Shown: positions 1 through 64,000 of the stretch, piece after piece | Layout of the letters: each line of letters opens with the position of its first letter | Numbering within the stretch: position 1 is the stretch's first letter | Assembly: GCA_023151185.1 (NCBI GenBank) | Contig: JAKLJL010000009.1 | Location: forward strand, 1 to 64,000 | Source: Bacteroidota bacterium | Lineage (GTDB): Bacteria; Bacteroidota; JABWAT01 | Length of the DNA: 64,000 bases | Direction: 5' to 3' | Position numbers and translations under genes: made by a program | The notes under the pieces: generated by a model | Told to the model about the DNA's origin: nothing | The model's database searches: none | Seen by the model: the letters and a program-made list of their open reading frames with translations, nothing else

Positions 1-40
1 GCCAGCGTTCGTCCTGAGCCAGGATCAAACTCTCCGTTGT
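1..40 (-). rRNA. rrs: 16S ribosomal RNA, 5' end only
   Basis: Read on the minus strand, these bases give the universal 16S start AGAGTTTGATCCTGGCTCAG followed by GACGAACGCTGGC, so the gene runs off the left edge of the window. The mature 5' end is placed near position 40 by analogy with E. coli, where seven bases precede AGAG. Only about 40 bases are present, too few to identify the organism. The sequence just upstream (41-47) is an exact inverted repeat of the start of the rRNA (27-33). Confidence 0.97.
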
Positions 41-47
41 AGAGTTT
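27..47 (-). other. Hairpin joining rRNA leader to 16S 5' end
   Basis: The leader bases AAACTCT (41-47 on the minus strand) are exactly complementary to AGAGTTT at the 5' end of 16S rRNA (27-33), with a 7-base loop between. In the precursor this would fold into a local hairpin that occupies the strand normally forming 16S helix 1. The base pairing is seen directly; a role in 16S folding or 5' maturation is inference. Confidence 0.5.
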
Positions 48-123
48 AATTTTTTTCCTGACTCGTCCGTTGTTAAAACTCAAATTTAACGAGTTATGCT
101 GTGTATTTTTTCCGTCGACAAAC

Positions 124-135
124 TTGTTAAAGAAC
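124..135 (-). promoter_or_regulatory. boxA-like antitermination site in rRNA leader
   Basis: The minus strand reads GTTCTTTAACAA, close to the bacterial rRNA boxA core GCTCTTTAACAA, and lies between the rRNA promoters and the 16S start as expected. boxA is bound by the NusB-S10 complex to make rRNA transcription resistant to termination. The match is by eye. Confidence 0.55.
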
Positions 136-167
136 TTTTTCTTTCGCCCCTCTCATCGAAGGGACTG

Positions 168-198
168 CAAAGTTACGGCAGCTTTTTCGTATTGTCAA
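168..198 (-). promoter_or_regulatory. rRNA operon promoter P2 (proximal)
   Basis: The minus strand shows TTG (196-198), a 20-base spacer, then TAACTTTG (168-175), a perfect fit to the Bacteroidota housekeeping -7 element TAnnTTTG. It would start transcription near 160-165, about 120 bases before the 16S gene. A second promoter with the same spacing lies 110 bases upstream. Confidence 0.8.
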
Positions 199-277
199 GA
201 CCCAATTTAAAATTCTATCCCGACTTTCCGCTTCCGCTTACCCCTAACCTGCTTTCCTCTTCTCCTTGAGCGGGTTG

Positions 278-308
278 CAAAGATGAAACAAAAAGAATTT
301 ATTGTCAA
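278..308 (-). promoter_or_regulatory. rRNA operon promoter P1 (distal)
   Basis: The minus strand shows TTG (306-308), a 20-base spacer and CATCTTTG (278-285), one base off TAnnTTTG. The sequences around both rRNA promoters begin TTGACAATA, so they look like a duplicated promoter, the usual tandem arrangement of rrn operons. The stretch 309-446 to its right has no further signal that I could identify. Confidence 0.7.
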
Positions 309-446
309 TACCTCTTTTTGGAAAAATTGAAAAAAGAATAAAAATATCTCCAATCAGGTGAAACAGTGTTAAAAATCAGGGAAAAAAAGGCGATTTGCTG
401 GGTCCCTGTTTGTAATTTAAACCTGTATTTTAAAATCGGGAGTTTT

Positions 447-920
447 ATGCTGACCGGGCATAAGTATTTTATGGAACTGGCAATCAGGGAAGCAGTTAAA
501 GCGTTTGAGGCTGGTGAAGTGCCTGTTGGGGCAGTTGTTGTCAGGAATAATAAGGTAATAGCAAAAGGATTTAATCAGGTTGAGCAACTGCTCGATCCTA
601 CCGCACATGCTGAGATGATCGCCATAACCTCAGCGGCTGCAACGATTGGCTCAAAACGGCTTGAAGAGTGCATTCTATACACTACTCTCGAACCCTGCCC
701 GATGTGCGCAGGGGCAATTCTGCATTCCAGATTCAATATGGTTGTATTTGGAGCGATGGATCATAAGTGGGGCGCCTGTTCTACGCTTTATAACCTCCTG
801 CAGGATCCGAGGTTTAATACAACCATTCCGGTCATCAGCGGAATTCTGGAAGCGGAAAGTGAAGCTCTGATGAAAAGCTTTTTCAGAAAATTGCGAACCG
901 GGGAGCCTGGTTCAAATTAA
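447..920 (+). CDS. tadA: tRNA-specific adenosine deaminase TadA
   Basis: TadA converts adenosine 34 in the wobble position of tRNA-Arg(ACG) to inosine. The 158-residue product carries the zinc-deaminase signature in two parts: HAE in TAHAEMIA, giving the zinc histidine and the catalytic glutamate, and PCPMCAGAI, giving the two zinc cysteines. The reading frame is open from a GTG at 366, but the alignable N-terminus (HKYFMELAIREA then GEVPVGAVVV) begins at ATG 447, so I chose that start; ATG 471 is a second possibility. It transcribes away from the rRNA operon and is followed after 27 bases by the Dabb gene, suggesting a small operon with the SPFH gene. The family is certain; only the start is open. 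Confidence 0.95.
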   Translation: MLTGHKYFMELAIREAVKAFEAGEVPVGAVVVRNNKVIAKGFNQVEQLLDPTAHAEMIAITSAAATIGSKRLEECILYTTLEPCPMCAGAILHSRFNMVVFGAMDHKWGACSTLYNLLQDPRFNTTIPVISGILEAESEALMKSFFRKLRTGEPGSN

Positions 921-947
921 TCTTAACCTAACTTGTAAGGGATAAAA

Positions 948-1241
948 ATGATCTACCACACCGTTCTATTTAAATGGAAAAACGGAACTGATCCCGGTAA
1001 AATCAATGAAATTCTGAGGGAACTGAATTCCTTAAAACCGAAAATTCCGGCCATTCTGGAACTTCAGGCCGGAGAAAATTTTTCTGACAGATCAGGTGGC
1101 TTTACCCATGTACTGGTTTCCAAGTTTCTAACCAAAGAAAATCTGGATCAGTATCAGGTTCATCCAGACCACCAGAAAATTGTGGTTAACCTGATCCGGC
1201 CGGTACTGGATCAACTGGTTGTGGGAGATTTTTCAGTCTGA
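948..1241 (+). CDS. Dabb (stress-responsive A/B barrel) family protein
   Basis: A 97-residue protein starting MIYHTVLFKWK, the conserved first strand of the dimeric alpha/beta-barrel (Dabb) family, with the later HPDHQ motif near residue 70 that is also typical. These small soluble proteins form dimeric ferredoxin-like barrels; most bacterial members have no assigned function, though relatives act as small oxygenases or cyclases. An AAGGG ribosome binding site precedes the ATG by 7 bases. It lies between tadA and the SPFH gene on the same strand with short gaps, but its partners give no functional clue. Confidence 0.85.
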   Translation: MIYHTVLFKWKNGTDPGKINEILRELNSLKPKIPAILELQAGENFSDRSGGFTHVLVSKFLTKENLDQYQVHPDHQKIVVNLIRPVLDQLVVGDFSV

Positions 1242-1272
1242 TACTTGGTTTCAATAACAAAAGGATACACAA

Positions 1273-2133
1273 ATGGCTACATTATTACTGGGATTGGTAT
1301 TTGCGGCAGTTGCCTGGCTGCTGGGTGAACAGATGTTTAAATACAGGTCGGTTTTGCGGGTTGTTGCCGGGGTAATTCTGGCAGGTGCCTTTGTTGCGGC
1401 ATCTTCGGTGATTATACCGGCAGGGCATGTTGGGGTTAAAAGCCTTTTCGGTGCCGTCGATACTTCGGTAACCATTGGTGAAGGGTTGCACCTGGTTAAT
1501 CCGTTGGTAGATGTCAGAACCTTTTCTGTGAGAACACAGGAAATTTATGAAGGTGCCGAAGTTCCGTCAAAGGAAGGCTTAAGTATCAATCTGGAAGTTT
1601 CTCTTCTTTTCAGGCTGGATGTCACCAGGGCAGCACAGGTTTATCAGAAAATAGGTGAGACCTACAAGGAAGTTGTAGTCATTACCACGCTTCGGTCTGC
1701 AATCCGAAGTGCAACTGTAAACTATGAGGCGAAAGATCTTTACACTTCGGGCCGTGAACTGATTGCAGGTGCGATTCTGAAGGAACTGGAGCTGAATCTG
1801 AAAGACAGAGGGATGATCATTGAAAGTGTGCTTCTCAGAAAAATTACGCTTCCGAAGCAGGTCGAAGAGGCCATCAATAATAAACTTGCCGCAGAGCAGG
1901 AGTCTGAACGGATGAAATTTATCCTTCAGAAAGAGGAACAGGAAGCACAGAGAAAGGGAATTGAAGCAAAGGGGATTGCAACCTATCAGGAAACCGTGAG
2001 AAGAGGTCTGGACGGAAACCTCCTGAAATGGAAGGCTCTGGAAGCGGTAAATGAACTTGCAAAATCCCAGAATTCAAAATTTGTAATCCTGGGTGACAAG
2101 TCGGGGCTGCCGATCATCCTGAATGACAAATAA
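1273..2133 (+). CDS. SPFH/prohibitin-family membrane protein
   Basis: A 286-residue protein with an N-terminal hydrophobic segment (about residues 2-20) and a second one (about 29-50), then an SPFH domain recognisable by GHVGVKSLFGAVD and the later VNYEAKDLYTSGRE. The C-terminal half contains a charged coiled-coil stretch (about 205-245, rich in E, K, Q) as in prohibitins. Prohibitin-like proteins assemble into large rings on the inner membrane and modulate membrane proteases such as FtsH. AAGGA lies 8 bases before the ATG. The gene ends at a strong hairpin shared with the convergent phosphatase gene. Family assignment is firm; the client is unknown. Confidence 0.9.
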   Translation: MATLLLGLVFAAVAWLLGEQMFKYRSVLRVVAGVILAGAFVAASSVIIPAGHVGVKSLFGAVDTSVTIGEGLHLVNPLVDVRTFSVRTQEIYEGAEVPSKEGLSINLEVSLLFRLDVTRAAQVYQKIGETYKEVVVITTLRSAIRSATVNYEAKDLYTSGRELIAGAILKELELNLKDRGMIIESVLLRKITLPKQVEEAINNKLAAEQESERMKFILQKEEQEAQRKGIEAKGIATYQETVRRGLDGNLLKWKALEAVNELAKSQNSKFVILGDKSGLPIILNDK

Positions 2134-2151
2134 TCTGCTTTTAGGTAGGTG

Positions 2152-2178
2152 AAACCCCGGTTAACCCCGGGGTTTTTG
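2152..2178. terminator. Rho-independent terminator between convergent genes
   Basis: AAACCCCGG (2152-2160) pairs with CCGGGGTTT (2167-2175) over a 6-base loop, followed by TT. It serves the SPFH gene on the plus strand and overlaps the last codons of the convergent IMPase gene, which ends at 2161. Confidence 0.75.
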
Positions 2179-3018
2179 TTTCAGATAGGAGGAGTACCGG
2201 CCAGAGACAATTTTGAAAAGTTCCCCGTAAACAGAGGGTGCCCCTGCTACTACCTGACCGTTTTCGAGGCAGAAGTCTTCCCCGGAATAATCTGTTACTT
2301 TTCCGCCTGCTTCCCGAACAAGAAGAATTCCTGCCGCAATGTCCCAGGGTTTTAAACCATACTCCCAGTATCCATTAAACCGACCGCAGGCTGTATAGGC
2401 CAGATCAGACGCAGCCGAACCGGCCCGCCGGACGCCGTGGTTCTGCCGGATAACATCAGAGAGTACTGACTGGAACTCACTGAGGTGAGAAAAATCTGAA
2501 ATTGGAAATCCGGTTGCAATCAGGGTTTCCGAAAACCCGCAATCCGAAACCCGGATGGGGGTTCCGTTCAGGTAGGCTCCTTTTCCGCGGACAGCATAAA
2601 ACCATTCATTCCTGACCACTTCCACAACAAGGGCGATAACAGGTTCTTTGTTTTCGATCAGGGCCAGAGAGACCGAGAACTGCGGAAATCCGTGCGAAAA
2701 GTTAGTGGTCCCATCAATCGGGTCCAGTATCCAGTAAGTTTGAGGCAGGGATGTGCCTGACTCTCTGAGGCCAAACTCTTCACCCAGAAACGGAATTTCG
2801 GGAAACAGGGATCTGAGGCCTTCAGAAACAATGGCTTCACTTCCTTTGTCAACTTCAGTTACAAGGTCGTTTTTTCCTTTACTCAGAACCCCGAGTGACC
2901 GGGTTTGCCGCTGAAGATGACGGGAGGTTATAAACTGAACCGCCTCTAAAACCGGTCCGCCTACCAAAGCAAGCCTGGAGTCCAGTTGCCCGAGATGGGT
3001 CAGGATCTCAGTGGTCAT
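2161..3018 (-). CDS. Inositol monophosphatase family protein
   Basis: A 286-residue member of the Mg-dependent IMPase/FIG superfamily, which hydrolyses inositol phosphates, histidinol phosphate or 3'-phosphoadenosine 5'-phosphate depending on the subfamily. Seen: the metal-binding GEE (about 79-81), DPIDGTTNF (about 99-107) and PWDIAAG (about 230), all intact. A longer open frame extends upstream inside the DUF971 gene, but ATG 3018 gives the usual family length and an 11-base overlap with that gene, implying coupled translation. Substrate cannot be told from sequence. Confidence 0.9.
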   Translation of the reverse strand: MTTEILTHLGQLDSRLALVGGPVLEAVQFITSRHLQRQTRSLGVLSKGKNDLVTEVDKGSEAIVSEGLRSLFPEIPFLGEEFGLRESGTSLPQTYWILDPIDGTTNFSHGFPQFSVSLALIENKEPVIALVVEVVRNEWFYAVRGKGAYLNGTPIRVSDCGFSETLIATGFPISDFSHLSEFQSVLSDVIRQNHGVRRAGSAASDLAYTACGRFNGYWEYGLKPWDIAAGILLVREAGGKVTDYSGEDFCLENGQVVAGAPSVYGELFKIVSGRYSSYLKQKPRG

Positions 3019-3403
3019 GCGGGTGTCCGGAATGATCGTGGTGATCATGGTCGTGAGACTGGCGGAGTTTTTGTTTTTCCTGTGCCTCGAGTGCCGCAGA
3101 AAGCCTGGACAGTTTTTCAAGCAGATCCCAGCTGTAAATTCCTGTATTGTGGCCATCACCCCAGGAAATCGTGATTGCATAATTTCCGACCGGCTGAATG
3201 GTCCTGACCTCATAACGGCCCGGTGTTTCCAGAAATATTTTCTGAGGTTTTGCCGTTTGCAGGATAACCGACTCTCCCGAGCAGGTTGCACAGGGGCAGT
3301 GATCCCGAAGCAGTTTGATCGGGATGATTCCGTTTGGTTTGCCGGGCCAGATCAGCTCCAGATCACCGGACGCTGATTTCACTATTTTTGTTGGTTGGAT
3401 CAT
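3008..3403 (-). CDS. DUF971 (GBBH-like N-terminal domain) protein with His-rich tail
   Basis: The first ~100 of 131 residues form a DUF971 domain, related to the N-terminal domain of gamma-butyrobetaine hydroxylase: LIWPGKPNGIIPIKLLRDHC, then CPCATCSGE with three closely spaced cysteines, and the late YAITISWGDGHNTGIYSW motif. Stand-alone DUF971 proteins are common in bacteria and have been linked to iron-sulfur or metal handling, but the function is unsettled. The last ~20 residues are a tail of histidine and aspartate (HDHDHHDHSGHPHDH), which suggests metal binding. It is the first gene of a two-gene unit with the IMPase gene, overlapping it by 11 bases, under its own divergent promoter. 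Confidence 0.85.
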   Translation of the reverse strand: MIQPTKIVKSASGDLELIWPGKPNGIIPIKLLRDHCPCATCSGESVILQTAKPQKIFLETPGRYEVRTIQPVGNYAITISWGDGHNTGIYSWDLLEKLSRLSAALEAQEKQKLRQSHDHDHHDHSGHPHDH

Positions 3404-3446
3404 AAGTTGCAGGATGGAGTTGGTTAAATCGGATAAACAGACCGCT

Positions 3447-3478
3447 CAAATTTAGAAAATACAGAATCCGGAAGCCAG
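3447..3478 (-). promoter_or_regulatory. Promoter of the DUF971-IMPase unit
   Basis: On the minus strand CTG (3476-3478) is followed after 21 bases by TAAATTTG (3447-3454), an exact TAnnTTTG element. It lies 44 bases before the DUF971 start codon and back to back with the sppA promoter. Confidence 0.6.
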
Positions 3479-3525
3479 TTTTTGGGCAAAAGAAGACCAT
3501 ATCCTGGTTGAATAAAGGCATTTAA

Positions 3526-3556
3526 TTGATTTCGGATGCCAAATTGGGTAACTTTA
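3526..3556 (+). promoter_or_regulatory. Promoter of the sppA operon
   Basis: TTG (3526-3528), a 20-base spacer and TAACTTTA (3549-3556). The arrangement is nearly the same as in rRNA promoter P2. The start codon of sppA lies 27 bases downstream. Confidence 0.65.
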
Positions 3557-3582
3557 TTCTCTTTTTTATTTAGTTAGGTTTT

Positions 3583-4503
3583 ATGGCTTCAGGATCAGGG
3601 AAAAGTGCACTTCTGATAATTCTCGGAATTTTTTCGGGGGGTGTCCTCATCGTTATTGTACTTCTCTTTCTTGCCTTTTGGGGGTTTGGGTCAGGCAGTT
3701 CTGATGAAGAGTACAGCGGGACGCTTTCTTCGGGTGATAAAATCGGTGTAATTGACATCAGTGGTGAAATTACCGCATCTGAAGATATTATCCGGCAGAT
3801 TGAAACCTATGCCGGCTCGGGCGGAATCCGTGGTCTGGTAGTGCGGGTGAACTCTCCCGGCGGAGCTGTGGCGCCAAGTCAGGAAATTTATTTTTCGCTC
3901 AGAAAATTCCGGGAATCTGGTAAACCCGTCATCATTTCAATGGGAAGTGTCGCAGCCAGCGGCGGATATTATCTTTCTTTGGGTGCCAGCCACATATTTG
4001 CGGCTCCAGGGTCAATAACAGGTTCAATTGGTGTGATCCTGCAGTATCCTCAGTTTAAAAACCTGATGGATAAGGTAGGTGTGGAGATGGTAACGGTAAA
4101 AACCGGTCGGTATAAAGATGCTGGCAGTCCGTTCAGGGAAAAAACTCCGGAAGATCTGGCTTACCTGCAGGGACTGATCGACGATACGTATGACCAGTTT
4201 CTTGAAACGGTATCTGAAGAACGGGGAATTTCAGTTGACTCGGTGCAATCCCTTGCTGAAGGACGGGTTTACACCGGCCGGCAGGCTGTTTCCGCAGGTT
4301 TAGTCGATACCCTGGGTACGTTTTCGGATGCAGTTGGGTATGCTGCTAAACTGGCCGGAATTACCGGAAAACCCGAATTGGTCAGGAAAGTCAGAACAGT
4401 TAGTCTGCTTGAAAAATTGACCGGGGCAGATTCTGAAATGATCGGTCCGGTCAGGGAGCTTGTGGCATCAAAACCACTGGTTCAATACCGGATGTATCCA
4501 TGA
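3583..4503 (+). CDS. sppA: Signal peptide peptidase SppA (short, 36K type)
   Basis: A membrane-anchored serine protease of family S49 that degrades leftover signal peptides. The 306-residue protein has one transmembrane helix at about residues 9-35 and a single ClpP/crotonase-fold domain, so it is the short bacterial type, not the 67K double-domain form. The catalytic pair is visible: Ser126 in VAASGGYY and Lys178 in KTGRYKDAGSP, spaced 52 residues apart as in Bacillus SppA. The stop codon overlaps the start of the HU gene (ATGA), so the two are translationally coupled. The promoter is at 3526-3556. Confidence 0.95.
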   Translation: MASGSGKSALLIILGIFSGGVLIVIVLLFLAFWGFGSGSSDEEYSGTLSSGDKIGVIDISGEITASEDIIRQIETYAGSGGIRGLVVRVNSPGGAVAPSQEIYFSLRKFRESGKPVIISMGSVAASGGYYLSLGASHIFAAPGSITGSIGVILQYPQFKNLMDKVGVEMVTVKTGRYKDAGSPFREKTPEDLAYLQGLIDDTYDQFLETVSEERGISVDSVQSLAEGRVYTGRQAVSAGLVDTLGTFSDAVGYAAKLAGITGKPELVRKVRTVSLLEKLTGADSEMIGPVRELVASKPLVQYRMYP

Positions 4504-4799
4504 AAGTGATTAAAGCAGACCTGGTCAGGACTGTTGCGAAGGAAAGCGGTGTTGAGGCTGTTGAGGCTGAAGTTATTATTGAGGGATTCCTGTCGCTTGT
4601 TCTGAAGCACCTGAATCAGAACCATGTTATAGAGATCAGAGGTTTCGGGACTTTCCGGCTTGAAGACCGTAAAGAGAAAAAAGCAAGAAATCCGTTTACC
4701 AATGAGCCTTTGGTTCTTCCCGCTCAGAAAGTGCCGGTTTTAAAGTTTACAAAGGAATTTAAAAAGAAAATTTCAGAGGATCACCAGCTCAATGGCTGA
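4500..4799 (+). CDS. HU/IHF-family DNA-binding protein
   Basis: A 99-residue histone-like protein. The HU core is clear: an N-terminal helical part (MKVIKADLVRTVAKESG), then the beta-arm region with IRGFGTFRLEDRKEKKARNP, the usual minor-groove-binding arm with its proline, and the C-terminal FTKEFKKKI. HU dimers bend and compact DNA. It overlaps sppA by 4 bases at its start and the zinc-ribbon/TPR gene by 8 bases at its end, so it is expressed as part of this operon. HU, IHF and bacterial Hbs-like subtypes cannot be told apart by eye. Confidence 0.93.
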   Translation: MKVIKADLVRTVAKESGVEAVEAEVIIEGFLSLVLKHLNQNHVIEIRGFGTFRLEDRKEKKARNPFTNEPLVLPAQKVPVLKFTKEFKKKISEDHQLNG

Positions 4800-5616
4800 G
4801 AAAATTTGCCGGGAATGCGGTGCTTCCAACCACCCGGAAAGCAGTACCTGTTCACTTTGCGGTGACCTCCTTTCTGAAAATCAGGATCAGGTTCCGGTTG
4901 AGAAAAGTTCGGTGAAAAAAACCGCAGTTCCTGCTGTATCCGGAGGAAAAAGTGTCATTCTGACCGTTTTTGCCTTTGTTGCAGCAGGGTTTCTGCTGTC
5001 CTTCCTGGCTATAACCAGGTATGATCTTCAGGGCTCCGGTAGTGGCAGGGAAACCAGTTCCGCCGAGGAGCAGGTTGCCAAGCTTCCTTCCCGGACACAG
5101 GTTTGGGTTGACGGACAGGCAGAAGTTGCATTGGCATCCGGCAATCCGGATCTTTACTTTTCTCTGGCAGATACATTTTTCTCATACGGGCAGATGGAAG
5201 AGGGAGCCCACATGCTGGAAAAAGGGTATTCTCTTGACTCATCCAGAAGTGAAACCGGGCTTAAGATTGCAAATGCCTTTTATGACAGCGGAAACAAAAA
5301 AGCCGCTATCCGATACTATCAACGCTACCTGAGCAGGAATCCGGAGAATCTGGATGCCCGGGTTGATATGGCAACGTGTTATCTGGATGAATCTGTCGGG
5401 GCACCGATGGAGGCTGTGAAAGAACTTAAAAAAGTTCTGGAAATAAAGCCAGACCACCAGATTGCAAATCTGAATCTTGGAGTTCTTTATTCCAGAATCA
5501 ATAAACCGGACCAGGCAGAATCCTACCTTGAAAAGGCAAGATCTGTCAACCCGGAAAATAAACCCGGATTAACCGCTGCAGAATTGCTCGGGAAACTCCG
5601 GCAGGAAACAAAATAA
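4792..5616 (+). CDS. Zinc-ribbon, single-pass membrane, TPR protein
   Basis: A 274-residue protein built of three parts. An N-terminal zinc ribbon has CRECG and CSLCG (residues about 5-21). One transmembrane helix lies at about 53-72 (VILTVFAFVAAGFLLSFLAI). A C-terminal part from about residue 110 has at least three TPR-type helical repeats (for example ALASGNPDLYFSLADTFF, AIRYYQRYLSRNPENLDAR and ANLNLGVLYSRINKPDQAES). The layout puts the zinc ribbon in the cytoplasm and the TPR domain in the periplasm, if the helix runs inside-out. TPR domains dock partner proteins; no enzyme domain is present and I do not recognise a named family. It overlaps the HU gene by 8 bases. Confidence 0.75.
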   Translation: MAEKICRECGASNHPESSTCSLCGDLLSENQDQVPVEKSSVKKTAVPAVSGGKSVILTVFAFVAAGFLLSFLAITRYDLQGSGSGRETSSAEEQVAKLPSRTQVWVDGQAEVALASGNPDLYFSLADTFFSYGQMEEGAHMLEKGYSLDSSRSETGLKIANAFYDSGNKKAAIRYYQRYLSRNPENLDARVDMATCYLDESVGAPMEAVKELKKVLEIKPDHQIANLNLGVLYSRINKPDQAESYLEKARSVNPENKPGLTAAELLGKLRQETK

Positions 5617-5639
5617 CCAAACATCAAGGAGACACCACC

Positions 5640-5729
5640 GTGCCGTGCGGACGTAAAAGAAAAAGACATAAAATCGCGACTCACAAGAGAAAGAAAAGAC
5701 TCCGGAAGAATCGCCATAAAAAGAAATAA
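5640..5729 (+). CDS. Small ribosomal protein, AURKAIP1/COX24 type (bS22/mS38-like)
   Basis: A 29-residue, extremely basic protein that starts with GTG: MPCGRKRKRHKIATHKRKKR, then LRKNRHKKK. It matches the AURKAIP1/COX24 domain family, whose members are the mitochondrial small-subunit protein mS38 and the mycobacterial ribosomal protein bS22, seen next to the decoding-centre helices of 16S rRNA. Nearly identical peptides occur across Bacteroidota. A strong AAGGAG ribosome binding site (5626-5631) lies 8 bases before the GTG and fixes the start. The gene sits 23 bases behind the zinc-ribbon/TPR gene and is closed by a hairpin terminator. The family call rests on sequence resemblance; its place on the ribosome is inferred. 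Confidence 0.85.
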   Translation: MPCGRKRKRHKIATHKRKKRLRKNRHKKK

Positions 5730-5737
5730 GCAGTAAT

Positions 5738-5772
5738 CCGGGGTTCCTGTTCTGCAGGTTCCCCGGGTTCTT
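5738..5772 (+). terminator. Terminator after the sppA-HU-TPR-bS22 operon
   Basis: CCGGGG (5738-5743) pairs with CCCCGG (5761-5766), with a further inner pairing of CCTG and CAGG, followed by a pyrimidine-rich TTCTTCTTGTTCC. The U-tract is interrupted, so efficiency is uncertain. Confidence 0.55.
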
Positions 5773-6033
5773 CTTGTTCCGCCTTTTTACTCCTTTCCGC
5801 TTCTTTTAAACCCACTTTTGAACTTCTTTCCGGTTTTTTTGTGTTATTTTCTGAAACAGATCAAAAAAATAGCTGCAGATCACATCTGTAAGCTGATTAT
5901 TTTATTAAATTTGCAATAGAAATCGCAATTTATCAGGCCACTCATAAAATTTTTATTTTCTGAAACCTGATGTAATCACATCCGGAATAAGTTAACATAA
6001 AATTAAATCGTGTTCCGGGGTACCTCATACGTA
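5773..6033. other. AT-rich intergenic region without a gene
   Basis: No open frame with coding character or start signal is seen. A TAAATTTG element stands at 5906-5913 on the plus strand, but without a well-spaced upstream TTG. The region separates the bS22 terminator from the promoter of the next operon. Confidence 0.6.
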
Positions 6034-6064
6034 CTGTCTGTGTCGGTTAAATTGTGTAATTTTG
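6034..6064 (+). promoter_or_regulatory. Promoter of the YtxH-SDR-ddl gene run
   Basis: CTG (6034-6036), a 20-base spacer, then TAATTTTG (6057-6064), an exact TAnnTTTG element. The first gene starts 23 bases further on, behind a strong ribosome binding site. Confidence 0.6.
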
Positions 6065-6087
6065 TACGTTTTAGAAGGAGAAATGCT

Positions 6088-6408
6088 ATGGATCGGGGAT
6101 TCGGCAAAGGCCTCTTTTGGGGTTTTGTCGCCGGCGGAGCAGCCGGAATACTCGCTGGTTTTTTACTGGCACCTAAAAGCGGCCGTGAGGTCAGAAATGA
6201 AATTGCAACCCGCCTGAATGAATGGCTCGACCCGGAAGACGGACTGATTCCGGATGCAGCAGAACTCATCAATGAAGGCCGCCAAAAAGGAGAAGCTCTT
6301 GTTGCTGATGCAAAGGAAAAAGCAGAACTTCTGCTGGCTGATGCTGAACGATTGCTCTTCGAAATCAGAACCCAGTCAGAGTCTTCAGTCCCTGCAGGGC
6401 AGGCCTGA
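6088..6408 (+). CDS. YtxH domain protein
   Basis: A 106-residue protein with a glycine-rich hydrophobic segment at about residues 6-27 (LFWGFVAGGAAGILAGFLLA) directly followed by PKSGREVR, the hallmark of YtxH/gas-vesicle-GvpP-like proteins. The rest is an acidic, alanine-rich helix likely to form a coiled coil. Such proteins are induced in stress or stationary phase in Firmicutes, but the molecular role is unknown. The frame is open further upstream, but the GAAGGAG at 6074-6080, 7 bases ahead of ATG 6088, decides the start. Its TGA overlaps the next start codon by one base (TGATG). Confidence 0.85.
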   Translation: MDRGFGKGLFWGFVAGGAAGILAGFLLAPKSGREVRNEIATRLNEWLDPEDGLIPDAAELINEGRQKGEALVADAKEKAELLLADAERLLFEIRTQSESSVPAGQA

Positions 6409-6995
6409 TGCAAACTGACCGCAAGGTGTTTTTATTTGATGGCGTCCCGGTCGGACTTTCTCTTGATCTGGCGATCCGTCTGGGCATGGCGGGTAACAAA
6501 ATCCTTGCCGCCGTAAAGACACCTGACGGGAAATATGAGCACGAGTTTATCCGCCAGGTCCGGAAATCGGGAGCTGATGGATTTGCCATTAGCCCGACTG
6601 AAAAATCTGCCAAAGGGTTGGCAGATATGCTGGATGCCGGATTTGGCCGGTATGGGCGGATCAATTCGGTTGTTTTTTTCAGACAGGTAAAGGCTGAAAC
6701 TGCAGAGGCCTGCTTACATGACCTGACAGAGAAAACCCTTCCTGCTCTATTTCACCTGCTCGGATCCTACACTGAAATACTGACTCCCCGCTCCCCGGGC
6801 TTCCCTGCTTTTGCCCTGGTTCAACTGTCTCATCTGCCTCCTTCATCTGACATCATTTTACCGGCTGGTAATCCTGTTAGTTTTTCCAGAATTCGGTACC
6901 TTCCTTTTCCTTCAAAGAAAAACCCCTTTCTGCTTTCTGAAGATTCGTCAGATCTTGGCAATGTGACCGACCTGACTGCCCTCCTGACTTCCTGA
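6408..6995 (+). CDS. Degenerate short-chain-dehydrogenase-like protein
   Basis: A 195-residue protein that reads like an SDR Rossmann fold stripped of its catalytic parts. VFLFDGVPVGLSLDLAIRLG occupies the place of the TGxxxGIG nucleotide loop but lacks its glycines. The region around residues 65-85 (KGLADMLDAGFGRYGRINSV) matches the helix and strand of typical SDRs (FGRIDVLV). The NAG motif and the catalytic YxxxK are missing, and the protein ends about 50 residues short of a usual SDR. It is probably a non-enzymatic relative. Translation is coupled to the YtxH gene through a TGATG overlap. The assignment is by fold pattern only, so confidence is modest. Confidence 0.5.
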   Translation: MQTDRKVFLFDGVPVGLSLDLAIRLGMAGNKILAAVKTPDGKYEHEFIRQVRKSGADGFAISPTEKSAKGLADMLDAGFGRYGRINSVVFFRQVKAETAEACLHDLTEKTLPALFHLLGSYTEILTPRSPGFPAFALVQLSHLPPSSDIILPAGNPVSFSRIRYLPFPSKKNPFLLSEDSSDLGNVTDLTALLTS

Positions 6996-7057
6996 ATTTT
7001 TAAGCCTTTTCCTTTCCTTTTCTTTTTAAAAGACTAGTCAACATCTTATTTTCCCGG

Positions 7058-7651
7058 ATGATACTGTCTGGAATTTTCCGGTTTAAACTGGTTATTTTTT
7101 TTCTATTACTTATTGCAGGTCCGTTTATCTGCAGTTCTAAACCAGGGCCGCCGGTAATTGGGCCGGTTAAAAAAACGGATGGCAATCAGGGACGTGATTC
7201 AATTTTATCGGTCAGGTTGCTGTATATCCTGTCTGCTTCTTTTCAGGTGAATAATCAGAAAAAACCCAACAGTGACCTTAAACCCAATTTTGAGCTTCCG
7301 TTTAAACTCCCGGGTTTTCTTAAGCCGGTAGTAAGAGAAGAAGGTAACTTTTCCTACTCATTCAGGCCGGTTGGGGGTGATTTGAATTTGAATTACCGGT
7401 TTGGGAATCCAAGTTCTTTCCGGTTTGATCTGGGGTTTGATACGAGGGTTTACAAACAGCCTCGTCTGCCGGTAGAGGGAATTTTCAAGAAGACAGAGAC
7501 AGAAAAAAACCACGAAATTTACCTGCGGTATCAGTTCCGGAACCTTGCACTGATTTCCAGGTGGGAGTTTTCATCACTGAAAAATAAGTTTGAGGAAGCT
7601 GCTCGTTGGGAATCCGACAAAGTATCTCTTATCATCAGCTATATATTTTAA
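7058..7651 (+). CDS. Exported protein, likely small outer-membrane barrel
   Basis: A 197-residue protein with an N-terminal hydrophobic core (about residues 8-25, LVIFFLLLIAGPFICSS) fitting a signal peptide. The rest alternates polar and aromatic residues (NLNYRFGNPSSFRFDLGFDT, IYLRYQFRNLALISRWEF) and the chain ends in SLIISYIF, a C-terminal aromatic as used by the Bam machinery to recognise outer-membrane beta-barrels. I do not recognise a named family. The gene lies in a same-strand run, 62 bases after the SDR-like gene, and ends 10 bases before the ddl start. Confidence 0.6.
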   Translation: MILSGIFRFKLVIFFLLLIAGPFICSSKPGPPVIGPVKKTDGNQGRDSILSVRLLYILSASFQVNNQKKPNSDLKPNFELPFKLPGFLKPVVREEGNFSYSFRPVGGDLNLNYRFGNPSSFRFDLGFDTRVYKQPRLPVEGIFKKTETEKNHEIYLRYQFRNLALISRWEFSSLKNKFEEAARWESDKVSLIISYIF

Positions 7652-7661
7652 TGGAGAAAAA

Positions 7662-8735
7662 GTGCAAACATTAGGACTTGTTTTTGGCGGACGTTCTGCA
7701 GAACATGCCGTTTCGGTGGTTTCTGCCAATTCACTTTTAAACGGGTTTAAATCGGGCAAATTCCGGATAGTTCCCCTGCATATTACAGTTTCGGGTGACT
7801 GGCTGACTCCTGCTGAATCCCTTGCCTTTATTCACCCTGAAAACCACGCCAGGCTGTATATTCCCGGGATCGAACCTTCCGGACTGATAGATTTTCTTAA
7901 AACCGGGATAGACGTGTTTTTTCCCCTGCTTCATGGTACTTTCGGCGAGGACGGAACCATACAGGGCTTTTTCGAAATGCTGGGAAAACCGTACACCGGT
8001 GCAGGTGTGCTTGGCAGTTCTGCTGCAATGGATAAGGACATTACTAAAATCATTCTGGCTTCAGGAAATATACCCGTTGTTCCCTGGATTTCCTTTTATG
8101 ATTATGAGTGGGAAAAGAATAAAGAATCGATCCTTAACGAAGCTGAAAAGAAGTTCCGGTTTCCGGTATTTGTGAAGCCCGCAAATGCAGGATCCAGTAT
8201 CGGGATCAGTAAGGTGACTGAAATATCACTGCTCGGTCCGGCCGTAACCGAAGCGTTAAAGTATGATCAGAAGGTTATTATTGAAGCGGGCTTACCGGTC
8301 AGAGAAATCGAGATTTCTGTTTTGGGAAATATTGAGGCGAAGGCCTCACTTCCCGGAGAAATTTTTCCCGGTGCAGAATTTTACGACTACGAGGATAAAT
8401 ACATTACCGGGAAAAGCACTTTTAAAATTCCGGCAGATTTGTCTGAGGATTTGATTAGAATTATCCGGGACTATGCCATCCGAGCATTTAAGTTGTTAAA
8501 TTTGGAAGGGATGGCACGGATAGATTTTTTTATTGACCGGCAAACCGGTCAGATCTATTTAAATGAAATCAACACCATCCCGGGCTTTACTCCAATCAGC
8601 ATGTATCCAAAAATGTGGGAGGCCAGCGGTCTGTCGTACTCTGAACTGCTGGAAACCCTGATCAGTCTTGCCCAACACCGGTTTCAAAAACGCAATCAAA
8701 TCAGCAGTCATTTCACAATTAAAATCAGCGGGTGA
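7662..8735 (+). CDS. ddl: D-alanine--D-alanine ligase
   Basis: Ddl joins two D-alanines with ATP for peptidoglycan precursor synthesis. The 357-residue product shows the ATP-grasp family motifs: GLVFGGRSAEHAVSV at the N-terminus, HGTFGEDGTIQG near residue 90, VKPANAGSSIGISK for ATP and substrate binding, and LNEINTIPGFTPISMYPKMW near the C-terminus with metal-binding E and N. I chose GTG 7662, with GGAG 5 bases ahead; the open frame upstream lies inside the previous gene. An out-of-frame ATG at 7651 would encode only a 7-codon peptide overlapping the start. The EF-G paralogue begins 3 bases behind the stop. Confidence 0.95.
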   Translation: MQTLGLVFGGRSAEHAVSVVSANSLLNGFKSGKFRIVPLHITVSGDWLTPAESLAFIHPENHARLYIPGIEPSGLIDFLKTGIDVFFPLLHGTFGEDGTIQGFFEMLGKPYTGAGVLGSSAAMDKDITKIILASGNIPVVPWISFYDYEWEKNKESILNEAEKKFRFPVFVKPANAGSSIGISKVTEISLLGPAVTEALKYDQKVIIEAGLPVREIEISVLGNIEAKASLPGEIFPGAEFYDYEDKYITGKSTFKIPADLSEDLIRIIRDYAIRAFKLLNLEGMARIDFFIDRQTGQIYLNEINTIPGFTPISMYPKMWEASGLSYSELLETLISLAQHRFQKRNQISSHFTIKISG

Positions 8736-8738
8736 TTT

Positions 8739-10826
8739 ATGAGTGTCCTTCATCCTTCCAAAATCCGGAATATCGCGTTCACAGGTCACAGTGATTCGGG
8801 AAAAACAACCCTGACAGAGTCTCTGGCTTATGCCATGGGCCTGATTCAGAAAATGGGCAGCATTAATGCCGGAAATACCGTTACCGATTATCACAGTGAT
8901 GAAATTGAAAAGAAAGTGTCGATCAATCTTGGGTTGATCAACGGGATGTGGAAGGATGTAAAACTCAATATTCTCGATACCCCGGGGTATCTGGATTTTG
9001 TTGGCGATGTTAAATCGGCAATGCGTGTGGCAGATACGGTGGTCATTACCGTTAACTCTGTTTCGGGAATTGAAGTGGGAACTGAGAATGTGTGGGATTT
9101 CGCCATGCAGAAATATAAACCAACGATGTTTCTGGTAACCAAGCTGGACCGGGATAATGCTGATTTTGAAAAAGTGGTTAACAAACTGAAAGAATATTAC
9201 GGCCATTATGTAGTTCCTGTTCAGTTCCCGGTTGATGAAGGCCTTGCTCATAAAACCATAATCGACTGTATTATGATGAAGGCTCTTACGTTTGAACCCG
9301 GCAAAAAAAACAGCATGGTGATTTCGGATATTCCCGAAAGGTATATAGCCAGAGCCGAAGAACTTCATAATGAGCTTGTCGAAACCGTTGCAGAAACGGA
9401 TGAAGACCTGATGAACAAGTTTTTTGAAAACGGTACTCTGGACGAGGAAGAACTGAAAGAGGGAATCAAACACGGCCTGGTTTCCAGAACCTTTTTCCCG
9501 GTATTGTGCTGCTCACCTGAAATGTCGATCGGCACGGAACGGCTTCTGGATATCTTTTCAAATCTGTGCCCGTCGCCGGTTGAACGTGGACCAGAACATG
9601 GCTGGATTACCAACAGTGGGGAAGATATTCTGATTCAGCCGGATGAAAGTGCCAAACCGATTGCATTTGTCTTTAAAACCTCGACCGAACCGCATCTGGG
9701 AGAAATGTCCATTTTCCGGGTTTACTCGGGGCATATTGATCCGGGTATGGATCTGGTGAATGCAGAAACCCATCAGGAGGAACGCCTGAATCAGATTTTC
9801 ACCCTTGTCGGAAATAAGCGGTCAGAAATACCCTCGGTAGGGGTTGGCGACATCGGGGCTGTGGTCAAGCTCAAGAACACCCACACCAACAATACCCTTT
9901 CTGCGCCCGGCAGTGAGTTTCACGTCCGTCCGGTTGAATTTCCTGAGCCGGTCATCCGGGTTGCGATTAAACCACACTCCAAAAATGATGAGACCAAGAT
10001 CAAGGATGGCCTTTACCACCTTCATGAAGAAGACCCGTCATTCGAAGTGCATTACGAAGCAGAACTTGCCCAAACTATTATATCCGGACAGGGTGAGATG
10101 CATCTTGATGTCATCCTGAAAAGAATGAAGGAAAAATTTGGGGTAGAGATTGATCAGGAAGATCCTAAAATTCCTTATAAGGAAACAATAAAAGGGAAGA
10201 CCCGGGTCCAGGGAAAATACAAGAAACAATCTGGCGGTAAAGGCCAGTACGGTGATGTCTGGCTCAGAATTGAACCTCTGCCCAGAGGAACCGGATTTGA
10301 ATTTGTTGATGAAGTTGTTGGTGGTGTGGTGCCGGGTAAGTTTATCCCTTCAGTTGAAAAAGGGGTTCATGAACGGATGGGACGAGGAATCCTGGCTGGC
10401 TACAAGGTTGTGGATCTGAAAGTTACCATAGATGACGGGTCTTATCACCCGGTTGACTCCAGCGATATGGCGTTTAAAATGGCCGGATCTATTGCCTTGA
10501 AAAAAGGGGTTCTGGAATCCAAGCCTATTCTGCTGGAACCAATATACAAAGTGACCATAAAGGCCCCCGAAGAATATATGGGGGATGTGATGGGCGACGT
10601 TTCTTCGAGACGTGGAAAGATTCAGGGAATGGATGCTGACGGGCATTTTCAAATTATCAATGCCATGATTCCTCTGGCTGAAATGTCAAAATACCAAAGC
10701 GCACTGCGCAGTATGACTCAGGGCCGGGGAACCCATTACCGGGAATTTGCCCACTATGAGGAAGTTCCTTTTGAAGTTGCCCAGAAAATCATTGCTGCCT
10801 ATAAGGAAGCTGAAGAAGAAGAGTGA
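8739..10826 (+). CDS. Elongation factor G paralogue (EF-G-2 type)
   Basis: A 695-residue translational GTPase with EF-G domain order: GTPase domain with G1 loop GHSDSGKTT (16-24), G3 DTPGYLDF (80-87) and G4 TKLD (134-137); domain II around 320-400; and the domain IV signature in GQYGDVWLRIEPLPRGTGFE with the C-terminal RSMTQGRGTHYREF. Several residues differ from canonical FusA: the G3 histidine that activates water in EF-Tu and EF-G is tyrosine (Tyr84), and G4 is TKLD rather than NKMD. These are features of the EF-G-2 subfamily, for example in Thermus, so this is not the primary fusA, which would lie with the str operon. The gene is coupled to ddl. Its cellular task is not established. Confidence 0.88.
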   Translation: MSVLHPSKIRNIAFTGHSDSGKTTLTESLAYAMGLIQKMGSINAGNTVTDYHSDEIEKKVSINLGLINGMWKDVKLNILDTPGYLDFVGDVKSAMRVADTVVITVNSVSGIEVGTENVWDFAMQKYKPTMFLVTKLDRDNADFEKVVNKLKEYYGHYVVPVQFPVDEGLAHKTIIDCIMMKALTFEPGKKNSMVISDIPERYIARAEELHNELVETVAETDEDLMNKFFENGTLDEEELKEGIKHGLVSRTFFPVLCCSPEMSIGTERLLDIFSNLCPSPVERGPEHGWITNSGEDILIQPDESAKPIAFVFKTSTEPHLGEMSIFRVYSGHIDPGMDLVNAETHQEERLNQIFTLVGNKRSEIPSVGVGDIGAVVKLKNTHTNNTLSAPGSEFHVRPVEFPEPVIRVAIKPHSKNDETKIKDGLYHLHEEDPSFEVHYEAELAQTIISGQGEMHLDVILKRMKEKFGVEIDQEDPKIPYKETIKGKTRVQGKYKKQSGGKGQYGDVWLRIEPLPRGTGFEFVDEVVGGVVPGKFIPSVEKGVHERMGRGILAGYKVVDLKVTIDDGSYHPVDSSDMAFKMAGSIALKKGVLESKPILLEPIYKVTIKAPEEYMGDVMGDVSSRRGKIQGMDADGHFQIINAMIPLAEMSKYQSALRSMTQGRGTHYREFAHYEEVPFEVAQKIIAAYKEAEEEE

Positions 10827-10864
10827 CCGACCCGGAGTCACACACCGGGTGACAGGTTTTGAGA

Positions 10865-11401
10865 ATGACCCTCAAAAGGGTTATCTTGCAGGATCAACAG
10901 TTTCAGGATCTTGTGGAAAAACTCTGGTCACCCTGGCGATCGGCCTACATTGATACTTTTTCAGAAAATGCACCCGGGAAATCCGGGTGTATTTTCTGTG
11001 ATTACCCGAAAGAAAATCTGGATGAAACCCGCCTGATTCTTTTCAGAGGAACGCATTCCTTTGTAATCATGAATCTTTATCCCTACAATGCCGGCCACCT
11101 GATGGTCGTTCCCTACCTCCATACCTGTGAATTAGGTGATCTGACTGCTGAATGTTCTGCAGAAATTATGGATTTGCTGTCCCTGTGCAGAAATGCCCTT
11201 TCAAAAGGGTTATCTGCACAGGGCTTTAATATTGGTGCCAATCTTGGAAAGGCAGCCGGTGCAGGAATTGATGATCACCTTCATTTCCATATTGTACCGA
11301 GATGGATGGGCGACACGAACTTTATGCCTGTTTTTGCAGATATCAAAGTCGTACCTGAAGAACTTAAAAAGACCTATTTCAAACTAAAAGTCCATTTTTA
11401 A
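10865..11401 (+). CDS. HIT-family nucleotide hydrolase
   Basis: The 178-residue protein belongs to the histidine-triad superfamily, which hydrolyses nucleoside phosphoramidates or dinucleoside polyphosphates. The triad HLHFHIVPRW is complete at about residues 138-147, and the zinc-type motif CIFCDYP lies near residue 40. LWSPWRSAYI and NLYPYNAGHLMVVPYLH are typical of bacterial Fhit/Ap4A-hydrolase-like members. ATG 10865 is taken as the start; a GTG at 10913 giving VEKLWSPWR would match many homologues better. It lies 38 bases after the EF-G paralogue. Confidence 0.9.
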   Translation: MTLKRVILQDQQFQDLVEKLWSPWRSAYIDTFSENAPGKSGCIFCDYPKENLDETRLILFRGTHSFVIMNLYPYNAGHLMVVPYLHTCELGDLTAECSAEIMDLLSLCRNALSKGLSAQGFNIGANLGKAAGAGIDDHLHFHIVPRWMGDTNFMPVFADIKVVPEELKKTYFKLKVHF

Positions 11402-11405
11402 TTAT

Positions 11406-13649
11406 ATGAAGACAATTTTCCTGGCATTTTTCCTTTTTACCGGAATCGGGGTCATTGCTCAGACCACTGATATTGAACAGTTAAAACAGCAGGCCAAGGC
11501 CGCAGGGTATTCAGATGCACAGATTGAGGCTGCTGTAAAACAGGTCCAATCCCAAACTGCACCTGTTTCAGTCCAGGCGGGTGCTTCACTTACCAATCAG
11601 GTTATGGAAGTCCCTGGTGAGAAACAGGACCCGGTTTTTGTTGCAAAGCCCATTTCTCAGGAAAACAGGGACGGCAAATTCGGTGTTGATCTGCTAAAAT
11701 CGGGTGGAGGCGGATTTGATCCGAATGAATATGGTCCGGTACCGGATGATTACGTTTTGGGAACAGGAGATGAACTGCAGGTATCTGTTTGGGGACAATC
11801 AGAATTTTATCTCAAAGCAGAGATTGATCGCCGTGGACTAATTCAGATCCCAACTGTCGGGCTTGTTTCTGTTTCTGGGCTGACTCTGAAGGAGGCCGAA
11901 GGGGTTTTAAAGGAACGTCTGAGTAAGAGTTATGCCGGCATCCGGACCGGAGAAAGTAAATTTGCCATTACACTCAGTAAAGTCCGGGCAATACGGGTTT
12001 TTGTGGGCGGAATGGTAAACAAACCAGGTGCATACAAACTAACTGCCATTTCAAGCGTAATTACTGCGCTTTATGCTGCCGGCGGGTTGAAGGAAAATGC
12101 AGATTTCAGGCAAATAGCCATTATTCATCCAAGCGGAAAAACAGATGTGGTTGATCTGTACGGAAATCTGCTCGGAGTTCCGGTTCAAATTCAGGATAAA
12201 ATTGATCACAATGATATGATTCTGGTAAAGGCAGAATCATTTGCTGTTGAAATTTCGGGTGAAGTTAACCGGCCGGGTGGTTATGACCTGCTTTCGGGAG
12301 AAACCTTTTCAACCCTCCTGTCCTATGCCGGCGGTGCCAAACCCAACGCATGGCTCAAAAATGTTGTCGTGTCCAGGATCATACCCGGACAAGGGAAAAA
12401 GGTCATCAGTTTTGATTCAGGCAATCAGCCCGATTTTGTTCTGATGCCCGGTGATCAAATATCTGTAAAATCCTCCATTCAAAACCCTTTTGGGTTGATT
12501 GAAGTGACCGGAGCCGTCCGGCAGCCCGGAAAAATCCAGTTTACAGAAGGTATGAAAGTTAAGGATGCGATTGAAAAAGCAGGTGGCGTTCTCGATTGGA
12601 CCTATATGGACCGCGGGCAGATTCTGATGACGGAACCGGATTCATCCCTTAGAATTCTGGCATTTAATCCGGCAAAGGCTTTAAAGAATGACCCGTCAGA
12701 AAATTTGCTTCTGACAGACAAATCAGTTTTAATTCTGAAATCAATCTGGGAGATAGATACCCGATATGATGTCAAGGTAATTGGCTTTGTTAACTCACCG
12801 GGTGATTTCCGGTACAGAAAGGGAATGACAGTCGGGGATGCCCTTTTTCTGGCAGATGGTTTTCAGAAAAATGCCTATACCGCAACCATTGAAGTTGCCC
12901 GTGTAGATCCAAAAGATTCCATTTCAAGTGACCGGGTCATCACTTTTGTGAAAACTATCAAAAACAACGGAACCCTTTCTAAAGACAACCCGGATTTAAC
13001 CTTTCTGCTTGAGCCAATGGATCAGGTTTATGTCAGGAAAAGTCCCTACTTTGACGTCCAGCGCACCGTTACACTATCCGGCGAAGTTCGGTTTCCCGGC
13101 AGTTATTCTCTGACGAGCAAGGATGAAAAGCTAGCCTCGGTAATCCAACGGGCAGGTGGCTTAAAATCGACTGCCTACCTGGACGGAGCCACAATTAACC
13201 GTGAAAAGGAAAATGTTGGTCTTATTGCGGTCGATTTTACTGAAGCCCTTGAGGATGAGGACAGCCCGGATAATCTGATCCTTTTACCGGGAGACAACAT
13301 TTCCATTCCTGAACGGGATTTTACCGTAAAAATTAAAGGAGAAGTTCTGGTAGAAACCAGTGTGTTATATCAGGAAGGATCCTCTGCCGATTATTACATT
13401 GAGAAGGCAGGCGGATACAGTGATAATGCCAATATCAGTAAAGTATATGTTATTTTGCCAAACGGACGGGTATTTAACCCCGGGCGATACTGGGTATTTC
13501 ATCAGGAGATTTTATCCGGCTCAGTCATTGTAGTGCCTCCAAAGGAAAAGGAAGAGAAAGTGGATTGGAAGGGATGGGTAACGATAACAACCTCTACAAT
13601 TACCTCGCTGGTTACTCTGATCATTCTTCTTCAGAGAACAAATCAGTAA
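11406..13649 (+). CDS. Polysaccharide-export-like protein with six SLBB repeats
   Basis: A 747-residue exported protein: signal peptide (residues 1-19, ending VIAQ), a short helical segment with AKAAGYSDAQIEAAVKQV, a Poly_export domain at about 110-195 (YVLGTGDELQVSVWGQSEFY), and six SLBB-like repeats beginning near residues 199, 282, 367, 458, 557 and 642, each with a GxVxxPG-type turn and an AGG end. The last ~25 residues form a transmembrane helix (ITTSTITSLVTLIILL). Wza-type exporters have one or two SLBB domains and a lipobox; this one has more repeats, no lipobox cysteine and a C-terminal helix. It probably forms a periplasmic/outer-membrane conduit for an exopolysaccharide, but no glycosyltransferase or Wzc gene is beside it. 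Confidence 0.85.
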   Translation: MKTIFLAFFLFTGIGVIAQTTDIEQLKQQAKAAGYSDAQIEAAVKQVQSQTAPVSVQAGASLTNQVMEVPGEKQDPVFVAKPISQENRDGKFGVDLLKSGGGGFDPNEYGPVPDDYVLGTGDELQVSVWGQSEFYLKAEIDRRGLIQIPTVGLVSVSGLTLKEAEGVLKERLSKSYAGIRTGESKFAITLSKVRAIRVFVGGMVNKPGAYKLTAISSVITALYAAGGLKENADFRQIAIIHPSGKTDVVDLYGNLLGVPVQIQDKIDHNDMILVKAESFAVEISGEVNRPGGYDLLSGETFSTLLSYAGGAKPNAWLKNVVVSRIIPGQGKKVISFDSGNQPDFVLMPGDQISVKSSIQNPFGLIEVTGAVRQPGKIQFTEGMKVKDAIEKAGGVLDWTYMDRGQILMTEPDSSLRILAFNPAKALKNDPSENLLLTDKSVLILKSIWEIDTRYDVKVIGFVNSPGDFRYRKGMTVGDALFLADGFQKNAYTATIEVARVDPKDSISSDRVITFVKTIKNNGTLSKDNPDLTFLLEPMDQVYVRKSPYFDVQRTVTLSGEVRFPGSYSLTSKDEKLASVIQRAGGLKSTAYLDGATINREKENVGLIAVDFTEALEDEDSPDNLILLPGDNISIPERDFTVKIKGEVLVETSVLYQEGSSADYYIEKAGGYSDNANISKVYVILPNGRVFNPGRYWVFHQEILSGSVIVVPPKEKEEKVDWKGWVTITTSTITSLVTLIILLQRTNQ

Positions 13650-13669
13650 CCGGGTGATTTTAATCTGCG

Positions 13670-14665
13670 ATGGGCACAGAGGCCAATTTATCCGGGTTGC
13701 CGGCGACAAAAAGACCGATCCTTTGCAGTTCCTGTTCTGATTCCGGAAAATCCCTGGAATTTGCAGGAGGCCTGCCCGGTTCCCATTTTGTTGATCAGCT
13801 AAAAACTGAAGCAGGGTTTCAATCTCTTCAAAATTCCGGGATCCCGGTTCCAGCCCTTGTTCAGCAACCGGATGGTCTTCTTGTAAACCCCCTGCTTCCT
13901 TTTGAAAAAAAGATAAAATGGACTTTACCCCGGGCGATGGTAACTGCCGGTGTTCTGGATTCAGTTGTTTCTTTTTTGAAATGGTCAGGTTTCCTTCACT
14001 TTACTCATTCGCAGATTTTGCACACACGCCTGTTCGAAAAGGGTGGGCAGCTTCATGACCGGCTTTCTCTTGTTTTAGCTCCCGAAAAGTACTCTCAGAT
14101 TCTGGACGAACCCATTCTTCACTCTCCTGAACGGATCCGGCATGAACAAAGTGAGATCCTTCTGCACCTGCCGACCGGCCGGGCCTGGCGGTATTACATG
14201 CAAAGCAAAACCCGGGCAGAAACTGAAATTTGCCAGGCTTGCGGAACCCAGACAGAAGCAGAACTTGTCTCTGGCGGATGGATGGAACTGACATTTCCTT
14301 CCCAATTTTATTGTACACAGGACTCCCGATTAAGTGAGTTTGTTCTCAGGTTAACCCGGCTCCAGGCTGAAGTGATATTTGCATTTCCCAATGAACCAGA
14401 CCTCATTTCGGGTACAGGGCAAAATCTATCGAATAAAAACCAGAGTCCCCATTTTTTCTGGATTAACCGGAAAGCAGGCGGTGAAACGGAAAATGTTATT
14501 GAGGTTATCAGAGGGCAGATATTGTGGAAGAAGGTTCCGGGAACTGGCTTGTTTTGCCGTAAAGAAACTCTGTCTGAACCGTTAGCCGGAGAGGTTGGTG
14601 CGTTTCTCAGGCAAAAGGGGGTTACCGAACAGCATCCGGGATGGAAGGCATTTTTCCCCGGTTAG
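13670..14665 (+). CDS. Unrecognised 331-residue protein
   Basis: I do not recognise this protein. It lacks a signal peptide and membrane helices, so it should be cytoplasmic. A CQACG motif near residue 184 and several other cysteines (CSSC near 19) could bind zinc, though no full four-cysteine site is obvious. Sequence such as IPVPALVQQPDGLLVNPLLP and HTRLFEKGGQLHDRLSLVLA suggests a globular enzyme-like fold. It starts 20 bases after the SLBB gene on the same strand, so it may belong with that export function. Its stop shares bases with the stop of the convergent TPR-Fis gene. Confidence 0.6.
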   Translation: MGTEANLSGLPATKRPILCSSCSDSGKSLEFAGGLPGSHFVDQLKTEAGFQSLQNSGIPVPALVQQPDGLLVNPLLPFEKKIKWTLPRAMVTAGVLDSVVSFLKWSGFLHFTHSQILHTRLFEKGGQLHDRLSLVLAPEKYSQILDEPILHSPERIRHEQSEILLHLPTGRAWRYYMQSKTRAETEICQACGTQTEAELVSGGWMELTFPSQFYCTQDSRLSEFVLRLTRLQAEVIFAFPNEPDLISGTGQNLSNKNQSPHFFWINRKAGGETENVIEVIRGQILWKKVPGTGLFCRKETLSEPLAGEVGAFLRQKGVTEQHPGWKAFFPG

Positions 14666-15615
14666 ATCATATCCCAGGATTTTCTTTTGTTGTACAGAGT
14701 TTTTCGGTCAATTCCTAAAGTTTTACAGGCATGATCCAGATTTCGTGAACTGTTTAAAACAAACTGGATGTATTTTTTTTCCAGTTCATACAATGGAACT
14801 TTCCCAACGGTTTTAAACAAAGAGAGGGAGGGGTCATCCAATTGGAGGAATGATTCTGTGTGGAGAAGATGTTCCTGTTTATTTTCCTGATTAATGGAAA
14901 TGATCTCATAATCAGCAAAAAAGGTAACGACCTCAGCTTCATGCCTTTCGGCTGCCTCGTAATCTCCAAAAACTTTGCAGACATTGACCAGATAAACTGA
15001 AGCCAGAGTTTTCAGAAAGGGGTCGTCTGCCTCTTCAAATAAATTCCAGGCATTCCGGAAGGATTGAATGGATTTCCCGAGTTTTTTCTGAATATCCCAG
15101 TGAACAAGTCCGTCGATAAGGGCAATCTGCCCAAGGAAATTTTTATTACCCGACTTGATAATGGTGATGTAGTGAAGTGCCTGAAGTGAACCGAGGTTAT
15201 ACAGGGCAAAGGCGATTCTCAGAAAGATTGAATTCCGGTTTTCAGCATTTGCTTCATAGAGAAGGCTTTGTTCATAAAACCGGATTCCTTCCCTGAACTG
15301 ACGGTTTCTGATTGAGTGTGCACCCATCAGGTTGTAATAGGTGCTTTGTGATTTGGTCTCCTGGCAAATACTAAGCAGTTTTGGTGCAAAGGCAGAAAAT
15401 CCGGTTAGGTCTCCGTTAAGAGAATAGTAGGTGGAAATGACCTGTGCAACAGTGGCAGACGGTTTCATTTCGAGAAGATAGGGGAGCAGAGGTTCCAGAT
15501 CCTGGAAAGTATTGACAGACTTTAAATTGGTGATCGATTCAGAATTGTCAGAAATAAAGGTCAGAAAATCATAAAGGTCTTTTTTCCTTAATACTTCTGC
15601 GGCCCGTGGAATCAT
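14662..15615 (-). CDS. TPR-like protein with C-terminal Fis-type helix-turn-helix
   Basis: The 317-residue protein has two parts. Residues ~1-260 are helical and repeat-like (for example YYNLMGAHSIRNRQFREGIR, then FYEQSLLYEANAENRNSIFL), consistent with TPR repeats. Residues ~272-317 (YELEKKYIQFVLNSSRNLDH, then ACKTLGIDRKTLYNKRKSW) match the Fis/HTH_8 DNA-binding domain that ends NtrC-type activators. The AAA+ domain that such activators use to drive sigma-54 polymerase is absent, so it must act differently, perhaps as a repressor or a partner-sensing regulator. It follows the AMP nucleosidase gene after 9 bases on the same strand and is probably co-transcribed. Function is inferred from domains only. 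Confidence 0.7.
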   Translation of the reverse strand: MIPRAAEVLRKKDLYDFLTFISDNSESITNLKSVNTFQDLEPLLPYLLEMKPSATVAQVISTYYSLNGDLTGFSAFAPKLLSICQETKSQSTYYNLMGAHSIRNRQFREGIRFYEQSLLYEANAENRNSIFLRIAFALYNLGSLQALHYITIIKSGNKNFLGQIALIDGLVHWDIQKKLGKSIQSFRNAWNLFEEADDPFLKTLASVYLVNVCKVFGDYEAAERHEAEVVTFFADYEIISINQENKQEHLLHTESFLQLDDPSLSLFKTVGKVPLYELEKKYIQFVLNSSRNLDHACKTLGIDRKTLYNKRKSWDMI

Positions 15616-15624
15616 AAGGTTTTC

Positions 15625-16458
15625 CTACCACTCATAGTGTCTCAGATCCAAACTGTTGTGTTGCTGGCGGATTGTCTGAAGGGTTTCAATTCCCGATTTC
15701 AAATGTAAATTGGTAAATTCTTTGAAAACCTGATTGGCGGATGATTTGGTTTTAATACCTTCCCGGGTCAAAGGCAGATCCGAAACCAGCATGAGGGCTC
15801 CGATAGGAACTTTCCGGGCAAATCCAACCACAAACAGGGTGGCACATTCCATATCAATGGCAATTGCCCGTTCTTCCTTCAGTTTATTAACGAAGACCTC
15901 GTCAAATTCCCAGAACCGGTAATCAGTAGTGTGAATGACACCGGTTTTAAATTCCAGGTTTTGATCGTCAAGAACCTGGCTGGTTATTTTTTGAATGTTA
16001 AAAGTGGGTAGGGCAGGGACCCTCTGGGGCATATAGTGATTACTGGCGCCATCATCACGGATGGCAGCCATCGGGAGCACAAAATCCCCGATTTTCAATT
16101 TTTTATTCAGGCCGCCACACAAACCCAGCATCAAAACTGCTTTTGGTTTTCTGTAAGACAGCAAGTCAATGGCAAGGGCGGCGGTGGGAGATCCAATTTT
16201 ATAGTCAATAATGGACAGACCGCCTTCAGCCCAGTTTACTGCTGTAAAGGCAGAGCCATTTCTTCTGACCGATCCGGGAAAAAGAGTTTCGAACTCGCTG
16301 ATGTACCGTGAGAAATTAGTCAGCAGGATGTAGTCCTGAATTTCAGAGGCATCTGAACCTGTATACCGTTCGAGCATATCGAGACCAATTACCGACCGTG
16401 TGATTCCCTCAATACTGGATTCACCGTTTCCGGAAACTGGCAGGTTATGATCTGTCAT
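15625..16458 (-). CDS. amn: AMP nucleosidase, Bacteroidota type
   Basis: A member of the purine/uridine phosphorylase fold. AMP nucleosidase splits AMP into adenine and ribose 5-phosphate, adjusting the adenylate pool. In the 277-residue protein the N-terminal YILLTNFSRYISEFETLFP is shared with the short AMP nucleosidases of Bacteroidota; LGLCGGLNKKLKIGDFVLP is the phosphate-site loop, and IAIDMECATLFVVGF carries the DME ribose-binding signature. The frame is open to 16494, but AGGAG five bases before ATG 16458 decides the start. Downstream, 9 bases on, comes the TPR-Fis regulator. A related nucleoside phosphorylase activity is the main alternative. Confidence 0.85.
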   Translation of the reverse strand: MTDHNLPVSGNGESSIEGITRSVIGLDMLERYTGSDASEIQDYILLTNFSRYISEFETLFPGSVRRNGSAFTAVNWAEGGLSIIDYKIGSPTAALAIDLLSYRKPKAVLMLGLCGGLNKKLKIGDFVLPMAAIRDDGASNHYMPQRVPALPTFNIQKITSQVLDDQNLEFKTGVIHTTDYRFWEFDEVFVNKLKEERAIAIDMECATLFVVGFARKVPIGALMLVSDLPLTREGIKTKSSANQVFKEFTNLHLKSGIETLQTIRQQHNSLDLRHYEW

Positions 16459-16549
16459 TTGCTCCTCTGGGAAAAAAGGACTTGCGATTTTCAATTTAAG
16501 ATAGGAAATTGAATTCCTAAACGCAATTCAATAAAGGACTTACCACAAA

Positions 16550-17962
16550 ATGGCACTGAAACTTCACTTCTGGGGTGCAGCAGAAAATGTTACCGGATCT
16601 CTGCATCATTTAATAACCCCGGGAGGCCACCAGGTTTTTCTGGATTGCGGACTTTTTCAGGGACGGCGTCAGGAATCCTTCGAAAAAAATACATCCTTCC
16701 CGTTGCCGGCAGAAAAAACAGATGCTGTCCTCTTATCCCATGCTCACCTGGATCACAGCGGGAACCTGCCCGGCTTAGTCAGGCAGGGGTTTTCGGGTAA
16801 GATTTATGCTACCCCGGCTACCTGCGACCTGGTCAAAATCCTTTTGACAGATAGTGCCCACCTGATGAAACGGGATCTGGAATATGTGAATAAACGGCGG
16901 GTTAGCCGGGGGCAGGAGCCCCTGGAGCCTCTATATACCGCAGATGATGTGGAAAAAACCCTCCAGTTTCTGGTTCCGGTTCCGTACCTGACCGAATTCA
17001 GCCTGTGGGATGAACTGAAGGTAACTTTTTATGATGCTGGCCATATTCTGGGAAGTGCCATCACCGAAATCAAATGGAGAGATCCGGTAAGCTCTGAGGA
17101 ACTCATTCTGGTTTTTACCGGCGATCTCGGCCGGGATCACCTTCCGATCCTGAAAGATCCGGCTCTTTTAAAAGCAGCCGATTACCTCATTTCAGAGAGT
17201 ACTTATGGCGGCAGGCTTCATGATTCCATTGAGTTTGTAGGAGAGCAGCTTGCCGAACTGATCCGGCAAACACATCAGTCGAGAGGGAAAATGATCATTC
17301 CGGCCTTCAGTGTCGGCCGGACTCAGGAAATTTTGTATGAAATTGCCCAGTTGAAAGCCAAAAACCAGATTCCGGAAATCCCGATTTATCTGGATTCCCC
17401 CATGGCAATTGAAGCGACCCAGATTTTTAACCACCATCTGGAATGTTTTGATGAAGAAACCATGGAACAATTGAAGTCGGGGAATAACCCCTTGTTCCCG
17501 GCGGGAGTTTACTTTCTTAAAACAACAGATGAAAGTAAAGAACTGAACGAGTCAGATGAACCCTGTATTATCATTTCGGCTTCGGGAATGTGTGAAGGCG
17601 GCCGGATTGTTCATCACATAGCCAATCATTGTGCCAACCCGCGGAATATCATTTTATTTGTCGGATTTCAGGGACAAAATACACTTGGCCGTAAAATTCT
17701 GGACGGTGCAGAGGAAGTCAGTATATACGGCGAGGACCATCCGGTTCGCTGCCGGGTCGAAAAAATTCTGGCATTCTCAGCACATGCCGATGAACAGGAA
17801 CTGATTTCCTGGCTGTCCCACTTTGACCGGAAACGGTTAAAAACCTTGTTTCTGGTCCATGGGGAACCTGATGCTCAGGAACTGTTGATGGGATCTCTGA
17901 CTGCCAGAGGGTTCAATCAGGTTCACATTGCCCGGCAGGGAGAAACGTTTAAGTTGACTTGA
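16550..17962 (+). CDS. Metallo-beta-lactamase/beta-CASP RNA nuclease family protein
   Basis: A 470-residue enzyme of the CPSF-like beta-CASP family, RNases or related phosphodiesterases. The zinc site SHAHLDHSG (HxHxDH at 64-69) is intact, followed by GHILGSA (second histidine region), TGDLGRD with its aspartate, and the RMMBL/beta-CASP C-terminal motifs ASGMCEGGRIVHH and FSAHADEQEL. There is no signal peptide. It stands alone on the plus strand between the divergent amn gene and a membrane protein gene. Whether it is an endo- or exonuclease is not determined by sequence; homologues in thermophiles cleave RNA. Confidence 0.93.
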   Translation: MALKLHFWGAAENVTGSLHHLITPGGHQVFLDCGLFQGRRQESFEKNTSFPLPAEKTDAVLLSHAHLDHSGNLPGLVRQGFSGKIYATPATCDLVKILLTDSAHLMKRDLEYVNKRRVSRGQEPLEPLYTADDVEKTLQFLVPVPYLTEFSLWDELKVTFYDAGHILGSAITEIKWRDPVSSEELILVFTGDLGRDHLPILKDPALLKAADYLISESTYGGRLHDSIEFVGEQLAELIRQTHQSRGKMIIPAFSVGRTQEILYEIAQLKAKNQIPEIPIYLDSPMAIEATQIFNHHLECFDEETMEQLKSGNNPLFPAGVYFLKTTDESKELNESDEPCIIISASGMCEGGRIVHHIANHCANPRNIILFVGFQGQNTLGRKILDGAEEVSIYGEDHPVRCRVEKILAFSAHADEQELISWLSHFDRKRLKTLFLVHGEPDAQELLMGSLTARGFNQVHIARQGETFKLT

Positions 17963-18014
17963 TTCCGGTCGGTGGAGTGTTCCTGAAGATTAGGGAAATG
18001 AAAGAGCAAAAACA

Positions 18015-18734
18015 GTGAAAACAAAAGCCAGCAGATGCCCCTCATGCGGAACCCCTTTATATGAACGGGTTCCGGCATGCCCCAACTGCCGCCATGAATT
18101 TTATGATCTTGAGATGAAAAACGGGTGGGATGTTTATTCAGATCTGTTCATTTCACCGGTCAAAACAACCGAGCGATATTCCTCCGGCGCCTTTTTTAAA
18201 GGTCTTCTGGCAGCACCGTTGGCTTATTTTATTTTGGTACTTTTATGGCCGGTTCTTCAGTCGGTTTTACTAGCACCGGTTTTCGCCCTGATCCCGTGGG
18301 AAAATGTTCTTCAATCTCTATTAACAACAACGGTTGTCTTCGGGGTGGCTTTTGGAGGATTCCTTTTAAGTCTTTCGGTAGGGTTAAATCTGGTTAAAAA
18401 GCCGCTGGACTGGAAGCAACTGGTTCAGGTAATTTGCCTGGGTATAATCCCGTCTGCTGGTTTAATGATTCCAGCTATATTATTCAGGATTATCAATATT
18501 CAGTCGGTGACTTTTCAGGGATCTTCGGATGATTTGATAACTGCTTTTCTTTCCTGGGTTTTTATTTCCTTTGGGCATTTATGGGGTGGATTTCTGGTGT
18601 ACAGAGGAATCAGTTCCTTAACCGGTCTAAGCGGAATACAGGCGTTTTTGCTAACCTTTCTGCTGCCGGGTGCCCTTGTTTTGCTTCTGGTTGTAATTTT
18701 ATCCCTTTTTCTTGCCGGTATTCTCTGGGGCTGA
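18015..18734 (+). CDS. Zinc-ribbon polytopic membrane protein
   Basis: Starts with GTG and encodes 239 residues. A zinc ribbon at the N-terminus is clear (CPSCGTPLYERVPACPNCRHE, residues about 8-28), followed by four to six hydrophobic segments, for example AAPLAYFILVLLWPVLQSVL, VVFGVAFGGFLLSLSVGL and ALVLLLVVILSLFLAGIL. The layout resembles Yip1-like or DUF-type bacterial membrane proteins with a cytosolic zinc finger; no known transport or enzymatic motif is seen. Its stop codon abuts the stop codon of the convergent oxidase gene, TGA and TCA forming the palindrome TGATCA at 18732-18737. Confidence 0.65.
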   Translation: MKTKASRCPSCGTPLYERVPACPNCRHEFYDLEMKNGWDVYSDLFISPVKTTERYSSGAFFKGLLAAPLAYFILVLLWPVLQSVLLAPVFALIPWENVLQSLLTTTVVFGVAFGGFLLSLSVGLNLVKKPLDWKQLVQVICLGIIPSAGLMIPAILFRIINIQSVTFQGSSDDLITAFLSWVFISFGHLWGGFLVYRGISSLTGLSGIQAFLLTFLLPGALVLLLVVILSLFLAGILWG

Positions 18735-20219
18735 TCAGAGCATTTTTTCAGGGAATACAGTTCCCCTGCCTAAAATGCCGGCCGGGTCGAAGTATCTTTT
18801 CACACGGGCCATTTCTTTTAACCCTGAATCGCCAAACATCATTTCCGCATAGGGAACCTTCAGTTTCCCGACACCATGTTCGGCTGAAATGGTTCCGCCC
18901 AGCTTCAGTGCCTCCCGGATAAACTCCAGGTATATCAGTTTTCCCTGATCATGTTCTTCAGCCGACCGGGGAAGTATGTTCATGTGCAGGTGCTGGTCGC
19001 CGATGTGCCCGAATATTACCCATTTAAACGGACTCTCATCAAGGAACCGGTGATAAACGGCCATCATTTCGCTGAATTTGTTTTCTGGGACTGCAATATC
19101 AGACGATATCTTCCTGACACCGTTTTTTGAAAGAAATTCATTGATCAGGGCTGGCAGTGCATGCCGGTATTCTTTGAAAAAATCTTCCTCCCGTGCCGAC
19201 TGTGCAAACCAGCTGCTTTCGGGAAGACCATTGTGTCTGACCAGCAGATCAAACCAGGCTTCAAGCAGGCCATCTTCAGTTTCTGGGTTACATTCCTGTT
19301 CAAAGTAAATGGCACCTTTGGCCTGATCTGGGGTTTGCGGATACTTTTCTTTCAAAAATCCAAGAGAATTCAGGTCAAAATATTCCAGGCTGGTCGCATT
19401 AAGCCGGGTAAGTGAACCGGGATTGGCAACAGATTCAGTTTTGACAGATGAAACGAAGGCCAAAAGGTCCTGTTCTTCCGGAAAGAAAAAGATTCCTGAA
19501 AAAAAACGGGACGGTTTCGGGAGCAGTTTTACTTTTGCTTCCGTAATCACACCAAGAGTTCCTTCAGATCCGATAAAAAGATCAATCAGGTCCATTCCCG
19601 GCTCAGAAAAATACCCGGCTGCGTGTTTTACCCCTGGCATTGAAATGTCGGGTATGGTGAACCTGACACGTCGGCCCTGGATGGAGGAATCAAACTCATT
19701 GCCGGAAGCTACATACTGACCGCGCGGAATGATCAGAACAGTTCCGTCTGAAAGAACAACGGTAAGTTCAGATACCCACCGGCGGGTTGCCCCGTACCTG
19801 AAGGACCTGGAGCCGCTGGCATTGGTGGCAATGGTTCCGCCAATGAAGGCATTTCGTTCTGTTGGGTCAGGCGGATATAAAAACCCATTCTCAAGTGCTT
19901 CAGTCTGGAGTGTTTTCAGTAAAACACCCGCCTGGACCGAAACCTCTCCGGTTCCGTCGGGATGGGACATAAACCTGCCGATCCGGTTCAACCGGTCCGT
20001 GGCCAGAATGATGCCGCTGTTTGGAACCCGGCCACCGGTTGTTCCGGTACCATTTCCTGAAACTGTAACCGGTTCCCCCCGTTCAGAAGCCTGTTTTAAA
20101 ATTTCTGAAACCTCTTCTGTGCTTTCCGGGATATAGACACCGGAAACAGGTCCGGCCTTCAATCCGCTGGTATCATTCAGGTAATTCAGAAATTCATCCG
20201 GATTTCTTTTGACGATCAT
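18735..20219 (-). CDS. FAD-binding oxidase, GlcD/lactate dehydrogenase type
   Basis: A 494-residue vanillyl-alcohol-oxidase-fold flavoprotein. The PCMH FAD domain lies near residues 25-200 with VTVSGNGTGTTGGRVPNSGI, GGTIATNASGSRSFRYGATR and later GSEGTLGVITEAKVKLLP. The C-terminal FAD-oxidase domain ends with IGDQHLHMNILP and SAEHGVGKLK, the conserved His motifs of glycolate and D-lactate dehydrogenases. The substrate is a 2-hydroxy acid by family, but D-lactate, glycolate or another cannot be chosen. No partner iron-sulfur subunit lies nearby. The gene begins 27 bases behind the gpmA terminator. Confidence 0.9.
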   Translation of the reverse strand: MIVKRNPDEFLNYLNDTSGLKAGPVSGVYIPESTEEVSEILKQASERGEPVTVSGNGTGTTGGRVPNSGIILATDRLNRIGRFMSHPDGTGEVSVQAGVLLKTLQTEALENGFLYPPDPTERNAFIGGTIATNASGSRSFRYGATRRWVSELTVVLSDGTVLIIPRGQYVASGNEFDSSIQGRRVRFTIPDISMPGVKHAAGYFSEPGMDLIDLFIGSEGTLGVITEAKVKLLPKPSRFFSGIFFFPEEQDLLAFVSSVKTESVANPGSLTRLNATSLEYFDLNSLGFLKEKYPQTPDQAKGAIYFEQECNPETEDGLLEAWFDLLVRHNGLPESSWFAQSAREEDFFKEYRHALPALINEFLSKNGVRKISSDIAVPENKFSEMMAVYHRFLDESPFKWVIFGHIGDQHLHMNILPRSAEEHDQGKLIYLEFIREALKLGGTISAEHGVGKLKVPYAEMMFGDSGLKEMARVKRYFDPAGILGRGTVFPEKML

Positions 20220-20245
20220 CCCATTTTTTCCTGTTTAGGCGATAC

Positions 20246-20273
20246 AACAAAAAAGGGCACCCGAAGGTGCCCT
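20246..20273 (-). terminator. Rho-independent terminator of gpmA
   Basis: AGGGCACC (20254-20261) and GGTGCCCT (20266-20273) form a perfect 8-bp stem over a CGAA tetraloop, followed on the minus strand by a run of T (20247-20254 read as A on plus). It stands between gpmA and the oxidase gene. Confidence 0.9.
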
Positions 20274-20302
20274 GCGAAAAATGTGCAACGTACTGAAAGA
20301 AC

Positions 20303-20908
20303 TCAGAGAATTTCCTTTTTCAGAATATTCCCGTCTTTGTCGAAGTCATAAACAATCGGGACCCCGTTGGGGATGTTCAGTTCAAGAACTTCTTCTCTGG
20401 TAAGCTTGTCCAGATCCATCACAATGGCTCTGAGGCTGTTTCCGTGGGCAGAAACGACGACATTCTTTCCTGCAAGAACTTCAGGCAGGATAACACTTTT
20501 AAAATATGGAATTGCCCGGGCTGCCGTATCTTTCAGACTTTCACCGTTGGGAGGGGCAATATCATAGGACCGGCGCCAGATATGAACCTGTTCTTCACCA
20601 AATTCTTTGGCGGTTTCGGCCTTGTTTTTTCCCTGCAGGTCGCCGTAATGTCTTTCATTGATGGCCTGGTCGTAGGTAACCGGCAGGCTGGTCTGGCCGG
20701 CAGATTCAAGAGCCAGTTTGAGCGTGTCGATAGCTCTTTTCAGGACGGATGTAAACGCCAGATCGAAATGAATGGTTTTGATCTTTTCGCCGGCGAGGGC
20801 GGCTTCCTTTTTTCCTTTTTCAGTCAGGTCCACATCAACCCATCCGGTAAACCGGTTTTCCAGGTTCCAAACGGATTCCCCGTGGCGGATTAAAACGAGT
20901 TTTGCCAT
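20303..20908 (-). CDS. gpmA: 2,3-bisphosphoglycerate-dependent phosphoglycerate mutase
   Basis: Interconverts 3- and 2-phosphoglycerate in glycolysis. LIRHGESVWNLENRFTGWVD holds the phosphohistidine (H8), NERHYGDLQGKNKAE the substrate-binding loop, and SAHGNSLRAI the second catalytic histidine; glutamate in RHYGDL and the arginines of the RxxxxTA regions are in place. At 201 residues it is shorter than the usual 230-250 residue dPGM, having lost part of the region after DIAPPNG, but this short form is known in other bacteria. A promoter lies 33 bases upstream and a terminator 30 bases downstream, so it is transcribed alone. Confidence 0.93.
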   Translation of the reverse strand: MAKLVLIRHGESVWNLENRFTGWVDVDLTEKGKKEAALAGEKIKTIHFDLAFTSVLKRAIDTLKLALESAGQTSLPVTYDQAINERHYGDLQGKNKAETAKEFGEEQVHIWRRSYDIAPPNGESLKDTAARAIPYFKSVILPEVLAGKNVVVSAHGNSLRAIVMDLDKLTREEVLELNIPNGVPIVYDFDKDGNILKKEIL

Positions 20909-20940
20909 TGCTATACCTTATAATTGTTCGAATCAGGGCG

Positions 20941-20972
20941 CAAAGATACAGAATACACAGATTATTTCACAG
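20941..20972 (-). promoter_or_regulatory. Promoter of gpmA
   Basis: On the minus strand CTG (20970-20972), a 21-base spacer, then TATCTTTG (20941-20948), an exact TAnnTTTG element. It lies 33 bases ahead of the gpmA start codon. Confidence 0.6.
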
Positions 20973-21006
20973 AATCTGCCCGGTCTCTAATTGAGTTCTA
21001 AACCTC

Positions 21007-22203
21007 TCAGACTTTCGGTTCCTGTTTAAGCGGAAAGGGAAAGAAGGCTTTCGATTTTTCGTACTTGATTTTGTAATCTATTTCTTTCAGGGTTTTGAGC
21101 AGGTGATCCATTTCATCGGTGGTATTGTAAAAATGAGGAGAAATCCGAAGGTACTTTTCTCTTGCAGATACAATAATATTCTGTTCCTTCAGTTTGGCGG
21201 CGATCAGATCAGGTTCTGAAATAATAAAGCTTACAATGCCCGAAAGGTCATTATCCTCATAGGCAAAGGCCGGTCTGACCCCATAAGCGGCCATACCCTT
21301 CAGAAGGTACTGATTCAGTGACGTGACCTGTTTTTCGATATTTTTTACTCCGATTTCCAGCAGAAGTGAAACAGATTCGGTCAGTCCGACTATTCCCATT
21401 GCATTCAGGGTTCCGGGTTCATACCGCCGGGCATCCTTGGCAAGCCGTTGGTTCAGATCAAAAAAGGTCCAGGGGCTTTCTACGGAAAGCCATCCTACAT
21501 AGGCCTGGTTCAGCATGGTTCTGAGTTCTTCCGAGACAAAAACAAATCCGGTGCCCATGGGTCCCATCAGCCATTTCTGTCCGCCGCACGAAAGAAAATC
21601 GATTTTCATCTTTTTGACGTCAATGGGGATGACCCCGGCAGACTGAATGGCATCAACGGCAAAAATAATCCCCCGTTCATTGCACAGACGGCCTATTTCT
21701 TCAAGATTCAAGCGGAACCCGTTCAGAAACTGCACATGGCTGAGGCAGACCAACTGGGTGGTGGGCTTCATAGCCCGGAGGATGTCATCTGTTTCAATAT
21801 GGCCTTCCCGTTCCCTGATCATATCAAGATGGACACCTTCCTTGATCAGCTTGGCAAAGGTTTGGGTTACGGCTGGGAAATCCCTTGAAAACAGAATAAT
21901 CCGGTCACCCCGTTTCCACTTGATTCCATTGGCCAGCAGGTTCAGTCCTTCGCTTGTATTGGTCTGGAATGCGATATCCCGGGCAGAAGCATGAATCAGA
22001 TTTCCCAACACCTGCCGGGCCTTCTGAACCGATTCTGTAAACCCCGGATAGACATCCACTTCGGTGACAGACCGCCTGACCAGGAAATCCTGGATAGCCT
22101 TTGTAACCCTGGATGACAGCGGTGATACTGAGGCATGGTTCATATAAACCAGGTTTCCCGTGTGGGGAAACAGGGACCGGTAGTTAGAAATTTCTGTGTT
22201 CAT
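21007..22203 (-). CDS. Class V aminotransferase-fold PLP enzyme
   Basis: A 398-residue PLP-dependent enzyme of the class V aminotransferase/cysteine desulfurase family. Seen: NHASVSPLSSRV (substrate/PLP N-terminal motif), AFQTNTSEGLNLLANGIKW, FAVDAIQSAGVIPIDV with the PLP-ring aspartate, and SCGGQKWLMGPMGTGF with the Schiff-base lysine. It lacks the mobile cysteine loop of IscS-type enzymes and resembles the isopenicillin-N-epimerase/selenocysteine-lyase-like branch, so the activity is open. The gene starts 56 bases behind maeB and is on the same strand; read-through from maeB is possible. Confidence 0.88.
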   Translation of the reverse strand: MNTEISNYRSLFPHTGNLVYMNHASVSPLSSRVTKAIQDFLVRRSVTEVDVYPGFTESVQKARQVLGNLIHASARDIAFQTNTSEGLNLLANGIKWKRGDRIILFSRDFPAVTQTFAKLIKEGVHLDMIREREGHIETDDILRAMKPTTQLVCLSHVQFLNGFRLNLEEIGRLCNERGIIFAVDAIQSAGVIPIDVKKMKIDFLSCGGQKWLMGPMGTGFVFVSEELRTMLNQAYVGWLSVESPWTFFDLNQRLAKDARRYEPGTLNAMGIVGLTESVSLLLEIGVKNIEKQVTSLNQYLLKGMAAYGVRPAFAYEDNDLSGIVSFIISEPDLIAAKLKEQNIIVSAREKYLRISPHFYNTTDEMDHLLKTLKEIDYKIKYEKSKAFFPFPLKQEPKV

Positions 22204-22259
22204 TCTGCTTCTGGTCTCGATTACTTAAGGGCTTTGACGGATCACAGTCCCGGGTTGGG

Positions 22260-24509
22260 TTAATTTCCGATCTGGGAAACAGCAATTGCAGCTACATTGA
22301 CCAGATCATTAACATCCCGGTAAACCGGCAGGATATGGGCCGGCTGATTTAACCCGAGGAACAATGGCCCGACGATTTCGGCCTGTCCGATTTTTCCCAT
22401 CAGTTTTACGGCAATGTTTGCAGCATCCAGGTTTGGGAAAATCAGCACATTTGCGTTGCCTTTCAGGCCAGAGAACGGGAAAATATCCCGGGCTGCTTCG
22501 AAATCAAGCGCCAGATCAGCCTGAAGTTCCCCTTCAATGTCCAGATCAGGGCGGGCCTTTTTTACCAGGGCAGTGGCCTTTTCGACCTTGGCAGATTCAG
22601 GAGTTCTGACGGACCCAAAACTCGAAAAACTGAGCATCCCGATGACCGGTTCTATATTCAGGCTTTTAACAAAATCGGCCGATTGAATGGCGATTTCTGC
22701 CAGGGTTTCAGCATCCGGATTGATGTTAAGGGTTGTATCCGCAAAAAACAGGGCTGAGTTTTTCGTGAGGATTAAATGAAGCCCAGAAACTCTCCTGCTC
22801 CCGGGTTTTTGTCCGATGATCTGAATTGCAGGCTTGATATACCGGGAATAGGATGTGGTAACTCCGGTTACCAGCGCATCTGCCTCTCCCAGTCTGACCA
22901 TCATCGGGCCAAAGTAGGACCGGTGTTTGATCAGGTCATAGACATCAATCCGGCTAACTCCTTTCCGTTCACGGGCTTTCAGAAATTCGGTGGCATACCG
23001 GTCAAGATCAGGGTAAGTTCTCGGATCGATTACCAGAATATCCTGCAGATCCATATCCAGTTCGGCTGCAAGTTTGTTGATTTTTGCAACGTTACCCAGC
23101 AGAATCGGTTCCGCAATTTTCTCATCGAGAAGAATCTGGGCAGCCTTCAGTGCAACCGGATGGTCGCCTTCGGCAATTACTACCCGTTTCGGATTCAGCT
23201 TTGCCTTGTGGATCACCCTTCTGATGATATCTTTGGACCACCCCATCCGGGTAATCAGTTCCTGTTCATACTCCTCAAAATTCTGAATTCCAAGTCTGGC
23301 AACGCCGGTTTCCATGGCTGCTTTTGCAACTGCCGGGGCTACCCGGACGAGTACCCGGGGATCAAAGGGTTTCGGGATGATGTAGGTCCGTCCGAATTTA
23401 AGGGAATTCAGTCCGTAGATTTTCTTGACACTTTCGGGTACTTCTTCCTTTGCAAGGCCAGCTATGGCGTAGACAGCAGCCAGTTTCATTTCTTCGTTGA
23501 TTGTCTTTGCCCTGACGTCGAGGGCACCTCTGAAGATGAACGGGAATCCGAGAACATTGTTAACCTGATTCGGGAAATCAGACCGTCCGGTTGCCATGAT
23601 GACATCAGGCCTTGCTTCGGTTGCTTCTTTATAACCAATTTCCGGATCCGGATTGGCGAGTGCAAAAATAATCGGATTCTCACTCATTCCGGTAATCATA
23701 TCTGGTTTAAGCAGACCGCCGACCGACAGTCCGAGAAAAACATCAGCACCGTTCAGGCATTCTTTCAGGCTCATGACCGGCAGGGACTGGGCAAATTCCA
23801 TTTTTACCTTGTCGATCGGTTCGGGACGGGTTGTGGTCACAAACCCTTTTGAATCAAACATATAAACATTCGAGGCCTCGGCACCCAGTTTGCAGAAAAG
23901 CTTGACCACCGCATTGGCAGCAGCACCGGCACCAGAAACTACGATTTTTACCTTTTCAGCCTTTTTACCAGCAAGTTCAAGTGCATTCAGAAAAGCAGCC
24001 CCGGTAATAATGGCGGTTCCGTGCTGATCGTCATGGAAAACCGGGATGTCCATGATTTCCCTGAGGCGGGATTCAATGTAAAAACAGTCAGGGGCCTTGA
24101 TATCTTCCAGGTTTATTCCACCAAAAGTGGGTTCGAGGGATTTAACAATGGTGATGACTTCTTCTGGGTCCTTCGAATTGATTTCGATGTCAAAGACATC
24201 AATATCGGCAAATTTTTTAAACAGGACGCCTTTTCCTTCCATGACCGGTTTTCCGGCTTCAGGGCCAATATCTCCCAGACCCAGAACAGCAGTTCCGTTC
24301 GAAATAACGGCGACCAGATTGCCCTTGGCTGTGTATTTATAAACTGCATCTTTGTCCTGGTGGATTTCCCGGCAGGGTTCTGCAACACCGGGAGTGTAGG
24401 CAAGGCTGAGGTCCCGCTGGGATAAGGTAGGTTTTGTCGAGACGACTTCTATTTTACCGGGACGGCCCTCTGAGTGGTAATCGAGGGCATCTTTTTTCCT
24501 GATGATCAT
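22260..24509 (-). CDS. maeB: NADP-dependent malic enzyme with phosphotransacetylase-like domain
   Basis: A 749-residue protein that decarboxylates malate to pyruvate while reducing NADP. Residues ~1-160 hold the malic domain ([35 protein letters not shown]), ~165-400 the NAD(P) domain ([16 protein letters not shown]), and ~430-749 a domain homologous to phosphate acetyltransferase ([14 protein letters not shown]). This MaeB-type fusion is standard; the acetyltransferase part is thought to bind acetyl-CoA as a regulatory domain. An inverted repeat lies 10-33 bases ahead of the start codon, at a predicted promoter. The class V aminotransferase gene follows. Confidence 0.95.
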
Positions 24510-24518
24510 ACTGTACCC

Positions 24519-24542
24519 TTACTGAATTAAAAATTTCAGTAA
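24519..24542 (-). promoter_or_regulatory. Inverted repeat at the maeB promoter
   Basis: TTACTGAA (24519-24526) is repeated in inverse orientation as TTCAGTAA (24535-24542) around an AT-only 8-base loop. The right arm overlaps a TACCTTTA -7-like element (minus strand, 24540-24547), so a bound repressor would block transcription, and the start codon lies 10 bases beyond. No U-tract follows. It could instead be a leader hairpin. Confidence 0.4.
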
Positions 24543-24570
24543 AGGTACAATATTTTGAAGAAAAATAAGG

Positions 24571-25815
24571 TTAAGGTTGGATGAGATTCATTAAATGAAT
24601 CCGGACCTTGCTTCCCTTTGCTGCAGACCCGGAATTCTCATCCAGGTGGATGATGCAGTTGGCGTTGGCAATTGAGGTCATGAGTCCGCTGCTTTGTTTA
24701 CCGGTCGTTTTCACCGTGTAGGAGCCATCGGGATGCAGAGTGGCAATTCCCCGGATGAAATGGGTTGAGCCCGGTTTTTTCTGAATATCTTCCTGAAGTT
24801 CAGCAGGGAAATAATGATAATCGGTTTTATCGTAATCCAGCATTTTTCTGATCAGCGGAACCACATATTCCATAAAGGACACAAACGTCGAAACCGGATT
24901 TCCCGGTAGACCAAAGACAGGTTTTCCGTCCATCGTTCCGAAAATAAGGGGTTTCCCCGGTTTCTGCCGCACCGAGGTGAATTTAATCTGGACGTTCAGT
25001 TCTGCAAAGGCTTTTTTCAGAAAATCCCGGTCACCCATCGAAGCGCCGCCGGTGCAGACAATGATATCAGCTTCATCACCCTTTTTGATCCGGTTGGTGA
25101 TATCCGAAATAGAATCTTTGGCTACACCCAGATTCACCACATCTGCATTGCACGCCTGGGCAAGTGCCATCAGCATATAGGTATTGGAATTCCGGATCTT
25201 CCCGGGAGAAAGTGGCTTGTCGATGGGAATCAGTTCGTCGCCGCTGGCAAGAATTCCGATTCTGGGACGGCGGAACACAGGAACTTCAATGAACCCGAGT
25301 GCAGCCAGAAGGCCGATATTGCCAAAAGTGACTTCGGTTCCGGCAGTCAGAATCACTTCACCTTTCTGGACATCTTCACCGACAAACCGGATATTCGCCA
25401 GTTCGTCAACGGTTCCAACGACCTTGATCCGGTTTCCGTAAGTAGGTTCGGTCAGTTCAACGGGAACGACAGCATCGGTTCCTTCAGGAACCGGGGCTCC
25501 AGTCATGACTTTTACAGTCGTCCCGGAACGAAGCCGCGTGGTTGGCAGTTTACCGGCAGGGACATCGTCGAGTGTGTCGATCAGGACAGGTTTTTCGGGT
25601 GTCGCTGAAAGGATATTCTTAATTTTAACTGCATACCCATCCATTGCCGCATTGTTAAACGGCGGTAGGTTTTCACCGGCCACGATATCCTGCGAAATGA
25701 TGTTTCCCTGGGCCTTTTTAATGGGCACATAGACAGTTTCGATTGGCTTTACGGTGCTGAGGATAAGAGATTTGGCTTCTTCGTAGGAAGGGATATCTTT
25801 GGTTTGGTCCATCAT
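24571..25815 (-). CDS. moeA: Molybdopterin molybdotransferase
   Basis: MoeA inserts molybdate into adenylylated molybdopterin to complete the Mo cofactor. The 414-residue product has the N-terminal motif PPFNNAAMDGYAV, the MPT-binding middle domain (TGGASMGDRDFLKKAF at about residue 260, with the metal/AMP-binding GGxSxGxxD pattern) and the C-terminal beta-barrel. It implies that at least one molybdenum enzyme exists elsewhere in the genome; none is in this window. The gene begins with two adjacent ATG codons (25815 and 25812), only 20 bases from the divergent Nudix gene. Confidence 0.95.
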   Translation of the reverse strand: MMDQTKDIPSYEEAKSLILSTVKPIETVYVPIKKAQGNIISQDIVAGENLPPFNNAAMDGYAVKIKNILSATPEKPVLIDTLDDVPAGKLPTTRLRSGTTVKVMTGAPVPEGTDAVVPVELTEPTYGNRIKVVGTVDELANIRFVGEDVQKGEVILTAGTEVTFGNIGLLAALGFIEVPVFRRPRIGILASGDELIPIDKPLSPGKIRNSNTYMLMALAQACNADVVNLGVAKDSISDITNRIKKGDEADIIVCTGGASMGDRDFLKKAFAELNVQIKFTSVRQKPGKPLIFGTMDGKPVFGLPGNPVSTFVSFMEYVVPLIRKMLDYDKTDYHYFPAELQEDIQKKPGSTHFIRGIATLHPDGSYTVKTTGKQSSGLMTSIANANCIIHLDENSGSAAKGSKVRIHLMNLIQP

Positions 25816-25835
25816 TCTGAAAATTACCTTAAAAC

Positions 25836-26345
25836 ATGAAAAAACACGAGTTGCTGGTGCATTACGAAGGCTTCACCCGGGTTCGGGCAGGAGCCATTCT
25901 GATCGAAAACGAACAGATTCTGCTGGTCAGACAGCAAAGTTTATTCAATAAAAACCGGATTCATTTCATGCCGCCCGGCGGCGGAGTTCAGTTTCAGGAA
26001 AGCCTGACAGATGCAGCAGCCAGAGAATGCCGGGAAGAAACCGGACTGACTGTACAGGCAGAACGCCTGTTGTACATCTCTGAATTCAGATATGACCGGG
26101 TCCATGCCGTCGAATTCTTTTTTCTGGTTAAACGGCTGGACAATAAACTTCCGGTAACCGGCGCAGACCCGGAGTTACCGTATGAACATCAAATTTTAAA
26201 AGGAGTTGCCTGGGTTCCGCTGTCTGAAGTGAGCACTTTGGATTTTATCCCCGAAATGCTCGGAAAAAGTCTGGCGGAACACGCCCGAACCGGATTTTCC
26301 AATCATCCGGTTCTTCTGGCGGGAAACTCTGAATTTACTTCTTAA
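25836..26345 (+). CDS. Nudix hydrolase
   Basis: A 169-residue protein with a complete Nudix box (GGGVQFQESLTDAAARE, then CREETGLTV, GX5EX7REUXEEXGU), the Mg-binding site for cleaving X-linked nucleoside diphosphates. N-terminal RVRAGAILIENEQILLV is the usual first strand. The substrate could be a sugar nucleotide, NADH, ADP-ribose or an oxidised nucleotide; nothing in the sequence decides. It is transcribed divergently from moeA with 20 bases between start codons, and its 3' end overlaps the convergent exported-protein gene by 11 bases. Confidence 0.92.
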   Translation: MKKHELLVHYEGFTRVRAGAILIENEQILLVRQQSLFNKNRIHFMPPGGGVQFQESLTDAAARECREETGLTVQAERLLYISEFRYDRVHAVEFFFLVKRLDNKLPVTGADPELPYEHQILKGVAWVPLSEVSTLDFIPEMLGKSLAEHARTGFSNHPVLLAGNSEFTS

Positions 26346-26844
26346 GGATAAAAACGGCTGCAGTACCCTTGTTGTCATTTTTAAAATCAATGACCTCGGC
26401 TTTTTCCATCGTGAAGTACCCAATTACGGCACCGCCGACGCCTAACACCGCACCGCTGATTGTGGCAGCAGGAACATCATTCAGAACACCCAGAGGAACC
26501 AGAATCGCCGGGAACATTCCGCCCCAAACGGCAGGCCACCACCACCGGTTGTACCGGTGAAATACCCAGGTAGCTCCTTTTTCTACAAGAAATACCGCTT
26601 TAATACTGCCATCCTGTTCAAATGTCTGTTTCAATTCCCTGAACGTATCACTGTCTACGGTATCTGCCTGAAACCCCATGGCATTGCCGGGCATTGCCCC
26701 GGTTTCAATACCCAGTGCTGAAGCTGCTTTTTTGGCAACTTCCCATTGTGCTGTAAGATCAGCCTTTTGACCTAAAACGGCAGAAAGTGCAAGGAACTGA
26801 ATCCCTGCTGCGACCAAAACGACCATCCGAATCCTGTTCCGCAT
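26335..26844 (-). CDS. Exported small protein with glycine-zipper C-terminus
   Basis: A 169-residue protein I do not recognise. The N-terminus MRNRIRMVVLVAAGIQFLAL is a signal peptide or membrane anchor, followed by a globular part (about 30-110) and a glycine/alanine-rich stretch (AATISGAVLGVGGAVIGYF) that may be membrane-associated, then a charged end. The frame runs on upstream to 26934, but AGGAG six bases before ATG 26844 decides the start. It is convergent with the Nudix gene, overlapping it by 11 bases. Confidence 0.6.
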   Translation of the reverse strand: MRNRIRMVVLVAAGIQFLALSAVLGQKADLTAQWEVAKKAASALGIETGAMPGNAMGFQADTVDSDTFRELKQTFEQDGSIKAVFLVEKGATWVFHRYNRWWWPAVWGGMFPAILVPLGVLNDVPAATISGAVLGVGGAVIGYFTMEKAEVIDFKNDNKGTAAVFILKK

Positions 26845-27026
26845 ACCGATCTCCTCTGTTTTTTTGGTGAAAATATCCGTAAAGATAAGCAATTTAAATT
26901 TGACAATAAAGGCAGATTTATTTAAATGAAACATTTAGGGTAAACCGCCCGGGGTTTCATGGCCTGTTCAACCTGCCGGAATTTTGAAAGCACGGGGTGT
27001 GTTCTTGGTGTTCACCAGGAGGCCAA

Positions 27027-29060
27027 GTGAACCCGAATCAAACAAAAACCGGATATAACCGGCTGATTTTTGAATCAAGTCTGTATTTGCAGCAGCACGC
27101 CAGAAACCCTGTAAACTGGTATCCCTGGAGCCCAGAAGCCTTCGAAGAAGCCCGAAAAACAGATAAACCCATTTTCCTTTCTATTGGATATTCGGCCTGC
27201 CACTGGTGTCATGTCATGGAACGGGAAAGTTTTGAGAATCCGGATACCGCAGCACTGCTGAATGACCGCTTCATCTGTATTAAAGTGGACCGGGAAGAAC
27301 GGCCGGATATTGACGGGATTTATATGCAGGCTGTCCAGATGATGACCGGATCGGGTGGCTGGCCAATGAGTGTCTGGCTCGATCATGATCTGAAACCATT
27401 TTATGGCGGAACGTACTTTCCTCCGCAGGACAGATATCAACTGCCCTCATTCAGCCGGGTTCTTTCGGCGTTGAGTGAGATGTGGAACACCAACCGGTCA
27501 GAATTACTTAAAAGTGCCGCCGGACTTACCGCTGAATTGATTCCGGCTGCCGGACCGGGACCGGCCGGAGTCCTTCCAGCACCCCAGATCCTGCATCAGG
27601 CTGCCAAAAAACTGGCTTCTTCGGTTGATCCCGTTTATGGCGGGTTCGGAACGGCACCCAAATTTCCCTCAGTCATGGCCCTTCAGGTTCTTCACCGGGC
27701 TTCCCTTTTTTTTAACGACCCTGCTGCAAAAACTGCCTTTTGCCGAACCCTTGACAGTATGGCTGCCGGCGGGATATATGACCATATCGGCGGCGGTTTT
27801 GCCCGGTATTCGGTAGACAAGGAATGGCACGTACCCCATTTCGAAAAAATGCTCTATGATAATGCACTTCTGATCCAGGTTTACACCGAGGCCTGGCAGA
27901 GTTACCAAACTCCGCTTTACCGTGACGTTGCAGAGCAGACTGCCACGTTTATTCTCAGAGAAATGACCAACCCGAACGGTGGCTTTTATTCGGCATTTGA
28001 TGCAGACAGTGAAGGCCGTGAAGGCGCCTTCTATACCTGGACTGCAGCGGAGTTTGATCAGGTTACCCACCCGCATTCTGAAGTGATGAGGGCCTGGTTT
28101 GATGTTTCGGATGAGGGAAACTGGGAACATTCATCTATTTTGAGGAGGATTGTTTCTGCCCAGGACATTCAGAACCGTTTTGGTCTGACCGCTGAACAAC
28201 TGGCTGACCTTTTAAAATCAGAATCTGCAAAACTTCTTCTTTACCGCCAGAGACGGGTTCCTCCGGCACTCGACCGTAAAATTCTGACGTCCTGGAACAG
28301 CCTCATGATTTCGGCACTCTCGAAAGCCGGGTTTGCTTTTGACCGTCCTGAGTTTATCGAAGCGGCTGAAAAAGCAGCGGTCAGGATTCTGACGGATCAG
28401 GATAAATCCGGAGTCCTGTTCCGGGTTTTCAATGAGGGGGAGGTGAAGATTCCGGGCTTCGCCGAAGATTACGGTAATTTTCTGCTGGCGCTGACCGATC
28501 TGGGGCAGGCTACCGGAAATCCGGACTGGTTTCTTCGGGCAGAAAAACTGGCAAACCGGATGATCGCAGAGTTTTATGACCGGGAATCCGGCGGGTTTTT
28601 CCAGTCCCGTGAAAACAGACAGGAGTTGATCGTGAGGCTGAAGGACTGGTATGACAATGCCGAACCGTCAGGGAACTCTTCTGGAGTTAGGGCCATGATG
28701 ATTCTTGGACGGCTGACAGGGAACCGGAACTTTACGGATCTTGCCGAACAAACAGTGAAATCGGCAGCGGATCTGATCCGGAACTATCCGCAGGCCTGTG
28801 GCTGGCTGGCCATTGCCGCACTGGATCTGGCTGTCAATCCGGCTGATTTCATCATCATCCGGGGAGAAGAGGAGCCTGCCGACTGGATTCAGGCTGCAAG
28901 GACCCGGTTTCTGCCTGGTTCTCTGGTTTTGATCAGCAAACAGTCTGACGTTCTTCCCGTCCTCTCGGGCAAAATGACCGCCGGCGGATCTGCAGCCCTT
29001 TATGTTTGCAGAAACCAGGTGTGCTACCCGCCGGTGACGAAGGCAGAGGACTGGAGCTAA
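27027..29060 (+). CDS. DUF255/thioredoxin-domain protein (SPATA20/YyaL type)
   Basis: A 677-residue protein with the N-terminal DUF255 thioredoxin-like domain: the conserved [15 protein letters not shown], then [16 protein letters not shown] with a CxxC pair in the thioredoxin active-site position. The rest (about 200-677) is an alpha/alpha-toroid with repeated motifs resembling six-hairpin glycosidases ([46 protein letters not shown]). The bacterial member YyaL has no proven function; redox-linked or sugar-processing roles have been proposed. GTG 27027, with AGGAGG 4 bases ahead, is the best start. The stop shares bases with the convergent ArsC-like gene. Confidence 0.88.
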
Positions 29061-29425
29061 ATTTCTCCCTTTCTGATTTTTTGCTCAAAAAGCTCCCGGG
29101 GCCGGGCAACCCAGACTCCCCGGTCAGATTCCAGAACGGGACGTTCCATCAGAACCGGATGGGTCTGTATCAACGCAGCAAGCTGTTCGGCTGAAAGGGA
29201 TTCAGAACTGATCCCAAGTTCTTTGGCAACGGGTTCCTTTTTCCTGAAGAGAGTCTCAATGGTAACCGTTCCTGCCGTAATCCAGGACAGGATTTTTTCT
29301 TCGGAAGGCGGTTTTTCCAGATAATTACGAACGGTTGTTTCATATCCGGAGTCGGTAAGAGCCTGTAAAACAGACCGGCTGGTTGAGCATCTGGGCAGAT
29401 GCCAGATTGTGACTTTCCTGTTCAT
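29057..29425 (-). CDS. ArsC/Spx-family thioredoxin-fold protein
   Basis: A 122-residue protein with the ArsC fold: an N-terminal [18 protein letters not shown] holding the nucleophilic cysteine (C13) and the following CxTSR pattern, and the later [16 protein letters not shown], equivalent to the conserved RP..xG region of the family. It could be a glutaredoxin-dependent arsenate reductase or a YffB/Spx-like regulator; no ars genes lie nearby, so arsenate reduction is not supported. The 3' end overlaps the convergent DUF255 gene by 4 bases (TAA/TAG sharing). Confidence 0.82.
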
Positions 29426-29502
29426 GAAATATCCTTTTAGTCCGAAATCACTTAAATTAACAGATTAAAGTTCGGGAACCCAACGGATGACCGGCTGTGC
29501 CC

Positions 29503-29530
29503 GTGTTAACTGCCTGTGAGTGGTGTTAAC
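29503..29530. repeat. Direct repeat of GTGTTAAC, 20 bp apart
   Basis: GTGTTAAC occurs at 29503-29510 and 29523-29530, an exact 20-base period, two turns of DNA, each containing the palindrome GTTAAC. It lies 54 bases ahead of the DUF4286 start codon and could be a binding site for a dimeric regulator. The second copy also sits inside a small GTGAG/CTCAC stem. Confidence 0.35.
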
Positions 29531-29583
29531 CTCACGAAACCTTTTAAAACCGGGATCCGGTATCCGCAAAAAAAGGAAATTGT

Positions 29584-29919
29584 ATGAAAATTGTCTACGA
29601 AATCAATATACAGGTCAGCAAAGATAAAGAGGTGGACTGGGTTACCTGGATTTCGGATGTTCACATTCCGGCCATTTGTGAAGTTGCCAAAGTAAGTGAT
29701 GCATTTCTGGTGAAATTTGACGGATCAGACGGGGATACCAAATCGGGTTACCGGGTTGTTTTCTTTTTCGATAATAAGGAAGACCTGGCTGATTACGTTG
29801 AAAAGAGTGCTCCTGCCCTGCGGGAAGAACATTTGGCCCTGTTTGGAAAAGATGTCGTGATCGAACGCCAGGTGGGTGTGGTGATGAAATGGCTCGAAAT
29901 CACCCGGGAAGCTGACTAA
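29584..29919 (+). CDS. DUF4286 family protein
   Basis: A 111-residue soluble protein starting KIVYEINIQVSKDKEVDWVT, the pattern of the DUF4286 family found mainly in Bacteroidota. It has no signal peptide and a ferredoxin-like alternation of strands and helices (YRVVFFFDNKEDLADYV; YVEKSAPALREEHLALFG), like Dabb and NIPSNAP domains. Function is unknown. An AGGAA site precedes the ATG by about 5 bases. The gene is followed after 9 bases by a flavin-reductase domain gene, with which it is probably co-transcribed. Confidence 0.8.
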   Translation: MKIVYEINIQVSKDKEVDWVTWISDVHIPAICEVAKVSDAFLVKFDGSDGDTKSGYRVVFFFDNKEDLADYVEKSAPALREEHLALFGKDVVIERQVGVVMKWLEITREAD

Positions 29920-29928
29920 CCCGGCCTG

Positions 29929-30600
29929 ATGCTGTTTAAATCCTGGTATGCCCATCCGGTTCTGCTGATAGCCAACGAGGACTGGGGTTCCGGATACAGG
30001 TGTCTGACCTTCCGGTCAGAGTGGACCCAGGACCTGACCTTTTTACCCGGCCAGTATCTGATGATTGACGGATTTGTTGGTGAACACTATCTGCGAAGAT
30101 CCTATTCACCGGTTAATCGTGGGAACGGGACATTTTTTTTGCTGATTCAGACCTTTGGCGGTCTGTTTTCTTCGGTTCTTGCCGGGCTTAAACCCGGTTC
30201 CCGCCTCCGGATGTCGGGGCCAACGGGGAAACAGAAAATCGGGCTGGATTTTAAAGGTCCGCTCGTATTTATTGCATTTGGAAGCGGTATTTCTTTTCCA
30301 TTAAGTGCAGTTTCCTGGTTAAAGAACCCTGCCGGAACCCGCCGGGTCTTCTGGCTGAATGACAACAGCACATGCCCTGAAGAGAAAGAGATCAGAAAAC
30401 TATTTCCAGCATCGTTTTCTCTGGTTCTTAAAGCTGATTTGCCGGAAGTTGAACTGAGCCGGATTGAATCTGACTCCCTGATTCTGCTAAGTGGAGACGG
30501 AACCGGAATTTATGAAACAGAGTCCAAATTGCTCCGGGCGGGTTTTCACCCGGGTCAGATCCGGAAAGAAATTTATTATCATCATCAGCCTTTACGGTAG
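29929..30600 (+). CDS. Ferredoxin-NADP reductase-like domain protein
   Basis: A 223-residue stand-alone FAD/NAD(P) reductase module. LRRSYSPVN contains the RxYS FAD-binding motif, MSGPTGKQKIG the phosphate loop, and IAFGSGISFPLSAVS the nucleotide-binding GxG(I/V)xP-type start of the second domain. No 2Fe-2S ferredoxin domain is fused at the C-terminus; the chain ends in IYYHHQPLR. The NAD-binding half is less conserved than usual, so cofactor preference is unclear. It could pair with a ferredoxin or oxygenase encoded elsewhere. The gene lies 9 bases behind the DUF4286 gene. Confidence 0.78.
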   Translation: MLFKSWYAHPVLLIANEDWGSGYRCLTFRSEWTQDLTFLPGQYLMIDGFVGEHYLRRSYSPVNRGNGTFFLLIQTFGGLFSSVLAGLKPGSRLRMSGPTGKQKIGLDFKGPLVFIAFGSGISFPLSAVSWLKNPAGTRRVFWLNDNSTCPEEKEIRKLFPASFSLVLKADLPEVELSRIESDSLILLSGDGTGIYETESKLLRAGFHPGQIRKEIYYHHQPLR

Positions 30601-30638
30601 CCCTGACACCTGCAGGCTTAATCAGACAGTTTAACCAA

Positions 30639-32348
30639 ATGAAATTTATACCTGCATCTCTCGTTTTGTCAGTAGCCGGCATCCTGCTTTCTTCCTGCGG
30701 AACCGGATCCGGTCTGGATTCTTCCCGGCCGGTACAAAAAGTCAATCCGGATAAGGCCCTTGAGTTTTTTATGGAAGGGGTCACACAGGAAAGCATGGGC
30801 CAAATGAAAGAAGCCCTGGCGTCATACCTGAATTCCCTCCAGCAGGATTCAACCACAGCCCGGGCTGCAACCACTTATTTCACACTTTCCCGCCTGCTCA
30901 TCAAAGAAAAACAACCGGCCCTCGCCCTTCAGGCCAGTTTAAAATCGGTTCTTCTGGATTCAACCCAGACTGATTACCACACCCAGCTTGCTCAGGCTTA
31001 CACAGAAAACACTCAGTTTAAGGAAGCGGCCAGAATTTATGAGAAACTGGTCAGAAAAGATCCGGATAACAATGAGTTTCTGTATAAACTTGCCATCATG
31101 TATCAACTGAATAAAAATCCTGTCAAAGCCATTGAAACCTTTGGCATTTACCTTCAGCGGTTCGGCGAGGACTTTAATGTCAGGATGCAGATGCTCATGA
31201 TCTACGATGCCCAGAATGAACGGGGAAAGGTCATTTCCACTCTCTCAGAAATGATTGTCTCGGATCCTGAAAATGATAATCTGCGCCGGTCCCTGTCCAA
31301 AGAATATGTTCAGATGCAGAAACTGGATTCGGCTGAACTGGCACTGAAACCCATTCTGGAGACAAAGCCCAACGATGTACCAACCCTGCTTTCCCTTGCT
31401 GAAATCAGCTTCAGGGCAAAGGACTCTCTTAAAACATCGGGCTATCTGTCAAGACTCATCCAGTCAGAGGCCATCAATGATGAAGAATTGCTTGATCTGG
31501 GGCAGGCGTTTGTTCAGATGGGGAAAGAAGATTCACTTTCGTTGAAATTTGCGGTCCACCTGTTTTCTGAAATGGAACGGGTAAAACCGGATGACTGGCG
31601 GCCGAAATGGTTTACCGGTATTGATTTTCTTTCACGGGGAAAAAACCGGGAGGCCGTAGACCGGTTCCTGATTGTTGTGGAAAAAAAACCCGATCTGGTA
31701 CAGGCCTGGCAGAATCTGGCTATCGGTTATCTGCAGATGAGTGATTATGCCGGGGCGGGAAAGTGGGCAGAAAAAGGACTTGAAACTCACCCTATGGATT
31801 TTCAGTTGAATTATTTCAGAGGGTTTTCGGGAATACAGCTCAATCAGGATACAACTGCTATCCGGTTTCTTGAAAAGGCGAACCGGATCAATCCGTATTC
31901 GATTGAACCCCTGATTCTTCTGGCTTCAGCCTGGGAAAAAATGAAAAACTTTGCACACAGTGATTCCCTGTTTGAACGGGTTTTGAAGCTGGATCCTGAA
32001 AATGCCCTGGTTCTGAATAATTTTGCGTATTCCCTGTCTGAACGGGACATCCGCCTGGAGGAATCCAGAAAAATGTCTCAGCTTTCTTTGCTGAAGGATC
32101 CGAACAATGCCGCTTATCTGGATACTTATGGCTGGATTCTGTATAAACTAAAGGATTATGAAGGCGCCGAAGAGTACATCCTGAAGGCAATCAATACCGG
32201 CGAGGCAAGTGCTGTTGTTCTGGAGCATCTTGGTGATGTTTACGAGGCCATGGGTAAGCCTGATGAAGCCCGCATCTGGTGGGAAAAAGCGACCGCCAAG
32301 GACCCGACCCGTGACTCACCCAAACAGAAACTGAAGGCTCTGAAATGA
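30639..32348 (+). CDS. TPR-repeat lipoprotein
   Basis: A 569-residue lipoprotein: signal peptide ending at the lipobox LLSSC (cysteine at about residue 20), then about a dozen TPR repeats, such as AARIYEKLVRKDPDNNEFLY, AGKWAEKGLETHPMDFQLNY and AEEYILKAINTGEASAVVLE. It should be anchored in a membrane facing the periplasm and act as a docking scaffold. It is the first gene of a coupled envelope operon: its stop overlaps the DUF4292 start by 4 bases. This TPR-DUF4292-EnvC order is common in Bacteroidota, which suggests a shared role in peptidoglycan remodelling or envelope assembly; that is inference. Confidence 0.85.
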   Translation: MKFIPASLVLSVAGILLSSCGTGSGLDSSRPVQKVNPDKALEFFMEGVTQESMGQMKEALASYLNSLQQDSTTARAATTYFTLSRLLIKEKQPALALQASLKSVLLDSTQTDYHTQLAQAYTENTQFKEAARIYEKLVRKDPDNNEFLYKLAIMYQLNKNPVKAIETFGIYLQRFGEDFNVRMQMLMIYDAQNERGKVISTLSEMIVSDPENDNLRRSLSKEYVQMQKLDSAELALKPILETKPNDVPTLLSLAEISFRAKDSLKTSGYLSRLIQSEAINDEELLDLGQAFVQMGKEDSLSLKFAVHLFSEMERVKPDDWRPKWFTGIDFLSRGKNREAVDRFLIVVEKKPDLVQAWQNLAIGYLQMSDYAGAGKWAEKGLETHPMDFQLNYFRGFSGIQLNQDTTAIRFLEKANRINPYSIEPLILLASAWEKMKNFAHSDSLFERVLKLDPENALVLNNFAYSLSERDIRLEESRKMSQLSLLKDPNNAAYLDTYGWILYKLKDYEGAEEYILKAINTGEASAVVLEHLGDVYEAMGKPDEARIWWEKATAKDPTRDSPKQKLKALK

Positions 32349-33115
32349 CCGGGGTGCGGATTCTTTTTCCGGCAGTTTGGGTTCTTCTGCTTTACGGCTG
32401 TGGTTCATCCGGACCGGAAACACCGCTTACGGCCGATACCGGGACTGCCAAAACGGTTATGGAAGAAATCCTTCAGAAGAACTCAGGTCTTTTCCCGTTT
32501 CAGGGAACCGGAACCCTGACCATTGAAACCCCTGATCAGGGCCAGCGCCTGAACTGCCGGATCTACTACAATTCGAATGATACGGTTAAAATGGAAGTCA
32601 ATACCGGGTTTGGTTTCGGCATAATCAACCTGTGGCTCACTCCCGACAGCCTGTTTATTTCGAACCGCCTGACGAATCAGTTTGTCTCGAGCACTTACCG
32701 GTCGGATGAGCTCATGACCCTGCTTCATTTTCCGTTCCAGTATCAGGATATCCAAACCCTGTTTCTCGGACGGATCTCACTTGCACCACAGATGCAGTTG
32801 GTTCAGGTTTTAAATGAAGGCGAAAATTTCGTTTTTTCCTACCGTGGTCCGGAAGGATCTGAAAAAATCTGGATCAACCGTCTGATTAAAAAACCAGCCC
32901 GGATCATTCGGAGTAACCGGAAGGGCACTGTTTTACTGGATGTAACCTTCCAAAGGTACAAAGAAGTGAATTCAGACCAGCTTGCCCACCAGATTCAGAT
33001 TTACCGCCCGGATGAAAAGGAGAAACTGTCTCTTTTCTTCTCACAGATTACGCCGCTTCAAACACAATCCCTCAGAATTGTCATTCCTGAAAAAATGGAA
33101 CGGGTTCAGCTTTGA
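32345..33115 (+). CDS. DUF4292 lipoprotein
   Basis: A 256-residue lipoprotein with lipobox LLYGC near residue 19, followed by a DUF4292 domain: GTGTLTIETPDQGQRLNCRI, LWLTPDSLFISNRLTNQFVS and LLDVTFQRYKEVN. The domain resembles LolB/LolA-like lipoprotein-carrier folds, so a role in lipid or lipoprotein traffic is often suggested but not shown. It overlaps the TPR lipoprotein gene by 4 bases and the EnvC gene by 1 base (TGATG), so all three are translationally coupled. Confidence 0.82.
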   Translation: MTGVRILFPAVWVLLLYGCGSSGPETPLTADTGTAKTVMEEILQKNSGLFPFQGTGTLTIETPDQGQRLNCRIYYNSNDTVKMEVNTGFGFGIINLWLTPDSLFISNRLTNQFVSSTYRSDELMTLLHFPFQYQDIQTLFLGRISLAPQMQLVQVLNEGENFVFSYRGPEGSEKIWINRLIKKPARIIRSNRKGTVLLDVTFQRYKEVNSDQLAHQIQIYRPDEKEKLSLFFSQITPLQTQSLRIVIPEKMERVQL

Positions 33116-34335
33116 TGAAACGAGTTTTCCTGATTTCTGGCCTGATTCTGTTTTCTTTCCTTCCGGTTACCGGACAGGAGTTGAACAAAACTGAGGACCG
33201 GCTTGAATCCATCAGAAAGCAGATCAGGGACCTGGAAGGGAAAATTCAATCTGCCCGGTCAGAAGAGCAGAATTCGCTTGATCAGATTAATAAATACGAA
33301 CGTCAAATTGCACTAACGGATGCCCTGATTCAAACCCTCTCGACCCAATTGGCTGATCTGAATGCCGAGATTGAAACAGCCCGCCGTGATCTAGATGAGA
33401 CTGAAAACCAGCTTGCTCAACTGAAAGAACAATATTCCCTTTACGTGACCAAAGTGTACAAAAAGGGAAGTATGTATGATCTTGAACTGATTTTTGCTGC
33501 CGAAAATATAAACCAAAGTCTTGTTCGCCTCCGGTATATGCGCTTTTTTTCGGACCAGAGGAAACGGGACATGAACAATATTCTGATCAAGCAGAAACAG
33601 ATTCACTCGCACCGGCTCCGCCTGACCGGAAAACTGAAGGAACATAAACAGGTTGTTGCTTCGAAACTGCAGGAAGAAGCATCCCTGACCAATCAGCGGG
33701 AAAAGATGGAAAGTGCCGTAAAAAAAGCCCGCAAAAATCTGAAGCAGTTCAATTCGGCACTGACAGCCCAGAAAAAGGAAGAGGAAAAACTGCAATCCGT
33801 TATCGCCAAACTAATCGAAGATGAGGAAAAAAGACGGGCCAGTGCTATGGAAAAGGGGAGCAGTTCCTTTAAAAAATCGGTTGAGTATGAAAGCAAGGCG
33901 CCAGAATGGGAAAAATTGAATCCGAATTTTGCAGATAATAAGGGCCGGTTTTCCTGGCCGGTTGCCAATGGGGTTGTGGTAACCCCATACGGGAAAATCA
34001 GAGACAACAACCTGAAAACAACCAAAGTCAGTAATGGAATCGACATTGCGGTTCCGGTCGGGTCACCTGTCAGGGTTATTGCTGAAGGTGTTGTCGCCCG
34101 GGTGGATTTTATTCCCGGCTTCGAGAATATTGTGATTATCAGACATAACTCTCATTACCTGACGGTTTATGGCCAGATTGGAGAACTTTCGGTTAAGGAA
34201 GGCGACCGGGTGAATTCAGGTTCCATCCTCGGGCGGTCAGGGGGTGAAGCTTCGAGTAAAGGACCCAGTATTCACTTCGAAGTCTGGGCAGGAAAAGACC
34301 ATCTGAATCCGGAATCCTGGCTGGTAAAACAGTAG
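33115..34335 (+). CDS. EnvC/M23-family murein hydrolase activator
   Basis: The 406-residue exported protein has an N-terminal signal peptide (about 1-20), a long coiled coil (about 22-250, for example QIRDLEGKIQSARSEEQNSL) and a C-terminal LytM/M23 domain (about 275-400, with VVTPYGKIRDNN, GSPVRVIAEGVVARVDFIP and GPSIHFEVWAG). The zinc histidines normally found (HxxxD and HxH) are degenerate: the first position reads NGIDIAV without the histidine, while IHFEVW retains only one. So it fits the non-catalytic EnvC/NlpD class that activates amidases, rather than a hydrolase. ATG 33115 is used; a TTG three bases upstream is weaker. A heptanucleotide repeat follows the stop. Confidence 0.85.
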   Translation: MKRVFLISGLILFSFLPVTGQELNKTEDRLESIRKQIRDLEGKIQSARSEEQNSLDQINKYERQIALTDALIQTLSTQLADLNAEIETARRDLDETENQLAQLKEQYSLYVTKVYKKGSMYDLELIFAAENINQSLVRLRYMRFFSDQRKRDMNNILIKQKQIHSHRLRLTGKLKEHKQVVASKLQEEASLTNQREKMESAVKKARKNLKQFNSALTAQKKEEEKLQSVIAKLIEDEEKRRASAMEKGSSSFKKSVEYESKAPEWEKLNPNFADNKGRFSWPVANGVVVTPYGKIRDNNLKTTKVSNGIDIAVPVGSPVRVIAEGVVARVDFIPGFENIVIIRHNSHYLTVYGQIGELSVKEGDRVNSGSILGRSGGEASSKGPSIHFEVWAGKDHLNPESWLVKQ

Positions 34336-34348
34336 GTGGTAATTAGGA

Positions 34349-34418
34349 GTCAGAAGTCAGAAGTCAGAAGACAGAAGTCAGAAGTCAGAAGACAGAAGTC
34401 AGAAGACAGAAGGCAGAC
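34349..34418. repeat. Heptanucleotide tandem repeat (GWCAGAA)
   Basis: Ten units of seven bases: GTCAGAA and GACAGAA in the order T,T,T,A,T,T,A,T,A and a final GGCAGAC. The array starts 13 bases after the EnvC stop and lies between that gene and the convergent mtaB gene. A weak hairpin (34427-34442) follows it with a pyrimidine-rich tail, possibly the EnvC terminator. There are no spacers, so this is not a CRISPR array. Confidence 0.9.
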
Positions 34419-34488
34419 GGAGGTAGAAACAAGACCCTGTTTGTCGGTTTCTCCTTTCTTTCCTGTTTATAAATCACCCTGAAAAAGA

Positions 34489-35787
34489 TTAAATAACCTG
34501 CTCGCCACGCAGTTCATTGTCAGAAAACCAGCCGGTAACGGTCACTTTCTGGAGGGTATTTTCAAGATGACCGGCATTGGGAATACCAATCCGGACGTAG
34601 TTCCCGGTATATCCGAAATTTAATCCGTCCTGTACGTCGCCTTCAACCAGAATTTCACAGTTCCTGTTCAGGAAACGTTCCAGAAATTCATGTTCTTTCT
34701 TTCGTGAGATGATTCTGAGGTGGGCATTCCGTTTTTTGCGGGTGTGGTGCGGAACAGTTCCCGGCATTGACCAGGCCGGAGTGTTTTCACGTTCAGAAAA
34801 AGTGAAAGCATGCAGGTAGGTCAAAGGCAGAGAGGCTACAAATTCTGCTGTTTCGTCGAAAAGTGCATCTGTTTCGCCGGGAAATCCGACAATCATATCG
34901 GCACCGATTCCCGCATCAGGAATCAAGGCCCTGATTTTTTCAACCCGTTCCCGGTAAAGTGTGGTCTGGTACCTCCGTTTCATCAGTTTCAGAACAGCAT
35001 CACTGCCGCTTTGCATGGGAATGTGAAAGTGAGGGCAGAACCGCCGGCTACCGGCAACAAACTCGATAATTTCATCTGTGATCAGATTGGGTTCGATGGA
35101 TGAGATCCGGATCCGTTCAATACCGTCGACCTGATCGAGGGCTTTGCAGAGATCAATGAACTTTCTGTCGCTGTTTTTACCGAAATCACCGATATTGACA
35201 CCAGCAAGCACAATTTCCTTTACACCCTTTTCAGCCAGTTCACGGGCCTGACCCAAAACAAATTCAACCGAGGGACTCCGGCTTTCGCCACGGGCCTGGG
35301 GGATGGTGCAGTACGTGCAGACATAATCGCACCCATCCTGAATTTTAAGAAAAACCCGGGTCCGGTTCCCGACTTCAAGAGAGTAAGCGCCGCCAAATTC
35401 ATGAGCTTCTTCGATTGGAGTGGTAAATACTCTTGCTGCTCCTGACCGCTCAAAAGACTGAATGTAGTCAAAAAGTTTGAATTTCTCACTCGATCCAAGA
35501 ACCAGATCAACCCCTTCAATTCCCGCAATTTCCTCAGGATCAAGCTGGGCATAACACCCGGTCACAATCGTAAAGGCATCAGGAGAGTTTTTCTGCAGAT
35601 GGCGGATAACCTGGCGGGCTTTCTGATCTGCCCGTTCAGTTACCGAACAGGTATTGATAACGATTACATCGGCACGCGATTCATTATCAACTTCAGCAAA
35701 GCCTCTGTCAATAAACTGACGGCCCAGTGTACTGGTTTCTGCAAAGTTCAGTTTGCAGCCTAAGGTATGAAATGTAACTTTCTGCAT
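34489..35787 (-). CDS. mtaB: tRNA t6A methylthiotransferase MtaB
   Basis: A radical-SAM enzyme that adds a methylthio group to N6-threonylcarbamoyladenosine 37 of tRNAs decoding ANN codons. The 432-residue protein starts MQKVTFHTLGCKLNFAETS, the MtaB-specific N-terminus with the first Cys of the UPF0004 cluster, then CSVTERADQKARQ and GCYAQLDPEEIA, and the radical-SAM cluster CDYVCTYCTIPQARGESRS. The TRAM domain is at the C-terminus (EILVEGDVQDGLNFGYTGNY). The open frame extends 21 codons upstream to 35850, running through the rpsA terminator, so ATG 35787 is chosen. No ribosome binding site is evident. Confidence 0.93.
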   Translation of the reverse strand: MQKVTFHTLGCKLNFAETSTLGRQFIDRGFAEVDNESRADVIVINTCSVTERADQKARQVIRHLQKNSPDAFTIVTGCYAQLDPEEIAGIEGVDLVLGSSEKFKLFDYIQSFERSGAARVFTTPIEEAHEFGGAYSLEVGNRTRVFLKIQDGCDYVCTYCTIPQARGESRSPSVEFVLGQARELAEKGVKEIVLAGVNIGDFGKNSDRKFIDLCKALDQVDGIERIRISSIEPNLITDEIIEFVAGSRRFCPHFHIPMQSGSDAVLKLMKRRYQTTLYRERVEKIRALIPDAGIGADMIVGFPGETDALFDETAEFVASLPLTYLHAFTFSERENTPAWSMPGTVPHHTRKKRNAHLRIISRKKEHEFLERFLNRNCEILVEGDVQDGLNFGYTGNYVRIGIPNAGHLENTLQKVTVTGWFSDNELRGEQVI

Positions 35788-35835
35788 AGTCCGGATAACA
35801 ATCGGTTTGAACCTGGGGTTTCCTGGGGTGAAAAC

Positions 35836-35866
35836 AAAAAAGTCCGCCACACCGGCGGACTTTTTT
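35836..35866 (-). terminator. Strong terminator after rpsA
   Basis: AAAAAGTCCGCC and GGCGGACTTTTT pair over an ACACC loop (35836-35866), giving a GC-rich stem flanked by A-runs and T-runs in both directions. On the minus strand it ends the lipoprotein-cmk-rpsA transcript 28 bases after the rpsA stop; it is symmetric enough to work both ways. Confidence 0.92.
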
Positions 35867-35893
35867 GCAGAATGGTCAGTTCAGAATGGGGAA

Positions 35894-37690
35894 TCAGCCT
35901 TCGGCTTCATCCTCTTTCTTCTTTGCAGCTTTTTTCTTGGCACCGGCAAGACCGGCTTCCTTCAGAGCAGCGGCCATAGCAGAATCATTGGCACCCGCAG
36001 CGGATGTCAGAGATTTCATGGCTTCCTTGTTGCTCAGATTGGCAGCTTCGGTTTCTGACAGAACGATTTTACGGTCATCTTTATTCAGTTCGATGACGAT
36101 AACGGTCAGTTCCTGATCCACTTTGTAAGCATGGTTCAGGTCTTTTCCTTTTTCGTTCAGTTGGTTGGCCGGGATAAAGCCGTCGAGTCCGTAAGGCAGA
36201 TCAACCTGAAGTGCCTTATCAGTAATCTTGGTTACTTTGGCAGTAACCGGAGTTCCGACCGGGAAGACACTTTCAAAAGTTTCCCATGGGTTTTCTTCGA
36301 GTTGCTTCAGGCCAAGGGAGATCCGGCGGTTTTCGCTGTCAACCCCGATAACGGTGACTTCGATTTCTTCACCTTTTTTCACAACTTCACCCGGGTGGCG
36401 GATTTTCTTTGTCCAGCTCAGGTCAGAAATGTGAATAAGGCCATCGACGCCTGGTTCCAGTTCAACAAACACGCCGAAATTGGTGATGTTGCGGATAACA
36501 CCTTTTACTTTGGCATCGATCGGGTATTTCTTCAGGAGATTATCCCACGGATCTTCTTCCAGTTGCTTCATGCCAAGAGAAATTTTCTTGGTTTCCTTGT
36601 CGATAGAAAGAATAACACAGGAAACGGTCTGGCCCATCTGAACTTTTTCGCTCGGATGTTTGATATGCTGGGTCCAGCTCATTTCTGAGATGTGGATAAG
36701 ACCTTCGATTCCCTTTTCGATCTCGACGAAAGCACCGTAATCGGCAATGGAAACGATCTTTCCGCTGACTTTAGCACCGATCGGAAAGCGTTCTTCAATA
36801 TTTTCCCAAGGATGCGGCTGAAGCTGTTTCAGACCCAGGGAAATCCGTTTTTTCTCTTTATCGAAGTCGAGGATAACCACGTTCAGAGTCTGGTCGAGGC
36901 CAACAACTTCTGACGGATGGTTGACACGGCCCCAGCTCAGGTCGGTAATGTGGAGCAGACCGTCTACGCCGCCCAGGTCAATAAACACACCGAAGTCGGT
37001 GATATTCTTAACCGTACCTTCAAGAACCTGACCTGGTTCGAGATTCTGAAGAATTGCGCCACGCTGATTTTCAAGATCCTTCTCGATAAGTACCTTGTGC
37101 GAAACAACAACGTTTTCGGTTGGCTGATTGATTTTAACAACCTTGAAGTCCATTTCCTGTCCTACAAGGGCATCGAAGTCCCTGATCGGACGAACGTCGA
37201 TCTGGGAACCGGGCAGGAATGCATCCACGCCAAGCAGGTCAACGACCATACCGCCTTTGATCCGGCGGGCAATGCGGCCCCGTACAATTTCATCATGATC
37301 GTGAGCATGGGTGATTTTTTCCCAGATTCTCACAAAATCAGCCCGTTTTTTGGAAAGGATGAGCAATCCTTCTTTATTTTCCATGGATTCGAGAAACACT
37401 TCAACTTCGGTTCCGAGGTGAAGTTGTTTTTCACCGAATTCGTGAATGGCGACAACGCCATCCGATTTGAATCCGATATCAATCCGGACATCTTTATCAG
37501 AGATAGAAACGACACGGCCTTTGACAATCTGACCTTCTTTCAGGTTGTTGATGGTTTGATCGTACAGGCTGGTCATATCAGCCAGTTCCTGGGCAGAATA
37601 CTCAAGATCATCGTACAGGTCAGAAGCCTTTACGACAGCACCTGGTTTCAGTTCAGAAAGACTGATGGTAGGTTTGGTTTGGTTTGACAT
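35894..37690 (-). CDS. rpsA: 30S ribosomal protein S1
   Basis: S1 binds mRNA leaders to the 30S subunit. The 598-residue protein has six S1 (OB-fold) domains; the later ones are best conserved, for example ITDFGVFIDLGGVDGLLHIT, IADYGAFVEIEKGIEGLIHI and NITNFGVFVELEPGVDGLIH. The sixth is divergent (KITDKALQVDLPYGLDGFIP) and the tail ends in KKKAAKKKEDEAEG. The longer open frame begins within the cmk gene; ATG 37690 with SNQTKPTISLSELKPG is the alignable start. The order cmk-rpsA is an ancient, widely conserved pair. It ends at a strong terminator. Confidence 0.96.
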   Translation of the reverse strand: MSNQTKPTISLSELKPGAVVKASDLYDDLEYSAQELADMTSLYDQTINNLKEGQIVKGRVVSISDKDVRIDIGFKSDGVVAIHEFGEKQLHLGTEVEVFLESMENKEGLLILSKKRADFVRIWEKITHAHDHDEIVRGRIARRIKGGMVVDLLGVDAFLPGSQIDVRPIRDFDALVGQEMDFKVVKINQPTENVVVSHKVLIEKDLENQRGAILQNLEPGQVLEGTVKNITDFGVFIDLGGVDGLLHITDLSWGRVNHPSEVVGLDQTLNVVILDFDKEKKRISLGLKQLQPHPWENIEERFPIGAKVSGKIVSIADYGAFVEIEKGIEGLIHISEMSWTQHIKHPSEKVQMGQTVSCVILSIDKETKKISLGMKQLEEDPWDNLLKKYPIDAKVKGVIRNITNFGVFVELEPGVDGLIHISDLSWTKKIRHPGEVVKKGEEIEVTVIGVDSENRRISLGLKQLEENPWETFESVFPVGTPVTAKVTKITDKALQVDLPYGLDGFIPANQLNEKGKDLNHAYKVDQELTVIVIELNKDDRKIVLSETEAANLSNKEAMKSLTSAAGANDSAMAAALKEAGLAGAKKKAAKKKEDEAEG

Positions 37691-37706
37691 TTGTTTTTGT
37701 TTCCTT

Positions 37707-38414
37707 TTAGTTGATTTTCTGCAGCCGGTCCGGAGAACCTTCTGCAAAAAATTTTGCTTTGTTTATTATCCAGGCAACCTGTTGGTCGAGTGTCAGGTGG
37801 CTGGTGTCTAGGGTGATGGCATCTTCGGCCTGCCGGAGCGGGGAATCGTCCCGGGTTGAATCCAAATGGTCGCGGTGCTTGATTTCCTTTAAAAGGGTAT
37901 CGAAATCGACGGTTTGTCCCTTTGCTTCCAATTCCAGTTTACGGCGGTGCGCACGGGCTTCGGGGTCGGCAATCATAAAAACTTTCATTTCGGCATCCGG
38001 GAAGACGACGGTGCCGATATCCCGTCCGTCCATAACCAGACCTTTTTCTTTTCCCATTGCCTGCTGAAGCCTGACCATTTCCTTCCGGACGGAAGGGATA
38101 GCTGCCACTTCACTTACGGCGGCGGTAACCGAGGCAGATCTGATTTCCTCAGAAACATCGCGGCTGCCAAGAAAAACATGCTGTACCGAGTCGACAATTT
38201 TCAGGGATACAGGTGTTTCGGAAAGCAGGAGACGAACCTGATTTTCGGTGACATCTGCCGGCCGGACAGCCTTCTCCTGAAAGAGAAGGGTAACTGCCCG
38301 GTACATGGCACCGGTATCCACATAAATATACCCCAACTGTCTGGAAACCAGACGGGCGGTCGTACTTTTTCCGGAGGCGGCCGGACCGTCGAGAGCAATG
38401 ATGATTTTTTTCAC
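37707..38414 (-). CDS. cmk: Cytidylate kinase
   Basis: Phosphorylates CMP and dCMP. The 235-residue protein has the P-loop DGPAASGKSTTARLVS (about residues 8-23), the conserved YVDTGAMYRAVT, the Walker B-like GLVMDGRDIGTVVFPDAEMKV, and the LID region with RAHRRKLELEAKG. It stands 10 bases behind the LEA14-like lipoprotein gene and 16 bases before rpsA, in one transcription unit. Confidence 0.96.
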   Translation of the reverse strand: MKKIIIALDGPAASGKSTTARLVSRQLGYIYVDTGAMYRAVTLLFQEKAVRPADVTENQVRLLLSETPVSLKIVDSVQHVFLGSRDVSEEIRSASVTAAVSEVAAIPSVRKEMVRLQQAMGKEKGLVMDGRDIGTVVFPDAEMKVFMIADPEARAHRRKLELEAKGQTVDFDTLLKEIKHRDHLDSTRDDSPLRQAEDAITLDTSHLTLDQQVAWIINKAKFFAEGSPDRLQKIN

Positions 38415-38424
38415 AGTCAGCCGG

Positions 38425-39060
38425 TTATTTTTTCAGAACGGCGTCCTGGATGGCTTTGCCTTCAGCGGCCGTAAACTCGGTCTGCACGTCAATATATCCC
38501 GGATACCGGAGGGTATAACTGCCAACATTGACTGAAGGTTTTGCCTTAAGGAGAAAACGGGTAGGTTTGTTGCCTTCGCCGGCCAGATTGAATGCAAAAT
38601 TCAGCAGGGAATCGAAGGATTTTCCTGAAAGGGCCTGTTTAAGATCAATTTCAATTTTGATGGGCAGAGAGGAAACTCCGTTGGCGGCAACATCCACTTT
38701 ATCGTTAACCGCACCGGTTACCATCTGAACGTCATCAATCAGCAGAATCCACTCCAGGGCATTCATGGCAGCACCGGTGTTGTTCGGGTTTTTAACATCC
38801 AGATTTAAGGTCAGGGTCAGCGGCAACTTATTCGATGCAAATGCCTGTGTAATTTTCGGCAGGGCAGTCAGGCCGAGGTCTGATTTGGAATCCACTTTCT
38901 GGAAATTGATCCCGGCAACTTTGATGTCGGTGACCGAAGCCAGTTTGAATTCACATTTGGCAAAATTCTGGGCTTCCCGAATCTGTTGCATCACGCCGCA
39001 GCCAGAGGTTACCAGAAAAGCAAAAAGAGTAAATGAGAGGAGATGGAATCTGGATTTCAT
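38425..39060 (-). CDS. LEA14-like (WHy-domain) lipoprotein
   Basis: A 211-residue lipoprotein with lipobox VTSGC (cysteine at residue 21). The mature part has the water-stress/hypersensitive (WHy) fold of LEA type 2 proteins: VAGINFQKVDSKSDLGLTAL, LTLTLNLDVKNPNNTGAAMN and SLPIKIEIDLKQ. Such lipoproteins are widespread in Bacteroidota; a role in envelope stress has been suggested by analogy with plants but is not shown. As first gene of the cmk-rpsA unit it would be co-transcribed with S1, which is unexpected. The predicted promoter is at 39184-39214. Confidence 0.82.
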   Translation of the reverse strand: MKSRFHLLSFTLFAFLVTSGCGVMQQIREAQNFAKCEFKLASVTDIKVAGINFQKVDSKSDLGLTALPKITQAFASNKLPLTLTLNLDVKNPNNTGAAMNALEWILLIDDVQMVTGAVNDKVDVAANGVSSLPIKIEIDLKQALSGKSFDSLLNFAFNLAGEGNKPTRFLLKAKPSVNVGSYTLRYPGYIDVQTEFTAAEGKAIQDAVLKK

Positions 39061-39161
39061 TGTGAGGGCAGGAAGACCTGCAGACTGGTTTCAATTTCCG
39101 GAAAAACCGATGACCCGGTTCCAGTGCTGTCCCGGAAAAGGACGGTGATGGGTTCTGTTAA

Positions 39162-39178
39162 CCTGAAAATTTTTCAGG
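39162..39178 (-). promoter_or_regulatory. Palindrome at the LEA14-cmk-rpsA transcription start
   Basis: CCTGAAAA (39162-39169) and TTTTCAGG (39171-39178) are perfectly complementary around a single central base, giving a 17-bp palindrome. It begins about 6 bases behind the promoter -7 element, so it lies on the predicted transcription start. It might be an operator, or a 5' hairpin on the transcript. Confidence 0.5.
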
Positions 39179-39183
39179 GACTG

Positions 39184-39214
39184 CAAATATGGGAATGCGG
39201 GAGGTAAAATGCAA
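39184..39214 (-). promoter_or_regulatory. Promoter of the LEA14-cmk-rpsA unit
   Basis: On the minus strand TTG (39212-39214), a 20-base spacer, then CATATTTG (39184-39191). Spacing and sequence match rRNA promoter P1 (TTG, 20, CATCTTTG), fitting co-regulation of rRNA and ribosomal protein S1. The leader to the first start codon is about 118 bases. Confidence 0.6.
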
Positions 39215-39243
39215 TAACCGGACAGGATTTAAGGTCTGGAAAC

Positions 39244-39276
39244 GGACCTTCGGCAGAGAAAAACTGCCGGAGGTCT
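39244..39276 (-). terminator. Hairpin behind the PfkB kinase gene
   Basis: GGACCTTCGGCAG (39244-39256) pairs with CTGCCGGAGGTCT (39264-39276) apart from wobble positions, 11 bases behind the stop of the kinase gene. No U-tract follows on the minus strand, so efficiency as a terminator is doubtful. Confidence 0.45.
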
Positions 39277-39286
39277 GCCTGTGAGG

Positions 39287-40201
39287 TTATTCAATTGAAA
39301 ACTGACTGAGGGTTTTGAACTGTCGGTACCGGTGCTCAACTTCTTTCAGTGTCAGGTTCTGCAACCGTTCAAGTGAGAATTTTTCGACAGAAAATGAGGC
39401 CAGGGTTGATCCGTAAACAACTGCCCGTTTGAGATGTTCAAGATCGAGTTTATCGTGCTTTGCCAGGTATCCGGCAAGTCCGCCCATGAAAGTGTCGCCT
39501 GCCCCGGTTGGGTCAAAAATGTCCTCAAGCGGGTAAGCCGGCGCCGAAAAGACCGAGTCTGAGGTGAACAGCAAAGCGCCATGCTCTCCTTTTTTAATGA
39601 TCAGGGTATGGGGGCCCATCTCGATAATTTTGCGGGCTGCTTTGACCAGGTTATGTTCCTTGGCAAGTTCACGGGCCTCAGAATCATTAATGGAAAGCAG
39701 ATCAACACGGGCCAGTGTTTTGACCAGTTGATCGTAGGCCCCGCTGATCCAGAAATTCATGGTATCCGCAATGACCAATTTCGGGTTTTTAACCTGATCA
39801 AGAACCTGGACCTGAAGGGCCGGATGAATGTTCCCAAGGCAGACATACTCAGCATTCCGGGCCGCCTCCGGTATAACCGGATTGAAATTTTCGAATACAT
39901 TCAACTGGGTGTCAAGGGTATCACGGGTATTCAGGTCGAAGTGATACCGGCCAGACCACCTGAAGGTTTTCCCGCCTTCAATAACCTGCAATCCGTCCAG
40001 ATTAATGCCTTTTCCTGCAAGAAACTGAATATGTTCTTTCGGGAAATCACTGCCGACCACACCAACCAGAGAAATATCCTTCTGAAAAAAGGAGGCTGCT
40101 GCCGAAATAAATGTAGCTGATCCGCCAAGGGCATCATCGGCTTTGCCAAACGGGGTTTCAATGGTATCGAGGGCTACTGACCCTACAACGAGGAGACTCA
40201 T
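39287..40201 (-). CDS. PfkB-family sugar/nucleoside kinase
   Basis: A 304-residue ribokinase-fold kinase. SVALDTIETPFGKADDALGG at the N-terminus and DPTGAGDTFMGGLAGYL near residue 235 (the anion hole with catalytic Asp) are intact. The LGGSAT motif resembles adenosine kinase-like bacterial proteins; residues ~30-60 (FISAAASFFQKDISLVGVVG) cover the substrate lid. The phosphoryl acceptor cannot be named. The gene is last in a minus-strand series behind dedA, from which it is separated by 47 bases. Confidence 0.85.
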   Translation of the reverse strand: MSLLVVGSVALDTIETPFGKADDALGGSATFISAAASFFQKDISLVGVVGSDFPKEHIQFLAGKGINLDGLQVIEGGKTFRWSGRYHFDLNTRDTLDTQLNVFENFNPVIPEAARNAEYVCLGNIHPALQVQVLDQVKNPKLVIADTMNFWISGAYDQLVKTLARVDLLSINDSEARELAKEHNLVKAARKIIEMGPHTLIIKKGEHGALLFTSDSVFSAPAYPLEDIFDPTGAGDTFMGGLAGYLAKHDKLDLEHLKRAVVYGSTLASFSVEKFSLERLQNLTLKEVEHRYRQFKTLSQFSIE

Positions 40202-40248
40202 TCTTATTCCTTTATGACCTGAAGTTATTTATAAAAATTGAATCCGGA

Positions 40249-40893
40249 TCAGGCTTTTTTGTTCAGTTTGTGTCTGATGAACTGAATGACAGCCGGCAAG
40301 ACCGAAATAATGATAATGGCAATAATCACAATTCCAAAATTGTTTTTAACAACCGGAATGTTTCCGAAAAAGAATCCCAGAAGAAGAAATCCGTTTATCC
40401 AGATCAGTCCGCCGGTGATATTGAACAGGATAAACCGGGGATAGGTCATGCTGCCGATTCCGGCGATAAACGGGGCAAAGGTTCTGAAAATGGGCAGAAA
40501 CTTGGCAAGAATGATGGTTTTACCACCATGCTTTTCATAGAACTGATGGGTTTTTATCAGATAGTCTTTGTTGAAAAACCGTGAGTTTTCGAAATGAAAA
40601 ACTTTCGGACCCAGATAGTTCCCGATTGAATAATTGGTTGTATCGCCTGCAATTGACGCCAGGGTCAGTATCAGCATCAGGGTTTCGAGATGGAGTGCCC
40701 CGCCGGCGGCCAATGCGCCCAGAGCAAACAGAAGAGAGTCACCCGGAAGAAACGGGGTCACAACCAGACCGGTTTCCGCAAAAATGATCAGAAATAAAAT
40801 GGCATACATCCACGGACCGAACAGAACAATCATTTCGGTCAGGTGAACGTCAAGATGAAGAACAAGATCAATCAGTTGCTGAATCAATTCCAT
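40249..40893 (-). CDS. DedA-family membrane protein
   Basis: A 214-residue polytopic protein of the DedA/SNARE-associated PF09335 family, inner-membrane flippases for undecaprenyl phosphate and phospholipids. Seen: FAETGLVVTPFLPGDSLLFA near residue 40, the signature KFLPIFRTFAPFIAGIGSM with the conserved Arg, and about five hydrophobic segments. Basic C-terminus QFIRHKLNKKA. The AGGAG ahead of the start supports ATG 40893. It lies between pcm, 25 bases upstream, and the PfkB gene. Confidence 0.93.
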   Translation of the reverse strand: MELIQQLIDLVLHLDVHLTEMIVLFGPWMYAILFLIIFAETGLVVTPFLPGDSLLFALGALAAGGALHLETLMLILTLASIAGDTTNYSIGNYLGPKVFHFENSRFFNKDYLIKTHQFYEKHGGKTIILAKFLPIFRTFAPFIAGIGSMTYPRFILFNITGGLIWINGFLLLGFFFGNIPVVKNNFGIVIIAIIIISVLPAVIQFIRHKLNKKA

Positions 40894-40918
40894 TACTTAA
40901 ATCCTGTAAAGAGGAGAA

Positions 40919-41566
40919 TCAGGCACTCCAGCCTTCTTTTCCGATGAGGGGAACAAATTTAAACCCTTCGATCACTTCGGTTGAAAACCTGTCATCTGCC
41001 AGGCGGGTAATGACATGCAGATTCTGAACTTTATCATCACCGACGGGGATGACCAGGCGGGCACCGGTTTTAAGCTGTTTTTTTAAGGGATCAGGAATTA
41101 ACGGTCCTCCGGCAGTGACAATGATACCGTCAAAAGGAGCAAACTGGCTCCAGCCCAGTGTGCCATCTGCACAACGGCAGGCAATATCCATTCCCAGTCT
41201 TTCGAGTGTGGTCCGGGCTTTGGTCATCAGTTCCAGGTGCCGTTCAATTGAAAAGACCTGACAGCCTGCAGCTTTCAGAACAGCCGCCTGATACCCTGAA
41301 CCGGTACCGATTTCGAGAATTTTCATTCCTGGTGAAACCCGGAGGCTTTGGGTCATAATAGCAACGGTGTAAGGTTGCGAAATCGTCTGTCCCAGCCCGA
41401 TCGGAAGGGCAACATCTTCGTAGGCCCGGTGAACGAGGCTCGACTGAATAAATTCATGGCGGGGAACCCGGGAAACAGCAGTCAGAACCTGTTCGTCGGA
41501 AATTCCTTTTTTCCTGAGGACAGAAATCAGGTCGGTGCGGGATTTTTGATAAAATGAATCGGCCAT
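40919..41566 (-). CDS. pcm: Protein-L-isoaspartate O-methyltransferase
   Basis: Repairs isoaspartyl residues using S-adenosylmethionine. The 215-residue protein has VPRHEFI, the substrate motif GLGQTISQPYTVAIMTQSL, SAM motif I ILEIGTGSGYQAAVLKA and the later VTAGGPLIPDPLKKQL. Its start codon abuts the stop of the glycosyltransferase gene, so it is part of the folP series. Confidence 0.95.
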   Translation of the reverse strand: MADSFYQKSRTDLISVLRKKGISDEQVLTAVSRVPRHEFIQSSLVHRAYEDVALPIGLGQTISQPYTVAIMTQSLRVSPGMKILEIGTGSGYQAAVLKAAGCQVFSIERHLELMTKARTTLERLGMDIACRCADGTLGWSQFAPFDGIIVTAGGPLIPDPLKKQLKTGARLVIPVGDDKVQNLHVITRLADDRFSTEVIEGFKFVPLIGKEGWSA

Positions 41567-42244
41567 TCAGTTCCAGTAAATCGAGCGAAACAACAAATTT
41601 AAGAATTTTACTGTATTGACCCAAGGATGAAGATAACTTTTGCTCGAATTATAAATTGTTCTGACCGGAACCGACTTAAAGGTGCCGCCGGAAAGAACGG
41701 TTTTTATGAGAAGTTCAGTCTCAAACATATATCCGGTTTCCCGGCAGGAGTCTGACCGATTCCCCGAAACCCGGATGGCCCGGAACCCGCATTGGGAATC
41801 AAAAATATCCTGTGACAGCCGGGTGGTAATCAGCAGGCTGGTCATCGAATTACTGAACCGCCGCGAAAAAGGCATTGCCGGATCCTGCAGGTTCCTCATT
41901 CCCAGGATCAGATCAGCCGGTGCGGCCAGGATTTGGGAAAAAAACAGTGGCAAATCCGCCGGATCATGCTGCAGATCAGAATCGAGGCAAATAATCCAGT
42001 CAGAATCCGAAAGAAGGGAAATCCCATATTTGAGGGCGGCACCCTTTCCGGAGTTCCTGTTGAGGCGGAAGCATTCGGCACCTGCCATCCGGGCCGCCTC
42101 ACGGGTATTGTCCGAACTGCCGTCATCGATGACAACCAGCCGGAAAGGTGAGCAAATCTGTTTGATTTCCCGGATCAGAACGGGGAGGGTTTGGGCAGAT
42201 TCAAATGCCGGAATGAGAACCGAAACTTTGGGATCTGGTTTCAT
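41567..42244 (-). CDS. Family 2 glycosyltransferase (polyprenol-phosphate type)
   Basis: A 225-residue GT2 protein without transmembrane helices. KVSVLIPAFESAQTLPVLI, VIDDGSSDNTREAARM (DDGS), the LDSDLQHDPADLP Mn-binding DxD region, and later QCGFRAIRVSG match dolichyl-phosphate mannose/undecaprenyl-phosphate transferases. The acceptor lipid and sugar are unknown. The stop of folP overlaps its start by 4 bases; the next start, pcm, follows immediately. Confidence 0.9.
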   Translation of the reverse strand: MKPDPKVSVLIPAFESAQTLPVLIREIKQICSPFRLVVIDDGSSDNTREAARMAGAECFRLNRNSGKGAALKYGISLLSDSDWIICLDSDLQHDPADLPLFFSQILAAPADLILGMRNLQDPAMPFSRRFSNSMTSLLITTRLSQDIFDSQCGFRAIRVSGNRSDSCRETGYMFETELLIKTVLSGGTFKSVPVRTIYNSSKSYLHPWVNTVKFLNLLFRSIYWN

Positions 42245-43083
42245 TCAAGTGATTCCGGATGAAAAAAGGCGTTCAGAATCCGGATCATGTCGGATGCACC
42301 GGCTGCATCATGTACCCTGAAGATGCGGGCCCCTTTGGCAGCAGCCAATGTTTCGGCAACCCGGCTGCCGGTTTCACGGGCTGTGACCTCCCTGCCTGTT
42401 ACCTGCCCGATCATTCTCTTTCTTGAAATTCCGGCCAGAACCGGATACCCCAAAGCCGTGACCTGATCGAGCCGGGATAAAAGTTCGTAATTATGCCGAA
42501 GGGTTTTACCGAAACCGAATCCGGGATCCAAAATCAGGTTTTGAATACCCGCTGCACGGGCTTTTTTTGCCTGAGCCTCCAGAAACCGGCAAACATCCTC
42601 TGTTACATCCTGATAAACGGGATTCATCTGCATGGTCTCTGGTTTGCCGCCGGTGTGCATCAGGATCATGGGAACTCCCAGCCGGGCAACTACCGGAATC
42701 ATTTCAGGGTCAAATGTTCCGCCGGAGATATCATTGACTACCTGGCATCCGGCAGATACGGCCTGTTCGGCGATCCGTGATTTTGTGGTATCCACTGAAA
42801 GGACGGTCCCAGGTCTTTGTGTTAAAATTCCTCTGATAACCGGTTCGAGGCGGTGCCATTCTTCCTCACTGGGAACAGGCAGGCTGCCCGGGCGGGTGCT
42901 TTCAGCCCCAAGATCCAGCCAGCCGGCGCCTGAGTCCAGAAGAGAAAGTGCATGCTGAACAGCCTTCTCCGGGTTAAGATAGGCACCCCCATCCGAAAAA
43001 CTGTCGGGTGTGATATTGACGATTCCCAGCAGCAGAAGGGACTCCGGTTCCTGGAAAAACCGGTCAGCTTGCAACGGGGTCAC
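42241..43083 (-). CDS. folP: Dihydropteroate synthase
   Basis: Condenses p-aminobenzoate with dihydropterin pyrophosphate in folate synthesis and is the sulfonamide target. The 280-residue protein has LGIVNITPDSFSDGG (phosphate loop), GAESTRPGS, DISGGTFD, the pterin site LILDPGFGFGKTLRHNYELL, and LAGISRKRMIGQVTG. It overlaps the TPR-protein gene upstream and the GT2 gene downstream by 4 bases each. Confidence 0.96.
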   Translation of the reverse strand: MTPLQADRFFQEPESLLLLGIVNITPDSFSDGGAYLNPEKAVQHALSLLDSGAGWLDLGAESTRPGSLPVPSEEEWHRLEPVIRGILTQRPGTVLSVDTTKSRIAEQAVSAGCQVVNDISGGTFDPEMIPVVARLGVPMILMHTGGKPETMQMNPVYQDVTEDVCRFLEAQAKKARAAGIQNLILDPGFGFGKTLRHNYELLSRLDQVTALGYPVLAGISRKRMIGQVTGREVTARETGSRVAETLAAAKGARIFRVHDAAGASDMIRILNAFFHPESLE

Positions 43084-44732
43084 TGCTCAATTACCGGCGG
43101 AATTTCTTTATTCAGCTGGCGCCAGGTATTCCGGTCCAGTTCCCGGATCCGCTTATAGGCACTTGCAGCAATTTTGTCGGTTTCGCTGGTTCTTTTTTTC
43201 ACACGAAGGACGTAGTGTTTAACTGCATTGGCAGTATCTGCCATTTCTTCATAGGTGGCGGCAAGATACATGTGGGCATTGCCATTATCGCGCAGCTTCA
43301 GGTTTCCTGTAAAATAATAAAGGGTCGAATCATGTTTGGACTGGTAGTAAAAATTCATCCCCATATAAAACCAGGCGTCGGGATTCCCGGGCGAGAGTGA
43401 AAGGATCCTGGTAAACAGCGGTCGGGATGCCTGGAAATCACGGGCCATAATTTTAAGTTTCCAGAGGTTCAGAAGGGCATCCAGATAATTCGGATTCAAG
43501 TCTGCGGCAGTCTGGTAATGCTCAATCGCCCGTCCGCCTTTAATATCCTGAAGGTCCCGTTCCTCTTCAAGAAGCTGCCCGATAAAGAAATAGGCTTCCG
43601 CTGAAAACGGGTTCAGGTTCAGGGCTTTTCTAAGCAGCCCGCCCTGTGAATTGAATCTTTCACCGCCAAGGAATTCAAAATTCATCCAACGGCTTTTGTG
43701 CAGGCGACCCAGATTAACATAGGCTTTATCGTTATACGGATCGAGAAACCAGGCAGCTTTTGCGGCATTGTCGGCGTTTTCAAACTCACCTTTATAGAGA
43801 TAGAAATCGGCAAGCTGATTCATATAATCAGCGTTGGCGGTATCTTTTTTAACGGCACCGAGCAGGTAAAAGTTAGCCTTGTTGATCCATTCATGCCGCT
43901 GTACCGAATCCAGAGCTGTCACCTTTGCCAATTCGAAACAGGCTTTCCCATAGTAAAACGGATAGATGGCTGAAGCTGAATCCGGTTTGGCAAGCGGTTC
44001 GGTCAGAGTCAGAATTTCCTTCCATTCCGAACGGCTGGCCAGGTCTTTCAGATGAAAAAAGTCGGCCAGTTGTTTCGGATTTTCGGGAAATGCAGACCGG
44101 ATTCCATCGACCAGACGGGATTCGGCAATTTTCAGGTCGGGGTACAATTGCTGAAGGACCTGGTTGGAGGCAGAAAGCAGTACCATCCGGTAATCTTCTG
44201 ACGGTTCAGGTTCGATCGTTGCATATTTTTCAATTCCGCCGTACCGGGTATCATACATGTTCAGCTTCCACCGGCCGTCTGCTTCAAGTTCCGGGAAAAC
44301 GACAAATTGGATATTGTGGTATCTGACCTGATTCAGAATTGAATCCGGGTTGGTCCACCCGTGAGAGTTGAAATACCGGATAACCGATTCCTGATCGACA
44401 GCATGATACCGTTCGGGATATGCCCTTCGCAGAACTTCATTCAGGAAAAAGGGAAAAGCTTTCTGTTCGGAAGTGGCTGTTTCTGAAACAACCGGGGCAA
44501 TCACCACATTCGGGATGATGGGTTTGGCCGGAAAAATGAGCAGAAGCAGGCTGTACAGGAATAAACTGGCTCCGGTCGAGATGATCAGGTTCCGGATGTA
44601 CCTGCGCCGTGTCATCAGCTCACTGCTGTAAAACACGTAAGAAATGACGGAAATTATTACCAAATAGGTGATGAAAAAGGCCCAGATTCCACCGGGAACC
44701 GAGCCGTTGATCATCATTCTGAAATCAACCAT
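43080..44732 (-). CDS. Membrane-anchored TPR protein
   Basis: A 550-residue protein with two hydrophobic helices near the N-terminus (about residues 15-33 and 50-68) and a large C-terminal region of TPR repeats from about residue 240, for example AYVNLGRLHKSRWMNFEFLG, AIEHYQTAADLNPNYLDALL and LSPGNPDAWFYMGMNFYYQS. Between them lies a domain of unknown type (VVIAPVVSETATSEQKAFPF, FVVFPELEADGRWKLNMYDT), which resembles the periplasmic FlgO/CsgG-like fold of some Bacteroidota proteins. It heads the folP series under a predicted promoter. Function is not known. Confidence 0.75.
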   Translation of the reverse strand: MVDFRMMINGSVPGGIWAFFITYLVIISVISYVFYSSELMTRRRYIRNLIISTGASLFLYSLLLLIFPAKPIIPNVVIAPVVSETATSEQKAFPFFLNEVLRRAYPERYHAVDQESVIRYFNSHGWTNPDSILNQVRYHNIQFVVFPELEADGRWKLNMYDTRYGGIEKYATIEPEPSEDYRMVLLSASNQVLQQLYPDLKIAESRLVDGIRSAFPENPKQLADFFHLKDLASRSEWKEILTLTEPLAKPDSASAIYPFYYGKACFELAKVTALDSVQRHEWINKANFYLLGAVKKDTANADYMNQLADFYLYKGEFENADNAAKAAWFLDPYNDKAYVNLGRLHKSRWMNFEFLGGERFNSQGGLLRKALNLNPFSAEAYFFIGQLLEEERDLQDIKGGRAIEHYQTAADLNPNYLDALLNLWKLKIMARDFQASRPLFTRILSLSPGNPDAWFYMGMNFYYQSKHDSTLYYFTGNLKLRDNGNAHMYLAATYEEMADTANAVKHYVLRVKKRTSETDKIAASAYKRIRELDRNTWRQLNKEIPPVIEQ

Positions 44733-44768
44733 AAAAGATATCCTTGTCTGATCCGGCCATTATACCTT

Positions 44769-44796
44769 CAAAGATAGGCGGAGTTCCCTGCCCAAA
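44769..44796 (-). promoter_or_regulatory. Promoter of the TPR-folP series
   Basis: On the minus strand TATCTTTG (44769-44776) is an exact TAnnTTTG element, 37 bases ahead of the TPR start codon. The upstream partner is less sure: TTTG (44793-44796) is only 16 bases away, and the favoured 20-base position has TTC. Confidence 0.5.
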
Positions 44797-44826
44797 GAAA
44801 AACGGTGCAGGGAAATCAGAATGATC

Positions 44827-45804
44827 TCAGGGGATCAGGACGATTTTTCCGAGCGCCCGCGTGGTTGAAATCGAGTCATGTGCTTTCCCGGCTTCTTCAA
44901 GGGAAAATTCTTTGGCAATGACCGGTGAAAGGGCACCTGACCGGAAGCCATCTGAAAGGGCATGGTGGATTTCTCTGAAGTCACCCTCCGTCGCATTCCG
45001 GAGTGCCAGTCCGGTAATAGTGGCATCCCGTGACATGATGTCCCGGGGTGTGATTTCGACCGGACCTCTGCTGCCAACCACGACAACACGGCCGAAGGTT
45101 TTCAGCAGGGCAAGATCCTTCCCAAGATTGAGATCAGCCATCATTTCGAGAATAATATCAACTCCGTTTCCTTCAGTAATGGTCATGATTGACGCAAAGT
45201 GATCGGGATCGGTATGATCAACCACGGCGCCGGCACCCTGGCTTTTCAGGAGGGATGCCCCGGCAGAAGACCCCGCAGAGGCGATAACCTGAAGCCCTTT
45301 CCACCGGGCAAGCTGGATGGCAGCCAGCCCAACGCCGCCAGATCCGCCGTGAACCAGAACGGATTCTCCCGGTTTGGCACCTGCCTTTTGTATCAATGCA
45401 CGGTAAGCCGTTCCGTAGGGCACATGCAGAGTTGCCCCCTGCGAAAAGGAAAGCTGCCCGGGAAGCGGAAAAACCTGTCCGGCACGGGCAAGGGCAAATT
45501 CAGCATAACTGCCGGTTAAATTTCCTGCGGCATAAACCCGGTCACCCGGCTTAAAGGTAACCACACCTTCACCGGTTTTTTCGACAGTTCCCGCCAGATC
45601 AATTCCCGGTGTGTACGGACAAACCGGATTGTACCCCTGAATTCCTGCCCGCAGGTAGGTGTCTACCGGATTTACACCGGCTGCCAGGACCCGGATCAGA
45701 ATCTGCCCCGGACCAGGTTCAGGTACGGGAAGCGTGCTGATCTTCAAAACTGAAGAATCACCGGTTGCGGCAACGACGACGGCTCTCATTTTTTTTACTG
45801 GCAT
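44827..45804 (-). CDS. Zinc-independent quinone oxidoreductase (MDR family)
   Basis: A 325-residue medium-chain reductase of the QOR class. RVLAAGVNPVDTYLRAG is the N-terminal catalytic-domain motif, PGIDLAGTVEKTGEGV follows, and VLVHGGSGGVGLAAIQLARW is the NADPH Rossmann loop. There is no structural-zinc cysteine cluster and the catalytic-zinc cysteine is absent, as in quinone oxidoreductases. AGGA five bases ahead supports ATG 45804, although an ATG five codons in (MRAVVVAATG) would fit many homologues. A TATCTTTA element 97-104 bases upstream of the start may be its promoter. Confidence 0.9.
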   Translation of the reverse strand: MPVKKMRAVVVAATGDSSVLKISTLPVPEPGPGQILIRVLAAGVNPVDTYLRAGIQGYNPVCPYTPGIDLAGTVEKTGEGVVTFKPGDRVYAAGNLTGSYAEFALARAGQVFPLPGQLSFSQGATLHVPYGTAYRALIQKAGAKPGESVLVHGGSGGVGLAAIQLARWKGLQVIASAGSSAGASLLKSQGAGAVVDHTDPDHFASIMTITEGNGVDIILEMMADLNLGKDLALLKTFGRVVVVGSRGPVEITPRDIMSRDATITGLALRNATEGDFREIHHALSDGFRSGALSPVIAKEFSLEEAGKAHDSISTTRALGKIVLIP

Positions 45805-46020
45805 TGCTGTCCTTCCATCCTGAATAGGAATCCGGTTGGTTTTTGACGTCTTCTTAACCGGATAATTAAATCTGATCCGAATGCTTTACTTATTTAGGTG
45901 TAAAGATAGAAGAAACCGGGGGAAATTGAAAGCAGGCGAATGGAAGGGCTTTTATGCCCGGGAGTAGGTTGGAAAACTCTATCAGATCCGGATTCAGAAT
46001 GGTGGATTTTAACCGGCTAT

Positions 46021-46050
46021 CCCCTCCGGAGCCAGAATCTGCCGGAGGGG
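46021..46050 (-). terminator. Hairpin behind cysK
   Basis: CCCCTCCGG (46021-46029) and CCGGAGGGG (46042-46050) form a perfect 9-bp stem over a 12-base loop, extended outward by AACCGG and CCGGGTT. It is 45 bases behind the cysK stop. The better T-run follows on the plus strand (GGGTTTTGCTTTTTG), where no gene precedes it, so it may mainly block antisense transcription. Confidence 0.6.
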
Positions 46051-46094
46051 CCGGGTTTTGCTTTTTGTCGGTTAAAAGGCAGCCTGTACCCTGA

Positions 46095-47009
46095 TCAGTA
46101 CAGACCTTCAATAGAGAGATACCGTTCACCGGTATCGTAAGAAAAGGTGAGAATTCTGGCACCGTCCTGTATCTCGGTAAGTTTTTTCGCAACTGCAGCC
46201 AGGGATGCGCCTGAGGAAATACCCACAAACAACCCTTCTTCCCGTGCTGCCCGGCCGGCATATTCAAAGGCTTCATCTTTCGAAACCTGAATGACACCAT
46301 CCAGAACATCGGTATGGAGATTTGCCGGAATGAATCCTGCGCCGATACCCTGAATCGGGTGCGGACCAGGGGAACCGCCCGAAATGACCGGAGAAAGGGC
46401 CGGTTCAACCGCATAAACTTTCAGTCCCGGGTATAAGGGTTTCAGAACTTCAGCAACACCGGTGATGTGCCCGCCGGTTCCAACACCGGTAATGAGATAG
46501 TCAAGGCCATCCGGGAAATCTTTCAGGATTTCCTGTGCGGTTGTTCGGGCATGAACGGTAATATTTGCCGGATTCTCGAACTGCATGGGAATCCAGGAAT
46601 CCGGTGTTTCGGCCGCCAGTTCACGTGCCTTTTCAATGGCGCCTTTCATTCCCTTTTCACGGGGGGTCAGTTCAAAGGTGGCTCCGTAAGCAGCCATCAG
46701 TCGCCGGCGTTCGACCGACATGGACTCCGGCATGACCAGAACAAGTTTGTATCCTTTAACAGCAGCAACCAGTGCCAGCCCGACACCGGTATTGCCCGAG
46801 GTCGGCTCGATGATAACCGAATGCGGTTTCAGGATTCCGCGGGCTTCGGCATCTTCAATCATGGCCAGGGCAATCCGGTCCTTGATGCTTCCGCCGGGAT
46901 TCGATTTTTCCAGCTTGGTAAAAACAGTGACATTCCGGTCCGCAAAAAGTTTATTGATCCGGATGTGGGGGGTATTTCCGATAGTATCCAATACAGAATG
47001 ATAACTCAT
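46095..47009 (-). CDS. cysK: O-acetylserine sulfhydrylase (cysteine synthase)
   Basis: Makes cysteine from O-acetylserine and sulfide with PLP. The 304-residue protein shows [20 protein letters not shown] with the PLP lysine, the substrate loop [30 protein letters not shown] for the phosphate, and [13 protein letters not shown] near the C-terminus. AGGAA six bases before ATG 47009 decides the start; the open frame continues upstream to 47093. It follows cysE by 132 bases on the same strand, so O-acetylserine production and use are encoded together. Confidence 0.95.
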
Positions 47010-47141
47010 GGTAATTTCCTGAAGAAAGTGAGAAGTTTTAGGGGTACAGTAAGTCCGGGGAAAAATCAACAACTGGGGCCGGGAAGCCCGCAACAGAGGC
47101 AGCAGCAGAAAACAGATGGATGTGAGGACTGCCGGCTCATA

Positions 47142-47996
47142 TCAGATAAAAAATTCAATGGAATTTTCGTTAAACCGGCTGTTCCGGATTTTAACTTCAC
47201 TTTTGTGATAGACAACAGAAAAGGGAGCCACACTCTCTGTCAACCACACATTTCCGCCGATAACCGAGTCGTGACCGATTACCGTGTCACCGCCGAGAAT
47301 TGTGGCCCCCGAATAGATAATGACATTGTCTTCAAGAGTTGGATGCCGTCTGGTTCTGGCCATTGATTTCTCGACACTCAAGGCCCCCAGAGTCACTCCC
47401 TGATACAGTTTAACACCGTTTCCGATAACAGAGGTTTCACCGATCACAATCCCGGTTCCGTGATCAATACAGAACCCTTTCCCGATTTGGGCACCGGGGT
47501 GGATGTCGATCCCGGTCCGTTCATGAGCCAGTTCGGCCATCATTCTGGGCAGAACCGGCACAGATTCCCTGTAAAAAAAGGAGGCAATCCGGTAAATGGA
47601 AATGGCTGCAAATCCGGGATATGTCGAAATCACCTCATCCAGACAGGTGGCTGCAGGATCCCCTTTGAAAATGGCCTCAGCATCCGATAAAATAGTTTGG
47701 TGAATTCCCGGCAGGCCGGCAAAAAAACGGTTGACAGTTTCCTCCGGTTTCAGATTTTCTTCCGTTACCAGATCCAGAAACATGGTCAGTTCAGTGGCAA
47801 GAATTTCGAGCCTTTCCTCAATTTGAACCGAATTCAGGTCTTCAGGTTCGCCATGCTGAGGAAACATCAGATTAATCAGATCATCCACAAACCGGGTAAC
47901 CCGTCCTTTCGGCAGGGAAGCCGATCCGGCATCTGACCTGAAGGCAAAGAGGTGCCGGGTCAGTTCTTCGGGAATATGTCCGGTTTTAATGATCAT
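47142..47996 (-). CDS. cysE: Serine O-acetyltransferase
   Basis: Acetylates serine with acetyl-CoA, the first step of cysteine synthesis. The 284-residue protein has an N-terminal helical domain (about 1-160) and a left-handed beta-helix of hexapeptide repeats (about 170-280): IDIHPGAQIGKGFCIDHGTG, the catalytic histidine region DHGTGIVIGETSVIGNGVKL, and TRRHPTLEDNVIIYSGATIL. It is longer than the CysE of E. coli at the N-terminus and shaped like the SerAT type with cysK beside it. No regulatory element is seen in the 187-base gap upstream. Confidence 0.94.
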   Translation of the reverse strand: MIIKTGHIPEELTRHLFAFRSDAGSASLPKGRVTRFVDDLINLMFPQHGEPEDLNSVQIEERLEILATELTMFLDLVTEENLKPEETVNRFFAGLPGIHQTILSDAEAIFKGDPAATCLDEVISTYPGFAAISIYRIASFFYRESVPVLPRMMAELAHERTGIDIHPGAQIGKGFCIDHGTGIVIGETSVIGNGVKLYQGVTLGALSVEKSMARTRRHPTLEDNVIIYSGATILGGDTVIGHDSVIGGNVWLTESVAPFSVVYHKSEVKIRNSRFNENSIEFFI

Positions 47997-48183
47997 AAAT
48001 CTGTACTTTTTTGTTAAAATTACTGACCGGGCAGAAAAGTTCCAAAACCGGTGCAGATTCTTTTTAGATCATCGGGAAAAAATATTCAGAAAAAGGAAGT
48101 ATTTCCGGATAACCTGCGATGTTTTTGGCCTGGATACCGGAAAAACAAAAAAATATCCGATGCGGACGGGAAGGTTTGGATCT

Positions 48184-48897
48184 TTAATCCAGTTTTCCTT
48201 TCAGGGAGTTGTAATCTTTGACCAGTTCAGAAAGAAACAGCTCCGGCAGCAGATCAGAAGTAATCCCAAGTTTTCTTTCCAGGTTGGTTTTAAGTGTCTG
48301 GGTCATTTTTATTTTGGTTGCCCGGTTATTCCTGTCAGCCGGGAGGTACATCACTTCCCGGATTGTTTCAATTTCCGTTTCGGACAGATTTACTGCCTGC
48401 GGAAACCGGACTACCCGGTTCTCATCGACCGGAGTGAACACAGAATATTTGAGATCCTGGGCTGATTTCAGTTTAATAACTGTTGTACCGGCGGCAATAT
48501 CACCCAACCGCTGCCCTTTTCCATTGATCAGAATGGTAACAACCGCCACCGAGCCGCCAGAAATCCCAATGTCAATGAGTCTGAACATCCACCGGATGAG
48601 ATAGCTGGAAACAGACGGCTGAACCCCATCCATCCGGATGACTTTGATTGCCATCATTTTTTTTCCAAGAGACTGCCCGTCGAAGGCCAGTTCCATTATC
48701 AGATCGTAAAGAAAAATGGGAAGCAAAATCAGGACTAAGGAAAAAGGGCCCAAAAAAACAGTGGTAAGCATGGCAAACAGTTCCCAGGCGAAAATGATGC
48801 AGAAATCCACAATTCCTGCAAGCACCCTGTCAGAAACCCCGGCTATCGGGTATTCCATGTTTACGTGCTGGTGGGTTTCAATTTGAATGGTTTCCAT
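48184..48897 (-). CDS. RDD-family membrane protein
   Basis: A 237-residue protein with three or four hydrophobic segments and the RDD motif order: YPIAGVSDRVLAGIVDFCII (Arg-Asp in SDRVLAGIVD), FDGQSLGKKMMAIKVIRMDG, and QRLGDIAAGTTVIKLK. RDD proteins are proposed transporters or membrane-stress factors; some act in Na+/H+ exchange. It ends the MoxR/DUF58 cluster, starting 3 bases behind DUF58. Confidence 0.87.
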   Translation of the reverse strand: METIQIETHQHVNMEYPIAGVSDRVLAGIVDFCIIFAWELFAMLTTVFLGPFSLVLILLPIFLYDLIMELAFDGQSLGKKMMAIKVIRMDGVQPSVSSYLIRWMFRLIDIGISGGSVAVVTILINGKGQRLGDIAAGTTVIKLKSAQDLKYSVFTPVDENRVVRFPQAVNLSETEIETIREVMYLPADRNNRATKIKMTQTLKTNLERKLGITSDLLPELFLSELVKDYNSLKGKLD

Positions 48898-48900
48898 TGA

Positions 48901-50223
48901 TCAGATTATTCCACGGGATTTAAGTTCGAGATATTGGCTCAGAGTATCAGTGGTCAGGTGGTCAGGAGTAGTTAAAACCGGATAAATTCCGTGTCTCTTC
49001 AATTCCAGCACCATCTGTTTTTTGTTCAGGTCAAGCATTTCTGCAAGTGATTTCCGGTAGATTCCGTGCAAATCACGGGCGGGAGTCTGTCTCAGGGAGT
49101 CAAGTTCTGTATTTTCAAAAAAAATGACAACCAGCACGTGGATTCTGGATAAGACTTTAAGGTAGGGCAACATCCGTTCCATGGCCGGCAGAGTTTCGGG
49201 ATTGGTGAAGAACAACAAAAGGCTGCGGGTTGATACCCGTGTTCTGAAGGTCTGGACCAGTAATTGAAAATCTGACTCACGGAAAGTGGTCGCCTGGTTG
49301 TAAAGCAAGCTCAGAATTTTCCTGATCTGCCCCGATTTTTTTTCAGCACCCAGAAAAGTATAAATCTGATCCGAAAAGGTAACAAGTCCTGCTTTATCGT
49401 CTTTCTTCAGAGCAATATTCAGGATGGCGAGTGACGAATTAATAGCATAATCCAAATAAGAAATGCCGTTAAAAGACCGTTTCATTGTTCTGCCCAGATC
49501 AATTACCGCATAGACAGCCTGACTTTTTTCATCCTGAAACTGGTTCACCATCAGTTTATTCAGTTTGGCCGCGGCTTTCCAGTTCAGTGTTCTGATGTCA
49601 TCCCCGGTTACGTATTCCCGAACCTGTTCAAACTCCATGGAATGACCGATTCTTCTGACCTTCCTCATGCCGGAATCGGCCACCCGTCCAGAAAATGCCA
49701 TCAGCTCATATTTTTTCATCTGAAGAAAAGAGGGGTACACGGGAACACCGGCAGCGGCAGTCAAAATAATCCGTTTAAGGGCAAGTCCGGCAGGACCGGA
49801 AACCAAAGTGATCAGGTCTCCCCAGAAATAAAGCCCCCGTTTCTGGGGGAAAACCCGGTAAGTAACCTGATGGGTTTCCCGGGGTGGCAGACCGAACCGG
49901 AACCGGGAAGTTCTGACCTGAAACTCAGCCGGAAGTTCATCGAGAAGAGTAAGCCGCAGGGTGTGATCCGATGAATTTCTGACCTGAATCCGGATTTCGT
50001 TTTCATCACCCAGTGATAAGCGTTCAGGAGTTTTTCTTACAGCAGAAACGGCACCGGTTAGTCTGGAGACCAAAACCAGATCAGCAAGGGTCATCAGCAC
50101 CAGGCCGGCCAGCAGCAGGTGAACGAGAACCAGCAAACCCGGCAGGAAAAAAGCCGCCAGATACCCGGCAGAAAGGGCCGCAAGACTCAGAAAAAACCGG
50201 GAGGTCAGGAAGAGATGCTTCAT
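48901..50223 (-). CDS. DUF58-domain protein
   Basis: A 440-residue protein with two N-terminal hydrophobic helices (about 5-50), a Ig-like region and a DUF58 domain with the signature YVTGDDIRTLNWKAAAKLNK (about residue 200) and a von Willebrand A-like fold (AVIDLGRTMKRSFNG, aspartate of a degenerate MIDAS). DUF58 proteins partner with MoxR ATPases as chaperone-type modules. It overlaps nothing but is 3 bases from both its neighbours. Confidence 0.92.
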   Translation of the reverse strand: MKHLFLTSRFFLSLAALSAGYLAAFFLPGLLVLVHLLLAGLVLMTLADLVLVSRLTGAVSAVRKTPERLSLGDENEIRIQVRNSSDHTLRLTLLDELPAEFQVRTSRFRFGLPPRETHQVTYRVFPQKRGLYFWGDLITLVSGPAGLALKRIILTAAAGVPVYPSFLQMKKYELMAFSGRVADSGMRKVRRIGHSMEFEQVREYVTGDDIRTLNWKAAAKLNKLMVNQFQDEKSQAVYAVIDLGRTMKRSFNGISYLDYAINSSLAILNIALKKDDKAGLVTFSDQIYTFLGAEKKSGQIRKILSLLYNQATTFRESDFQLLVQTFRTRVSTRSLLLFFTNPETLPAMERMLPYLKVLSRIHVLVVIFFENTELDSLRQTPARDLHGIYRKSLAEMLDLNKKQMVLELKRHGIYPVLTTPDHLTTDTLSQYLELKSRGII

Positions 50224-50226
50224 GAA

Positions 50227-51198
50227 TTATCTGGGAACTTCGGTTTGATGCAGCAGGTTCTTCAGGACCTGATCCGGCGTTTTTCCTTCAAGTTCAGCTT
50301 CAGCAGTGAGCAGAATGCGGTGCCTTAATACCGGCAATGCCATCGATTTGATATCGTCCGGAGTAATGAAATCACGGCCATTCATCACTGCAGAAGCTCT
50401 GGCTGCCGAAAGCAGGGCTAAGGCTGCACGGGGTGATCCGCCCAGAAAAATGTCTTTGGTTTCACGGGTCAGCCGAACCAGTCTGACCAGATATCCGATC
50501 AGTTCTTCAGAGGCATGAACCTGTTGGGTCATAGCCTTCAGGGCTATCAGTTGATCCTTTCCGATGACCGGCTTCAGTTTGGGAATCCGGTCGGTAACCG
50601 GTTCGGATAAAGTTTCCAGAAGAAGGCGTGTTTCTTCCTCAAGCGGCGGGTAGGAAATCAGAATGTTAAACAGAAACCGGTCCAGTTCAGCTTCAGGCAG
50701 CCGGTAAGTGCCTTCATGATCCACAGGGTTTTGCGTAGCAATTACCATAAAGGGTCTGGCCATCGGCCGGGTTACCCCGTCTACCGTTACCTGTTTCTCT
50801 TCCATTACTTCAAACAGCGCACTTTGGGTTTTTGCCGGGGCCCGGTTGACTTCATCAATCAGAACCAGTTGGGCAAAAACCGGACCTGGACGGAATTCAA
50901 AGGCTTTTTCTGCGGAAACAAAAACCGGGGTCCCGACAATGTCTGAGGGCATCAGGTCTGGGGTGAACTGAATGCGGCTGAAACTAAGATCCAGGCATCG
51001 GGAAAGCAGCCTGACTGCCCACGTTTTTCCCAAACCGGGAACGCCTTCGATCAGGACATGACCTTCAGCCAGCAGGGCTGCCGTAAGCAGATCGGCAACT
51101 TCGGGCTGGCCGGCAATGTGAGCATTAAACACGGTCCGGATCGCATTGATCCATTCAGAGGCTTGTTCAGGATTGAGTTGTTTTTCCGGGTTTTCCAT
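50227..51198 (-). CDS. MoxR-family AAA+ ATPase
   Basis: A 323-residue AAA+ ATPase with Walker A VLIEGVPGLGKTWAVRLLSR (residues about 52-72), Walker B LVLIDEVNRAPAKTQSALF, sensor 1 VIATQNPVDHEGTYRLPEAE and the C-terminal arginine region RHRILL. MoxR ATPases act as chaperones that insert metals or cofactors into, or remodel, partner complexes and typically need a DUF58/VWA partner, present next door. The start overlaps the end of DUF4350 by 32 bases. Confidence 0.95.
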   Translation of the reverse strand: MENPEKQLNPEQASEWINAIRTVFNAHIAGQPEVADLLTAALLAEGHVLIEGVPGLGKTWAVRLLSRCLDLSFSRIQFTPDLMPSDIVGTPVFVSAEKAFEFRPGPVFAQLVLIDEVNRAPAKTQSALFEVMEEKQVTVDGVTRPMARPFMVIATQNPVDHEGTYRLPEAELDRFLFNILISYPPLEEETRLLLETLSEPVTDRIPKLKPVIGKDQLIALKAMTQQVHASEELIGYLVRLVRLTRETKDIFLGGSPRAALALLSAARASAVMNGRDFITPDDIKSMALPVLRHRILLTAEAELEGKTPDQVLKNLLHQTEVPR

Positions 51199-52381
51199 GG
51201 GTTGTTCCGTTTGACAGGTGGAAATAATAATAATCTAAAAAGTGACTCAGGCTGACGAGGTCTTCCTTCCGGCAGGAGGTACTGTTCAGAAGAGTTGTGA
51301 CCAGCAGAATACCGGCTGAAAGGCGGTTTTCTTCCAGCCCGGATCTTGAGGCCAGAGTCTGAATAAAGGCGGTATCCAGTTGCCCGGTCTGCAGGTTGTA
51401 CTGTTCCCGGATGGTCATGAGCCAGTACCGGATCCGTTTTTTTGCAATCCGGCTGTGCTGACTGTCCAATTGATACAATCCGACAAGAACATCAATAAAC
51501 TTCAGGGAAGAATTTTCAGGTTTGGGGATGACCGGCACGGGCCGTTGAATCCGACGGAAATTGACGAGAAGAAAAAGGCCGGTTCCAAACCAGAACAGAA
51601 GCCATCCCTGGCGGATACCCGGTTGATTCATCAGGTAATTCACCAGACCCTGATTTTTAAACCGGCCGGATTTAAATGCTTCGTCCCACAGAACTTTTCC
51701 CTGAGGCAGTTCACTCAGAATGGTTGCCTGAAGGTGATTATTTCCGGGTTTTAGCAGTTCAATGTTGGTAAAAAGCCAGGGTGCCGAACCAAGAATAAAT
51801 TTACCGTTTCCCCAGTTCACTGAAAGAACCACCGGTTTCCCGAACCGGTCAGTGACCAGTGTGTCAGCCCAGGCAGTTGAATCGGCACTGAAAAACCGTT
51901 CGGCTGAGAGATAAACCGGAAAAAATGAAAACCTGGCCGAATCCGGATTGGTGCCGGAAAGGTGAAGGCGGCTTTCCGGGAACACATGTGGTCTGCCGTC
52001 CAGATCAAGACCAAGGCTGTCAAGCACCGATTCTCGTATCTCTTCTGCAAAAATCAGGGCATATCCACCGGCAGAGACGAATCTGAAAAGGCCTTTTTCC
52101 TCGAAAGGTGAAGGTGAAAAGCTTTTGTTGATAATCAGGACTGACTGGTAAGGGTAAGTCTCTTCGATCCTGAACGCCGGATGCTGGTTCCGGGTTTCAG
52201 GAGAGCTTTCAGGGAACAATGCCGGGAGTTGTTGCCACAGAACTGAACTGCCCAGCGGATTTTTATCAAACCGGGAGTAGGTTTCCTCCCAGTTAACCGG
52301 TTCGGGAATCAGAAACCCGACCACAAGGGCAAGGCCGATTAAGGTCAGGAAAAGCAGGGTCATAGGGAAGGGAATTTTCAT
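51167..52381 (-). CDS. DUF4350-domain membrane protein
   Basis: A 404-residue protein. It has one helix at the N-terminus (about residues 6-22, LLFLTLIGLALVVGFLI), a periplasmic-looking DUF4350 domain (RFDKNPLGSSVLWQQLPALF; LFRFVSAGGYALIFAEEI; LGSAPWLFTNIELLKPGNNH), and a second helix (about 262-282, LLFWFGTGLFLLVNF), with a cytoplasmic tail of ~120 residues. DUF4350 is found almost exclusively beside MoxR/DUF58 genes. It starts 4 bases before the end of DUF4129 (ATGA overlap). Confidence 0.88.
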   Translation of the reverse strand: MKIPFPMTLLFLTLIGLALVVGFLIPEPVNWEETYSRFDKNPLGSSVLWQQLPALFPESSPETRNQHPAFRIEETYPYQSVLIINKSFSPSPFEEKGLFRFVSAGGYALIFAEEIRESVLDSLGLDLDGRPHVFPESRLHLSGTNPDSARFSFFPVYLSAERFFSADSTAWADTLVTDRFGKPVVLSVNWGNGKFILGSAPWLFTNIELLKPGNNHLQATILSELPQGKVLWDEAFKSGRFKNQGLVNYLMNQPGIRQGWLLFWFGTGLFLLVNFRRIQRPVPVIPKPENSSLKFIDVLVGLYQLDSQHSRIAKKRIRYWLMTIREQYNLQTGQLDTAFIQTLASRSGLEENRLSAGILLVTTLLNSTSCRKEDLVSLSHFLDYYYFHLSNGTTHGKPGKTTQS

Positions 52382-53172
52382 CGCCTTTTTCCTTCCCCGG
52401 TAACTGCCGTTGCCATTACTTTAATTTGTTCATTCAGCCTGGCGGCTTCTTCCCGGCCGGTTGGTTTTTCTGACCAGGTCATTTTATCTGTTTGGGAACA
52501 GATTGACCTGAATTCCTCCAGGAAGGCAGTCCGGCTGAGGTCCCTGACGTAATCCAGATTGGTTTTATCAGGAGACCAGACAATTATTTTTTCCCGGTCG
52601 AGGAGTTTCAGCAGGTTTAAAAAACGAAACCGGATCATTTCCCGCCAGGCGCCGGCCTGTTCTGCCTGACCTGCAAGATCCTCAAGGCTGACTTCCCTCC
52701 GGATCAGATCTTCATCGGTTTCGTAGATACGGGGTGAGTTTTCCCGCCGGCTGAACAAAAGAGGTCCGGCATCAATCCGCATCAGTTTAAGCATAGCCCA
52801 TACCAGAAGCCCTGCTGCAAGGACAAGAATCAGGTAGGTTGCAGGTTTCGAGCCGAGAACCGGCTGCAGGATATTCTTCCGGATCCAGGAAAAGAAGAGA
52901 TCCAGAATGGAGGGTTCTTTATCCGGGTTGCGTTGGTACTGGTAGTCTGCCAGGGTTCTGAGGCTATCGAGGGTGGCCGGGTGAAAAGACCTGGTTACGA
53001 ATACCAGGCTGTCTTCCTCTTCTTCTTCGTCATCAAAATCAAGAGAGTCCGTGATTCCAGAATCTGCCCTCTCAATAGTCCCGGTCGAACCTGTATCCTG
53101 CGGAATGGCCTGATACGGGTTCTGGGTTTGTGCTGAACCAAAAAGAAAAAGAAAAAGAACTGCCTGTATCAA
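52378..53172 (-). CDS. DUF4129-domain protein
   Basis: A 264-residue protein with an N-terminal signal-like helix, an acidic stretch DFDDEEEEEDS (about 46-56), a transmembrane helix (about 111-128, YLILVLAAGLLVWAML) and a C-terminal DUF4129 domain (AGAWREMIRFRFLNLLKLLD, then DREKIIVW and REEAARLNEQI). DUF4129 is a common partner of MoxR/DUF58/DUF4350 clusters and of transglutaminase-like proteins. Its role is unknown. It lies 4 bases behind the membrane-protein gene. Confidence 0.83.
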   Translation of the reverse strand: MIQAVLFLFLFGSAQTQNPYQAIPQDTGSTGTIERADSGITDSLDFDDEEEEEDSLVFVTRSFHPATLDSLRTLADYQYQRNPDKEPSILDLFFSWIRKNILQPVLGSKPATYLILVLAAGLLVWAMLKLMRIDAGPLLFSRRENSPRIYETDEDLIRREVSLEDLAGQAEQAGAWREMIRFRFLNLLKLLDREKIIVWSPDKTNLDYVRDLSRTAFLEEFRSICSQTDKMTWSEKPTGREEAARLNEQIKVMATAVTGEGKRR

Positions 53173-53176
53173 AGGA

Positions 53177-54037
53177 TCATCCGTTCGATTCCGGGTCGCT
53201 GATGGCTGCTATTTTTTCCTGAAGACCAGTGGCTTCCTGCTCTTCCTGCAAAGAGTAGGCATGGACAGTAAGTCCAATTATGGTAATGACATAAGTCAGG
53301 GTTAGCAGCGGGTTAAAAAACATCGAAACATAAAGAATCAATTTTGGGAAATCAGTCCCAATCGCCCCGGTTTGAATCTGGGTTATTCCCTGAACCATTG
53401 TTAGAATGACCACGGGAATTCCTGCAACAAATCCGATCAGGGCTGAAAGCAGGTAAAGCACCAGAATGAGCCCAAAAGTAGTCCACCATTTCCCTTTGGT
53501 GTAATCCCAGGACTTTTCAATTGACTTCCAGATACTCCCGTCCCCGATTGCAGCCAACGGGGCACCAATTACGATTCTGATACCAAAAAACAGTCCGGGA
53601 ATGATTAACAGAAATAACCCGCTGATGAAAATCAGAAGGGAAAGGAACCAGATTCCGGCAAACGGAAGCAGTTTTGTTTTTCCTTCATCCCAGATTTCCC
53701 TGACAGATATTTCTGCTGATTGTTTCTGTTCATATACTTTAACGGCTGCCATGGCCAGAGCCCACATAAGAAATACCCCGGGAAGGGTCAGTAAGCTGGA
53801 AAGAAGTGTGGCTTTTACTGTGCCTGCAATATTTTCGGGATTTCCCAACAGAATTGGATCTAACATGGAGAGGACAAAAAAGGTATGGATTACCGAGCCG
53901 ATCAGCAAAACAGGGAAGGCTATGGCAAACTGTGACAGCATCAGCGGTTTGAATAAATGCCGGATCAGGGATAAAGTTGTGTTCAGGGTTTCACTGAAGT
54001 TTCTGACTTTTTTCAGTTCAATTTCCTGCGGAATCAT
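53177..54037 (-). CDS. Polytopic membrane protein of the MoxR cluster
   Basis: A 286-residue protein with about six hydrophobic segments, for example LPGVFLMWALAMAAVKVYE, FLSLLIFISGLFLLIIPGLF and TFGLILVLYLLSALIGFVA. It recalls DUF975/DUF4013-type or glycerophosphodiester-phosphodiesterase membrane domains (SWDYTKGKWWTTFGLI is the pattern seen there). No enzymatic motif is visible. AAGGAG five bases before ATG 54037 decides the start over an upstream ATG at 54091. It overlaps the SpoIIM-like gene by 20 bases. Confidence 0.75.
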   Translation of the reverse strand: MIPQEIELKKVRNFSETLNTTLSLIRHLFKPLMLSQFAIAFPVLLIGSVIHTFFVLSMLDPILLGNPENIAGTVKATLLSSLLTLPGVFLMWALAMAAVKVYEQKQSAEISVREIWDEGKTKLLPFAGIWFLSLLIFISGLFLLIIPGLFFGIRIVIGAPLAAIGDGSIWKSIEKSWDYTKGKWWTTFGLILVLYLLSALIGFVAGIPVVILTMVQGITQIQTGAIGTDFPKLILYVSMFFNPLLTLTYVITIIGLTVHAYSLQEEQEATGLQEKIAAISDPESNG

Positions 54038-54992
54038 GTGATCTCCTTGTGTTGATAAACCATGGATAAAGGACAAAATAACCCAATACAAAACAGCCGG
54101 TCAGGACCATTACCGATACAGAAAGCCAAAGTCCTGCTCCCGAAAACCGGGTTAGGGCAGATTCCAGCGCTGCAGCCAGAATGATCAGCGGGAAAACCCC
54201 AATGGTCAGCTTCAGGCCATTTTTAACGCCGGTTCTAAAAGAGTAACCTCTGGGAAAGGTTCCCGGAAAAAGAAGGCTCCGGCCGATCTGAAGTCCGGCT
54301 GCCCCGGCAAGTATAATACAGGATATTTCAAGGGTTCCATGAATCCAGATTCCTGCCATCCCCTCAAAATTCACTTTCTGATTCAGAAAAACGGAGAGGA
54401 AAGCCCCGATCATGATCCCATTGCTGATCAGGTAATAAACCGTCCCGATACCGGCGATCACGCCGGATACAAAGACCAGAACCGAAACAAACAGATTGTT
54501 GAAGGCAATGGAAAGGAACATCGGCAGAACCGGGTTGCTGTCATAAACTGCAAGAGGAGTTCCGTTATTGATGTTATCAAGGGTCATCCGGATGTAGGAT
54601 TCACCGAGAATCTGAGTCGGAAAATCGGAGTCAAACAGCCCGGAAAAAAGTCCGATCGCAACTGAAATGAGCATCAGAATAAAGGCAAGAATTCCCTCTG
54701 TACGGAATGAGACCATCAGCAGAGGCAATTCTGTTGTCCAGAAATTCAGGAGGCGTGATCCCGGTTCCTTTTTATTCCGGTAAATGAGGGCATATAATTT
54801 TACGGCCAGACTGTTCAGGTAAATGGTGGTTTTACTTTTCGGGAAAAAAGTCTGGGCATAGGCGAGATCATCAGACAGCAGCATATAATTTTCTGCAAGG
54901 AAATCAGGGTCGGCGGCTGCCGGGCGTGTTAAAACCTGTTCAAGTGATTTCCATCGGGTATGATTCTGGCGAATAAAACTGACTTCCGTCAT
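54018..54992 (-). CDS. SpoIIM-superfamily (DUF95) membrane protein
   Basis: A 324-residue protein with about six transmembrane segments and the stage-II-sporulation-protein-M pattern: an N-terminal cytoplasmic RQNHTRWKSLEQVLTRP, then FAFILM-like helices with AIGLFSGLFDSDFPTQILGE, LFVSVLVFVSGVIAGIG and GIWIHGTLEISCIILAGAAG (conserved HG in the membrane). Though named for sporulation, the family is widespread in non-spore-formers next to RDD and MoxR/DUF58 genes. It begins the cluster; no clear promoter was found upstream (54993-55083). Confidence 0.88.
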   Translation of the reverse strand: MTEVSFIRQNHTRWKSLEQVLTRPAAADPDFLAENYMLLSDDLAYAQTFFPKSKTTIYLNSLAVKLYALIYRNKKEPGSRLLNFWTTELPLLMVSFRTEGILAFILMLISVAIGLFSGLFDSDFPTQILGESYIRMTLDNINNGTPLAVYDSNPVLPMFLSIAFNNLFVSVLVFVSGVIAGIGTVYYLISNGIMIGAFLSVFLNQKVNFEGMAGIWIHGTLEISCIILAGAAGLQIGRSLLFPGTFPRGYSFRTGVKNGLKLTIGVFPLIILAAALESALTRFSGAGLWLSVSVMVLTGCFVLGYFVLYPWFINTRRSHDSAGN

Positions 54993-55083
54993 GGATCCTA
55001 AATGATTAATTTATATCAATATAAGGAATCGCCGGATGGAAGTCAGCAAAGATCACGGATGAAGGATTAGAATTTTCCTAAAA

Positions 55084-55245
55084 TCAGGAGTGACCGCCGA
55101 TAACGATTTTCATGACCTTCAGGTTCAGGACAAAAAACCGGATAATCTGCCAGGGCCAGAATACCCGGAAGAATTTGTTGAGCCCGGTCGGTACCGGTGG
55201 GTAATCTTCTTCTTTATACCCTTTTGGAATCGGTTTATCAATCAT
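55084..55245 (-). CDS. Microprotein (53 residues) behind the SQR gene
   Basis: A small open frame that starts MIDKPIPKGYKEEDYPPVPT, continues GLNKFFRVFWPWQIIRFFVL and ends NLKVMKIVIGGHS. The ribosome binding site GGAG lies 7 bases before the ATG. The C-terminal two thirds are hydrophobic and aromatic, so the protein probably associates with the membrane, perhaps as an amphipathic or re-entrant helix. It follows the sulfide:quinone oxidoreductase gene by 18 bases on the same strand, so it would be made with it. I do not recognise a family. The balance of aromatic and basic residues, start signal and position argue that it is a real gene. Confidence 0.7.
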   Translation of the reverse strand: MIDKPIPKGYKEEDYPPVPTGLNKFFRVFWPWQIIRFFVLNLKVMKIVIGGHS

Positions 55246-55263
55246 ACCAGTTCTCCGTAAAAT

Positions 55264-56721
55264 TTATTCAGGGATCAAGGACCAGCCGGGAAGCCCTTTG
55301 GCCTTGTAAATAAACATGTAGTGCATGAACAGTTTCATCCAGTGGCCGGCAAGCCCGGGTTCTCCAACCGTGTAATTCAGGTCGCGTCCCCATTGGGGGT
55401 ATTTTTCAAAATCGGGTACGATCGGGAATACAGTCATGGTGGCTGCCATTCCCTTTGTAACCCCATACCCCGAGGAAACGATGCAGGCAGCACCCATCCG
55501 GCCCATCGATGCCCGGTGATTCAGACTCAGTTTCCCGGCCTTGACGGTATCAACAATATTCATGGCAACGACTTTCCCCTGAACCCCGGATGGCATTCCG
55601 GTTCTGGGAGGCGTCGGGTAAATGGGGTTGCCATTTTTACTGAGGGTCGGTTTGGAAATGGGGTGTGGCGGAGCGAATGCGATTCCGGATGCAAAAACAT
55701 TCGGATAAAGGGCACTTTGGTAGGTGGAAGGCCAGTCTTTAACCGACCAGCTTTCAAAAGGTTTCTGGGTATAATCGGCATCCACCTTCATGAGCCCGTT
55801 GGGAGCAAAAACAGTAGAAGAAATGTCGTCTCCGGCCTTATTAACGGCTTTCAGTCCAACACCGGCGAAGGCCGGAATCAGCATGGCAAAATCAAATTCA
55901 ATTTCCCGGATTTCACCATCCAGGTTTTCGTAAATTGCCTTTCCCGGTTCTACTTTTTTAATACCGGCCCGTTTAATCCATTTAATACCGTATTCTGCCA
56001 GAATGGATTCGGTAAAAATCTTGGTTGAGGTGACGTATCCGCCTTTTTTAATGAAGGCACCGCCCATTCCGAAATCCCCGAGTTCATATTCGTTGGTAAT
56101 CCAGGTAATTTCTGCCAGATGACCGAGTTTTCTCTGGTTGATTTCGAAGGCGACGTTCAGAATATATTCAAATGCAGCACCCTGGCAGGTTGCAGTTGGG
56201 TGACCGGTGCCAATCAGAAAGCGTTGTTTTTCACCTTTTTCCATTTTTGCCAGAGAAACTTTCAGTGCTTCCCAGCTTTTGGATGCATGTGAGTAGGTGC
56301 AGACCGAGTTCGAATTCAGCTCAGGACCAAGTCCTTCGGTTGCTGCGAAATTCAGTTTGGGGCCGGTTGCATTGACCAGAAAATCGTAATCTACCCGTTC
56401 GGTCTGGCCTTTTTTATCTTCTGTCATGTACTCAATTTCAACAAATGGCCGGTCAGAGTCTGGCGATCCTTCCGGATGAAGTACCCGGGCAGCGGCCTGT
56501 TTGAAAATGATTCCCTTTTTATCATAAACCGGTTTCAGCGGGAAAATCACCTGTTCAGGTTTCATCTGCCCGATGCCAACCCAGATGTTCGAGGGTATCC
56601 ATTGGTAATTGGCCGCCGGACTGATCACCACCACTTCATGGTTTTTTCCCAGCTTCTTTTTTAAAATCATTGAGGCCGTATGACCGGAAATTCCTGCGCC
56701 GAGAACGACAATTTTCGCCAT
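55264..56721 (-). CDS. sqr: Sulfide:quinone oxidoreductase-like flavoprotein
   Basis: A 485-residue NAD(P)/FAD-fold oxidoreductase of the SQR/NDH-2 family: FAD motif KIVVLGAGISGHTASMILKK (residues 3-22), a long middle part with a cysteine in GTGHPTATCQGAAFE, ASGIAFAPPHPISKPTLSKN, and a second cysteine in GRMGAACIVSSGYG. The C-terminal FMHYMFIYKAKGLPGW is the amphipathic membrane anchor of SQR. It would oxidise sulfide and pass electrons to the quinone pool. The two conserved cysteines fit SQR rather than NADH dehydrogenase; the SQR type is not decided. AAGGA five bases before ATG 56721 sets the start; the open frame extends further upstream, through the terminator of the OPT gene. Confidence 0.85.
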   Translation of the reverse strand: MAKIVVLGAGISGHTASMILKKKLGKNHEVVVISPAANYQWIPSNIWVGIGQMKPEQVIFPLKPVYDKKGIIFKQAAARVLHPEGSPDSDRPFVEIEYMTEDKKGQTERVDYDFLVNATGPKLNFAATEGLGPELNSNSVCTYSHASKSWEALKVSLAKMEKGEKQRFLIGTGHPTATCQGAAFEYILNVAFEINQRKLGHLAEITWITNEYELGDFGMGGAFIKKGGYVTSTKIFTESILAEYGIKWIKRAGIKKVEPGKAIYENLDGEIREIEFDFAMLIPAFAGVGLKAVNKAGDDISSTVFAPNGLMKVDADYTQKPFESWSVKDWPSTYQSALYPNVFASGIAFAPPHPISKPTLSKNGNPIYPTPPRTGMPSGVQGKVVAMNIVDTVKAGKLSLNHRASMGRMGAACIVSSGYGVTKGMAATMTVFPIVPDFEKYPQWGRDLNYTVGEPGLAGHWMKLFMHYMFIYKAKGLPGWSLIPE

Positions 56722-56802
56722 GTGATCCTTCCTGATTGACTGACTGTTGGTGACTGCGATTCCGGATAGAGAGTAAAGGCGGAAAAAAGTGTCAGGCAGG
56801 AC

Positions 56803-56841
56803 AAAAAAAAAGCCGGAACCTGCTTCCAGAATTCCGGCTTT
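56803..56841 (-). terminator. Rho-independent terminator of the OPT transporter gene
   Basis: AAAGCCGGAA (56809-56818) and TTCCGGCTTT (56832-56841) form a 10-bp stem over a 13-base loop, followed on the minus strand by a run of T (56803-56810 read as A on plus). It lies 20 bases behind the OPT stop and ahead of sqr. Confidence 0.9.
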
Positions 56842-56860
56842 AAAGACAATGGAGACCGGG

Positions 56861-59032
56861 TCAGGCCTTGATCTGCTTTTTCCCGACGGCAACTTTATAT
56901 AAATAGTAGCCCATGCAGGCGAAACAGACCAGCGAAATCAGATCACCTGCGTAACCAAGGCTTTCACCCAGCCCGATTTTGTGGCCGAAGGCAAGAAAAT
57001 CAGCCAATGTCTGGTCATCAAACGGTGAAATATCTTTGGTTCTGAGGATGGCGATCAGAATTCCGGTCAGGGCACCACCGGCAATCAGTCCGGATGACAG
57101 CAGAGTTCCTTCACCGACTTCTGACTCCTCCTTCCCGCCACGGGCCTTGTCCACGAAATACTTAATGAGTCCGCCGACAAAGATGGGAGCCGTCGTTGAC
57201 AGGGGCAGGTAGGACCCGACAGCAAACGGAAGCGAGGGAACTCCCATCAGTTCGACAACCAGTGCAATCATCATCCCCAGAATTATAAGTCCCCAGGGCA
57301 GTTCCTGATTCAGCATCCCTTTGATAATGGTTGCCATCAGAGTAGCCTGCGGGGCAGCAAGATCGGGCGATCCGATACCCGGCGTTACCTTCCAGGCGAT
57401 TTCCCGGGTGGTTTTATCTACAAGGAAAATGCCTTCGCTGACTGGACCCGTGGCCCGGGTGTTGTGGTAAACCAGGTATTCCTTTCCGTCGGGTCCTTCT
57501 TCGACTGAATTCAGGGTTTGGGTGATGGTGATTCCGTCGAAACGGACAGGTTCAGTAGTCGTAAAGGAATTATTCAGCAGCAGCATGGTAAAACCGATGA
57601 CCGTAACCGAAGCGAGGACACCGATAAGCAGACCAACCTGCTGAAGATAAGGTGTTGCGCCTACAATGTATCCGGTTTTCAGGTCCTGTGAAGTTGCCCC
57701 GGCATTGGCGGCTGCAATACAGACGATTGAGCCGACGACCAGGGCAATCGGCTGGTAAATATCTCCGGTCCAGCCGATCCCGACAAATACCAGGCAGGTG
57801 CCCATCAGGGTGGCGATAGTCATTCCGGATATCGGGTTCGAGGAGGATCCGATCAGTCCTACAATTCTCGACGATACCGTGACGAAGAAAAATCCGAAGA
57901 CCACGATCAGAATTCCGCTCAGGAAATTTACCGGAATGTTCGGCATAACGGCCATGAAACCGACCAGAACAACGGCACCAATGACTGTCCAGATAATCGG
58001 GATGTCTTTTTCGGTTCTTGACTTTTCCGTCGCCTGTCCGCCGTTCTTTCTCGATGCCAGAATATCACGGGCACTGTCACGGAACGAAGAGTAAATTGTC
58101 GGGATGGTTTTAATCAGGGTGATGATCCCGGCAAAAGCAACAGCTCCGGCGCCGATATATCTGACGTACCCGGACCTGATTTCCCCGAAGGACATGTCAT
58201 GGATGAGTTTATCTCCGATTCCCGGTTTGACGACAGTCTGGAGGGCATCACCGAACATGGTGATCAGCGGAACCAGAGCAAAGGCAGAAAGAACACCGCC
58301 GGCAACCATGATTCCGGCAATCCGGGGGCCGATAATGTACCCAACTCCCATCAGTTCGGGTGTAATTTCCATATTGGCCTGCAGATTCGGATAGGTTCCA
58401 CGGCGATCAGTTGACCAGGTCGGAGTATCCTTCCACAGTCCGAAAATGTTCATCAGCAGTTTGAAACCGAAACCAACACCCAGCCCAAGGAAGACCTTTT
58501 GGGCAAGTTCACCACCTTTTTCACCTGCAACCAGCACCTCACCACAGGCAGTTCCTTCGGGGTAGGGAAGTTTCCCGTGTTCTTTAACGATCAGATACCG
58601 CCGAAGGGGAATCATAAACAAAACCCCGAGCACACCGCCGGCCAGGGCCAGAACGAAAATCTGAAAATATTTGAAATACTCGATTCCGCCGGTCAGAAAC
58701 ATAAGGGCTGGGATGGTAAAGACCACACCGGCTGCTACCGACTCGCCGGCAGACCCGATGGTCTGGACGATGTTGTTTTCAAGAATGGTCGACTTACCGA
58801 TGCGTTTGAAAACTGATATGGCCAGAACGGCAATCGGGATGGAGGCTGAAACTGTAAGGCCGACTTTAAGCCCGAGATAAACAGTTGCAGCGCCAAACAG
58901 AATCCCGAAAAAGGCACCCAGAAGAACCGCCTTCAGGGTAAATTCAGGAATAAAATCGGATGCGGAAATATAGGGTTTGAAGTCTCCGGCAGGTTCAGTT
59001 CCCGCAGGTGCAGATTTCGGCTCACCGGCCAT
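56861..59032 (-). CDS. OPT-family oligopeptide transporter
   Basis: A 723-residue polytopic protein of the PF03169 family, proton-coupled importers of peptides or metal chelates. Seen: [20 protein letters not shown] near the N-terminus, the family signature [25 protein letters not shown]-like TGNP region, and several conserved segments ([36 protein letters not shown]). About 14-16 helices are expected. GGAG eight bases ahead supports ATG 59032; the frame remains open to 59104. The gene is preceded by a 121-base gap without a clear promoter. Confidence 0.93.
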
Positions 59033-59153
59033 AACAGATCTCCTCAGTTTCAGTTGGATTGAAAAGCCGGGAAGATAAGAGGATTTCGCCAAAACGGAAA
59101 GCACCGGCCGCAGAAATCAGGACCGGGACAGGTAAATTGCGGATAAATCCGGC

Positions 59154-59843
59154 TCAGTTCGCCATTAAAAGGGAACGGACGAGGTCGGGCAGGTTCATAA
59201 CAAACATCCGGCCGGCCGGGAAAGCCCGCATAAATGTCAGGATCCCGAAAATCAGAAGATAGGTATACATGATTTTTTCGAGAACAGCCAGTCCAGACCG
59301 TCCGATCCGTGAACCTGCAAGTTTAAACAGCCAGAGGGATGGAACCGTCCCGAGTCCGAAGAGCAGAATCATCCCGTACTGCGCACCCGCACCCGGGCCC
59401 AGCGGAAGGGAGGCCAAGAGCATGTAAACCAGACCGCAGGGAAGAAGTCCGTTCATAACACCAAAGAGAAACGGACTTCGGGAAAGCTGACCAACGGGCA
59501 GAAATTTTCCTACCGGCAAGCTCCCGAATTTCCACTTCCCGGTCAGTTCGGAACCTGCGAGCCAGATCATGACCAATCCGGCTATTCCAATAAAGGAAAA
59601 TTGAAGCGTTGCGGTATCCGATTGTTTGGTTACCACCCAGGACAGCAGAATGACCAGCGATCCCACCACGGCATATCCGGCGGTTTTCCCGGCCTGATAC
59701 CACCAGTAGGCGGGTTTTTCGGGGTGATTTTTCCCCAGCAGCATGACAAATCCGCCACACATTCCCATGCAGTGAAAGGATCCCATCAGGGAAAGCACCA
59801 GCGGATGAAGGATCCACTCGGGAAAACCGGAAAAATCTGCCAT
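59154..59843 (-). CDS. UreH_2-type transmembrane protein
   Basis: A 229-residue protein with five to six hydrophobic segments and the signature SFHCMGMCGGFVMLLGK near residue 22, the Cys-rich metal-binding motif of UreH_2 (PF13386) membrane proteins. A second conserved motif, GLLPCGLVYMLLASLPL, lies in the second half. These proteins are linked to copper delivery and cytochrome-oxidase assembly (CcoH/SenC contexts) or are annotated as sulfite exporters. No cytochrome oxidase genes are beside it here. It starts 15 bases behind the PAP2 gene. Confidence 0.9.
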   Translation of the reverse strand: MADFSGFPEWILHPLVLSLMGSFHCMGMCGGFVMLLGKNHPEKPAYWWYQAGKTAGYAVVGSLVILLSWVVTKQSDTATLQFSFIGIAGLVMIWLAGSELTGKWKFGSLPVGKFLPVGQLSRSPFLFGVMNGLLPCGLVYMLLASLPLGPGAGAQYGMILLFGLGTVPSLWLFKLAGSRIGRSGLAVLEKIMYTYLLIFGILTFMRAFPAGRMFVMNLPDLVRSLLMAN

Positions 59844-59858
59844 TTCGGACTCCTGACT

Positions 59859-60638
59859 CTAAAACCGGACGACCAGCCTTAGACCGCCGGAAACAGGTAA
59901 AAGTGTCAGTTTGTCTTCTTTTCCGTATTCCGGATTCAGGGCGGCACGTGCCGAAGTAAATCCGATCCAGGCACCGGTGACCGTATCTGAAAACCAATGG
60001 CGGTCAGATGCGATCCGGGCCCAGGCTGTTGTACCGGCAAGCGAATACCAGAAAATTTTGCCGGGCAGACTGCAGTCTTCAGACAGGACGGTGGCAACGG
60101 TAAAGGCGGCCATCGTGTGACCGCTTGGGAAACTGAATCTGGAGTCATTGGTCCAGGAGGCGTGTCCCCAGTCGTAAGGTCCCTGTTCGAGGTAGGGTCT
60201 GCTTCGTCCGGCAACCATTTTCACCGACTGAACGGCAAGAACCGAATAGATCATGGCTTCACCCAGCGTTCTGCCGGTTTCCCTCAGTTGACTGTTGTCC
60301 AGAAACAGTCCGGCAGTGTAAAGGCCTGCTGTCAGGGCTAACGGGGTCAGTCCGTCACCAAATGCATTTCCCGTTTTTCTGAGAACTTCAGATGTTTCAG
60401 AGGTCCAGTTCAGAGATTCCCGTTTAAAGTACCGGTCAGCCGGCGTTGAGACAAGAAAGGCAGCAGGGGGGCCAAAGTAGGCATACCCGGGTTGATTCAG
60501 GGAGAAAAATGCGCCCAGATTTCCTGAAATCCTGCAAACGGACCGGTTGAAATCCTGTGTCATGGCGGTCAATGCGGTTTGTGCAGCCGACCTGGAGAAG
60601 GGGAGGGTTAAAAGCAGGGCGAAAAGGAGTCGGTTCAT
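59859..60638 (-). CDS. PAP2-family phosphatase
   Basis: A 259-residue exported phosphatase with a signal peptide (about 1-19, ending SAAQ) and the three PAP2 motifs: KMVAGRSRPY (KxxxxxxRP), SFPSGHTM (PSGH, about residue 169) and ASDRHWFSDTVTGAWIG (SRxxxxxHxxxD variant, with the catalytic His). Family members dephosphorylate phosphatidate, undecaprenyl pyrophosphate or lipid A. Unlike membrane-spanning PAP2 proteins it shows few hydrophobic helices, so a periplasmic or outer-membrane location fits. It is the first gene of a two-gene unit with the UreH_2 gene. Confidence 0.92.
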   Translation of the reverse strand: MNRLLFALLLTLPFSRSAAQTALTAMTQDFNRSVCRISGNLGAFFSLNQPGYAYFGPPAAFLVSTPADRYFKRESLNWTSETSEVLRKTGNAFGDGLTPLALTAGLYTAGLFLDNSQLRETGRTLGEAMIYSVLAVQSVKMVAGRSRPYLEQGPYDWGHASWTNDSRFSFPSGHTMAAFTVATVLSEDCSLPGKIFWYSLAGTTAWARIASDRHWFSDTVTGAWIGFTSARAALNPEYGKEDKLTLLPVSGGLRLVVRF

Positions 60639-60715
60639 GAGACAATCTGAAAGTTAAACAGGCAAGATATCATTTTACAGTAAAAAAATCCGGTTTGACG
60701 CAGGGTGGAGTCCGG

Positions 60716-60747
60716 TTGCAGTAGGCCGGTTCGTTTTCCGATCTTTG
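60716..60747 (+). promoter_or_regulatory. Putative promoter of the SpoU methyltransferase
   Basis: TTG (60716-60718), a 21-base spacer and GATCTTTG (60740-60747), one base from TAnnTTTG. The ATG lies only 5 bases further on, which would make the mRNA nearly leaderless if transcription starts there. Confidence 0.35.
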
Positions 60748-60752
60748 CAGAT

Positions 60753-61361
60753 ATGATTAAAAAACTCCCGCACCACGAAATACCCCGGTACACGGTCGAT
60801 CAGGTTTCTTCCCTCCGACGCCATCCGGTTACGGTCATTGCCCATAACATCCGGTCGCTGTATAATGTGGGATCCATTTTCAGAACCTGCGATGCGGCTG
60901 CTGCTGAACGGCTGATTCTCTGCGGATATACCGGCTATCCGCCCCGGAAGGAAATTCAGAAAACTGCACTTGGGAGTACAGAATCAGTTCCCTGGGAGTA
61001 TGCTCCGGATATCCGGCAGGTCCTGACCAATCTGAAAAACGAGGGGTATAAACTTGCTGCCCTTGAAATTGCCCGTCCCTCCCGGCATTACACCGATCTG
61101 ACCCGGGAAGACTTTCCCCTTGCCCTTCTCATCGGAAATGAAATCACCGGAGTGGATGATGATCTGATGCCGTTTTGTGATTTTGCCCTTGAAATCCCCC
61201 AGTTCGGGATTAAGCAGTCGCTGAATGTGGCAGTCGCCTTCGGAATCGGTGTTTTTGGGGCGGTTGAAAAGTACCGGCAGATCATGCCTGCAGATTCTTT
61301 GATGCCGGCACCCACCGAGCCTCCGCCTGCTGCCCTGAATGCCGAACCGGAAATGGATTGA
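60753..61361 (+). CDS. SpoU/TrmH-family RNA methyltransferase
   Basis: A 202-residue SPOUT methyltransferase that 2'-O-methylates ribose in tRNA or rRNA. VTVIAHNIRSLYNVGSIFRT carries motif 1 with the conserved NxGSIxR, ALLIGNEITGVDDDLMPFCD motif 2 and EIPQFGIKQSLNVAVAFGIG motif 3 of the knotted SAM site. The core is followed by an acidic, proline-rich tail (MPAPTEPPPAALNAEPEMD). ATG 60753 is preferred to an earlier start at 60705, because the alignable sequence begins there. Target base not determined. Confidence 0.92.
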   Translation: MIKKLPHHEIPRYTVDQVSSLRRHPVTVIAHNIRSLYNVGSIFRTCDAAAAERLILCGYTGYPPRKEIQKTALGSTESVPWEYAPDIRQVLTNLKNEGYKLAALEIARPSRHYTDLTREDFPLALLIGNEITGVDDDLMPFCDFALEIPQFGIKQSLNVAVAFGIGVFGAVEKYRQIMPADSLMPAPTEPPPAALNAEPEMD

Positions 61362-61557
61362 TAACTCTTTACTTTTTAAAGAGATAGTTTGGTTCAACCG
61401 GTAAAATCCCCGGTCAGAATTGTTAAATTATTGTGTCCAGCAGCCTGATGGCATGGTTTCGTGACATTTTTCGATTATTTTTACAACTTTTTCGTAACGG
61501 GGGAATCCGGAGCCGTTAACAGTCCGGAAAAATTGAGTTTTAACTCAGGAGAAATAC
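61362..61557 (+). other. Intergenic region ahead of the Calx-beta gene
   Basis: A 196-base gap with a short inverted repeat CTCTTT/AAAGAG (61365-61383), a possible weak terminator for the methyltransferase gene, without a U-tract. No TAnnTTTG promoter with a well-placed partner is seen, so the promoter of the large surface-protein gene is not identified. An AGGAG-like site (CAGGAG, 61544-61549) stands 8 bases before its ATG. Confidence 0.5.
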
Positions 61558-64000
61558 ATGAAAAAAGGGTTACTGATAATCGCAGGTTTAATCGGCTTTT
61601 CCTTTGGGGTGCAGGCCCAAATTTTAACATTTGATTTTGCAGGCCTTGCTGGTAATGAAGCAACAGCTAATTCGAACTCAAATAATGCAAATTTAACTAC
61701 ATCAGCAATTTCCAGAGGAGCTGGTCTGACAGCTGCGACCAATGCTGATAGATTTAACGCCACCGGTTGGTCATTGACCTCAATTGCAAATGCAGTTTCA
61801 GGAAATGACTATATGGAGTTCACCATAACACCAAACTCCGGTTATCAATTTAACGTTAGTTCTATTGTCATTAACCTTCAAAGATCGGGAACAGGACCAA
61901 GTGCTGTTGCATTGAAAAGCTCCCTCGATGGTTACACGGCAAATCTTGATGCTGAAAAAGCAATTGTTGATAATACAACGACACAAACATTTACATTTAC
62001 ATTCACTCAGCCGAACTCATCCTCACCTGTAACCTACCGTTTTTACATGTACGCAGAGGCTGGTACGGGTAGTGGTGGAATAGGTGATGGAACCGGGAAT
62101 GATCTTGTAGTCAATGGATCTGTTTCCGCCTCCACCCCCTCAGTCAATCTCTCTGCTGATCTGAATGCTGGAACAGAAGCCGGAGCAACGGTTGTTACCC
62201 TGACGGCGACTGCTTCCTCTGCCGTTTCCGGCGCACAAACTGTTGACGTTGCCGTTTCAGGAACTGGAATAACAGCCGGTGATTATTCCCTCGGGGCTTC
62301 TTCAATTACAATTGCAGACGGTCAAACAACCGGGACCACCACTTTCACAGTAGTTGATGATGCCGCCATTGAAGGGTCTGAAACCGCAACGGTCACCATT
62401 TCAAATCCGTCTTCCGGACTGGTTCTGGGATCAACTTTGTCTCAAAACATTGCCATCACCGACAATGATGCCAACAATGTAAATCTGTCGGCAGATGTAA
62501 ATTCTGGTACAGAAGCAGGAACCACTGTAGTTACCCTTACCGCAACCGCATCGGCAGCCGTTACCGGCGATCAAACCGTTGATGTGGCCGTGACAGGAAC
62601 CGGAATTACTGCCGGTGATTACACTCTTGGCGCAACTACTATTACCATTTTAAACGGAGCAACGACCGGAACGGTAACTTTTACAATTGTGGATGATGCT
62701 GCAATTGAAGGTGCAGAAACTGCAACAATCACCATTTCCAATCCTTCATCCGGAATTGCCCTGGGTTCTACTTTATCACAGAATGTGGCCATTACGGATA
62801 ACGATTTTGCAACCTCGGTTCAATTTTCCTCTGCTTCTGCAACAGTCGCTGAAGGAGTTGGAACCACAACTCTTACCTTATCCATTGCAAATCCAAGTGC
62901 ATCAACGGCAACAACTGTTGATGTTGCCCTGACCGGCGGTACCGGATCGGCTGCTGATATCAATTCCTACACAACCCAAACTGTGACCTTCCCGGCAAAT
63001 ACCAGCGGAGATCAGACCGTTACTCTGACTGTCACGGATGATGCCCTGGTTGAAGGCTCCCAAACCCTCATTTTTACCCTTCAGAATGTATCCGGCGGGA
63101 ATTCAGCAGCTTTGGGGAGCCAGACCACGCATACCCTGACCGTTACCGACAATGATTTCAATTCGGTTTACCTGAATACAGCCAATGTTGCGGCAACCGA
63201 AAATTTTGATGGAATGGGAACAGCCGGGACTACCTTCCTGCAGGGATGGACTTCGACTGATGCAGGAATGGTAGTTAGTGATGGATCCTCTAATACGGGC
63301 TCTATTTATAATGTTGGAACAGCATCCGCCTCGGATCGTGCATTTGGTTCCCTGGCCGGAACCGTTGTACCTGTTTTTGGAGCATCTCTATTAAACAATA
63401 CCGGATCCACTGTTACAACTTTGGAATTTTCAGGTGTAATGGAACAATGGCGAGCAGGAGATAACGCAGTTGTCGAAACCCTTCCTTTTGAATATAGCAC
63501 AAACGCCACTTCTCTGACGACTGGGACCTGGACTGCTTTCACCTCGATGGACCTTGTTGAAAAACTGACGGGGACAACAACTGCTGCAGCAGTTGATGGA
63601 AACAATGCCGCCAACAGAACGGCAATTTCCGGAACCCTGACCGGACTTTCTGTTGCAAACGGCTCTGAGATCTGGATCAGATGGACGGATACCAACAATA
63701 CGGGTGCTGATGGGCTTTATGCCATAGATGATTTCTCGGTTACTCCGAATCCAAAACCGAAGGTTACGCTTTCAGCTACAGCAAATTCCGGAACCGAAGC
63801 GTCCGGTACTGTTGTGACACTGACTGCAACTGCTTCTTTTGCAGTTACCGGTTCACAAACGGTTGATGTTGCTGTTTCCGGGACCGGGATCACCGGAACA
63901 GACTATTCACTGAGTTCATCTTCAATCACAATTGCGGATGGTGCGACGACCGGAACTGCCACTTTTACCATTTTGGATGACAGTGATGTTGAAGGGGCTG
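61558..64000 (+). CDS. Secreted Calx-beta repeat surface protein (3' end outside the window)
   Basis: The frame is open from ATG 61558 to the window edge, 814 residues so far. A signal peptide (about 1-20, ending VQAQ) is followed by a domain of about 170 residues (ILTFDFAGLAGNEATANSNS) seen in Bacteroidota secreted proteins. Then come Calx-beta repeats at about 195-307, 308-419, 422-537 and from 735 on, each ending in TDND; these beta-sandwich units usually bind calcium. Between repeats three and four lies a ~195-residue jelly-roll-like domain (ENFDGMGTAGTTF ... GLYAIDDFSVTP). It should end in a sorting or anchoring domain, possibly type 9 secretion (inference; the C-terminus is not in the window). 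It is probably a cell-surface adhesin or part of the extracellular matrix. Confidence 0.88.
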   Translation, partial: MKKGLLIIAGLIGFSFGVQAQILTFDFAGLAGNEATANSNSNNANLTTSAISRGAGLTAATNADRFNATGWSLTSIANAVSGNDYMEFTITPNSGYQFNVSSIVINLQRSGTGPSAVALKSSLDGYTANLDAEKAIVDNTTTQTFTFTFTQPNSSSPVTYRFYMYAEAGTGSGGIGDGTGNDLVVNGSVSASTPSVNLSADLNAGTEAGATVVTLTATASSAVSGAQTVDVAVSGTGITAGDYSLGASSITIADGQTTGTTTFTVVDDAAIEGSETATVTISNPSSGLVLGSTLSQNIAITDNDANNVNLSADVNSGTEAGTTVVTLTATASAAVTGDQTVDVAVTGTGITAGDYTLGATTITILNGATTGTVTFTIVDDAAIEGAETATITISNPSSGIALGSTLSQNVAITDNDFATSVQFSSASATVAEGVGTTTLTLSIANPSASTATTVDVALTGGTGSAADINSYTTQTVTFPANTSGDQTVTLTVTDDALVEGSQTLIFTLQNVSGGNSAALGSQTTHTLTVTDNDFNSVYLNTANVAATENFDGMGTAGTTFLQGWTSTDAGMVVSDGSSNTGSIYNVGTASASDRAFGSLAGTVVPVFGASLLNNTGSTVTTLEFSGVMEQWRAGDNAVVETLPFEYSTNATSLTTGTWTAFTSMDLVEKLTGTTTAAAVDGNNAANRTAISGTLTGLSVANGSEIWIRWTDTNNTGADGLYAIDDFSVTPNPKPKVTLSATANSGTEASGTVVTLTATASFAVTGSQTVDVAVSGTGITGTDYSLSSSSITIADGATTGTATFTILDDSDVEGA

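Follow-up and report, generated by a model that had tools for sequence, protein, structure and literature searches.

We identified a 53-residue microprotein, encoded directly behind the gene for sulfide:quinone oxidoreductase (SQR) in the window (the whole stretch of 64,000 nucleotides of Bacteroidota DNA analyzed here), that is, as judged by sequence comparison, a real and ancient companion of this SQR class in green sulfur bacteria, Bacteroidota and Proteobacteria. Of the possible readings of this gene, that of a dedicated SQR partner is clearly the strongest, and the partnership is very well supported because the position is conserved, co-occurrence with the enzyme is complete and purifying selection acts on the frame. 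An SQR clade with a nameless, universal partner suggests that a small second subunit may have gone unnoticed. We consider the chances about even that the microprotein is a dedicated small subunit that docks on the C-terminal quinone/membrane domain of this SQR class and supplies a helix in trans.

The sqr gene (minus strand, 55264–56721; ATG at 56721, TAA at 55264–55266) encodes 485 amino acids and was assigned from its match to A. aeolicus SQR (1.6e-32) and three invariant cysteines. The microprotein gene (minus strand, 55084–55245; ATG start, TGA stop), recognized from its frame, homologues and pN/pS, follows the sqr TAA after 18 nt in the same reading frame and encodes MIDKPIPKGYKEEDYPPVPTGLNKFFRVFWPWQIIRFFVLNLKVMKIVIGGHS. 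By direct reading, a GGAG ribosome-binding site lies 7 nt 5′ of its ATG (minus strand, 55253–55256). The frame, length, peptide, GGAG site and gap to sqr recorded in the initial annotation are all exact; its claim that both genes share a strand also holds, the strand being minus, which it had left unstated. Its proposal that the microprotein is co-transcribed with sqr is, we infer, likely. A minus-strand scan around the pair found no terminator-like signal between the two genes, and a scan for promoter-like sites around the pair gave none above shuffled sequences. Downstream, a minus-strand cluster (48901–54992) encodes several membrane proteins, one of them SpoIIM-like, together with a DUF58-like protein and a MoxR-like ATPase (all named by eye), with no visible link to sulfide.

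Comparison with relatives indicates that 55084–55245 is a genuine gene and excludes a chance frame by far, since intact homologous frames occupy the same place in approximately 150 loci and pN/pS is 0.10–0.13. Specifically, pN/pS was 0.095 across 41 independent pairs and 0.135 across all 446 pairs; SQR itself gave 0.118 in the same pairs as the latter value. The purifying selection that the initial annotation had expected is thus strong and resembles that on SQR. The frame is short and is overlapped by a plus-strand ORF (55090–55260), the plus strand of 55084–55245 encoding a different peptide, and one might accordingly suppose a spurious frame conserved through an overlapping RNA element or another frame; this is refuted by the codon pattern, with the pN/pS values above and protein identity of 33–45% maintained across phyla, and we regard it as next to impossible. 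The initial annotation had also treated the gene as unannotated and as below the length that gene callers usually accept. It is true that no family model matches (neither the microprotein nor its alignment had matches in Pfam, NCBIfam or PDB), but three plasmid homologues are annotated as “hypothetical protein” with WP accessions.

The initial annotation had staked its proposal on a homologue beside sqr in related genomes and a frame unbroken in close relatives, and both were found. Taking one genome per species with SQR, we assembled 80 sqr loci; 78 of these had a homologous frame following sqr in the same orientation. The two loci without a microprotein end early, at 54 nt (L082) and 357 nt (L041, which is repeat-rich) past sqr. 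The distance between sqr and the microprotein was 11–183 nt in 75 of the 78 loci and approximately 720–800 nt, with an insertion, in L035, L036 and L038. The insertion in L036 contains a 140-residue ORF (L036:4584–5006) flanked by short repeats, which by eye resembles the four-helix-bundle (23S rRNA intervening-sequence) family; the gaps in L035 and L038 are similarly long.

Within a sample of 395 genomes of the phylum, SQR was present in 96 (E ≤ 1e-60), and 95 of these 96 also had the microprotein. A single-sequence search placed it beside SQR in 81 of the 96 genomes, a profile search detected a divergent copy behind sqr in 14 of the remaining 15, and in the last (G212) the contig stops 138 nt after sqr. 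Among the 395 genomes, no convincing copy was found in those lacking SQR, and the strong unpaired matches (G196, G156, G160 and G176) sit at contig ends. No strong copy contains an internal stop codon. Two microprotein-like matches without SQR (G081 and G304) were rejected as chance, with E values of approximately 0.002 and, in one case, three internal stops. The other genus in the window's own family (G001) has neither SQR nor microprotein, and no fused SQR-microprotein chain occurred in any locus examined. A dedicated small subunit would be expected to be tied to its enzyme this closely, in both gene position and occurrence. A dedicated chaperone would also fit one-to-one linkage, and the microprotein may instead be a transient assembly or targeting factor (acting in FAD loading, folding, membrane delivery or export of an enzyme without a leader) that never becomes a permanent subunit. 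By inspection the SQR, which begins MAKIVVLGAG, has no signal peptide, and in Rhodobacter capsulatus the SQR C-terminus has been implicated in export. Translation beside sqr in every genome better fits the fixed stoichiometry of a subunit.

Beyond the phylum, credible microprotein matches were found on only three of 72,556 plasmids, from Candidatus Thiodictyon syntrophicum (Gammaproteobacteria), Sulfurovum mangrovi (Campylobacterota) and Marivivens (Alphaproteobacteria). Each plasmid carries an SQR 54–60% identical to the window SQR with a homologue of 52–53 residues directly behind it, and every neighbor other than sqr differs among the three. No microprotein was found near plasmid SQR-like genes at 27–31% identity or near an SQR paralogue at 35% identity in one genome (G033), and viral contigs contained no relative. 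Phage records with SQR gave a single distant match, which we discarded as without meaning. The complete change of neighbors argues against a membrane peptide with a regulatory or toxin-like role that is linked to sqr only through the operon, as does the fact that copies without SQR are confined to contig ends or weak chance matches; the peptide is small, basic and hydrophobic, and the operon has one other conserved gene, as such a peptide might, but we find this reading very improbable.

In the SQR itself, the N-terminal FAD Rossmann motif GxGxxG (G8, G10 and G13) is invariant, as are the redox cysteines C141, C179 and C413 across 36 SQR sequences, type I enzymes having three; the best Foldseek matches of its model are the A. 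ferrooxidans and A. aeolicus SQRs (TM-score by target, 0.82–0.89). It falls below the Pfam Pyr_redox_2 cut-off (22.1 vs 26.1 bits) and far below that of the only matching NCBIfam SQR model (49 vs 525 bits), and because of these low scores most of its relatives carry no annotation more specific than “FAD-dependent oxidoreductase.” Curated family models thus have a blind spot that takes in both this SQR clade and its partner. Orthologues of the window SQR occur in FMO-bearing genomes: two families (f8 and f5) of the phylum sample carry FMO in the genomes tested, which marks them as green sulfur bacteria. The orthologue in one complete genome of 2.2 Mb is located at 112 kb, which would fit the position of CT0117, the type IV SQR SqrD of C. 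tepidum (PMC4584964), a species also cited in PMC4288042 and PMC3368242. The FMO-bearing genomes and this one position suggest that the window SQR belongs to type IV (SqrD). Several of the green sulfur loci (L139–L151) contain a second, sister SQR clade, 40–45% identical and probably SqrX, whose partner has 38 residues and begins MRPTSF; some genomes carry only this second clade and some carry both.

What distinguishes this SQR from type I is its C-terminus. AlphaFold2 predicts that the SQR alone ends in a single amphipathic helix (residues 457–474; codons at 55300–55353, minus strand), which is also seen in alignment with type I-like SQRs; the chain stops 11 residues past this helix, and the second C-terminal amphipathic helix that type I enzymes carry in the same chain is absent. 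While type I-like SQRs run on past the first helix in the alignment, with a stretch that forms a second amphipathic helix in published structures, the clade of the window SQR has no further segment. A pair of amphipathic helices at the C-terminus is usual among SQRs, and truncation of these helices in SqrC of C. maquilingensis left the enzyme cytoplasmic and inactive (PMC9666304). A second helix is not always required, as type VI SQRs function with one, with no partner reported (PMC9666304). The quinone site of type I enzymes is formed by residues next to the cysteine of the C-terminal domain and a Phe of the first C-terminal helix (PMC9666304).

We modeled the SQR and microprotein with AlphaFold2 as one read-through chain, solely as a modeling device, which the shared register of the two frames permits in the window and in some relatives; the input left out plasmid loci. 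The model had a mean pLDDT of 87, and microprotein residues 21–28 and 30–51 were helical (block pLDDT 76–89), with residues 1–16 below 50. The second of these helices (helix 522–543 of the model; codons at 55093–55158, minus strand) is the conserved core. Gln33 is invariant in the homologue alignment, Phe37, Asn41, Lys43 and Val48 are nearly so, and Gln33, Phe37, Asn41 and Val48 share one helix face (permutation p 0.026); the C-terminal GHS is mostly fixed. Homologue lengths cluster at 52–56 residues, and the shorter forms of 38 and 43–49 residues (e.g., family f13) retain the helix but not the head. The acidic-proline head that the initial annotation had emphasized is not the key part, being poorly conserved, predicted at low confidence and missing in the 38-residue forms. 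The membrane-seeking tail it had proposed does correspond to this helical C-terminal core, but the conserved Gln, Arg, Asn and Lys in this helix make it amphipathic rather than transmembrane. For a chaperone, one short amphipathic helix, conserved on one side and with a largely invariable C-terminus, is small, and overall we think a transient role in assembly or targeting rather unlikely.

Several observations point the helix of a permanent subunit toward the C-terminal domain of SQR. The pLDDT of SQR residues 411–430, around Cys413, rose from 70–73 for SQR alone to 84 with the microprotein. Out of 25,705 inter-protein column pairs, the top-ranking was SQR 450/454 with microprotein 36; where SQR 454 is acidic, 83 of 89 sequences have a basic residue at microprotein 36, compared with 1 of 32 where SQR 454 is non-acidic. 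After correction for the tree, this coupling comprised approximately six changes with two concordant independent pairs and was non-significant, and with so few independent changes it is suggestive. The remaining signal in the mutual information map was noisy and scattered across a number of SQR regions, with approximately 42 effective sequences. Adding the microprotein raised the TM-score by target from 0.82 to 0.85 for A. aeolicus and left that for A. ferrooxidans unchanged or slightly lower; because the model is not consistently closer to type I SQR with the microprotein, occupation of the second-helix site is unconfirmed. These scores, together with the scattered covariation, would suit a microprotein that docks elsewhere on SQR, for instance where the units of an oligomer meet or where it could connect SQR to another respiratory component, without replacing the second C-terminal helix. 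This we judge fairly improbable, as the C-terminal quinone domain is singled out both by the strongest covarying pair and by the rise in model confidence, and the SQR clade lacks exactly such a helix. Docking of the subunit at the C-terminal domain is plausible, drawing on one-sided conservation and the suggestive charge coupling. The membrane or quinone-site docking imagined in the initial annotation can now be framed more specifically, by the missing second helix, the conserved face and the coupled charges close to the C-terminal helix of SQR, although the comparison of structures gave no confirmation of this placement.

Under this proposal, the products of sqr and the microprotein gene would come from one mRNA. 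Helix 30–51 would pack its conserved face (Gln33, Phe37, Asn41 and Val48) onto the SQR C-terminal domain, beside the strand and helix at 450–474, which border the quinone pocket, while the opposite face would sit in the membrane interface. The microprotein would in this way supply the second anchoring or quinone-channel helix in trans, and the resulting SQR would be membrane-bound and quinone-active. A helix in trans is the most economical account of the missing segment, the helix face, the coupling, the pLDDT gain and the loss of function in truncated SqrC taken together. If true, the partner would explain how an SQR without a second C-terminal helix holds to the membrane and quinone. It would matter to anyone expressing the enzyme, could be tested directly in strains with genetics, and concerns an SQR type that is widespread in sulfidic habitats. 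Taken further, type IV and related SQRs may be two-subunit enzymes whose second membrane/quinone-channel helix was split off before their spread among phyla, in which case work on SqrD without the microprotein studied an incomplete enzyme; we hold this quite possible, if a little short of an even chance.

Compared with type I SQR (SqrA; A. aeolicus 3HYV/3HYW and A. ferrooxidans 3T31), the window SQR has the same fold, and its C-terminal helix aligns with the first of theirs. In type I enzymes a single chain carries both amphipathic helices of the C-terminus (PMC9666304), whereas here one lies in SQR and a similar one is a separate protein. For SqrD (C. tepidum CT0117 and A. vinosum Alvin_2145), the likeness is that green sulfur genomes, recognized by FMO, contain orthologues of the window SQR. 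The openly licensed papers examined present SqrD as a single gene product and do not mention a small partner, and we found no mention of the microprotein gene in openly licensed literature. A similar gene arrangement is known from CydX, a small transmembrane subunit of an integral respiratory complex that is encoded directly behind the gene for the large enzyme. Like CydX and similar small subunits of respiratory enzymes, the microprotein is short, conserved and encoded directly behind a large enzyme gene. Unlike the transmembrane CydX, the microprotein is amphipathic with conserved charges, and its partner is a monotopic flavoenzyme.
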